From IMG/VR virus record IMGVR_UViG_3300025276_000102, positions 1 through 33,302 of that record: 33,302 bases of DNA; one strand, given 5' to 3'. The notes beneath the pieces are model-generated. The model saw only the letters and a program-made list of their open reading frames with translations, searched no databases and was not told the origin of the DNA. Source of the DNA: a virus. The position numbers and the translations under genes were made by a program. Shown piece by piece: positions 1-33,302 of this stretch. How positions within the stretch are numbered: the first letter of the stretch is position 1; every line of letters begins with the position of its first letter.

Positions 1-10
1 AGTTAGTACT

Positions 11-1585
11 ATGTTAGGATGGATGGGTCAAGAGATAGATAAGTTTGATTTAAACAAAGCTATAGATGATACTTATAAAACTTTGGCTCCATCATATCAA
101 ACAAATGCTGATGATGGTAGTGTAAAAGATGACATTAGAAATAATCCTAAATTTGAAGAAGCGGTGAATAAAAAATTAGGAGCTTATTTAAATGACCCTA
201 GAAATGTAGCTAGTATTTTAGCTGACTATGCAGGAATGTCTAAAGAAGGAGGTAAAAACGGAGGTCCATCTCCTTGGGAGTTTACGGATGATGTAAAACG
301 AGAGAACAACCCTGATTCAATATACCTTACTCCAGACTCGGCAGGTAATTACAATATTGATTTAAAGAGTAAACAAGGTATATACTTAAAAGAACAAGCT
401 CTTGATTATATGAAGTCACAATTAGATTTAAAGATTCCTAAGAAAACTACTGCGAAAACATCACAAGGATTTGACAAAAATGCTGCTGACTATCAAACAG
501 AAACTTTAACTATATCAGACAATTCAACTAATTGGATGGCATTAAAAAATGCAGATAATATAGAGCGATTTGATGCAGCTAAGAAAAACCTTATGTTAAG
601 GTCTCGTCAAGATAAAAATATGACAGATATTACCGCTATTAATCAGTCTGGAGGTTTTTTAAATATAACTTATTTTGACCCAAACACTAATCAATCTACA
701 ACTCTGCCAATATCTATGTCTGGTAGTAACTTAGATTTTTTAAATCAAGGAGAAACATTTATAGGAGCTAGTTACAGTGAAGTTAATCAAAGATTAGGTA
801 AGGAAAAAATGCTACAGCTTCTTAGCGGTGAAAGAGCACCAGGTGAAGGAGGTGAGCCTGTAGATTTTAAAACTCCAAATGAAGAAGAAGTCGATATACC
901 ATATTCTAGTTTAACAATACCAAATAGTAACTTAGATAAAGCACCATACAGTTTACAGAATTATCTTAATAATGCTACAAATATTACGAATATAAGTGAC
1001 GAAACAGACGCTACAGTTTTTGCTGTAAATGAAATTTTTACTAAACAGACAAACCCTAATAAAGCGTTAAAAATGAAAGGTATGACTGTTAGGAATTTAA
1101 GCCAAACAGGTGTTCCAACTATGGGTGGTAAGCTTTTTGAACTTTATTTACCAGAGGTTATGACTGCTCCAATATTTTTAGATGCAGAATCTCCTTCTAC
1201 AACTAATGCGGTAGTTAGAGAAATATACAATGCTATTAATGAAGGCAAAACAATTACTCCTAGAAATTTACAAAAAGCTTTAGGAGGAGAAATGTATAGA
1301 AAGCAAGAATCTATTATAATGAACTTAAAGAAGAAGCAAGAAATTTCATCTGATATAGAATGGAATGATGGTATGGGTAAAAAACAAGACAACACTACAA
1401 TTGATATTGTAGATGTTATCTCAACTGTAGAGCCAGACCAAATCCCAGGGTATGTTATAGGAACAAAGCCTACTGTTCCAGCTATTTATAAAGCTTTGTT
1501 GGAGAAAGGTTTAGTAGAAAATAAGACTGACAAATTAATTTTTAAATTATATAATGAAGCTAATAAACATCATTTAACAAAATAA
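11..1585 (+). CDS. Unrecognised phage protein, possibly virion; may be 5'-partial
   Basis: I do not recognise this 524-aa protein. It is hydrophilic, has no signal peptide or obvious membrane segment, and is rich in Asn, Lys and Asp. The first ATG is at 11, but the three codons before it are open, so the gene may begin outside the window. It ends 5 nt before the 2920-aa large polyvalent protein on the same strand, so the two are probably co-transcribed. In many tailed phages the gene before such a giant protein encodes another internal or structural virion protein; that role is inferred from position only. Confidence 0.75.
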   Translation: MLGWMGQEIDKFDLNKAIDDTYKTLAPSYQTNADDGSVKDDIRNNPKFEEAVNKKLGAYLNDPRNVASILADYAGMSKEGGKNGGPSPWEFTDDVKRENNPDSIYLTPDSAGNYNIDLKSKQGIYLKEQALDYMKSQLDLKIPKKTTAKTSQGFDKNAADYQTETLTISDNSTNWMALKNADNIERFDAAKKNLMLRSRQDKNMTDITAINQSGGFLNITYFDPNTNQSTTLPISMSGSNLDFLNQGETFIGASYSEVNQRLGKEKMLQLLSGERAPGEGGEPVDFKTPNEEEVDIPYSSLTIPNSNLDKAPYSLQNYLNNATNITNISDETDATVFAVNEIFTKQTNPNKALKMKGMTVRNLSQTGVPTMGGKLFELYLPEVMTAPIFLDAESPSTTNAVVREIYNAINEGKTITPRNLQKALGGEMYRKQESIIMNLKKKQEISSDIEWNDGMGKKQDNTTIDIVDVISTVEPDQIPGYVIGTKPTVPAIYKALLEKGLVENKTDKLIFKLYNEANKHHLTK

Positions 1586-1590
1586 TATAT

Positions 1591-4500
1591 ATGGACGAAG
1601 AAAATAATTCTATAAATTATATATACGAAAATTTTGTTTTAGACAAAAATGCGTTTCCAGACTTTGAAAGTTTTAATGAAATGTACAAGGATGCTACTCC
1701 AGAAGAATTATATAATGTTGTTGACCCAGAAGCCTTTCCAGATGTTAATCAGTTTGCAGAAATGTTTGAGTTAGGTGAAGAAAAAGAAGAAAAACCAGAA
1801 TCAAGCGTTTTGACTAATGCTGTAGATTGGTTAAAAAAAAGTTACAATTCATACTTTCCAGACGAAAAAAAAAAAAAAAAAGAAGAAAAATTTCCAGAAT
1901 TTAAAAAAACTCCAGAAGGTGTTTATATTGATATAGCAACTGGAGAAGAAATGCCTTTAATCAAAAAAGGCTCAAAAGAATATAAAGACCGTAGAGGAGA
2001 ACAGCCGTTAGATATGACTAAAGGTTTTGATTTTAAACAATCTGACATTTTAAATACTGACACTAATTTTTATGAAGCTAAAAATAACATAGACTATTCT
2101 CCAGAAAATATTCATAAAAGCCTTAAAGATAATATAGGAAAGTATGGTTTTGTTTTAGATAATCCAAGTTCTAGCAATGCAATTAAAGATGCACTAACTG
2201 GAGATTTAGAGACTCTTAACTTACCAATAGAAGGTAGTGGTAATGAATCTGTTACGGTGGTTTCTACAAACGGATTAAATCGTTTTCGAATAGAACTAAA
2301 AAATGGAGCTGTACAAAATCAAGATGATTTTGATAATTTTTTACAATTTTACGGACAAAATCCAGCCGCTCCTAAACCTAATGATGAAGTTATAGCTAAA
2401 TCATTACAGGTAAAAGAATCACGTTCTGGAGCAAGATGGAATTCAGATACTAAAGATTATTCTAATGTATTAATGACAACAGTAGAGATGGATGGAGTTA
2501 ACTATGCCCTACCTTCATTGTTTCCTAAAAACCCAGAAGCTCAATCTACATATGCAGAAGATTGGATTCAATTTAATCCAAAAACACAAACTAAAGAAAT
2601 GATTGCTTTAGCTCGTGAACGAGGAGAGTTGTATGCTTTTGATAATGAAGAACAGGCTAATGATTTTGCTGGTGGTTTGTGGAAAGAAGCTAATACAGTA
2701 GATTTAGAAAAACAATTGTTTTTTAAAAAAAATGGAGTAGATAATTATACCTCAATATTTAAAGCTCTTAATAAATATGAAAAAGCAAGAGATGAAGTTT
2801 TTTTTATTGACGATGTACTTTTTAACAATAAAGTAGAAATGTCAATGACAGATTTATCTTTAAAAGGAGGAGCTCCTACTCCTGTAGACAGAAATGTTCC
2901 TAAGGTTACTAAAGAAGAAAAATTACTTTACCCATATTTATTTAATAAAGACGGAAAGTTAAGAGCAGATTATAAAGCTTACAGAAACAAAAAAAATGAA
3001 CAAAGAGATAATCTATACAACATTACACAAGACCAAAACTTTGTAGCTACTACTATTGCTTGGGATATAGAAGCAGCTAAACGAAGGCAAGTATATACTG
3101 ACCAAGCTTATCAAATAGATAAACAAGCACAAATGTCAGAAGTGGTGTTGAATAATTTTGCCATAGAAAAATTTGGCAAAAAAATAAGTAATTTACCTTT
3201 AATGATTTCCGAAGGAGACTATGATGAAGCAGATATAAGTTTAGTAAATTTTATGGTAGCAGCAAAAGCTCAGATAGATATGGATAAAAAATATGCTGCT
3301 GACCAATTTTTTGTTTCAAAAACATATTTAGATTCTAAAAATCTTAAATACGCTCAAGGAAAAGTATTAAAAGGAATGTGGAATAATGTTTCTAATGAAT
3401 GGAATACTCGTAGAAAAAGAGGAGAGGCTGGTAAAGTAATTTTAGCTATGGGCGTATCTGATAGTCCTACAGAAACAGAAGATATATTAGGAATGTCTAG
3501 AGAAGAAGCGGCAAAATATATTTCGGATAAACTAATGGAATCAACTACTTCCAGCAAAGGTAGTTCTATAGAAATGTTAGAGTGGAATAGAAGTAAAGGT
3601 TTTAGAGAAAGTGTAGATGTTTTATTAGATAACCCTTTAGATATGGGATTGTCTTTATCGGCTGGTTCTTTTTCCGAAATATTACCTTATGGAGTACAAA
3701 TGGTTTTAGGAGCAGGGGGTATAAATGCTAGTATGGCAGCTATATTAACGAAAGGACCTCTTCAAGCAAAAGTATTTGCTGGGTTAAAAGGTTTAGTTAA
3801 AGGAATGCAAGTAGGAGCGGCTGGAACTTTAATTGCAATGGAATATACTAATGCTGCTTTTGAAGCAATGACATTAAAAGGATATGACATAGCTAGTCCA
3901 GAAAGTGTTTTAAAAGCCGTTCAAGATGATAATGTTTGGACAGAAGCAAGAAATGTTGGTTTAGCAAGAGGTATCCCTATTGCTATAGTAGATTATTTTA
4001 CAGCTAGAATGGCTGGTAGAATATTGATGGGTAGAAGTACTTTTGGTTGGAGAAAATATGGTTTGTTGGCTGTAGAAAGGTCACTTATTGACCCTGCTGG
4101 TGAAGCTTATGGTGAATATTTAGCTCAATTAAATAATCAGTTATTAAACAATAAAGAATTTAGAGCAGAAGAAATTGGTTTAGAAGCAATTGGTGCATTT
4201 GGAAGTAATTTTAGTAATCAGGTTGCGAATGGATTTGTAACTGCTTTAAAAAATGAAAGAATTATTGCTGGAGAACGAATGTCAGGAAACCAAGGTACTG
4301 CTAATTACTCTGAAAGAATTGGTAATAGTGAGCAGGTAAGTAATTGGGCAAATTCAATGGAAGAAACAAAACAATTATCTACATCCACGGTTCAAGATAT
4401 ACAAGAAAATATAGGAGCTAAAAGAGAAGCTAAGACTTTAATGCAAATGAATGATGGGCAAGTTACTAATTCTAAAGATTTACCTATTCAAACTACAATG

Positions 4501-7500
4501 ATGGAGTTGATAAGATTACAAAATCAATTATCCATATCCCCAACTTCTACAACTATATTTGGAAAAGAAATAGGTTTGATTAAACAAGCTTTAAATACTT
4601 TAGCGATTAACAAGGTCTTTAATCCAGGTGATGAAAACATACAAGCTTTAAGCCAACTTTCTGATAAACTATTTAATAAACCTTTTTTCAATCTTGAAAC
4701 TCAAGAATTAAAAGATGTTAAGGGAACTGTAATAGAGGAAGAAAATAAAGTTGAAGATGTCCAAAAAACAGAAACACAAGTAGAGAATACTTCCGAAAAG
4801 CAAACGACACAAGCATTAAACCAAGTTACGAATCAAGAAAGTATTGAAGAAAGTTTAAGTGCTGACATTGAAGATATTAATGGCGAAATTTTATCTGTTA
4901 GACAAGAACTCAAACAGGATTTAAAAAAAACTGGTCTTACTAAAGACCAAAAAGTAGAATATAGAGAAACTGCAAAAGAGTTAATACAGTCTTATAAAGA
5001 AGATATAAAAGAAGCTAAAAGAGAAGCTAAAAGAGAAATAAAAGAAGCTAATAGAGGGGATGTACAGTTGAGTCAAAAAAATATTAGTGAGTTGTTTACT
5101 GATGACAGAACAAGTAATACCAATGTAGTAGCATTTAGTAAAGTTCCTTTAAGTGCAATAAAAGATAAAAGAATTCCAGGTGGTACTACAAGAGATGTTT
5201 ATGACATAGGTAATGATAGAGTAATTAAAATTGCTAAAAATCCTAAAGGTCTGCAACAAAACGCATCTATCGGATATGGAGATGCACGTATGTTAGGAGG
5301 TAAGGTCCCAGAAATTTATGAAGTAGGAACAGATTATCTTGTTGTAGAGAAAGTTCCACGTAATGATAAAGCAGTAAGAGCATTTTTAAAGCCTTTGGAA
5401 AAATTTTCAGCTATAGATTTTGAAGATAGACCTAGAGAGTTAATGAATGTAATGGAAGAGCTAGACTTACAAGACTTTTTAAACTATGATTTATTATGGA
5501 ATGATTTTAAATCTCCAAGAAACTGGGGTCAAAGAGCTGATGGTACTATTGTTTTAGTTGACGAAGGTGCATTAAATAAAAATGTTACCTCTACATCTAA
5601 AGTTCCAGATTGGGCTAGTCAAGAATGGTCTGAAGTAAAACGAGATAGAAAAGGAGGTTCTGATGTAAGTTTAAGCCAAAGACGTATACCTTTAAAAAAC
5701 TTATTGCTTGACTATGGTTATGATACTAAAACTGGATTTTTTCCTAATACAATTTCAAATATAAGTCCATTGAAAAGGGGATTACAAACTTTTGGATATG
5801 ATTTAATAACTAATAATAATGAAGTTACAGGAAAAGTAACTGGGTACCATATTGCTCAAGAAGGAGGTAAAAGAAAATTAGATTTATTTAAAGGAGAAAA
5901 ATTAAAAAGAGAAGCAAAACAAGAAAAGAAAGTTTCTGCAGAAACTCGTAAAGAATTAGTTGAGTTATTAAGTAAAGCATTCCCTGGCGTTAAGGTGTTT
6001 GATAATGTAGAAGCTTTTGAAAAAAACATAAATCAACCAGGAGTAGTAAAAAGACAAACCAAAGATGGATATATTGCTTATGGTGCAAAAGGAGATGGTA
6101 GTATATATTTAAATCCAGATGATAAAACACTTACTCTTCCATTGCACGAATTTGGTCATATGTTTGTTGATTATTTAAAAAGCAAGAGGTCTGGAGAAAA
6201 AGGAAGTTCTCTTTACAAAAGAGGATTACAGCTTATAACATCTACTGAAAAAGGACAAGAAGAATACGATAAACAAGTAAAAATATATGGTGAAGGAAGA
6301 AAAGCAAGAGAAGAAGCTCTTGTTGAATATATAGCTAATGAAGGTAGAAGAAGAGCTGAAGGAGCTCAACAGTCTCAATCAGCAAAAGATAAATTAGCAA
6401 AGTGGTTTGACCTTCTTATGGCATTTGTTAAAAAACAATTTATGAAACTTAAAGATTTGTTTTCTAGTAAAACATTTGCTCAAGACATTCAAGGAATGTC
6501 TTTGGAAGATTTTGTAAATATGTCTCTTAGAGAATTACTGGGAGGACAAGTTATAGATGAAAATGTAGGAGTTGAAATAGAACAAGATGGTCAAATGAGA
6601 TTACCATCTTTATCTCAACAAGAAATACAAGTGCCTAAAGGAACAGACATAAATGTGATAGTTAAAAAATCTAGAGATTTAGGTATTATAGATTCTCAAA
6701 TACGTGAAGTATTAAAAGGTAGAAATAATTTTAGTATTGAAGAAATTAATGATTCTTTAGCATTTGAAATGATTGAGGGTCAAACATTGCCTTTGGCTTT
6801 TAGAGATATGAAAGGTGGTTCTAATATTGGATTAGCTTTATTTACTGAAACTTTCAATAAAGTTTTAGATTTTATTGGTAAAGGAACTACTACACAAGTT
6901 AGAAAAAAACATATTCAAAGAGTTAAAAGAAAATACCCTGCAGCCACTAAAGGTTTAACTGTTCAAGAACTATTAAGAAAATATCCTGTTAATACAAAAT
7001 TAATTGCAGCAGCTAAAACACCTGCAGAAGTTAGAGAGTTTGCAAAAAAATCCTTAGAATCTAACCCTATGTTTGTATCTCAATCAAAAGAAATACAAGA
7101 TAATTTAGTTATTGCATTTGATAGGTCGGTAGGAATATCTGCAAATAAAGATGTTCAAAAAGAAATAAGAGAGTTAAGAAGTAAACTGCAAGTTAGAAGA
7201 AGAACTGAAAAAAATATTCAGAAAGTTAAAAGCGAACTTAATGATTATATAAAACTTAATTTTCCCAAAGGACTTATGGTTCCTAGGGCTGTGATGACTA
7301 AGTTAAATAAATTAATTGCTGGAGTAAATAAAAAAAATTATTTAAGACAAGTTGAGAGTGTAATTCAAGAAATTGATTCTCAAAATGAAAAAATTAAAAA
7401 CAAAGTAATTGATAAAATAAAAAAACTTATTGAGACCAATGCTCGTACTGGCACAACTGCATCTAATAAAACAAGAAAATCAACTAATATAGATGTTACT

Positions 7501-10353
7501 ACAAAAGAATTTTTTATTGCTGCTAAAAAATTAATTGACGCTTATATTACTGGAGATGTAGATGTGTTTTTTAATGAAATTATAGAGCTTTCAGCGTTAG
7601 AAGACACTGTTAGAGCTGCTATTTCTAATCCAACAAACAAAGCTGCTAGAGATTTAGTAGCTAGAGCAGATGCTTTTGCAATATTAGGAAGTCTTCCTAC
7701 AATGTCTCTCCAAGAAATAGAACAAATATTTGAAGATTTAAAAAATCAAAGAGAAATAGGTAGAGAGCAATATGCAGAAGACCAGGCAAAAAGAAAAAAA
7801 GAAATAGATAAATTAAAAACACAAGCTGACACTCAAATAACTAAAACTAATCCAGAATTATTTCTTCCAGATGGAACGCCAGTTAATACTGATAATTTAT
7901 CTCAACAAAGAAGAAGACAAATATTAGATGGATTTGATGCAAATGGTGAAAATAGTTTTATAAAATCAATGAAATCTTATGTTCAAACTGTGGCTGGACA
8001 AAAACTTAGTGATTTTGTAAGAGAAATAAAACTACAAACAAAAGATATGTTAGCTGCAGGAAATTTATTTTACACTTCACTCGACTCCAGACAAGGAAAG
8101 TTTTTTAGTGATGAATTTTTCTATAGACTAACTGATGCTAATGAAATTTATCATCAGATATTTAGAGGAAAACAAAATGCTATGTCTGATATTGCTAACG
8201 AGATATATAAAAAGAAAAAATATCCGAATGTTCTAGGTCGTTTAATGGGTGCTAATTTTGGAAATATTAGTGCTTATCAATATATAAAACAATTAGCAGA
8301 AACCAAAGGTAATATAACTTTAAAAAACATCAACAAACAGGGATTTGATGGAGAAACTACATCTATATTTACTACCGATGAAGCTTTAAGAATGTATGCT
8401 TTATCTCAAAACCCTAGGGGAAGAAGAATACTTTTACGTGATGGTGTTGATGAAAAAATACTTAATCAAATAGAAAAGTTTATAGGAAAAGAGATGATAA
8501 GTTTTGTAGACAATGCAATTGATTACCTTAATACTGTGGGCTATGAACAAGCTAATGATATCCATAGAACAATATTTGGAGTTAATTTACCTTATGAAGA
8601 AAATTATTTTCCTCAAGCTACTGAAAGCAGGAGTGTTAAAGATAAAGACGGTGAAACATCAACTAGACCTACTAAAGGTGAAAGTTTAAGTGTAGACCCA
8701 CAAAGTCCTTTATCCACTATTCAAGCCTTTGCACCTGACAGTTTTTCTGAAAGAACCAAAAATGAAGAAGATTTAAGAATGATTTTAAATTTAGGATTTT
8801 TTCAAGTATTAGATAATTATTTAGAACAAACCTCAAGATTTGAAGCTTATGCTGAACCTGCTAAAATTTTAGAACAAGTACTTCGTATACCTTCAGTAAA
8901 AGCATTATTAGATTTTACTGGATTAAAAAAATCAGTTGTATATAATATTAATGTAGAACTTGACCCTAAAGGAATAACAAGAGGAGTGGATAAATCGATA
9001 ATAATTTCTAGAGGCGTTAATCTAATGACTAGCTATTATCTTTCATTAAAATTAATGCAAGTTCCTAAACAAGCTTCTTCTTATGTATTGGCATATCCTT
9101 TATATACTACTGGTAAATATAGTGTGTATAAAAAAAGACTAGCTGGTGACCCTATATTTGAAAAAAACAGAAATGTTATTTTGCAGGTACCAGAATTATT
9201 AGCTCAAGCTCTTAGTTCAGTTCCTAGTGAAGCCATTACGTTTGCTGAATTTAATGCTAAAGCTGTAAAATATTTTGCTAATTATAAAAGTAGTGTAGCT
9301 AAAATGAGAAGAATTTCTGCTACTATTGACTCTAGAGTTTTAGAAGCTTCAGAGGGAAATATATATGCTTTATATAGTGGAAGAGAAATGGAAGGAACTC
9401 CTGAGATGATTAAAAAATATGGAGCTTCTTATAAATTAATTGCTCAAACATTTGGATACTTTACTAACGTAGGAGATATAGCAGGTATTATAGGTTATCT
9501 TATCGTGTATGATGAGCTGGTGGATAATCAAGGATTTTCTCACGAAGATGCTCTAAGAGTTTTTAATGATTACAATTTAACCAATCAAAGCCGTAGAGGT
9601 ATAGACAAGGTGGGAATTCAATCTTCTAAAAACGGTTTAGCAAAATTATTTACATCATTTACAAGTTCACCGATACAATTAGCTAACAATACTTATATTG
9701 CTGCTTCTAATATTTCTAAAGATACTGCTCAAAACAAAGTTCCAGATATGAAAGATGTTAGGGCTTTGGGTCTTAACGCTTCTTTAAGTACAATGTACTT
9801 TTTAGCAATAGGAAATATAGCTTTATTATTATTAGGAAAGTCAGATAAAGATGATGATTTTGATGATAGAGAAAAATTCTGGGAAAGAGTAACTAAAATG
9901 TATGGATTAATAGGATTAGTTAATGCTATTCCTACCTTAGGTCAAGCAATTCAAACTTTTATAAATGAAAAAGAAGGTAAGGGTTGGAAAAAAGCTGATG
10001 CTAACATCACTAGTCCATTAAACGAGTTTGCCGAAACATTTGGTGCTATTCTTAATGAGGAAAATAAAGATGACCCTATACTAATACCTATTATGTATGA
10101 ATTAATGCAGTTTGCTATGGGAGTACAATTAACTCCAATTGAAGCTGCGTATAATATGGCTAACGACCAAGAACATTTAGCATACTGGTTTTTAATATTC
10201 GCTGGTATATCTCCAGGAAGTATTCCAGAAAGATTTAAACCAGATAAGAAAAGCAAAAAGAAATATAACTATAACCAAGCGAGTCCTACTCAAAGAATAA
10301 TAGATTCCAAGCAAAGAACCAGAGGGAAAAAATATAAAAATTTTAGAAAATAA
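1591..10353 (+). CDS. Large polyvalent protein: kinase-like and zincin domains, probable internal/ejected virion protein
   Basis: A 2920-aa multidomain protein. Residues about 10-60 hold two copies of an AFPDxxxFxEM[YF] motif. Residues 274-366 (MDGVNYALPSLFP, RGELYAF, GGLWKE) resemble a module frequent in giant phage virion proteins. A kinase-like domain at about 1190-1340 has a glycine-rich start (G1197-G1207), K1213 in VIKIAK, a catalytic-loop-like D1305 with N1311, and D1324-E-G in place of DFG. A zincin-like peptidase at about 1370-1670 has H1519-E-F-G-H1523 with E1575 or E1579 as likely third ligand. Coiled-coil-rich stretches follow. The C-terminus (about 2430-2900), with a hydrophobic segment near 2738-2749, resembles the large polyvalent proteins of podoviruses. 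Such proteins are typically packaged and ejected with the DNA. An A17 run at 1865-1881 lies inside the reading frame. Confidence 0.85.
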   Translation: MDEENNSINYIYENFVLDKNAFPDFESFNEMYKDATPEELYNVVDPEAFPDVNQFAEMFELGEEKEEKPESSVLTNAVDWLKKSYNSYFPDEKKKKKEEKFPEFKKTPEGVYIDIATGEEMPLIKKGSKEYKDRRGEQPLDMTKGFDFKQSDILNTDTNFYEAKNNIDYSPENIHKSLKDNIGKYGFVLDNPSSSNAIKDALTGDLETLNLPIEGSGNESVTVVSTNGLNRFRIELKNGAVQNQDDFDNFLQFYGQNPAAPKPNDEVIAKSLQVKESRSGARWNSDTKDYSNVLMTTVEMDGVNYALPSLFPKNPEAQSTYAEDWIQFNPKTQTKEMIALARERGELYAFDNEEQANDFAGGLWKEANTVDLEKQLFFKKNGVDNYTSIFKALNKYEKARDEVFFIDDVLFNNKVEMSMTDLSLKGGAPTPVDRNVPKVTKEEKLLYPYLFNKDGKLRADYKAYRNKKNEQRDNLYNITQDQNFVATTIAWDIEAAKRRQVYTDQAYQIDKQAQMSEVVLNNFAIEKFGKKISNLPLMISEGDYDEADISLVNFMVAAKAQIDMDKKYAADQFFVSKTYLDSKNLKYAQGKVLKGMWNNVSNEWNTRRKRGEAGKVILAMGVSDSPTETEDILGMSREEAAKYISDKLMESTTSSKGSSIEMLEWNRSKGFRESVDVLLDNPLDMGLSLSAGSFSEILPYGVQMVLGAGGINASMAAILTKGPLQAKVFAGLKGLVKGMQVGAAGTLIAMEYTNAAFEAMTLKGYDIASPESVLKAVQDDNVWTEARNVGLARGIPIAIVDYFTARMAGRILMGRSTFGWRKYGLLAVERSLIDPAGEAYGEYLAQLNNQLLNNKEFRAEEIGLEAIGAFGSNFSNQVANGFVTALKNERIIAGERMSGNQGTANYSERIGNSEQVSNWANSMEETKQLSTSTVQDIQENIGAKREAKTLMQMNDGQVTNSKDLPIQTTMMELIRLQNQLSISPTSTTIFGKEIGLIKQALNTLAINKVFNPGDENIQALSQLSDKLFNKPFFNLETQELKDVKGTVIEEENKVEDVQKTETQVENTSEKQTTQALNQVTNQESIEESLSADIEDINGEILSVRQELKQDLKKTGLTKDQKVEYRETAKELIQSYKEDIKEAKREAKREIKEANRGDVQLSQKNISELFTDDRTSNTNVVAFSKVPLSAIKDKRIPGGTTRDVYDIGNDRVIKIAKNPKGLQQNASIGYGDARMLGGKVPEIYEVGTDYLVVEKVPRNDKAVRAFLKPLEKFSAIDFEDRPRELMNVMEELDLQDFLNYDLLWNDFKSPRNWGQRADGTIVLVDEGALNKNVTSTSKVPDWASQEWSEVKRDRKGGSDVSLSQRRIPLKNLLLDYGYDTKTGFFPNTISNISPLKRGLQTFGYDLITNNNEVTGKVTGYHIAQEGGKRKLDLFKGEKLKREAKQEKKVSAETRKELVELLSKAFPGVKVFDNVEAFEKNINQPGVVKRQTKDGYIAYGAKGDGSIYLNPDDKTLTLPLHEFGHMFVDYLKSKRSGEKGSSLYKRGLQLITSTEKGQEEYDKQVKIYGEGRKAREEALVEYIANEGRRRAEGAQQSQSAKDKLAKWFDLLMAFVKKQFMKLKDLFSSKTFAQDIQGMSLEDFVNMSLRELLGGQVIDENVGVEIEQDGQMRLPSLSQQEIQVPKGTDINVIVKKSRDLGIIDSQIREVLKGRNNFSIEEINDSLAFEMIEGQTLPLAFRDMKGGSNIGLALFTETFNKVLDFIGKGTTTQVRKKHIQRVKRKYPAATKGLTVQELLRKYPVNTKLIAAAKTPAEVREFAKKSLESNPMFVSQSKEIQDNLVIAFDRSVGISANKDVQKEIRELRSKLQVRRRTEKNIQKVKSELNDYIKLNFPKGLMVPRAVMTKLNKLIAGVNKKNYLRQVESVIQEIDSQNEKIKNKVIDKIKKLIETNARTGTTASNKTRKSTNIDVTTKEFFIAAKKLIDAYITGDVDVFFNEIIELSALEDTVRAAISNPTNKAARDLVARADAFAILGSLPTMSLQEIEQIFEDLKNQREIGREQYAEDQAKRKKEIDKLKTQADTQITKTNPELFLPDGTPVNTDNLSQQRRRQILDGFDANGENSFIKSMKSYVQTVAGQKLSDFVREIKLQTKDMLAAGNLFYTSLDSRQGKFFSDEFFYRLTDANEIYHQIFRGKQNAMSDIANEIYKKKKYPNVLGRLMGANFGNISAYQYIKQLAETKGNITLKNINKQGFDGETTSIFTTDEALRMYALSQNPRGRRILLRDGVDEKILNQIEKFIGKEMISFVDNAIDYLNTVGYEQANDIHRTIFGVNLPYEENYFPQATESRSVKDKDGETSTRPTKGESLSVDPQSPLSTIQAFAPDSFSERTKNEEDLRMILNLGFFQVLDNYLEQTSRFEAYAEPAKILEQVLRIPSVKALLDFTGLKKSVVYNINVELDPKGITRGVDKSIIISRGVNLMTSYYLSLKLMQVPKQASSYVLAYPLYTTGKYSVYKKRLAGDPIFEKNRNVILQVPELLAQALSSVPSEAITFAEFNAKAVKYFANYKSSVAKMRRISATIDSRVLEASEGNIYALYSGREMEGTPEMIKKYGASYKLIAQTFGYFTNVGDIAGIIGYLIVYDELVDNQGFSHEDALRVFNDYNLTNQSRRGIDKVGIQSSKNGLAKLFTSFTSSPIQLANNTYIAASNISKDTAQNKVPDMKDVRALGLNASLSTMYFLAIGNIALLLLGKSDKDDDFDDREKFWERVTKMYGLIGLVNAIPTLGQAIQTFINEKEGKGWKKADANITSPLNEFAETFGAILNEENKDDPILIPIMYELMQFAMGVQLTPIEAAYNMANDQEHLAYWFLIFAGISPGSIPERFKPDKKSKKKYNYNQASPTQRIIDSKQRTRGKKYKNFRK

Positions 10354-10355
10354 AA

Positions 10356-10502
10356 ATGCCGTTTAAAAAAGTAGGAAAAAATAAAAACGTAAGTCCAAGT
10401 GGTAGAGTGTTTACTGATGCTCAAGTAAAGCTATATTATGCTACTGATGGTTTTAAAAACAAAAGACCTAAAAGAGGAGGCTTTAAAAAATCTCAAAAAT
10501 AG
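10356..10502 (+). CDS. Tiny basic protein (48 aa), unknown
   Basis: A 48-codon ORF beginning MPFKKVGKNK, very rich in Lys and Arg and ending KKSQK. It starts 2 nt after the stop of the giant virion protein, which supports co-translation. Its stop overlaps the convergent metallophosphoesterase gene by 10 nt. In composition and size it resembles the lysine-rich genes at 29440-31388. It may bind nucleic acid or be a minor virion component, but nothing specific is visible. Confidence 0.65.
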   Translation: MPFKKVGKNKNVSPSGRVFTDAQVKLYYATDGFKNKRPKRGGFKKSQK

Positions 10503-11590
10503 TGTGTTAATCTAGCTACTTGTCCACTACTCTTGTGGTGGAGAAACGCTTCACAAGCCTTAGGAGCTCCTGTAAAGCCTTTTCTTGAGTGCCAACTATC
10601 AGCAGAAGAAGGAGACCTCATATATTCTACAGTAACTCCTATATAGTCTTTAGCGTCTAGCCATTTATGTTTTACTTTGTGATGTATGTGATGCAAATAC
10701 CAGTAACGATGAGTCGTACACGACCAATCTTTAGGATTTTCTTGAGCCATTAATAAAGGAAGGTTTTCCATTTTCGCACCGTCTCCGTGCTCTAGTCCTA
10801 TTAAATTAGTTCCATAAACATAATACTTTCGGTGAGAAACTCCTATATCAAACCTAACATCTTTAGCATTTCTAAACCAACTTTTTAAAGTATGTGCCAG
10901 GTGAAAACCGCTTTGATAATCGTGATTACTCATACTATGAAGAATATCTACAGGTGCAATTTCTCTCAGTATTTCTACGCACTTTACATATAACATTAAA
11001 GCAACTTCATAATGTTCCCACCATTTACCATCAGTATCTTGATGAGTACCTTTTGTTGTAGTATTATAAACGGAGTCTATATGGAGTATATCGTTACCTA
11101 TACAAAATAAAACCTTATCAATAGAAAAACCTTTTGCTTTATGAACGAGCCCTGCTACACCTTCCAAAACTCTATCTACTGCAGTTTCACAATCATAACT
11201 GTCTCCAGTCTCCACTTCATTAGCATACTTTCCTATATGAATATCAGCAGGATTTACAACTAACAAATGGTCTCCGTGTATTTTAGATTTAATTTCATAG
11301 GTAGGAGCATAGTTTTCTATATAATCGTTAATCTTTTTGAAAATTTGATTTTCATCATAACCTAGATTTTCTTTAGTAACAATAGAAAAACGTAATTCAC
11401 CAGACATACTTTGCCAATGCTTTACACTTACTACATCGTTTTTATTTATTCCTCTGTCCTTTAGATGAATATCTAAAGCTGTGTTCCCATTTATGTTATC
11501 TACTGAATCTCCTCTGTGCTCATTAATAATATCTACCTCATCGGCACTTAACCTTAGTCGTTTTCCTCCGTATTTGGTTGAGTCAGTCAT
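10493..11590 (-). CDS. Calcineurin-like metallophosphoesterase
   Basis: This 365-aa protein carries the metal-binding motifs of the binuclear metallophosphoesterase superfamily in order: D116-x-H118, G165-N-D167, S221-N-H-D224 (the GNH[DE] box), H268-G-D and a His cluster at H300-H304. Such enzymes cleave phosphodiester or phosphomonoester bonds. In phages with this layout they sit among replication genes and are thought to act as nucleases or nucleotide phosphatases; the substrate cannot be read from the sequence. The first 110 residues are a separate N-terminal region without a motif I recognise. It is the last gene of the minus-strand early block. Its start codon abuts the stop of the 62-aa gene, and its end overlaps the plus-strand tiny gene by 10 nt. 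Confidence 0.85.
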   Translation of the reverse strand: MTDSTKYGGKRLRLSADEVDIINEHRGDSVDNINGNTALDIHLKDRGINKNDVVSVKHWQSMSGELRFSIVTKENLGYDENQIFKKINDYIENYAPTYEIKSKIHGDHLLVVNPADIHIGKYANEVETGDSYDCETAVDRVLEGVAGLVHKAKGFSIDKVLFCIGNDILHIDSVYNTTTKGTHQDTDGKWWEHYEVALMLYVKCVEILREIAPVDILHSMSNHDYQSGFHLAHTLKSWFRNAKDVRFDIGVSHRKYYVYGTNLIGLEHGDGAKMENLPLLMAQENPKDWSCTTHRYWYLHHIHHKVKHKWLDAKDYIGVTVEYMRSPSSADSWHSRKGFTGAPKACEAFLHHKSSGQVARLTHYF

Positions 11591-11779
11591 TTATATTTCG
11601 TCTTCCACCGATTCTTTTAAAGAATTTAAAGTTTTAATTATGCGTGAAGATTCACTTTTTACTTCTTGATACTCTCCGTCAACAAAACTTTCGTAGATGA
11701 CTTTCAAAGAGTCGTGGATTTCGTTCATCGTGTAATTGATGAATTTCAGCTTATCCTTTTCGACTCCTTTACTTCCCAT
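11591..11779 (-). CDS. Small acidic helical protein (62 aa), unknown
   Basis: I do not recognise this protein. It is predicted to be largely helical, with heptad-like spacing in residues about 10-55, and ends in an acidic tail (SVEDEI). Its stop is immediately followed by the start of the metallophosphoesterase gene, so the pair is probably translationally coupled. A structural or adaptor role is possible but unproven. Confidence 0.65.
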   Translation of the reverse strand: MGSKGVEKDKLKFINYTMNEIHDSLKVIYESFVDGEYQEVKSESSRIIKTLNSLKESVEDEI

Positions 11780-11812
11780 TTATGTTAATGACATATTCTT
11801 TCTTGACGTGGT

Positions 11813-12229
11813 TTAGTCTATTGTTAGACGGCTTACTTCCAAAGATAATAATTTATTTGTATTTTCCAATTTTTTCAGCATAATAATTAATTCTGGTTTA
11901 CTTAAGTTTCTAATCTCTTCGTCTTTACAACTAAAAAGTTCCACACATTTTTCGTATTTGATTTGTAAATTACGGTCATATTTTAATAACCAATCAATTG
12001 ATTTACAATAATGAATTATACTAGCGTGATTCTTTAAAATAGATTTTCCTATATTTAAAAAAGAATATTTTCTATCTCTTAAAATTTTAGAATAAATCAT
12101 CCTTGCGTTTACAATTTCTCTGTTTCTTTTTTTAGAAAGAATGTTTACCCTGCACACTTGGTTCACAATACTTCGCAAAAGATATGGAGGATTAAAACTT
12201 ATATTCTGTTCTGATTGTTTCATCTTCAA
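11813..12229 (-). CDS. Stand-alone DnaA domain IV-like DNA-binding protein (copy 1)
   Basis: This 138-aa protein has residues about 20-90 that follow the DnaA C-terminal DNA-binding domain: a helix with VNQVCRV, then NAR (41-43) where DnaA has its VARPRQ helix, then IGK and the signature-like N67-H-A-S-I-I-H73, which parallels DHTTVLH of DnaA. The AAA+ ATPase and domains I-III are absent. The last 45 residues form a separate helical region. A second, shorter homologue is at 19068-19370. DnaA domain IV recognises the 9-bp DnaA box, so this may bind host or phage origin sequences, compete with host DnaA, or regulate transcription. The 5' end overlaps the upstream gene by 38 nt; Met3 is an alternative start. 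Confidence 0.7.
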   Translation of the reverse strand: MKMKQSEQNISFNPPYLLRSIVNQVCRVNILSKKRNREIVNARMIYSKILRDRKYSFLNIGKSILKNHASIIHYCKSIDWLLKYDRNLQIKYEKCVELFSCKDEEIRNLSKPELIIMLKKLENTNKLLSLEVSRLTID

Positions 12230-12551
12230 TTAAAATAGTTTTATTTAATATATGGTCTAAATAAGTGTCTGCGTCTGTTTCGTGAATAGAAATAAATAAA
12301 GGTGTTTCTTTTTCTTGTTTTAAATATTCAATTTCAAAAAAAATAGCTGGTTGAGTTTTTATTACACCTCCTACTCCTTGAGTCCATCCGTCTAGTTCTG
12401 GAAGAGCTTCTGCGTTAAAATCCATTAATATAGCAATAGGAACGCTTTTTTTAATAGGAAATTCTCGTAATTGTTCTAAAAATTTATCATCTACATCATA
12501 AGGTTTAATCTTATCCTCCTCTGTAAACTTCTGTTTTAAACCCATATTCAT
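12192..12551 (-). CDS. Unknown protein, 119 aa
   Basis: I do not recognise this protein. It is acidic, mixed alpha/beta in appearance, with no membrane segment. The ATG at 12551 makes it overlap the VRR-NUC gene by 41 nt. The overlapping bases carry a strong GGAGG-like stretch just before an in-frame ATT codon, but no alternative ATG lies nearby. It also overlaps the DnaA-IV-like gene downstream. Its position between a nuclease and a DNA-binding protein suggests a DNA-metabolism accessory role, inferred from context only. Confidence 0.65.
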   Translation of the reverse strand: MNMGLKQKFTEEDKIKPYDVDDKFLEQLREFPIKKSVPIAILMDFNAEALPELDGWTQGVGGVIKTQPAIFFEIEYLKQEKETPLFISIHETDADTYLDHILNKTILIEDETIRTEYKF

Positions 12552-12753
12552 TTAATTCTTTTAGTCTGTACTCTTGTAAGATAGATAGTCTACCATTAGG
12601 TTTCTTTATTTCACTAAACAAAACTTCACTTCCTCGTGGGATAGCTATAACATCTGGAATACCGTTTTTATTAGTTTTAATTAACTTTAAAACATAGTAT
12701 CCTTGTGCTTCTAATTCTTTTATTCTTTTGGCTTGTATCTGCTGCTCTGTCAT
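12511..12753 (-). CDS. VRR-NUC family nuclease
   Basis: This 80-aa protein matches the minimal VRR-NUC fold of the PD-(D/E)XK superfamily. G31-I-P-D34 supplies the metal-binding aspartate, E48-x-K50 the E-x-K motif, and Q60 the conserved glutamine in the following helix. Stand-alone phage VRR-NUC proteins are about this size and are related to Holliday-junction and flap nucleases; branched-DNA cleavage during replication or recombination is the likely role. The start lies 1 nt from the stop of the SF2 helicase gene, suggesting the two are made together. Confidence 0.85.
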   Translation of the reverse strand: MTEQQIQAKRIKELEAQGYYVLKLIKTNKNGIPDVIAIPRGSEVLFSEIKKPNGRLSILQEYRLKELNEYGFKTEVYRGG

Positions 12754-12754
12754 A

Positions 12755-13984
12755 TTACAAATTTAAGAAATCTCTTTTAAAATGATTTAAAGTATAATCT
12801 TTCTTTTTAGAAACAGCTTTATAAATTTTGTGTTCAATTCCTTTTGCCGCAAATATCCAGTATACATTGTTTTTTAATCTATCTTTAGTTGTCATCCTAT
12901 CCCTTGATTGCCAGTACGATGTAGCAGAAAAATCTATATTATAATAAACTAAACATTCTGCTTTACGTAAAGAAATACCTTCTCTTCCACTTACAATTTG
13001 CAGAGCAATTGATTTATCTGTAGAATTAAATTCTTCTAAGTCTGTAGTTACACTTTCCTTATAAACTTGAGTAATAGCACTTAGTTCTGCTTTAAATTTA
13101 TAAAAGATTCCTATTTTTTTATTATTAAACTTTTCTTTTATGTATTCAGCCTTGCTTAAATCTAAAACTTGAGAATTTCCTGACTCAAATTTAACGGTTC
13201 CAGAATACAATTGGTGAATTTTACTCATTAATTTTACTGCAGTATCACCTAATATTACTTCTTCTTTACCTTGCACAACTAAATTTTTCTTTAAAGTATT
13301 TATAATAGAATACGTAGTGTCTTTTAACTTCACTTCTAAAAACTTCTCTGTAGTAACAACTTTAAATCCTGCTTCAGCTTGAGTATAGCTAATCGTGTAT
13401 GGTTGCATTTTTTCTAATATACTAGGCTTTCCTCCACCGTATTGCCTAATAGACATTCCTCCTATTGGTCTTATAGTTACCTTAACATAATCATCACTAA
13501 ATCTATAAAAGTTTTTATATCTCGAAAAAGGATTGTATGGTATTCCGTATACTTGATGATACATTTGACTATAAGATTCTGGAGTTGGAGTTCCAGATAA
13601 TAAAATTACTTTTGGGTTAGAATACTTTAAAAGTTCTTTTACTTGTTTAGCTCTCTTACTTGGTTTAGGGTAAGCCCCCATAGAGTGAGCCTCATCACAA
13701 ATTATCATATCCCATTTTACTTTAGGTAACTTATGAATACTTTCATAGTTTATTGCCTGGAAGCTATAGCCTGGAGTTAATAAGTTATAATCACTTTCGA
13801 TAGACGAAATAGCTTTTTTTTTCGTTATAAACAAAACCTTTTTACATTTAAGTTTTTCTGCTATACCTAAACTTGTAAGGGTTTTACCAGTCCTAACTTC
13901 CATAGTTAAATAAACGAATCCTCTGTCTTTAACTATTTTAGTTCCTGCAATTATAATTTCCTTCTGATATTCTCTGAATTCCAT
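12755..13984 (-). CDS. Superfamily 2 DNA helicase (SNF2/DEAH-like)
   Basis: A 409-aa, two-lobed SF2 helicase or translocase. Motifs in order are: Q-motif-like FREYQKE at the N-terminus, Walker A T32-G-K-T35, Walker B D97-E-A-H100, motif III S130-G-T132, motif V around VSGREGISL (331-339) and motif VI QSRDRM (359-364). The short spacing and the REGISL/QSRDR pair resemble compact SNF2-like phage helicases. Such enzymes remodel DNA or protein-DNA complexes using ATP. It is packed between the 83-aa gene (34-nt overlap) and the VRR-NUC nuclease, in the replication and recombination cluster. Confidence 0.9.
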   Translation of the reverse strand: MEFREYQKEIIIAGTKIVKDRGFVYLTMEVRTGKTLTSLGIAEKLKCKKVLFITKKKAISSIESDYNLLTPGYSFQAINYESIHKLPKVKWDMIICDEAHSMGAYPKPSKRAKQVKELLKYSNPKVILLSGTPTPESYSQMYHQVYGIPYNPFSRYKNFYRFSDDYVKVTIRPIGGMSIRQYGGGKPSILEKMQPYTISYTQAEAGFKVVTTEKFLEVKLKDTTYSIINTLKKNLVVQGKEEVILGDTAVKLMSKIHQLYSGTVKFESGNSQVLDLSKAEYIKEKFNNKKIGIFYKFKAELSAITQVYKESVTTDLEEFNSTDKSIALQIVSGREGISLRKAECLVYYNIDFSATSYWQSRDRMTTKDRLKNNVYWIFAAKGIEHKIYKAVSKKKDYTLNHFKRDFLNL

Positions 13985-14202
13985 TTAGGTAGTTCTTTAT
14001 TTATTAAGTCACATTTTTCATACTCTTCATTTAATATAAAATAATCTAACATTGTAATTAAAAGTTCTTTAGAATAAGGATGAAAAGGGTCGTGAGCAAA
14101 ATAATAATGACGTGAATTTATTATTGTCTCTTCATCTTCTTCTTCAAATAAAACTTTGTAAGAGTTTCTAATAGCAATATCAAATATGTCAGAATCATCC
14201 AT
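13951..14202 (-). CDS. Small acidic protein (83 aa), unknown
   Basis: I do not recognise this protein. It is acidic (a run of Glu and Asp near residues 20-26) and contains a His/Tyr/Phe-rich stretch at about 31-43. Its start is adjacent to the stop of the primase-helicase gene and its end overlaps the SF2 helicase gene, so it is probably translated together with both. Confidence 0.65.
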   Translation of the reverse strand: MDDSDIFDIAIRNSYKVLFEEEDEETIINSRHYYFAHDPFHPYSKELLITMLDYFILNEEYEKCDLINKELPKWNSENIRRKL

Positions 14203-16617
14203 TTAAAATTCTAATTCATTTTGTGGAGTTTCTTTTTCTTTAATTATTATCCATCTTCCATTCATATCTCTGCCTTCTACTGGAATTTGACCACTATAAA
14301 ACAAAGCATATGCTGATAGCCATTTGTTAAACTTCGTTCTAGAAATAGTAAGTTTAGATTTAGGAGCGTAATCTGGGTTGTCCTCAATAAATTCTTGATA
14401 AAGATAGTTTTTATATATCCTCTGTTCTGTAATTAACTTTCTATTAGTTTCTTGTCCTTTAAGTAATCCACACCATTCTATAAATTCGTGACTTGTTTCA
14501 GCAGACAGATGCCTTACTGCTAAGTTTACAAATGAAGATTTTATAAGTCCTTCGTTTAAATGTAGTTGCAAACAATAAACCATATAGTTATCAAAGATGC
14601 ACCATTCGGCATCATCCCAATCTCCAAACATTAGTTTACCAAATTCATCTATAGGAGAATAGTTCTTATTGTAATGCTGATGTAGTTCTATCTCCCACTT
14701 TCTTCTAGAATGTGAGTTACCACTACCTTTTAACGCATAGTTGGTTGTGATGGCTACTTTAGGAGACTTAGCAAAAGGAATTATGATAGCATCTTTGTTT
14801 TTCTTTTCGAGGGTTAAAGATTCTGTAATTACACTAAACAATCTTTCAAATTCAAAATGTTTTTTTACATCATCAAAACAAAGTATTTGAGTATCTGCAG
14901 ATACCGTTTGATAAGCAAAAGACCTTTCAAAATTAAAAGACTTACCATCTATAAATACTAATTTTTTCATTTGTTTTAAAGCATTCATAAACAATCCTTT
15001 TCCAGTTCCTCCTTCTGGGTTGTCTGATATTATCTCATCATTAAGAATTACTGCTGGAGAAAAAGATAAGTTTTTGTATCCGTGCATTAAATAACCAATC
15101 GTGCTTTCCATAGTGGCTACTCTGCCTATATCTTGTCCACAAATATTAAAAACAAATTGTTTGTAATCGCAATCGTTTACTTTACATATAGTAAATATCC
15201 TGTCAATTACCTGTTCTCTCCAGACGTAACCTCCTAAATCTATGTAGTCTATTGGTATAAGTTCATTCTCAGTAATTTTTACTGCACAATTTCTATAATA
15301 TAAATACGCCTCTTTCTTAGTGTCTCCTATAAAGTAAATATCAATAGTAGCTAATAGAGTTAAGAATTCATCTTTAAAGAATCTTGTGTGGTCAGCAAAG
15401 TAATTGTAAATAGTTAAGTCCTCTAACTTCAACAAGGAGTTTAATATAAAATCTTTTATTTCTTTTTCGGATGTGTGGTCTATAAGATTGTTTGATACCT
15501 TAACAAAAACATAGTTCCTTCCTCCTTCTGGACAATACTTGTAAAATCCGTTGTCCTCTAAATATTGTTTAAAAAGTATGTGTACTATCTTGATAACACC
15601 TTTATTAGACTTTGTCCAAAATACCTGATGTTTATTGTCCTCATCGGCTCTTTCTAAGACTGAGTTAATTACTTCGGTATCAATGTTGTCATCTTCTAAT
15701 TGACACCGAATCTCATTTTTTGGTACACCTTGCCTTAATTTGTTTTTAACTTCTGTAATTCTGTCATTATCTTCATAGTACTTTGTTCCGTGATTGTGAG
15801 TGTGTGAATAAGCTGACCTTATGGTTCTAGCTATTTCATTGTTATTAAAATCTTTGGTAGAATATTGACTTAAGATGTGTGAAGCTAAACTTTCGTGAAC
15901 ACCATAATCATTAAAGGCAGAGGCTAAAACATAAGTATGCTGGTTTCTCTGTCCTTCGCTCATTGGGAATTTTTTCTCCCACCATCTAACTAAAATTTCT
16001 ACTATTTTATTCTCATCTGTTATAGGGATAGTTAAAGGGTCTACGTGCTTTTTAACTTCTTTATATTCTACTTCAAGTATCTCATCCCATATTTTACTAT
16101 CTGGGTTGCTATATAGTAAAGGGTCATAGCTTTCATAACAGACTCTTGAGATATTCTTAGACGTTGTGTCAAAATATTCTGAATTAAAATGTTTTTGGAG
16201 TGATTGAAAATAGTTAACGTGGTTGTCTTTGTCTCTAGGTACCTTAACTAAAACCTTAAGCCCATTTCCAGAGGGTGAAATAAAAACTGCGAACACATAA
16301 GGGTTGTTAGCTATGTTAGCCTTATCCTCCAACATTGTCTTTACCTTTGGGTAGCCATCAAAATCTAAACATATTAAGCCAGAGTGGTCTGTAAGGCTCG
16401 TGTCAAGCCTTTTATTAAACGTTCCAGAGAAACAAATAGCTGGTAACATTTTTTTTAATTCATTTCTTTTTGTCTTATTCTTTTCTTTTCTAATCCTTTG
16501 TACTAATTCTTTTGAGGCTCCAGTAGTTTTAATTCTATCTAAGCTAACTGATACATCTACGTGGTAAGGAGTGGTTGTTTCTTTTATGTTCTGGAATATT
16601 GTGATTGTGTATGTCAT
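14203..16617 (-). CDS. Primase-helicase (VirE_N/AEP primase plus DUF5906-type helicase)
   Basis: This 804-aa fusion primes and unwinds DNA. The N-terminal VirE_N-type region carries the catalytic D85-F-D87 of the archaeo-eukaryotic primase fold, SPSGNGLKV (114-122) and the RVCYESYDP stretch at 158-166. Residues about 200-330 look like a primase C-terminal linker. The helicase half resembles the DUF5906/SF3-like phage and plasmid helicases: Walker A G536-G-T-G-K540, Walker B ILCFDD (578-583) and a sensor-like TTN near 624-626. This arrangement is common in Bacteroidota mobile elements and phages. The gene is preceded by a promoter and a phased TATGTC repeat array, one copy of which overlaps the start codon, so it is probably tightly regulated. 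No separate replicative polymerase lies in the window. Confidence 0.9.
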   Translation of the reverse strand: MTYTITIFQNIKETTTPYHVDVSVSLDRIKTTGASKELVQRIRKEKNKTKRNELKKMLPAICFSGTFNKRLDTSLTDHSGLICLDFDGYPKVKTMLEDKANIANNPYVFAVFISPSGNGLKVLVKVPRDKDNHVNYFQSLQKHFNSEYFDTTSKNISRVCYESYDPLLYSNPDSKIWDEILEVEYKEVKKHVDPLTIPITDENKIVEILVRWWEKKFPMSEGQRNQHTYVLASAFNDYGVHESLASHILSQYSTKDFNNNEIARTIRSAYSHTHNHGTKYYEDNDRITEVKNKLRQGVPKNEIRCQLEDDNIDTEVINSVLERADEDNKHQVFWTKSNKGVIKIVHILFKQYLEDNGFYKYCPEGGRNYVFVKVSNNLIDHTSEKEIKDFILNSLLKLEDLTIYNYFADHTRFFKDEFLTLLATIDIYFIGDTKKEAYLYYRNCAVKITENELIPIDYIDLGGYVWREQVIDRIFTICKVNDCDYKQFVFNICGQDIGRVATMESTIGYLMHGYKNLSFSPAVILNDEIISDNPEGGTGKGLFMNALKQMKKLVFIDGKSFNFERSFAYQTVSADTQILCFDDVKKHFEFERLFSVITESLTLEKKNKDAIIIPFAKSPKVAITTNYALKGSGNSHSRRKWEIELHQHYNKNYSPIDEFGKLMFGDWDDAEWCIFDNYMVYCLQLHLNEGLIKSSFVNLAVRHLSAETSHEFIEWCGLLKGQETNRKLITEQRIYKNYLYQEFIEDNPDYAPKSKLTISRTKFNKWLSAYALFYSGQIPVEGRDMNGRWIIIKEKETPQNELEF

Positions 16618-16697
16618 TGTATGTCGTTTGTATGTCGGATTTATGTCGATTAAATTTAGATAATTGTTTGATTGTCAAGGGTTATGTCGTTTATGTC
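16610..16697. repeat. Phased TATGTC repeat array, copy 1 (upstream of primase)
   Basis: Six copies of TATGTC on the plus strand begin at 16610, 16620, 16631, 16642, 16683 and 16692. The spacing is 10, 11, 11, 41 and 9 nt, close to whole helical turns. The first copy overlaps the primase start codon. The 41-nt gap contains the best primase promoter. A reverse copy (GACATA) is at 16787-16792. The same 11-11-41-9 spacing recurs at 26925-27002. Confidence 0.7.
16651..16678 (-). promoter_or_regulatory. Candidate promoter for primase-helicase
   Basis: On the minus strand TTGACA (16678-16673) is followed after 17 nt (counted from TTG) by TAAATTTA (16658-16651), one base from TAnnTTTG. It lies inside the gap of the TATGTC array, with repeats on both sides, as expected if the array is an operator. 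Confidence 0.45.
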
Positions 16698-16800
16698 ATA
16701 TAATTACTTGTTTTAGTATAAAATAAAAACATAAATATAATTATTATTTTCTATTATAAGTACAAAAAATGTTTATTTGTCATATCGACATAAAATAAAA

Positions 16801-16826
16801 CAAAAAAAAAGAGCCGTATACGACTC
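16801..16826 (-). terminator. Intrinsic terminator
   Basis: On the minus strand GAGTCG-TATA-CGGCTC forms a 6-bp stem (one G-U pair) followed by nine T (16810-16802). The plus strand would have a C-A mismatch, so it works best for minus-strand transcripts. It ends the transcript coming from the SSB-like gene and the structured RNA at 16834-16920. Confidence 0.75.
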
Positions 16827-16833
16827 TAATTTT

Positions 16834-16920
16834 AATAAGAGGAGGTAACAATAATAAATTAAATGAATGCTCTTATACATCCGTTAAAGTTAGTGGGATA
16901 ATTCCCTACCTCCTCTTATT
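16834..16920 (-). ncRNA. Candidate structured RNA, copy 1
   Basis: A perfect 14-bp inverted repeat (16834-16847 and 16907-16920) closes a domain. Read on the minus strand it contains hairpin 1 (16906-16895, GGGA/TCCC), a 12-nt linker, hairpin 2 (16882-16865, 5-bp stem with a G-U pair, loop containing TAAGA) and an AT-rich strand. The same order, the same linker length and the TAAGA loop recur at 19546-19634 with different stem bases. It lies in the 3' region of the SSB-like gene, just before a terminator. It matches no RNA family I can name. Confidence 0.5.
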
Positions 16921-16925
16921 CTTAC

Positions 16926-17168
16926 TTAAAATGGTAAGTCCTCATCTGCTTTTTCCTCTGGCTTTACTTCTTCTTTTACATAAGGGTCACTTAGCTTAAG
17001 AGAAAAGAATTTTCCTTTCTGTCCATCTTTTACCCATCCTGCTATTTGTTGCATTTTTCCGTCTGGTAACATAATTTGACCAGAATAATCTGGTTGGTTG
17101 TTTTCTGGAGTTTTGTTTGAGTTTTTAAATAAACTTCCATTTCCTGCTTTGTGTTCGTAATCTGACAT
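16926..17168 (-). CDS. SSB-like small protein with acidic DLPF tip
   Basis: This 80-aa protein has a compact core with GWVKDGQKGKFFSLKLS (44-60), which reads like part of a small OB-fold strand set, and an acidic tail ending DEDLPF. An acidic tail ending in PF is the hallmark by which single-stranded DNA-binding proteins recruit replication partners. At 80 aa it is far shorter than bacterial SSB (about 170 aa), so it may be a minimal phage SSB or an SSB-tail mimic. It lies between the exonuclease/annealing pair and the primase, which suits that role. The assignment is by motif and context only. Confidence 0.55.
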   Translation of the reverse strand: MSDYEHKAGNGSLFKNSNKTPENNQPDYSGQIMLPDGKMQQIAGWVKDGQKGKFFSLKLSDPYVKEEVKPEEKADEDLPF

Positions 17169-17169
17169 A

Positions 17170-17337
17170 TTAATTTATTTTAATTGTTTGTTCCAATTGG
17201 TCTATGGTTGCGATAATAATATTGTCTTTATCATCTTTACTATCTGCGGAAATTGGAACTTCAAGCCACATAATAGTATTTTTAGGTGTTAGTCTAGGTA
17301 ATTTATTTAGCCAAGACTTTAGTTTTTTTAATAACAT
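17170..17337 (-). CDS. Small protein (55 aa), unknown
   Basis: A 55-codon ORF starting MLLKKLKSWL exactly fills the space between the stop of the RecE-like gene and the start of the SSB-like gene, with 1 nt on one side and none on the other. The N-terminus is an amphipathic basic helix and the middle is acidic. It has no recognised domain. The tight packing supports it being real. Another 55-aa ORF at 19351-19518 also starts MLLK. Confidence 0.6.
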   Translation of the reverse strand: MLLKKLKSWLNKLPRLTPKNTIMWLEVPISADSKDDKDNIIIATIDQLEQTIKIN

Positions 17338-18081
17338 TTATAAAGTTTTTTTAATATAATACGTATCAATATTGTTTGTTGGGTTGTTACCATAATAAGT
17401 ATTGTAGACATCAATAGCCTCCTCTACGTAGGTTTTACCTAATTCTAAGAATTCTTTACCACAATCAAACCATCCTAATTGACCAGTAGTTTTTTCTATA
17501 ACTAAAAAAACAAGAGGTTTACCAAATAGTTGTTGGTAAATATAGGCTTGTGAACAATAGTAGTATTTCCATTTAGCATTGTAACCAAAAGCATCTAAGT
17601 TGCTAGTAGTTTTTATATCAATAACATTATTGGCGGTAATAATATCTGCCTTACCTTTCCACAACACACCTCCTATTTCTCTTATCATAGGAGTCTCGTA
17701 GCTAATTGCTGATGTTATTTCCATATTAAAGTCCATATTCTTAGTTATAATACTTTTAAGTTCTATAACTTCATCTGCTTCTTTTTGCAACAGTGCTACC
17801 TCTATATTATGTTCCGCTATAAATTCTTTATAAATTTTTGTACTACGAGACGCAGAATCGCAAATTGGAAATTCCACAGATTTTTCTGGCTCTAATATAA
17901 GCTGATGAAAGTATCTTCCATAAACAAAGTTCTTGTTGTCTGGACGTGGAGTTCTAAATTGTTTGGGATTATTTAAAAGAGTACCTATATCAGAGTTAGA
18001 TAAGTAATTCTTACCTATTCCATCATAATATTCTTTATCATCTTTGAGTTTTTCTATAACTGCTTTTTCAAATTCATTCAT
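17338..18081 (-). CDS. RecE-like PD-(D/E)XK exonuclease
   Basis: This 247-aa protein resembles the RecE/YqaJ-like exonucleases (PDDEXK_1/DUF3799 group). Near the N-terminus is YLSNSDIGTLLNNPKQF, typical of the family, then FVYGRYFHQLILEP with H59. The catalytic core follows as G143-K-A-D146 and D155-I-K157, then a QAYIYQ helix (178-183). These enzymes resect double-stranded DNA 5' to 3' and feed the single strand to an annealing protein. The next gene downstream of it is SSB-like, and the gene upstream (1-nt overlap) is a putative annealing protein, so this is an exonuclease/annealase recombination module. Confidence 0.8.
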   Translation of the reverse strand: MNEFEKAVIEKLKDDKEYYDGIGKNYLSNSDIGTLLNNPKQFRTPRPDNKNFVYGRYFHQLILEPEKSVEFPICDSASRSTKIYKEFIAEHNIEVALLQKEADEVIELKSIITKNMDFNMEITSAISYETPMIREIGGVLWKGKADIITANNVIDIKTTSNLDAFGYNAKWKYYYCSQAYIYQQLFGKPLVFLVIEKTTGQLGWFDCGKEFLELGKTYVEEAIDVYNTYYGNNPTNNIDTYYIKKTL

Positions 18082-18668
18082 TACTTCTTAGTTTTAAAAA
18101 GGTTAGAAACGTTTTCTTTTACTTCGTTAGTAATGATGTAATCGTTATCGGCTAACATTTTTAAAGCATTAGGTAGGCTTTTTATTTTTTGATTAGCAAT
18201 GTAGCTTAACATTTTAGGTATATCAATAACTTCTTTAGTCCCCTTTTGGTCTAAGTCTACTATAACTGTTGTAGATTTTTTAGGTAAAGATTTTTTAACT
18301 GGAGTAGATACTGGCTTATCGTTTAGCTTCCAGTTTGCACTTTCTTCATAACTAGCTACCGCATTATCCACACCTATTCCAAAGTTACCCAATGCCCTGC
18401 CCCAAGCGGATGTTTGACAATTTTCTACATAATTCCCTTTGTTTATAAAAGATGATGCAGATTCTTCAAAAGCTATCCCATCAGCGACAATAAAGCCACT
18501 GGTCTTATCTATAATTTCTGCTTTTAACAATATACTATCTGATGTGTGAGACAATACGTTTGTTACTAGTCCGTACTCGTGTTGATAGGTTTTTCTAAAA
18601 TGCTTAAGTCTTTCTTTAACTTCAACGTAAGCCTTTCCTTTAATACTGATTGTTTTTAATTTAGTCAT
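18081..18668 (-). CDS. Putative Erf/Rad52-like single-strand annealing protein
   Basis: In this 195-aa protein residues 9-110 follow a pattern common in phage proteins beside RecE-like nucleases: KGKAYVEVKERLKHFR, a strand pair with LLKAEIIDK, ADGIAFEE (62-69), then ENCQTSAWGRALGNFGIG (82-99). The last motif is reminiscent of the E..SYARRYAL helix of Erf-type recombinases. The C-terminal third is a linker followed by a helical region. Annealing of complementary strands is therefore likely, but the family identity is inferred from pattern and from the neighbouring exonuclease. The stop overlaps the exonuclease start by 1 nt. Its leader contains repeated CAAA before the ATG. Confidence 0.65.
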   Translation of the reverse strand: MTKLKTISIKGKAYVEVKERLKHFRKTYQHEYGLVTNVLSHTSDSILLKAEIIDKTSGFIVADGIAFEESASSFINKGNYVENCQTSAWGRALGNFGIGVDNAVASYEESANWKLNDKPVSTPVKKSLPKKSTTVIVDLDQKGTKEVIDIPKMLSYIANQKIKSLPNALKMLADNDYIITNEVKENVSNLFKTKK

Positions 18669-19083
18669 TGTTTGTTTGTTTGATTATTAAATTAATTTTC
18701 TTTGTTACTTTCGTAAAAGAACACATAATTCTTTCTCTTGCACTTTTAAGATTTTGAATGTGCTTTGCATTCTTTCTGCTATTAACTTCTCTCTTTATGT
18801 TGTGCTCTACCATATCTAATTTTCTACGATAGTTAGACAAACATAAGACAAAAACAGCTAACCGCCATCCTTTTTTGCTAAAAACTTCATACTGCTCGGA
18901 TGTAATTTCCTTGTAAAAGTCTCCCCCTATGGTTGTATTGTGAATAATTACTTTTTTAGTTTTAAGATTTTTCTCAATTCTTATTCCGTACAATATTCTT
19001 GCTTCATAATCTTCAGCGTTTAAATTAGCTGAAAATTCATCAGCTATGGATTGATTGAATACATCATTTAAAGTATAGAACAT
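18661..19083 (-). CDS. Unknown protein, 140 aa
   Basis: I do not recognise this protein. Residues 1-60 look like a beta-rich domain. Residues about 60-110 contain SKKGWRLAVFVLCLSNYRRKL and a basic helix. The C-terminus is strongly basic. It overlaps the DnaA-IV-like gene upstream by 16 nt and the annealing protein downstream by 8 nt, so all three are probably co-expressed. The basic helices suggest nucleic-acid contact, unproven. Confidence 0.65.
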   Translation of the reverse strand: MFYTLNDVFNQSIADEFSANLNAEDYEARILYGIRIEKNLKTKKVIIHNTTIGGDFYKEITSEQYEVFSKKGWRLAVFVLCLSNYRRKLDMVEHNIKREVNSRKNAKHIQNLKSARERIMCSFTKVTKKINLIIKQTNND

Positions 19084-19370
19084 TCTTGAATCTGATTAGT
19101 AATAGTTAAATAGTCAGAATCATTTTCTATATTTTCTTTTACTACATTTATGCCGTGTATAATAGATGAGTGATTAATGTTATATCCATTATCTTCCATA
19201 TATCCTTGTATTGTTACTAAAGCCATATTCCTTTGTTTGCAAGTGTAATAAAGAAGATGTCTAGCATCTACATTTTTTCTAATCTTAAGTTTGGTGAACA
19301 AGTCTTCTTTGTTTATCTCACATACCCTGCACACATTTTCTACTAGTTTTTTAAATACTTCTCTTTTCAT
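19068..19370 (-). CDS. Stand-alone DnaA domain IV-like DNA-binding protein (copy 2)
   Basis: This 100-aa protein aligns by eye with the whole of DnaA domain IV: VENVCRVCEINKEDL (10-24) parallels the first helix and K..DL turn, R31-K-N-V-D-A-R37 the basic linker and ARPRQ helix, then an IQGYM helix, and N66-H-S-S-I-I-H72, which parallels DHTTVLH. No ATPase domain is present. It is shorter than the relative at 11813-12229 and fits domain IV almost exactly. It may bind DnaA-box-like sites, act as an origin specificity factor or decoy, or be a transcription regulator. It lies in the recombination gene cluster, downstream of a promoter at 19655-19685. Confidence 0.75.
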   Translation of the reverse strand: MKREVFKKLVENVCRVCEINKEDLFTKLKIRKNVDARHLLYYTCKQRNMALVTIQGYMEDNGYNINHSSIIHGINVVKENIENDSDYLTITNQIQECSIL

Positions 19371-19518
19371 TGTTAGATTTATTTATTATTGATTTCTCCC
19401 ATTCATTTATTTCGTGAAGGGTTTGCTTTAGTTTTTTAGCTGACCTTTTAACTTCATCCATCAGTTCCATTATTGTAGTTGGTTGTGACGGAGTTTTAAA
19501 AATTTCTTTTAATAACAT
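19351..19518 (-). CDS. Small helical protein (55 aa), unknown
   Basis: A 55-codon ORF starting MLLKEIFKTP that is predicted to be mostly helical. It overlaps the DnaA-IV-like gene by 20 nt. The start is preceded by a CAAACAAACAAA leader like that of the annealing-protein gene. It is the first gene after the structured RNA at 19546-19634, so its expression may depend on read-through of that element. Confidence 0.6.
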   Translation of the reverse strand: MLLKEIFKTPSQPTTIMELMDEVKRSAKKLKQTLHEINEWEKSIINKSNNEKRSI

Positions 19519-19545
19519 AGTTGTTTGTTTGTTTGTTTTAAAAAA

Positions 19546-19634
19546 AGGAGGAGATTAAACCAAAACATTTAACATTAATGGAATTCTTAGTTCCTTTAAG
19601 TTGGGTGGTAAAAATTAACCGATTCTCTCCTCCT
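19546..19634 (-). ncRNA. Candidate structured RNA, copy 2, with own promoter and U-tract
   Basis: Nine-base arms (19546-19554 and 19626-19634) enclose, on the minus strand, a weak 3-bp hairpin 1 (19620-19607), a 12-nt linker and hairpin 2 (19594-19580; GGAA/TTCC with loop CTAAGAA). This is the architecture of copy 1 at 16834-16920. The 3' arm runs straight into six T (19545-19540), so the closing stem could double as a terminator. A promoter lies just upstream at 19655-19685. The result could be a free RNA of roughly 110 nt or an attenuator for the 55-aa gene. Confidence 0.5.
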
Positions 19635-19654
19635 ATTCTATTATGAATACATTA

Positions 19655-19685
19655 CAAATATAAGTAATGTTTATTTATTGTGCAA
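19655..19685 (-). promoter_or_regulatory. Promoter before structured RNA copy 2
   Basis: On the minus strand TTG (19685-19683), 20 nt, then TATATTTG (19662-19655), an exact TAnnTTTG match at ideal spacing. Transcription would start near 19648, about 14 nt before the outer stem of the structured RNA. Confidence 0.65.
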
Positions 19686-19988
19686 TTTTTTTAAACGTTC
19701 AATTTCAAATTTAAGGTGGTTGATTGATTTTTCTAAACATTCAATTCCTCCATCATCGTGCTTGAATTTTGAACGTAAGCAATAAGTGACAACATTTCCA
19801 ATGTTCCAAGTGCATTCAAAGTCCTCTACTACATAACGTGCTTGGTATTTGCCTTTCCTATAAGTATTGCCTACGTAGTAAGTAGGTACTTTAATTTCTT
19901 CTGATTCGGTGGTTGGTTCGGTGGAAGATAAATTTCTTTGAATATCAAACCAGTGGCTAGATTTATTATTCTCCTCTTCCATAATCAA
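19671..19988 (-). CDS. DUF3310-like protein
   Basis: This 105-aa protein has the features of DUF3310 phage proteins: YYVGNTYRKGKYQARYVVEDF, then the core WNIGNVVTYCLRS (61-73; compare the family's F-GN-xKY-xxR), then a helix ECLEKSINHLKFEI (83-96) where the family has its DL.KA..YL helix. The function of DUF3310 is not established; it is often found among phage nucleotide and DNA metabolism genes. The first 30 residues are low complexity. The start could be Met1 or Met3. The gene overlaps its upstream neighbour by 23 nt. Confidence 0.65.
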   Translation of the reverse strand: MIMEEENNKSSHWFDIQRNLSSTEPTTESEEIKVPTYYVGNTYRKGKYQARYVVEDFECTWNIGNVVTYCLRSKFKHDDGGIECLEKSINHLKFEIERLKKLHNK

Positions 19989-20358
19989 ATATAAATGTAT
20001 TAACCTTTATGTTAAAAAGTTTTGTTTCCATTTCTTTTAAATCTTGAGAGACCTCCATAGTTCTGTCATAATAATAACAATAGTTGTTATCAGGTAATAA
20101 CTGCACACAATAACCTCCAACATATCTTATAATGTCCGTAGAGTTAGGTAGTAATCTTAATCCGTGATTCACTATTCTTGAATCTCTTAATTTAAAATAA
20201 TCGTCATAAGTTTCTCTTTTCATTAATTCTCCAGTTTTTCTAAACTGAAATAAAGTCATTTTTTGTTTGTCACAAAATTGTTGAAGCTTTTGAATTCGTT
20301 TTTTATTTGGAGTTTTCTCTTGTTTTCTCCACAAAATTTCTTCTAATATAATTTTCAT
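19966..20358 (-). CDS. Unknown protein, 130 aa
   Basis: I do not recognise this protein. The N-terminal 60 residues are basic and helical, with LQQFCDKQKMTLFQFRKTGELMKRE resembling a helix-turn-helix-like arrangement. The middle is Tyr-rich (NNYCYYYDR). Its start is preceded by a good promoter at 20386-20415, so it opens the transcript that continues into the DUF3310-like gene. Confidence 0.65.
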   Translation of the reverse strand: MKIILEEILWRKQEKTPNKKRIQKLQQFCDKQKMTLFQFRKTGELMKRETYDDYFKLRDSRIVNHGLRLLPNSTDIIRYVGGYCVQLLPDNNYCYYYDRTMEVSQDLKEMETKLFNIKVNTFIFDYGRGE

Positions 20359-20385
20359 AATATAATTTTTAGTTTATCAGTTGTG

Positions 20386-20415
20386 TAAAGTTAGTATAAA
20401 TTAATTGGACATCAA
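20386..20415 (-). promoter_or_regulatory. Promoter for the 130-aa gene
   Basis: On the minus strand TTG (20415-20413; TTTTG in context) is followed after 19 nt by TAACTTTA (20393-20386), one base from TAnnTTTG. The predicted start site is about 20 nt before the ATG at 20358. Confidence 0.5.
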
Positions 20416-20583
20416 AACATCAGAGCCTTTTAAATACCAATGCCCATTAATTAATTTTTTCTCACAAAGTCTCCAGCTAAAGTTTTTTAATTTTTCTTTT
20501 TTTAAAAGATTTTCTGTTTTTTTTAGTCTAACCTTCATCTCAAGGTTCTGAGCAATTAATTTAGCGTAATATTTTTCTTGCAT
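20401..20583 (-). CDS. Small coiled-coil protein (60 aa), unknown
   Basis: The first 35 residues are a charged helix with heptad-like Leu spacing (EMKVRLKKTENLLKKEKL), followed by a short WRLCEKKLINGHWYLKG segment that looks like a beta hairpin. It overlaps the upstream gene by 23 nt. No family is recognised. Confidence 0.55.
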   Translation of the reverse strand: MQEKYYAKLIAQNLEMKVRLKKTENLLKKEKLKNFSWRLCEKKLINGHWYLKGSDVLMSN

Positions 20584-20827
20584 TTTTGTATGTTTTAAGT
20601 ATGTATTTTCTCATATCATTAGATATAGGTAGCATTTTATCTCGTACTCTATATTTAGGTGTAATAGCTATGAGTCTGTTATTATGTTCTTCCTTACCGC
20701 TATATTTAAAATAGTCGTTAAGTTCTATCGTAGATAACTTGTATCTCTCTGCCTCTAATTGCTTTTTATAAACTTCAGCAATTACGTTTCTACCCAAGCT
20801 ACTCATTGGAGTCAAATAAATTTTCAT
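20561..20827 (-). CDS. Unknown basic protein, 88 aa
   Basis: I do not recognise this protein. It is basic, with an N-terminal helix after LGRNVIAEVYKKQLEAERY and a Lys/Arg-rich C-terminus (KYILKTYKNARKILR). It overlaps both neighbours by 20-30 nt, as is typical of this block of small early genes. Confidence 0.6.
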   Translation of the reverse strand: MKIYLTPMSSLGRNVIAEVYKKQLEAERYKLSTIELNDYFKYSGKEEHNNRLIAITPKYRVRDKMLPISNDMRKYILKTYKNARKILR

Positions 20828-21005
20828 CCCAAAATGCCCACTTCAATAATTTTTTGTGTGTTTTTTTTCTACGTATTATTCTATTAGATATAAAAGTGTA
20901 TAGATTGTCGAGTTGGTCGGTGTCGCTTATACCTTCCTCTTCATCGTTAATTTGGCTTTGTAGCCATTCTAAAAATTCATCTTCTGATTTGTCATATATA
21001 TCCAT
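20799..21005 (-). CDS. Unknown acidic-then-basic protein, 68 aa
   Basis: The reading frame is open to an ATG at 21056, but the ATG at 21005 is preferred because it lies 2 nt after the stop of the 39-aa membrane-protein gene. From there the protein begins MDIYDKSEDEFLEWLQ, has an acidic centre (NDEEEGISDTDQLD) and ends with a basic, Trp-containing helix. No family is recognised. Confidence 0.55.
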   Translation of the reverse strand: MDIYDKSEDEFLEWLQSQINDEEEGISDTDQLDNLYTFISNRIIRRKKTHKKLLKWAFWDENLFDSNE

Positions 21006-21007
21006 AA

Positions 21008-21127
21008 TTAATAAAATATCCATATTGCAACGTATCCAAATAAAAAGATTAGACAAAGAGTTACCAGTTCCAATAATACTTCTACTGGATTCTCTTTACA
21101 TTCTTTAATAAATTCTTTTAAGTTCAT
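21008..21127 (-). CDS. Single-pass membrane peptide (39 aa)
   Basis: A 39-codon ORF starting MNLKEFIKECKENP and followed by an uninterrupted hydrophobic segment (about residues 16-39) ending WIFY. It lies directly downstream of a strong promoter and 2 nt before the next gene. It is probably an inner-membrane peptide with a short cytoplasmic head. Early phage membrane peptides often interfere with host functions, but no specific role is visible. Confidence 0.6.
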   Translation of the reverse strand: MNLKEFIKECKENPVEVLLELVTLCLIFLFGYVAIWIFY

Positions 21128-21148
21128 ATTGTTAGTTTTAGTATTAAA

Positions 21149-21179
21149 CAAAAATACAACATTATTTAGACGTATCCAA
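21149..21179 (-). promoter_or_regulatory. Promoter for the 39-aa membrane peptide operon
   Basis: On the minus strand TTG (21179-21177, within TATTTGG), 20 nt, then TATTTTTG (21156-21149): an exact TAnnTTTG box at ideal spacing. The -33 region belongs to a 13-bp sequence that is repeated at 21030-21042. Confidence 0.65.
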
Positions 21180-21218
21180 ATAATATTGCATTAAGTTGAT
21201 GGGTTGTTTCCTACCATT

Positions 21219-21458
21219 TTACCCAAATGGTATGGTAAACGCAGGTTTAATTTTTGCATCATTTATCATTTGATAATATTCATCATAATGGTAGTCAAAA
21301 AGTTTTTGTCCTTCGTCTGTGTATCTAGTCTCTAATATTTGTCCTTTATCATTAACCACTTCTATTATCAGTTCAGAGTCTACTAAGTTTTGAGGGTGGA
21401 TTTTTTTGTGTGCTAGATTTGTAGCTAGTTCTACGTGGTTTATTTTTATGTATTGCAT
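21219..21458 (-). CDS. Unknown protein, 79 aa
   Basis: A small mixed alpha/beta protein with a beta-rich centre (SELIIEVVNDKGQILETRYTDEG) and a Tyr-rich helix. Its ATG overlaps the stop of the upstream 78-aa gene by 1 nt. An 8-bp hairpin (21212-21232) covers its stop codon but lacks a T-run. No family is recognised. Confidence 0.6.
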   Translation of the reverse strand: MQYIKINHVELATNLAHKKIHPQNLVDSELIIEVVNDKGQILETRYTDEGQKLFDYHYDEYYQMINDAKIKPAFTIPFG

Positions 21459-21694
21459 TATTGTTTTATTTTTAAATTATGTACCATTTGTTGCACATCA
21501 TCAATTTGATTGAGTGCTATCATAACTTCTGTGTTATATTGTGTTATGGTTTTTAGTTCATCATACGACATAGTTATAAGTGTATCTGCATTGTTACCTC
21601 TTTCTTTAAGGAACGTTTTTTTAACCTCTATGCTCTCTTTCATTATGACCGCATAAACTTCATCTAGTAATAGATGTATTCTTTTGTTTTCCAT
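21458..21694 (-). CDS. Unknown helical protein, 78 aa
   Basis: An all-helical small protein (LLLDEVYAVIMKESIEVKKTF, then a C-terminal helix with heptad-like spacing). It is one of four adjacent small genes (21458-22268) whose starts share an A-rich leader ending (A)TAAATAAAATGG or a close variant. No family is recognised. Confidence 0.6.
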   Translation of the reverse strand: MENKRIHLLLDEVYAVIMKESIEVKKTFLKERGNNADTLITMSYDELKTITQYNTEVMIALNQIDDVQQMVHNLKIKQ

Positions 21695-21695
21695 T

Positions 21696-21851
21696 TTATT
21701 TATTTTTAGTGTTTAATTTATTTTCTAATTCTTCAATATAATCCATAAAGGCTTTTACATAATATTTTTTATCAGTGGTTAATTCTTCAAGTATTCCACT
21801 ATTAAAGTAATTAAATCCATCATCTACTTTGTCTATCAGTTTTTTATCCAT
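21696..21851 (-). CDS. Small helical protein (51 aa), unknown
   Basis: A 51-codon ORF beginning MDKKLIDKVDDGFNYF, acidic and helical, ending in a Lys/Asn tail. It fits between neighbours, has the same TAAATAAAATGG leader as the genes on either side, and its stop is 1 nt from the next ATG. No family is recognised. Confidence 0.6.
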   Translation of the reverse strand: MDKKLIDKVDDGFNYFNSGILEELTTDKKYYVKAFMDYIEELENKLNTKNK

Positions 21852-21868
21852 TTTATTTATTAATTAAT

Positions 21869-22060
21869 TTATATAAAGACATCGCATCCTCCATTCTCCC
21901 ATTCCTCAACGAAAGAGAATATCTCCTCTATCTCGTGGGTGCTTTTGTTGAATGTTTTTGACTTGTCTAATTGTTCTACTCCTTCAAAAACTACTATTGG
22001 AGTAATATCCATTCCATTGCTGAAATGTATTTCGATGTTTGTTTTTTGGTGTGTGTCCAT
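21869..22060 (-). CDS. Small acidic protein (63 aa), unknown
   Basis: It begins MDTHQKTNIEIHF and has an acidic helix near the C-terminus (HEIEEIFSFVEEWENGG). It shares the TAAATAAAATGG leader. Its start is 1 nt from the stop of the upstream gene. No family is recognised. Confidence 0.6.
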   Translation of the reverse strand: MDTHQKTNIEIHFSNGMDITPIVVFEGVEQLDKSKTFNKSTHEIEEIFSFVEEWENGGCDVFI

Positions 22061-22061
22061 T

Positions 22062-22268
22062 TTATTTATTTAGTTCAGGTAAATTGTTATGTAATCGTTC
22101 CATTTCCGCATAGTCTGTTATGTCTTCTACGCTTTCTATGTTTAAAGGGTGGTGGTCTTTAGCATACATTTTCAAATCATCTTGAATATAATGGTGTGCA
22201 TTTAGCATCATATCCTCTTCAGTCTGTCCTGATATATGGCTTAAAATTATTGTTACTTTAAATTCCAT
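22062..22268 (-). CDS. Unknown protein (68 aa) behind hammerhead ribozyme A
   Basis: A small protein beginning MEFKVTIILSHISGQTEEDMM, with His-rich segments (NAHHY, KDHHPL) and an acidic C-terminal helix. No family is recognised. Its ATG follows hammerhead ribozyme A: the core GAAAC ends exactly 26 nt before the start codon. After self-cleavage its message would begin with the folded ribozyme at its 5' end. It is the first of four small genes with similar leaders. Confidence 0.65.
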   Translation of the reverse strand: MEFKVTIILSHISGQTEEDMMLNAHHYIQDDLKMYAKDHHPLNIESVEDITDYAEMERLHNNLPELNK

Positions 22269-22289
22269 TTTGTTTGTTTTAAATTTATA

Positions 22290-22342
22290 ATCTGTTTCAT
22301 CGTTTTCGAATCTTCAGTCGAGATACACATCTCGATACAGAT
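22290..22342 (-). ncRNA. Hammerhead ribozyme A (type III topology)
   Basis: On the minus strand, 5' to 3': stem III strand AUCUGU (22342-22337), cleavage nucleotide A (22336, GUA triplet), stem I UCGAGAU with loop GUGU and AUCUCGA (22335-22318), core CUGAAGA (22317-22311), stem II UUCG-AAAA-CGAU (22310-22299), then GAA and ACAGAU closing a perfect 6-bp stem III. Core CUGANGA plus GAAAC with three helices is the hammerhead signature. Stem II is only 3 bp and its first pair is a U-U mismatch. Predicted cleavage is between 22336 and 22335. Confidence 0.85.
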
Positions 22343-22343
22343 A

Positions 22344-22369
22344 GGGAGAAGATGACAAAAACTTCTCCC
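22344..22369 (-). other. Hairpin after the amidotransferase gene
   Basis: A perfect 8-bp stem (GGGAGAAG/CTTCTCCC; 22344-22351 and 22362-22369) with a 10-nt loop lies between the amidotransferase stop and ribozyme A. It lacks a following T-run on the minus strand. It would protect the 3' end of the upstream message left by ribozyme cleavage rather than terminate it. Confidence 0.5.
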
Positions 22370-22380
22370 CATTAACAAGG

Positions 22381-23481
22381 CTATCTTAAGACCTCATCTT
22401 CTGTAAAACTTGCATTGCATTCTTCACAATAATACTTAGAGTTGCTTACCTCTGCCGTGTCTTCCACTAATTCAGTGATACAAGTACAACAATACTTCGT
22501 TTCTTCCTCATCAGCTATTTCCTCCATAAATTTGACGCTTGCAAATAAACTATTGTATTGTTCATTATATCTAGGCACCATTTTATAAGGTTTGTAGGTA
22601 TAGTTGTTATAATCTATTCTTGGTCTTTTTGGCTTGTCCAGAGTATAGTCGCTTATACATTTAGTATTTGGATTAAAACTTCTATTCTGTACAAAGTATA
22701 CCCAACATAGTTTAGTTCCTCCCTTCTCTAAATTAAGAGTTATTTGCTTTCTAGCATAGTGTCTAGGGTGTCCTTCTAGTCGGTCAAGGTTTTCTAGAGT
22801 GTCTTTGTTAACCGCATAAACTTCTAGTACTACTTTCTTACCTGCACCAACGACATCGTGTAAATAAGGTAGACCGCTTACCTCTAAAGGATAAGGGTTT
22901 TGAGTATATGCTTTAGATATAAACTTAGCATTCTTTAAATAACCGCTATTACCTAGTCCTTTTCTTAGAGTCCCATACACACCTACAATAGTGTCTTGGA
23001 TAACATTAGTTTTAGAATACCAAACGTTATCTTGGTTAAACCAAAGGTCTCTGTTGTAGATTTGAAAAGTTCTGTTTCTTGTATTAACGGAAACAAACCT
23101 TGAGTCATATTTACCTAGCTTTGATTTCCATTCTGTTCTTGGTACACCACCTAGTTCTTGTGCTAGTGCTTTACTATCGCAAGTCTTGTTATCTCCGTAA
23201 CCTTGAACAGTTCCATTGTGAAATAGAAATTCATCTGAAAATTTACCGCAATTGAATGGGTGGGTGTTTTCTAGATTGATTGCACCTTTTGTAGCAAATC
23301 TAAAATGTGCTATATATGGTCTCGATGTATCAAGTAATTTGTAGTCATTAGAATTGTGATACTCTACATTATAAGTATCTAGCCAAATGATTCCTAGTCC
23401 GTGCTGATTAATTCGTGCTGAATTTTTTAAGGTTTGCATAGGTACCTTATTACCTTTTTGCTTTACAATTATTATACACAT
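22381..23481 (-). CDS. Class II glutamine amidotransferase / gamma-glutamylcyclotransferase fusion with zinc ribbon
   Basis: A 366-aa three-part protein. Residues 1-160 are a class II glutamine amidotransferase: nucleophile C2 exposed after Met removal, AHFRFATKG (58-66), HNG (88-90) and CDS (101-103). Residues about 165-270 are a gamma-glutamylcyclotransferase/AIG2-like domain: VYGTLRKG (168-175) for gamma-glutamyl binding and LDRLEGHP with E236 as probable acid/base. The C-terminus holds two Cys pairs (YCCTC and YYCEEC), a zinc-ribbon pattern. Glutamine hydrolysis or gamma-glutamyl transfer is expected. Together with the amidoligase at 24255-25331 it forms a predicted amide- or peptide-bond-modifying system. 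It has its own promoter at 23553-23560 and is followed by ribozyme A. Confidence 0.85.
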   Translation of the reverse strand: MCIIIVKQKGNKVPMQTLKNSARINQHGLGIIWLDTYNVEYHNSNDYKLLDTSRPYIAHFRFATKGAINLENTHPFNCGKFSDEFLFHNGTVQGYGDNKTCDSKALAQELGGVPRTEWKSKLGKYDSRFVSVNTRNRTFQIYNRDLWFNQDNVWYSKTNVIQDTIVGVYGTLRKGLGNSGYLKNAKFISKAYTQNPYPLEVSGLPYLHDVVGAGKKVVLEVYAVNKDTLENLDRLEGHPRHYARKQITLNLEKGGTKLCWVYFVQNRSFNPNTKCISDYTLDKPKRPRIDYNNYTYKPYKMVPRYNEQYNSLFASVKFMEEIADEEETKYCCTCITELVEDTAEVSNSKYYCEECNASFTEDEVLR

Positions 23482-23552
23482 AGTTTGTTGTTTGTGAGGA
23501 GAAACACTACTCTGCCGCTTGGCTTTGCTATTTCTGACCTCTGATTATTGTA

Positions 23553-23560
23553 CAAAGATA
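23553..23560 (-). promoter_or_regulatory. Promoter -7 box for the amidotransferase gene
   Basis: TATCTTTG on the minus strand is an exact TAnnTTTG match, giving a leader of about 65 nt before the ATG at 23481. No clear TTG is seen about 20 nt upstream, so it may need an activator; a palindrome lies just beyond at 23606-23623. Confidence 0.5.
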
Positions 23561-23605
23561 AGACATTTTTTAGACATAACCTAATAATATAGGCTTTATT
23601 TTAAA

Positions 23606-23623
23606 TTGGTCGTGTACGACCAA
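23606..23623. promoter_or_regulatory. TCGTRTACGAC palindrome (upstream of amidotransferase promoter)
   Basis: TTGGTCG-TGTA-CGACCAA, a 7-bp inverted repeat. Related palindromes are at 16811-16826, 24229-24244 and 26221-26241. It lies about 45 nt upstream of the -7 box, a position suited to a regulator-binding site. No T-run follows on the minus strand, so it is not a standard terminator. Confidence 0.45.
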
Positions 23624-23648
23624 AAAAAGGTTTAACTGCAGATTTCCT

Positions 23649-23720
23649 TTAATTCCTCGAATTTTGACCTTCATAGATGAGTTCTAACAGACTTTCTCTG
23701 TCCTCCCAATACCTCAGCAT
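23649..23720 (-). CDS. Possible 23-aa peptide ORF (doubtful)
   Basis: It begins MLRYWEDRESLLELIYEG after a GGGGG stretch and would form an acidic amphipathic helix. The codons are GC-richer than in neighbouring genes, which argues for a structured RNA instead. It is reported only because the peptide looks protein-like. Confidence 0.2.
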   Translation of the reverse strand: MLRYWEDRESLLELIYEGQNSRN

Positions 23721-23811
23721 CCCCCTATTTTACCTTTTATTGTGCAATTTACCTGCACATCTCATCTGCCCATTATGGGCTAAAAATGCCCATTTGGGGA
23801 AATATATATAT

Positions 23812-23838
23812 AAAAAAAAGAGAGACAAATTGCCTCTC
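23812..23838 (-). terminator. Intrinsic terminator after the 81-aa gene
   Basis: On the minus strand GAGAGGC-AATTT-GTCTCTC (23838-23820, 7 bp with one G-U pair) is followed by eight T (23819-23812). It lies 46 nt after the stop at 23884. Confidence 0.8.
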
Positions 23839-23883
23839 CTTTAATTTTTTAGAAGACTTTTCCCTGTCCTCAAATTACAGGGA

Positions 23884-24129
23884 TTACTCTCCCATTAAAA
23901 GATAATCGTTTTTTCCATTGTTTATTATCTCTTCGTTATGCTTGGCTAACAAAGTAAGATACCAAACTACTATCTTTTTAGCTTCTCTTTTTTTCATACC
24001 GAACTCCTCGATTAAATAAATTCCAGCACCCAGCATATTTGTTTCTCCGCTATCGCTTAAATTGTCTAAGAATTCTTTGTATTCGTTTTTGTAAAAATTG
24101 TGAATTGCATTTGTTGTTTCCATTGTCAT
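23884..24129 (-). CDS. Unknown helical protein (81 aa) behind hammerhead ribozyme B
   Basis: A helical protein with NMLGAGIYLIEEFGMKKREAKKIVVWYLTLL (about 31-61), which reads like a small helix-turn-helix-like or adaptor fold. No family is recognised. Its ATG is 26 nt after the end of the ribozyme B core, the same distance as in the 68-aa gene behind ribozyme A. Met3 is an alternative start. The gene is followed by a strong terminator, so it forms a one-gene message after ribozyme cleavage. Confidence 0.65.
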   Translation of the reverse strand: MTMETTNAIHNFYKNEYKEFLDNLSDSGETNMLGAGIYLIEEFGMKKREAKKIVVWYLTLLAKHNEEIINNGKNDYLLMGE

Positions 24130-24150
24130 TTTTGTTTTAATTGTTATTAT

Positions 24151-24203
24151 TATTGTTTCTGTCTTTTGACTTCATCAGCTAGGATACACATCCTAGAACA
24201 AAA
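24151..24203 (-). ncRNA. Hammerhead ribozyme B (type III topology)
   Basis: On the minus strand, 5' to 3': stem III strand ending UUGU (24201-24198), cleavage nucleotide U (24197, GUU triplet), stem I CUAGGAU with loop GUGU and AUCCUAG (24196-24179), canonical core CUGAUGA (24178-24172), stem II AGUC-AAAA-GACA (24171-24160) and GAAACAA. Stem I has different bases from ribozyme A but the same 7-bp length and loop; stem II has the same 3-bp, AAAA-loop form with a mismatched first pair. Stem III is weaker (4 bp). Predicted cleavage is between 24197 and 24196. Confidence 0.85.
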
Positions 24204-24228
24204 GCAGTTTAGAATCTTGCTTAGGATT

Positions 24229-24244
24229 TGGTCGTATACGACCA
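24229..24244. promoter_or_regulatory. TCGTATACGAC palindrome (after amidoligase gene)
   Basis: TGGTCGTATACGACCA is a perfect 16-bp palindrome 11 nt after the amidoligase stop codon. A 21-bp stretch around it is repeated with one mismatch at 26221-26241. It could be an operator or a hairpin; no T-run follows. Confidence 0.5.
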
Positions 24245-24254
24245 TTAAAATTAA

Positions 24255-25331
24255 TCAGTTACCTAATTTTTGACTGAATTTAATCTCTTGATTTCTCCAC
24301 ATTCTTAAAGCCTTAGGAGTTAAAAACTTCTTTGGGATTGAATCGAATTCAGTATCACTATAACCTAAATTATTATTTCTAGCGAAAATAAATGGTAAAA
24401 CCTTTTCATCAACTTTATCTTGCATTAATAGTTTATTAAATGATTTCGCTAGCACTATCATTTCTTTTGCTGCATCTTCACTTGCATACATTTTACTTAA
24501 GATAGGTAAGATAAGTTTATTAAACTTGCTTAAAGGCTCTCTTTTAGCAGCACACTCACATAGTATTTGCATCAGTTTATATCTATTTTTCATCTGTTGC
24601 ACACTGGTAAATCTAGAGAATAATCTGAATTCAACACATCCATAATTTTTAAGATTAATTGGTGAATATTTGCTATATGAGCGAACAATTTGGTCACTAC
24701 CTACCGCAACATTTACATTCGTACAACACCATTTATTAGCTAATCTTTTTCTGTTCATTGCATAGAATATTGCTATATATGGTCTTAATGTTTCAAAGTA
24801 TTGACTAGCACTAGTATAATTGCTATCAGCTATTGTAATATGTCCACCGCATTTATAGGCACCATTTTCAAACGTATCACTACTAGCAAACTCTTCATTT
24901 ATAAACTCTTTTGCTTCGGTCATCATATTAAAGACTTTATTTCTCCATTTACTAGATGGAATTAAAGGTAAAATGTTAGTAATTGACTCATATACGCAGG
25001 TCGAATCATCTTCGATAGCTGCAAATAATGTTGGATTTTTACTTAGATTTCTACCTCTTAAAACACTAGTCGGCAATGTCATTTTTTCAACTTCCATTCC
25101 TATCGTAAATCTAGTTTTAATTTGACCGTCTATTATTTTTGTGTTTGTCTCTATTTGCTTTTTATTCATACCAAATAAATCTATTTTTGTTCTAGTAGCA
25201 TTTAAAAATATTGCTTCGCAGCCTCTACCGTATCCGCTCCATACATTTCTAGCTACTATTCTACCATCAGCATTTGGAGCCATATTTGGTAAGATGTTGT
25301 GGTAATTAATACCGTTTATTGAATTTGTCAT
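24255..25331 (-). CDS. Amidoligase-like protein (glutamine synthetase-related COOH-NH2 ligase)
   Basis: This 358-aa protein shows the pattern of the amidoligase branch of the glutamine synthetase/GCS fold: the first strand RFTIGMEVE with E80 and E82, D108-D-S110, E115, the central C161-G-G-H164 strand (CG.H motif), a helix with AMNRKRLANKWC (191-202) and the VEFRLF strand with E234 and R236. These acidic and His residues usually bind metal and ATP. Such enzymes form amide bonds between a carboxylate and an amine. Phage members associated with class II amidotransferase and AIG2-like domains have been predicted to modify peptides or make small amides, and this phage encodes exactly such a fusion downstream. 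The substrate is unknown. The N-terminal 70 residues are family-variable. Confidence 0.75.
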   Translation of the reverse strand: MTNSINGINYHNILPNMAPNADGRIVARNVWSGYGRGCEAIFLNATRTKIDLFGMNKKQIETNTKIIDGQIKTRFTIGMEVEKMTLPTSVLRGRNLSKNPTLFAAIEDDSTCVYESITNILPLIPSSKWRNKVFNMMTEAKEFINEEFASSDTFENGAYKCGGHITIADSNYTSASQYFETLRPYIAIFYAMNRKRLANKWCCTNVNVAVGSDQIVRSYSKYSPINLKNYGCVEFRLFSRFTSVQQMKNRYKLMQILCECAAKREPLSKFNKLILPILSKMYASEDAAKEMIVLAKSFNKLLMQDKVDEKVLPFIFARNNNLGYSDTEFDSIPKKFLTPKALRMWRNQEIKFSQKLGN

Positions 25332-25356
25332 TTTGTGTTTTTTTATTAGTTAATTA

Positions 25357-26031
25357 TTAAGATAAGTTTGTAAATGCTTCAGTAGCAATTGGACTGTTTT
25401 CATCGGATGTATTGAATTCAACAAATGGGTTGTATTGTTCTAATCTCTGATTCAAAAAAGCTAGAGCCAATTTAATTTCTTCAATATCATTTTTTGTTAT
25501 TACTTCTAGAGATTCATCTATTCTTAAAGAAATATTTCTTTCAGCATTTTCATCTAGAGTCTTTCTTTTAAATGATAAAGTGAAAATTGTTGGTATTGTT
25601 GCGTTAACTTCTTCTTCATTTGTCTCTAGTAAACCTTTACAAAATTTGTTAAAATTATCTATCGACCTTCCCACATTTTTTCCTTCTGCTTCTTCTTCAT
25701 TGCATACAGTTAAAAATTGACCTAATTTGTCTTCATTTTTACTAGCTTTAATCATTCTATTTAATTGGCTTTGCTTAACTGAAAATACCTTTAGACTCAT
25801 TTCCTCTAGTGACCATTTACATAAATCAGCATTTTCAAAAACAGTATTTGCCTCCTCAGATTTCAGCCATATTTTAAACTCTATTGCTTTTTTTCCTAGT
25901 AGCATTTTATTAGTTAATTTGCTATGATTTGCATTGTTTAAATCATTCGTTAACGTGGTAATGCTACCGAATAAATTTGATACACTGCAATTTTGCAGCA
26001 TTTCTTCTTCGTTTATCATTAAATTTATCAT
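25357..26031 (-). CDS. Unknown protein, 224 aa, partner of the amidoligase gene
   Basis: I do not recognise this protein. It is acidic and largely helical, rich in Asn, Glu and Lys, with FKIWLKSEEANTVFENADLCKWSLEEMSLKVFSVKQSQLNRMIKASKNEDKLGQFL (about 52-107) resembling a phage DNA-binding or replication accessory helix bundle. It is the first gene of the minus-strand block and lies 25 nt before the amidoligase, so the two are likely co-transcribed. A perfect palindrome (26061-26074) lies 30 nt before its start and may control it. Confidence 0.65.
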   Translation of the reverse strand: MINLMINEEEMLQNCSVSNLFGSITTLTNDLNNANHSKLTNKMLLGKKAIEFKIWLKSEEANTVFENADLCKWSLEEMSLKVFSVKQSQLNRMIKASKNEDKLGQFLTVCNEEEAEGKNVGRSIDNFNKFCKGLLETNEEEVNATIPTIFTLSFKRKTLDENAERNISLRIDESLEVITKNDIEEIKLALAFLNQRLEQYNPFVEFNTSDENSPIATEAFTNLS

Positions 26032-26060
26032 CTTATTTTTGTTTTTTTAGATGTTTTGTC

Positions 26061-26074
26061 GGACAATATTGTCC
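26061..26074. promoter_or_regulatory. Perfect 14-bp palindrome, candidate operator
   Basis: GGACAATATTGTCC lies 30 nt upstream of the 224-aa gene start. The length and symmetry are those of a dimeric repressor site. I see no second copy in the window. Confidence 0.45.
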
Positions 26075-26220
26075 TATAATTAAGTTACAAATACTGTATT
26101 TTACTAGATATAGTCTAATAAATGTAGCTGTAATGTATGTTGATTTCTTAATCATAGTATAAATATACTTAAAAGCATTGAATAAATAGCACTGATATAG
26201 GTTAATGTTTGCTTTGTCTA

Positions 26221-26241
26221 TTGGTAGTATACGACCATTAA
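26221..26241. repeat. Degenerate copy of the TCGTATACGAC element
   Basis: It matches 24228-24248 over 21 bases with a single mismatch (A for C), which breaks one base pair of the palindrome. Conservation of the flanks (TTGG and CCATTAA) as well as the palindrome suggests a true dispersed repeat. Confidence 0.5.
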
Positions 26242-26311
26242 TTACTAGATAGTTAATCAATAGCTATTCAATACGATTTGTTTGGGGTAATTACTTGCGT
26301 TAATAGGTTAT

Positions 26312-26386
26312 CTCTTACCTAGTAGTAAGAGTATATAAGTTACTCACTAACTTAGTTTTGTTTTATTACATCCACTACCTAGTAGT
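26312..26386. repeat. Pair of TACCTAGTAGT inverted repeats
   Basis: CTCTTAC-CTAGTA-GTAAGAG (26312-26331, 7-bp arms) and ACTAC-CTA-GTAGT (26374-26386, 5-bp arms) share TACCTAGTAGT, 60 bp apart. A related TTACTAGATAGTTA is at about 26242-26255. Confidence 0.5.
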
Positions 26387-26583
26387 TAATAGTAGTAAAC
26401 TATCGTAGTTTAATTACGTAGAATTTCATAGCTCATATTTATTATATAGGTAAGAATGCAGCTAGAAAAAAGCTAAAAAAATGTATATATAATTACAAAA
26501 AAGTTAACCCCACGTGCTAAAAAAAAAAGTGTTTTATTTTATGTCCAGTTGCGTGTATGCGGGGGGGAACCCCTTTCCTCTAA

Positions 26584-26609
26584 TTGTGTTAAAAAATTTT
26601 GTATCTTTA
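26584..26609 (+). promoter_or_regulatory. Promoter of the plus block
   Basis: TTG (26584-26586) and TATCTTTA (26602-26609) with 15 nt between, slightly short. The predicted start is about 8 nt before the ATG at 26622, giving a very short A-rich leader typical of Bacteroidota. Confidence 0.6.
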
Positions 26610-26621
26610 CAAAAAAAAGAT

Positions 26622-26849
26622 ATGGCACATAAAAAAGTTAACCTTAACAGAGTCTTAAATGATATGGCAGGACTAGATGTTTATCAAGGTAGATTAATTA
26701 ATAATCGTCCAGATGGAATGATGGGGATAGAACACGCTGCCAATATGAAAAGAATTATAGACGAAGACAGAAGGATTAAAGTTATAGCTGATGGAATTGA
26801 AAGAGCTGAGTCTAGAAAAAAATATGACAACTTATATAGAAATATGTAA
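26622..26849 (+). CDS. Small basic helical protein (75 aa), unknown
   Basis: It begins MAHKKVNLNRVLNDMAGLD and is helical and charged (ANMKRIIDEDRRIKVIADGIERAESRKKYDN). An upstream in-frame ATG at 26514 would add 36 residues, but the promoter at 26584-26609 lies inside that extension and the extra codons look non-coding, so the start at 26622 is chosen. It forms a single-gene transcript ended by a UUCG-loop terminator. No family is recognised. Confidence 0.65.
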   Translation: MAHKKVNLNRVLNDMAGLDVYQGRLINNRPDGMMGIEHAANMKRIIDEDRRIKVIADGIERAESRKKYDNLYRNM

Positions 26850-26878
26850 AGGATGTTTGTTTGTTTTGATTGTGAATT

Positions 26879-26905
26879 AGGAGAACTTCGGTTCTCCTTT
26901 TTTTT
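26879..26905 (+). terminator. Intrinsic terminator with UUCG tetraloop
   Basis: AGGAGAAC-TTCG-GTTCTCCT (8-bp stem) followed by a run of T, 29 nt after the 75-aa gene. It isolates that gene from groEL. Confidence 0.9.
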
Positions 26906-27002
26906 ATGTCAATAAGTAAAAAACTATGTCAAGACTATGTTGATAATATGTCGATTTTAAAAAGCTAAGTAATTGATTTATAATACTTATGTCGATTATG
27001 TT
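26905..27002. repeat. Phased TATGTC repeat array, copy 2 (upstream of groEL)
   Basis: TATGTC or TATGTT on the plus strand begins at 26905, 26925, 26936, 26947, 26988 and 26997: spacing 20, 11, 11, 41, 9. The last four intervals equal those of the array at 16620-16697. Both arrays contain TTATGTCGATTA. The groEL promoter lies about 100 nt downstream. Confidence 0.65.
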
Positions 27003-27105
27003 GATTTTAAGACCAGACTGTAGTGAAATTTATAATAATAATAATACTATAAAAATATATATATAATAGAAAAACATACACAATGACATATGTAAATTTA
27101 AATTG

Positions 27106-27113
27106 TATATTTG
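27106..27113 (+). promoter_or_regulatory. Promoter -7 box for groEL-groES
   Basis: TATATTTG is an exact TAnnTTTG match, 23 nt before the groEL ATG. No clear TTG is seen about 20 nt upstream. The TATGTC array further upstream may supply regulation. Confidence 0.55.
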
Positions 27114-27136
27114 TTTTAAATTAAATCAAATTAAAT

Positions 27137-28765
27137 ATGAATCCACAAGGCGGAGGTTACTCTCCTAAAGACCTGAAGTTTGGAGAGTCAGGCAGAAGTT
27201 CATTAATAAATGGAATAAGTAAAATTGCTAATGCGGTTAAAAGCACTTTAGGTCCAAGAGGACATACTGTATTAATTGAATCTCCTAATCACACACAAGG
27301 CATAACTGTAACTAAGGATGGGGTAACTGTAGCTAAAGCTGTAGATTTATTACATCCAGTTGAAAATTTAGCGGTGCGTATGATGAAAGAAGCTGCTGAT
27401 AAAACTGCTACCTCTGCTGGAGATGGAACAACTACTGCTATTGTATTAACTGAAGCCATTGTAAAAGCTGGTAGTGATATGATGACAGAGAATCATAATC
27501 GTACTGAGATATTAAAACACATTAATAAAGAAGTACAGCCAATCTTAACTCAATTAAAATCTTTATCAAAACCAATTACTAAAAGAAGATTAAAAGATGT
27601 TGCTATAATATCTGCTAATGGAGACAAGACTATTGGTACTACAATTGCAAAGACATATGATAAGGTTGGTAAGACAGGTATAGTAACTGTTGAGCGTTCA
27701 CAGACAAGCTCTACATATAATGAGATTACTAATGGTATAAAAGTAGAGAGAGGATATAACTCAAACTTATTTATCAATGACCAAAAGAAAGATGAGTGTG
27801 TCTTAGATGATACATACATATTAGTTTCGGATGCTTCGGTTGATAATATATTAAATATTGAGAATATATTAAAACCAATTATACAAGAAAGAAAAAAATT
27901 ATTACTTATATGTCCTTGCAGTGAGAACGTGATAAACACTTTAGCGGCTAATGTTGTGAAGAATGGCTTAAAGATATGCAATATTAACCCTCCACAATTT
28001 GGATACAAGCAACACGAGTTAATGCAAGACATTGCAATATCAGTTGGTGCTACATATTTCTCTGAAAAAACTGGTGATGACTTAAGTCTTATTAATTTTA
28101 ATGACTTAGGACACGCATCTAAGGTGATAGTGAGCAGAGATTCTACAGTAATAATAAAAGATGATGCTGAGAATGGTAATGTTATAGAAGAAAGAGTGTC
28201 ACAATTATGGGAACAACATAAACTTGCAGTAAATAAAGGAGATAAAGACTTTATTTTATCTAGAATAGCTTCATTAACTGGAGGAATTGGTGTTATATAT
28301 GTGGGTGGACAGACCGATATAGAGCAAAAAGAGCTATATGACAGGGTAGATGATGCTGTTTGTGCGGTAAGGTCAGCACTTTTAGAAGGTATTCTTCCTG
28401 GTGGAGGCACTGCATTGTACAATGTAGCTAAACATTATGACGATTTACAAGAAAAAGAAACGAATTTACCTAAAAAAATTGCTTACGCAATTTTAGGAAA
28501 AGCATTAAAGGCACCAATACAGCAAATTTTATTAAATGCTGGACTTGATTACAAGGAAATATACAAAGACATTGAAAATCCTATACACGGTTATGATGTT
28601 AAGAACGAAATCTATGGGGATTTATTAGAGATGGGAGTTATTGACCCTATGAAAGTAACTAAACACGCATTACAAAATGCTGTTTCAGTAGCAACAACTA
28701 TACTTAGTACTAACGCTATTATAACAATGGCTAGAACATACGAGACCAATGAAGCCAATAAATAA
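27137..28765 (+). CDS. groEL: Phage-encoded GroEL chaperonin
   Basis: This 542-aa protein is a full-length group I chaperonin subunit. Conserved residues include TLGPRGHTV (37-45), KDGVTVAK with D61 (E. coli D52), the ATP-binding GDGTTT (95-100) with D96 (D87), RVDDA with D406 (D398), and LPGGGTAL downstream. The Gly-Gly-Met tail of bacterial GroEL is missing; it ends NEANK. It probably assembles into a ring that folds phage proteins such as a capsid protein, or replaces host GroEL. It overlaps groES by 17 nt in the order groEL-groES, the reverse of cellular operons. Divergence is high in the apical region (about 190-370). Confidence 0.95.
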   Translation: MNPQGGGYSPKDLKFGESGRSSLINGISKIANAVKSTLGPRGHTVLIESPNHTQGITVTKDGVTVAKAVDLLHPVENLAVRMMKEAADKTATSAGDGTTTAIVLTEAIVKAGSDMMTENHNRTEILKHINKEVQPILTQLKSLSKPITKRRLKDVAIISANGDKTIGTTIAKTYDKVGKTGIVTVERSQTSSTYNEITNGIKVERGYNSNLFINDQKKDECVLDDTYILVSDASVDNILNIENILKPIIQERKKLLLICPCSENVINTLAANVVKNGLKICNINPPQFGYKQHELMQDIAISVGATYFSEKTGDDLSLINFNDLGHASKVIVSRDSTVIIKDDAENGNVIEERVSQLWEQHKLAVNKGDKDFILSRIASLTGGIGVIYVGGQTDIEQKELYDRVDDAVCAVRSALLEGILPGGGTALYNVAKHYDDLQEKETNLPKKIAYAILGKALKAPIQQILLNAGLDYKEIYKDIENPIHGYDVKNEIYGDLLEMGVIDPMKVTKHALQNAVSVATTILSTNAIITMARTYETNEANK

Positions 28766-29006
28766 ATATATAGCAATAGATATTATAGAAGAAGAGATTG
28801 TAACTGAATCTGGCTTAATTCTTTCTGATAAAGATGCTGACGATTTTAGATATAAAAAAGCTACAGTCTTAGCACCAGGCACAGAAGTACATAATATTTC
28901 AAAAGGAGATGTTATATATTTTGATTCCAGAACTGGCTATACTTTGTTGATTGATAATAAACCTTGTACTATTATTTCTGAGAGAGACGTTGTTGTAGTT
29001 TTATAG
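28749..29006 (+). CDS. groES: Phage-encoded GroES co-chaperonin
   Basis: This 85-aa protein has the GroES pattern: N-terminal strand YIAIDIIEEE, mobile-loop region with ESGLILS (20-26; compare GGIVL that docks onto GroEL), KATVLAPGTEV (37-47) and GDVIYFD (53-59). It is about 10 residues shorter than bacterial GroES. The ATG lies inside the end of groEL, consistent with coupled translation, and the two products should form a matched pair. The 3' end overlaps the convergent winged-helix gene by 35 nt. Confidence 0.85.
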   Translation: MKPINKYIAIDIIEEEIVTESGLILSDKDADDFRYKKATVLAPGTEVHNISKGDVIYFDSRTGYTLLIDNKPCTIISERDVVVVL

Positions 29007-29403
29007 TCTTATTCATTTCTTTAATAAAGTTTCTATATACCTTATCAGTATACTTTACATTTCTGTGAAAGATAGGATTGTGTTCAGATGAAGGAATTTC
29101 TTCTCCGTTTAATTTTTTATAAATAGAATCAAGCATTCTTTTAGATTTGTAAGACAATTGATATAGTCCTTTTGTTTTACCAGCACGTTTACGAAATATT
29201 TCTATCCATCCATCTCTTAGTAGTTTATCAAACCTATTTACATTCCAACTCAATAGCTCATCAAACTCGTTAAACTTTCCTTTACTAAAGTATTCTTCTG
29301 AATATAAAAACAATAACATATCTAGCTCCCCAGTACCTATACCATATTTAGCCTTAGTGTAATATCTAATGACTCGCCAGTATTTTAAATAGTTAAATTT
29401 CAT
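28972..29403 (-). CDS. Winged helix-turn-helix-like protein
   Basis: In this 143-aa protein residues about 20-95 look like a winged helix: a helix in TGELDMLLFLYSEEYF, a second in FNEFDELLSWNVNRFDKLLRDGWIEIFRK (recognition-helix position), a wing (GKTKGLYQLS) and SYKSKRMLDSIYKKLNGEEIPSS. Similar short proteins occur in flavobacterial phages. It is the only minus-strand gene on this side of the divergent region and is convergent with groES. It is a candidate for the protein that binds the dispersed palindromes or the TATGTC arrays; no direct evidence links them. Confidence 0.65.
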   Translation of the reverse strand: MKFNYLKYWRVIRYYTKAKYGIGTGELDMLLFLYSEEYFSKGKFNEFDELLSWNVNRFDKLLRDGWIEIFRKRAGKTKGLYQLSYKSKRMLDSIYKKLNGEEIPSSEHNPIFHRNVKYTDKVYRNFIKEMNKTIKLQQRLSQK

Positions 29404-29416
29404 TTTATTAAATTTG

Positions 29417-29424
29417 TATCTTTG
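29417..29424 (+). promoter_or_regulatory. Promoter -7 box for the small basic gene cluster
   Basis: TATCTTTG is an exact TAnnTTTG match, 15 nt before the ATG at 29440. No clear TTG lies at the expected distance upstream. It sits in the 36-nt gap between divergent genes. Confidence 0.6.
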
Positions 29425-29439
29425 TAAAAATAATAAAAA

Positions 29440-29634
29440 ATGGCGACAGAAAATAATTCATTAAACTATTTAGAAAATTACAAAGCTCAATTAGCTAAAA
29501 GAAAGAAAAGTACTAAACAAAAAACTAAAACTAAACCAACTAATATTCACGGTTTAGGTAAGTTACAAGGATTAGCTTCGTTTGCAAGTAAATATAAAAA
29601 GAAACCAATAACTAAAAACAAAAGAAATGCCTAA
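29440..29634 (+). CDS. Small lysine-rich protein (64 aa)
   Basis: It begins MATENNSLNYLENYKAQLAKRKK; the middle is a run of Lys, Thr and Gln and the end is KNKRNA. It is first in a run of eleven tiny basic genes (29440-31388) and overlaps the next by 8 nt. The very basic, low-complexity makeup suggests nucleic-acid binding or DNA condensation. No family is recognised. Confidence 0.7.
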   Translation: MATENNSLNYLENYKAQLAKRKKSTKQKTKTKPTNIHGLGKLQGLASFASKYKKKPITKNKRNA

Positions 29635-29737
29635 AGTTGGAAAAAAAACATACGCTTATACTAAGAAAGGAAAAGCTGCAGCTAAAAAAGCTGCTAAGAA
29701 AAAAGGAGTAAAGGTTAAAAAAACTAAAGGATACTAA
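29627..29737 (+). CDS. Histone H1-like lysine/alanine peptide (36 aa)
   Basis: A 36-codon ORF, MPKVGKKTYAYTKKGKAA followed by AKKAAKKK-type repeats, resembling the AK-rich tails of histone H1-like and phage condensing proteins. Its stop shares a base with the next ATG (TAATG), and it overlaps the previous gene by 8 nt, so translation is coupled throughout. Confidence 0.65.
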   Translation: MPKVGKKTYAYTKKGKAAAKKAAKKKGVKVKKTKGY

Positions 29738-29892
29738 TGGCTAAAGGAAGAGTTAAAAAAGGCAATAAAATTTGTTCAGCAGGAATAGCTTGGGCAAAAA
29801 GAACTTTTGACAAGTACCCTTCTGCATATGCAAATATGGCTGCTAGTAAATATTGTAAAGACCCTAATTACGCTAAAGGAAAAAAGAAATGA
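29737..29892 (+). CDS. Small basic protein with CSAGIAWAKRTFDKYPSAYAN motif (51 aa)
   Basis: The central motif ICSAGIAWAKRTF then YPSAYANMAASKYC recurs in short basic proteins of marine phages and large DNA viruses; function unknown. Two Cys residues (C13 and C40) are present. It starts at the TAATG junction with the previous gene and ends in an ATGA overlap with the next. Confidence 0.7.
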   Translation: MAKGRVKKGNKICSAGIAWAKRTFDKYPSAYANMAASKYCKDPNYAKGKKK

Positions 29893-30011
29893 GTAAACTA
29901 AGTAAAGGACAAAGAAAGATTGCACGAATGGCTATGCCTTTTGATAAAATTACAGGAGCTGACTTTAAAGCTCTTAAAATGAAAAAACAAAAGAAAGTCA
30001 AGAAGAAGTAA
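29889..30011 (+). CDS. Tiny lysine-rich protein (40 aa)
   Basis: It begins MSKLSKGQRKIARMAMPFDKITGADF and ends KKQKKVKKK. The MAMPFDKITGADFKAL segment recurs, as I recall, in small phage proteins of similar context. It is linked to both neighbours by 1-4 nt overlaps. The role is unknown, and the basic tail suggests nucleic-acid contact. Confidence 0.65.
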   Translation: MSKLSKGQRKIARMAMPFDKITGADFKALKMKKQKKVKKK

Positions 30012-30241
30012 TGGGTGAGTTAAAAAAATGGCGAGACCAGAAATGGGTACGTATTGGAACTGATGGTAAAATTAAAGGTGCTTGTGGAACAAGTAAAAAT
30101 AAAAAAAATCCAGATAGATGCCTACCATTAGCAAAAGCTAGACGTTTATCTAAAAGTAAGTTAGCATCAACTGCTAAGAAAAAGAAAAGAGAAGGAGCGA
30201 AAGGAAAACAATTTGTTAAAAACGTAAAAGGAGTAAGATAA
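30011..30241 (+). CDS. Basic protein with CGTSK/NPDRCLP motif (76 aa)
   Basis: The pattern KWVRIGTDGKIKGACGTS, then NPDRCLPLAKARRLSKS and a Lys-rich tail ending FVKNVKGVR, matches a small family shared by marine phages and giant viruses (I believe DUF5872, from memory). It has two conserved Cys (CGTSK and DRCLP). Function is unknown; it is suspected to be a virion or DNA-associated protein. It starts at a TAATG junction. Confidence 0.75.
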   Translation: MGELKKWRDQKWVRIGTDGKIKGACGTSKNKKNPDRCLPLAKARRLSKSKLASTAKKKKREGAKGKQFVKNVKGVR

Positions 30242-30243
30242 TT

Positions 30244-30363
30244 ATGAAGAAATTTAAAGTACACAATATGTACAGTAAGACTGGAATAAAAAAAGTTGCT
30301 AAAACTATGAAGCAACATTTATCTTTAAAGAAAAAAGGATATACACATTCTAAGAAAAAATAA
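30244..30363 (+). CDS. Tiny basic protein (39 aa)
   Basis: It begins MKKFKVHNMYSKTGIKKVAK and ends HSKKK. Net charge is strongly positive, with three His residues. It lies 2 nt after one small gene and 1 nt before the next. No family is recognised. Confidence 0.6.
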   Translation: MKKFKVHNMYSKTGIKKVAKTMKQHLSLKKKGYTHSKKK

Positions 30364-30364
30364 A

Positions 30365-30646
30365 TTGGCAATAAGAAAAACAACTAAAGGTAAAAATGCT
30401 AACTATCGTCCTACTAAAAAGGGGGCTGGTATGACTAAGAAAGGTGTAGCTGCATATAGAAAAGCTAATCCTGGTAGTAAATTAAAAACTGCTGTTACTG
30501 GTAAGGTAAAGGCTGGAAGTAAATCAGCCAAAAGAAGAAAGTCTTATTGTGCTAGAAGTTTAGGTCAATTAAAAAACAGTAGTGCAGAAACTAGAAATGA
30601 CCCTAACTCTAGAATTAGACAAGCTCGAAGACGTTGGAAGTGTTAA
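30365..30646 (+). CDS. Basic protein with GAGMTKKGVAAYRKANPGSKLKTAVT motif (93 aa), TTG start
   Basis: The motif GAGMTKKGVAAYRKANPG, then SKLKTAVTGKVKAGSKSAKRRKSYCARS and RRRWKC at the end, is a recurrent family in cyanophages and other marine phages (I believe DUF6321, from memory), of unknown function. The start is TTG: no ATG lies upstream in frame, and the family begins close to this point. It has two Cys, and C93 is the last residue. Confidence 0.75.
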   Translation: MAIRKTTKGKNANYRPTKKGAGMTKKGVAAYRKANPGSKLKTAVTGKVKAGSKSAKRRKSYCARSLGQLKNSSAETRNDPNSRIRQARRRWKC

Positions 30647-30668
30647 AAATAGACAAAGAAAATATTAC

Positions 30669-30676
30669 TATCTTTG
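30669..30676 (+). promoter_or_regulatory. Promoter -7 box inside the small gene cluster
   Basis: TATCTTTG is an exact TAnnTTTG match, 21 nt before the ATG at 30698. It forms the right part of an inverted repeat ACAAAGA/TCTTTGT with an 11-nt spacer, so it may also be an operator. Confidence 0.5.
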
Positions 30677-30697
30677 TGAGATAATAAATAGTGAATT

Positions 30698-30859
30698 ATG
30701 GCTAAAGATAGAAAATTTATACAGAAAGCTTTTGCTAACGCAAAACGTAAAGGCACATTAGGTGACTGCACTGGTAAAAAATTTGGAAGTTCATCTTGCC
30801 CTAAAGGGTCTAAGAAATATAATTTTGCTAAAAATATGAGAAAAATTAATAAAAAATAA
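30698..30859 (+). CDS. Small basic protein (53 aa)
   Basis: It begins MAKDRKFIQKAFANAKRKGT and continues with LGDCTGKKFGSSSCPKGSKKY. Two Cys (C24 and C34) and a basic composition resemble the other members of the cluster. It is preceded by its own promoter box and lies 8 nt before the next gene. No family is recognised. Confidence 0.65.
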   Translation: MAKDRKFIQKAFANAKRKGTLGDCTGKKFGSSSCPKGSKKYNFAKNMRKINKK

Positions 30860-30867
30860 TAATAGTT

Positions 30868-31065
30868 ATGAAAAAACAAGGATATAATTCACGTTTAAAT
30901 GAATCATTAGGTGCAAAGAACGGAAAGAAATCTCAATCTATGAAATCTAGAAGAGATGAGTCTAAAGGAATGGCTAAAAAAATGACTGGACACGCTTATA
31001 GTGGAGACCACGGAATGAAATATACTGGAGCAAGTAAACACATAAGTGCATTAGTAAAAAAATAG
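30868..31065 (+). CDS. Small basic protein with SRLNESLG/SMKSRRDESKGM motif (65 aa)
   Basis: MKKQGYNSRLNESLGAKNG, then SMKSRRDESKGMAKKM, then a His/Gly segment (HAYSGDHGMKYTG). Short proteins of this pattern are frequent in phage genomes, without known function. Its stop directly abuts the next ATG. Confidence 0.7.
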   Translation: MKKQGYNSRLNESLGAKNGKKSQSMKSRRDESKGMAKKMTGHAYSGDHGMKYTGASKHISALVKK

Positions 31066-31212
31066 ATGGGTAAATTATTAGTTAAAATTGGAATGCTACT
31101 ACAGAAGTGGTGGAGTAAAGTTCAATGTAGTTGGAATTGGTTGCTTTCTAAATTAATGTTTAGTGTATCTAACTGTCCATACAAATTATGTAAATGTGCA
31201 GATAAGAAGTAA
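31066..31212 (+). CDS. Small Trp/Cys-rich protein (48 aa)
   Basis: It begins MGKLLVKIGMLLQKWWSKVQ and ends NCPYKLCKCADKK. The N-terminal 32 residues are an amphipathic, Trp-rich helix and the last part has four closely spaced Cys with the earlier C21. Membrane association or metal binding is possible. It starts directly after the previous stop and shares TAATG with the next gene. Confidence 0.6.
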   Translation: MGKLLVKIGMLLQKWWSKVQCSWNWLLSKLMFSVSNCPYKLCKCADKK

Positions 31213-31388
31213 TGAAGCTAGATAGAAGAAACATACCCTCAAGAGGACTTGGAGATTCTATTGCAAAGATAACTAAAGCAACAGGAATAAAATCTGTTGT
31301 AGATAAAGTAAGTAAAGTAACAGGAAAAGGATGTGGGTGTACTGAAAGAAGAGATACACTTAACAGAATGTTTCCATATAATAAATAA
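31212..31388 (+). CDS. Small protein with GCGCTERRDTLN..FPY motif (58 aa)
   Basis: The C-terminal pattern KGCGCTERRDTLNRMFPYNK, preceded by GLGDSIAKITKATGIKSVVD, recurs in Bacteroidota phages. CGC followed by a basic helix looks like a half zinc-binding or disulfide site. The function is unknown. It is the last tiny gene before the probable virion protein, 5 nt away. Confidence 0.7.
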   Translation: MKLDRRNIPSRGLGDSIAKITKATGIKSVVDKVSKVTGKGCGCTERRDTLNRMFPYNK

Positions 31389-31393
31389 ATAAT

Positions 31394-32248
31394 ATGTATT
31401 CAAAAATTCAAGTAAATACAGCCAATGTCATAGATGTAGTTAAGTCTGATGATTATAATATTCCTAATCCAAGTCAATTAGTTTTTGCTGGTACAACTTC
31501 TACAAATACAGTTATAAAAGACATAACAGCTTGTGCTAATATATTTACAAGCATAACAACAGCAGCAGGAGGAGGTAATCTTTTAGTTGATTCTATTCCA
31601 ATTACTGGAACTCCCCCAAGAGGATTAGATTTTACAAAAAATAGTAATATATCTGCTGCTCAATCAGCAACTTCACTTGCTCAAAATTTATTTGCTATTC
31701 AAGTAGGTAATCAAGTACAAGAAACTACTACTAATGCAACTGGTCACGTAGTTAGCATTGATAGTTCATCTCAATTAACTTTAGATAGTATCATTGCTAA
31801 TACTGTTGGTGATGATTATATATTAAGACAAAACGGATTTATTAATAGACTAGGTGTTAAAGTGGGATATGTTGTATTAAATACAACTGATTTTACAATG
31901 AATTTTGTTACAGAAGTAACTAATGACGCTCAATTAAGTGTTGGCGGAACTATTATGTCTACTAATGATACATATGAAATATATGCACAAAATGATGTAG
32001 ACTTAAAAGTTGTAAATGCAAATGAGGGAGCTTTAATATATGTAGGTAGTTCGGCAGCAATAGTTCAAGACATTACACCTGGTGTAGGAACAGCAGACCC
32101 AAGATATGTAGATATTAAAGTTACTACTGCAGGTAATCAAGTTAGAATATTTAAAAACTTTCCAGTAGGAGAGTACTTACCAGTTCAATGTATTAAAATA
32201 TGGAATACTGGGACCGATGCAGCAGTTAGACCATTAGCAATATTTTAA
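31394..32248 (+). CDS. Probable virion protein (284 aa)
   Basis: This 284-aa protein is rich in Thr, Ser, Asn, Val and Ile and contains almost no charged stretches. It looks beta-rich throughout, like head-decoration or fibre-type proteins. Segments such as ATGHVVSIDSSSQLTLDSI and KVGYVVLNTTDFT resemble repeats seen in marine phage structural proteins, and the end VQCIKIWNTGTDAAVRPLAIF resembles a domain that closes such proteins. It lies between the tiny-gene cluster and the lysis genes. The role is inferred from composition and context. Confidence 0.6.
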   Translation: MYSKIQVNTANVIDVVKSDDYNIPNPSQLVFAGTTSTNTVIKDITACANIFTSITTAAGGGNLLVDSIPITGTPPRGLDFTKNSNISAAQSATSLAQNLFAIQVGNQVQETTTNATGHVVSIDSSSQLTLDSIIANTVGDDYILRQNGFINRLGVKVGYVVLNTTDFTMNFVTEVTNDAQLSVGGTIMSTNDTYEIYAQNDVDLKVVNANEGALIYVGSSAAIVQDITPGVGTADPRYVDIKVTTAGNQVRIFKNFPVGEYLPVQCIKIWNTGTDAAVRPLAIF

Positions 32249-32255
32249 ATTGAAA

Positions 32256-32420
32256 ATGGATAGCGACATAAAAGACACATTAGAGGTTATTATACCTAAC
32301 GCAGGAGCCATAGGTTTGTCAATAACAGACTGCAATGAATATTTAACTTTCATTTCTCTTACACTAGCTATTTCTATTTCATTATTCAAACTATATAATT
32401 GGAAGTTTAAGAAGAAGTAA
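32256..32420 (+). CDS. Small membrane protein (54 aa), holin candidate
   Basis: One hydrophobic segment at about residues 29-47 (EYLTFISLTLAISISLF) is followed by a short basic tail (KLYNWKFKKK). The acidic N-terminus would lie outside and the basic end inside. Small single-pass proteins placed before a lipoprotein and an amidase are often holins or lysis accessories; this is inferred from context. Confidence 0.55.
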   Translation: MDSDIKDTLEVIIPNAGAIGLSITDCNEYLTFISLTLAISISLFKLYNWKFKKK

Positions 32421-32434
32421 CATCAATAGAATTG

Positions 32435-32653
32435 ATGAAATCACCAATAAATTTTAAAGATTTTGCCGCTAACCCTTTAGCAGGAGGGTTGTTTTTTTGC
32501 ATTATTGCAATAGGATATTTGTATATAGATAATAAAACTACTCTTACAAATCAAATTGAAAATTTGCAAGAAGAGGTTATTGTTTTAAGAAGTGATTATA
32601 AAAAACTTAATGATAAATTTATTGAAACTTTAGAAAACTTAAATGAAAATTAA
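32435..32653 (+). CDS. Membrane-anchored coiled-coil protein (72 aa), i-spanin-like
   Basis: A hydrophobic segment at about residues 15-30 (PLAGGLFFCIIAIGYLYI) is followed by a coiled coil (NQIENLQEEVIVLRSDYKKLNDKF). ATG at 32435 is preferred to the in-frame TTG at 32432. A membrane anchor plus periplasmic coiled coil, overlapping by 11 nt a lipoprotein gene, matches the two-gene spanin arrangement that joins inner and outer membranes at lysis. Confidence 0.6.
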   Translation: MKSPINFKDFAANPLAGGLFFCIIAIGYLYIDNKTTLTNQIENLQEEVIVLRSDYKKLNDKFIETLENLNEN

Positions 32654-33086
32654 ATGTTTTATATTACTACTTACATTAACATCTTGTTTATCATCTGAAA
32701 AACAATTAGAAAAAATAATTGTTCATTCTACAGATGTAGACAGTCTTTTTTTATCAGCAGATAATGCCGTAAAAAACATAATAAATACTCGAGAAGAAAA
32801 AGTTTTATTAGAACAAGACTTGTGGAGAAAAAAAAGAGATATAAAACAAATTCATAAAACTTATTCTGATAGCATTTGGAACTTAAGTAATATGTATGAA
32901 CGTAATACATTAAAAATAGGAGACGATAGTGTTGTTTATAATTACAAAATTGTTTTACAAACAATAATTGATACAGTAAGAATGACAGTAACGGATTCAG
33001 TTTGTGGTGTTTGTTTATCTAAACAAAACAAAAAAGACAATAGGTGGTATAAAAAAACATTTAGGTGGATTAAAAAATCAATATAA
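32643..33086 (+). CDS. Lipoprotein (147 aa), o-spanin-like
   Basis: Signal peptide MKIKCFILLLTLTSC with lipobox LTSC (12-15), so C15 should be lipidated. The mature part is hydrophilic and coiled-coil-rich (REEKVLLEQDLWRKKRDIKQI). It overlaps the i-spanin-like gene and its stop shares a base with the amidase ATG. It is larger than a typical Rz1-like o-spanin, so it may be another outer-membrane lysis or exclusion factor. Confidence 0.6.
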   Translation: MKIKCFILLLTLTSCLSSEKQLEKIIVHSTDVDSLFLSADNAVKNIINTREEKVLLEQDLWRKKRDIKQIHKTYSDSIWNLSNMYERNTLKIGDDSVVYNYKIVLQTIIDTVRMTVTDSVCGVCLSKQNKKDNRWYKKTFRWIKKSI

Positions 33087-33302
33087 TGAGAGAAATTAAT
33101 AAAATAATTGTTCATTGTTCAGCTACACCTCGGCATAAAGATTTTTCTGCTGAAGATATAAGAGACTGGCACGTTAAAGGAAATGGTTGGGATGATATTG
33201 GCTATCACTATGTTATTAGATTAGATGGTTCTATTGAATACGGTAGAATGGTAGATAAATCTGGAGCTCATTCTTCTGGAAATAATTATGATAGTATAGG
33301 AA
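33086..33302 (+). CDS. N-acetylmuramoyl-L-alanine amidase (endolysin), cut by window end
   Basis: The first 72 residues of an Amidase_2/T7 lysozyme-like endolysin. Zn ligands H10 (IIVHCSAT) and H62 (SGAHSSG) and Y40 of GWDDIGYHYVI (compare GYH in T7 lysozyme) are visible; the rest, including the third ligand (Cys or His/Asp), lies beyond the window. It cleaves the amide between muramic acid and the stem peptide. No signal peptide is seen, so export would depend on a holin. It starts at a TAATG junction with the lipoprotein gene. Confidence 0.9.
   Translation, partial: MREINKIIVHCSATPRHKDFSAEDIRDWHVKGNGWDDIGYHYVIRLDGSIEYGRMVDKSGAHSSGNNYDSIG

Follow-up and report, generated by a model that had tools for sequence, protein, structure and literature searches.

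This locus raises the question of whether a short motif on the minus strand, lying between an amidotransferase gene and a small gene in a putative phage operon, is a genuine hammerhead ribozyme and, if so, what a self-cleaving RNA would do at such a gene border. Hammerheads associate with phages, and a review describes their roles in prokaryotes as still open (PMC6155905); Perreault et al. 2011 reported hammerheads flanking genes in prophages and suggested that they process long phage transcripts (PMC3088659). We addressed the question in the IMG/VR record IMGVR_UViG_3300025276_000102, the whole 33,302-nucleotide stretch of which is called the window below. The following features are relevant to the analysis:

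22290..22342, minus strand: type III hammerhead ribozyme A, with a GUA site, U-U at 10.1-11.1 and a predicted cut at 22336/22335
22343..22370, minus strand: 5' hairpin of A, GGGGAGAAG-UUUUUGUCAU-CUUCUCCCU, adjoining stem III and predicted to form the 3' end of the upstream message
22381..23481, minus strand: gene upstream of A for a class II amidotransferase / gamma-glutamyl cyclotransferase fusion of 366 aa (phrog_2520, PF06094, PF13230)
22062..22268, minus strand: 68-aa gene downstream of A, with its start codon 21 nt past the ribozyme, matching no family
24153..24201, minus strand: type III hammerhead ribozyme B, with a GUU site, A-A at 10.1-11.1 and a predicted cut at 24197/24196
24202..24222, minus strand: 5' hairpin of B, AAGCA-AGAUUCUAAAC-UGCUU
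24255..25331, minus strand: 358-aa gene upstream of B, tentatively classed as amidoligase-like
23884..24129, minus strand: 81-aa gene downstream of B
23816..23842, minus strand: intrinsic-terminator-like hairpin with a U run, after the 81-aa gene

Assignment of the window to a Bacteroidota phage, proposed by the sequence-only reading, agrees with its primase, which has relatives in phages of Flavobacterium, Polaribacter, Cellulophaga and other Bacteroidota. A blastn search of window positions 20000-26200 against phages gave no match, and whole-record searches of the nearest named relatives, MW202828 and OQ984151, found no ribozyme. The window also encodes a phage GroEL (27137-28765, plus strand; phrog_5725, PF00118) and contains an open reading frame of 2920 aa that matches no Pfam family (1591-10353, plus strand).

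Read on the minus strand from 22342 to 22290, ribozyme A is AUCUGU A UCGAGAU GUGU AUCUCGA CUGAAGA U UCG AAAA CGA U GAA ACAGAU. All helices and both core strands described by the sequence-only reading are present, namely a 6-bp stem III, a perfect 7-bp stem I capped by a GUGU loop, the core strands CUGAAGA and GAAA, and the cleavage triplet GUA. Stem II is indeed small (3 bp) and opens with a U-U mismatch at 10.1-11.1, the cleavage position predicted between 22336 and 22335 fits this layout, and the placement between the amidotransferase fusion and the 68-aa gene is correct; that reading is silent on the abutting 5' hairpin and on any connection of the GUA site with the U-U mismatch. A type III descriptor matches the window at A and at a second hammerhead, ribozyme B, which runs from 24201 to 24153 on the minus strand. 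The helix sequences of the two differ throughout and their layout is the same: both have a 7-bp stem I, a GUGU loop, the CUGANGA/GAAA core, a mismatch at 10.1-11.1, a 3-bp stem II and an AAAA loop, with a stem III of 6 bp in A and only 4 bp in B. Since the folding energy of A is unremarkable (z -1.26), we rejected it as evidence and relied on the descriptor instead. The predicted probability of stem III in its sequence context is 0.07 for A and 0.03 for B, in a secondary-structure prediction that ignores loop-loop contacts.

When the whole window was searched with Rfam, no hammerhead was returned at the gathering score or at E<=10. A match of RF00008 to ribozyme A, at 31.5 bits where the gathering score is 48.5 bits, appeared only when the search was restricted to 69 nt. 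Two relatives with the canonical G-C pair scored about 41 bits with RF00008, also under the gathering score, and Rfam at threshold gave no hammerhead match in 13 loci bearing such ribozymes. Because the gathering threshold missed every copy tested at it, the abundance of such hammerheads in viromes is probably underestimated. We built two covariance models of the family: R1 from 46 members, both window copies included, and R2 from 29 sequences, all with G-C at 10.1-11.1, whose source was restricted to contigs in cellular genome assemblies, so that neither the window nor IMG/VR contributed to it. R2 scored ribozyme A at 61.2 bits (E 7e-17), and across the window it matched both copies at 61 bits (E ~1e-16) and nothing further. 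The covariance-model match expected for A thus failed at the Rfam cut-off and was obtained with the family-specific model.

The family to which A and B belong is, judged by sequence, large, widespread among phages and mostly uncatalogued. The pattern GTGTN7CTGANGAN4AAAAN4GAAAC occurs in at least 120 IMG/VR contig stretches and in 47 stretches of cellular genome assemblies, many of them assigned to Patescibacteria. Loci L123-L169, on contigs assigned to various bacteria, Patescibacteria among them, have hammerheads of the same form, with up to 10 in a single assembly (G067). Phage contigs carry one to five copies in whole-record searches, and the conservation that the sequence-only reading had anticipated is borne out by hammerhead copies in related phage contigs. 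In culture, Flavobacterium phage elemoE_10-3D carries one copy, upstream of gp48, and the 115 nt surrounding this ribozyme are matched at 99% or more in 68 elemovirus isolates on Flavobacterium sp. BAL314.

Several lines of evidence identify these RNAs as type III hammerheads. Stems I and II are closed and stem III is open; in the family alignment, 99.7% of stem I, 100% of stem II and 86% of stem III cells are paired, and double changes occur in every stem, so that compensatory variation supports all three helices. The core is CUGANGA with GAAA and includes A15.1-U16.1, and the loops are conserved across the family as U-GUGU-R with AAAA or GAAA. Both window copies obey the NUH triplet rule, with GUA in A and GUU in B. 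Scans of all of IMG/VR by triplet returned 107 contig stretches with GUC, 98 with GUA, 43 with GUU and none with GUG, and G17 was likewise found in none of the 335 non-identical copies pooled from viral and cellular contigs; as position 17 is unpaired, its absence is what selection for cleavage would be expected to produce. The departure from the class lies at 10.1-11.1, where G-C is replaced by U-U in A, by A-A in B and by a mismatch in about half of the viral copies. We counted the U-U mismatch as a variant and not as grounds for exclusion, because natural U-U members have been reported (PMC3088659). This mismatch, at a position that is normally G-C, together with the 3-bp stem II, would be compatible with a decayed or chance hammerhead that is inactive. 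We consider such an explanation highly improbable, given that a descriptor similar to the one used on the window matched 225 times in 1.64 Mb of fetched sequence and not once after that sequence had been reversed, that G17 is never seen and the helices are maintained by compensation, and that U10.1-U11.1 hammerheads exist in nature and, according to work cited in PMC3088659, U-U is more active than any other mispair. Together with the matches of the independently trained model, these data indicate that ribozyme A is a real hammerhead, one of two in this phage, and very probably an active self-cleaver.

The identity of the 10.1-11.1 pair is linked to that of the nucleotide at the cleavage site, N17. 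Overall, C17 goes with G-C, A17 with U-U, and U17 with A-A or U-U. Among unique viral motifs, A17 was accompanied by U-U in 75, G-C in 14 and G-U in 2; C17 by G-C in 86, A-A in 7 and U-U in 1; and U17 by U-U in 13, A-A in 9 and G-C in 3. Most U17 copies in cellular contigs keep G-C, and the association is a strong preference, not a rule. The idea of a coupling was formed on a first sample and then tested separately. Shared ancestry could account for the association without any functional coupling, as many copies are closely related, and a test of phylogenetically independent pairs on gene trees yielded one to three well-supported pairs per site, too few to reach significance. We nevertheless regard ancestry as a rather unlikely explanation. 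The association holds inside single contigs, where 29 of 31 copies obey it against 16.9 expected when pairs are shuffled within contigs (p 5e-5). It recurs in a largely independent later sample, obtained with a GAAA loop II pattern after removal of close relatives of the earlier copies, with odds ratios of 13 for A17/U-U (p 9e-4) and 18 for C17/G-C (p 5e-4) in 37 non-redundant copies. Parsimony at the cyclotransferase site counts 7 changes at N17, 5 at 10.1-11.1 and only 7 jointly, and mutual information over all column pairs is highest outside the helices for 17-11.1 and 17-10.1, exceeding even one stem III pair. A physical route is suggested by a hammerhead crystal structure in which the nucleobase preceding the cut is stacked on G12, which itself forms a sheared pair with A9 next to G10.1-C11.1 (PMC11300833). 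This stacking is seen in the pseudoknot hammerhead, which shares the catalytic core with the phage family and differs from it in having a pseudoknot in place of the loop I - loop II contact, G10.1-C11.1 and a C at the cleavage site (PMC11300833).

The second recurrent feature is a hairpin on the 5' side of the ribozyme. Folding of the 45 nt that precede stem III gives z < -2 against shuffled sequence in 63% of 280 copies, compared with 36% of 458 other tandem gene gaps of the same contigs (p 3e-15); the corresponding values are 70% against 9% in the later sample and 62% against 20% in cellular contigs. Strong hairpins are thus enriched here and not unique, since about one third of copies have none and 36% of the other gaps have one. 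With a span of about 24 nt, the hairpin stops short of stem III by a median of 1 nt, and no U-tract follows it. Its stem shows covariation: between the window and locus L086, where the ribozyme is identical, GGGGAGAAG/CUUCUCCC and GGAGGGAAG/CUUCCCUCC differ by compensatory changes, and 34 copies that share the inner stem GUGUC..GACAC vary in the outer one, where each of the six variable pairs has changed in a compensatory way. The same inner stem is found elsewhere, as an intergenic hairpin GTGTC-TTCAAA-GACAC repeated in many viral loci (e.g. L188, L189, L195); of 204 non-redundant GTGTC-N6-GACAC sites, 46 adjoin hammerheads and 158 lie elsewhere, often near gene ends or leaders. Loops of 11 nt like that of hairpin B occur at B's site in L037, L081 and L261, and similar 11-nt loops with a UAAAC end, which may represent a conserved loop motif, are seen in these loci, in L127 and at window 24202-24222. 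Between the 358-aa gene and hairpin B, the window also has a perfect 14-nt palindrome, GGTCGTATACGACC (24230-24243). The Bacteroidota promoter pattern TTTG-N-TANNTTTG showed no excess over chance and was discarded.

The hairpin and ribozyme lie in a characteristic genomic setting. Where neighbours could be read, 189 copies are intergenic between co-directional genes, 31 follow and 12 precede a gene on the opposite strand, and 3 are antisense to both neighbours; 75 of the 335 copies fall inside crudely called ORFs, a placement that is provisional for most of them. The tandem gaps have a median of 110 nt and a constant layout of stop codon, about 33 nt, ribozyme, about 23 nt and ATG, suggesting a module of stop, hairpin, ribozyme, leader and start codon in which the hairpin usually abuts stem III. 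Counting the window, 24 loci have a homologue of the amidotransferase/cyclotransferase gene immediately before a hammerhead, and in about 30 loci a homologue of the 358-aa gene takes that place. The latter gene has a weak profile match to phage amidoligase, no Pfam match and a low-confidence structure model (pLDDT 56). On the downstream side, the 68-aa gene has near-identical homologues only in L059 and L065, and the gene after A differs among the window, L055 and L086, although the ribozyme is identical. In other loci (L203, L205, L208, L079 and similar), hammerheads separate genes for an ATPase (phrog_1297), DUF3150 and DUF2201_N/VWA proteins, with one ribozyme per junction in several phages.

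We therefore propose, with a probability of roughly 0.8, that A and B are active cis-cleaving type III hammerheads that cut polycistronic phage RNA into separately stable, hairpin-ended messages, and that N17 and 10.1-11.1 co-evolve. The transcript would be cut co-transcriptionally after N17, at A22336 in A and U24197 in B. At its 3' end the upstream fragment would have the hairpin, some 7 nt more and a 2',3'-cyclic phosphate, which would let the hairpin act as a 3' end without a terminator, and the downstream fragment would begin with a 5'-OH, followed by stem I, a short leader and the start codon. One long transcript would in this way give separately stable messages for neighbouring genes, and splitting the message between the amidotransferase fusion and the 68-aa gene is the most likely role of ribozyme A, as the sequence-only reading had suggested. 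The probable reason for the co-evolution of N17 and 10.1-11.1 is that both are packed against the general-base layer formed by G12 paired to A9. To a more specific version, in which the two sites are functionally coupled via G12/A9, the pair tunes the nucleotide that is cut, and ribozyme and abutting hairpin form a terminator-free 3'-end cassette at gene borders, we would give even odds.

Other functions of the hairpin and of cleavage have to be weighed against this proposal. An intrinsic terminator was rejected for most copies, which mostly have 2-3 T among the 8 nt after the hairpin, and so was the idea that the hairpin strips the product strand from stem III after cleavage, as its overlap is no greater than with swapped strands (p 0.62). 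The hairpin might instead insulate ribozyme folding from pairing with the upstream message, protection of the end being incidental, which its distance of 0-3 nt from stem III in most copies would suit. When the 45 upstream nt were shuffled, however, the predicted stem III probability was slightly higher than with the native sequence (0.21 versus 0.16, p 0.02, tertiary contacts being ignored), and we consider insulation quite unlikely. As predicted folding supports neither insulation nor product stripping, protection of the 3' end of the upstream fragment is favoured by elimination as the role of the hairpin. It could also be argued that the ribozymes regulate and do not partition, with cleavage removing 5' structure or separating translational coupling and so tuning the downstream gene only. 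The short and constant leader to the ATG (median 23 nt) would accord with this, as would the cultured Flavobacterium phage copy before gp48, which lacks a strong hairpin and is not directly preceded by an annotated gene on its own strand. Yet the hairpin lies across the cut from the downstream gene and can affect only the upstream message or ribozyme folding, and downstream genes vary among related phages, which makes regulation alone rather doubtful and leads us to prefer partition of the message.

The existence of hammerheads in phages and the U-U mismatch are already published. With the RF00008 type III hammerheads of plant satellite RNAs (e.g. sTRSV) the phage family shares the CUGANGA/GAAA core, topology, NUH triplet and short loops I and II; it differs from them in that about half of its viral copies have U-U or A-A, not G-C, at 10.1-11.1, in its loop pair U-GUGU-R with AAAA or GAAA, in scoring under the Rfam gathering cut-off, and in residing in phage operons and not circular RNAs. 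The hammerheads of Perreault et al. 2011 resemble it in that individual genes or short blocks of (pro)phages are bordered by several ribozymes, and the available part of that paper mentions neither the 5' hairpin module nor A-A at 10.1-11.1 nor a covariation of N17 with this pair (PMC3088659). We found no report of these three features in the open-licence literature, where older hammerhead kinetics, relevant to the N17 link, are sparsely covered. The Pistol ribozyme (RF02679) is also small, self-cleaving and found in phages and belongs to a different ribozyme class; Rfam gave no match to it in the window, and one viral contig carries a Pistol ribozyme (L073:505-574, minus strand, 67 bits) as well as a hammerhead.

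The interest of this locus thus rests more on the hairpin-ribozyme module and the N17 covariation than on the existence of a hammerhead. The covariation amounts to a prediction of coupling within the active site of a ribozyme that ranks among the most studied. Hundreds of phage contigs show the module, as do contigs with a Patescibacteria assignment, and the 68 Flavobacterium elemovirus isolates on strain BAL314 are cultured phages with a copy of the ribozyme. The role of phage hammerheads has been open since their discovery there, and the succession of stop codon, hairpin, ribozyme, leader and ATG offers a specific, testable module through which phages may divide their long transcripts.
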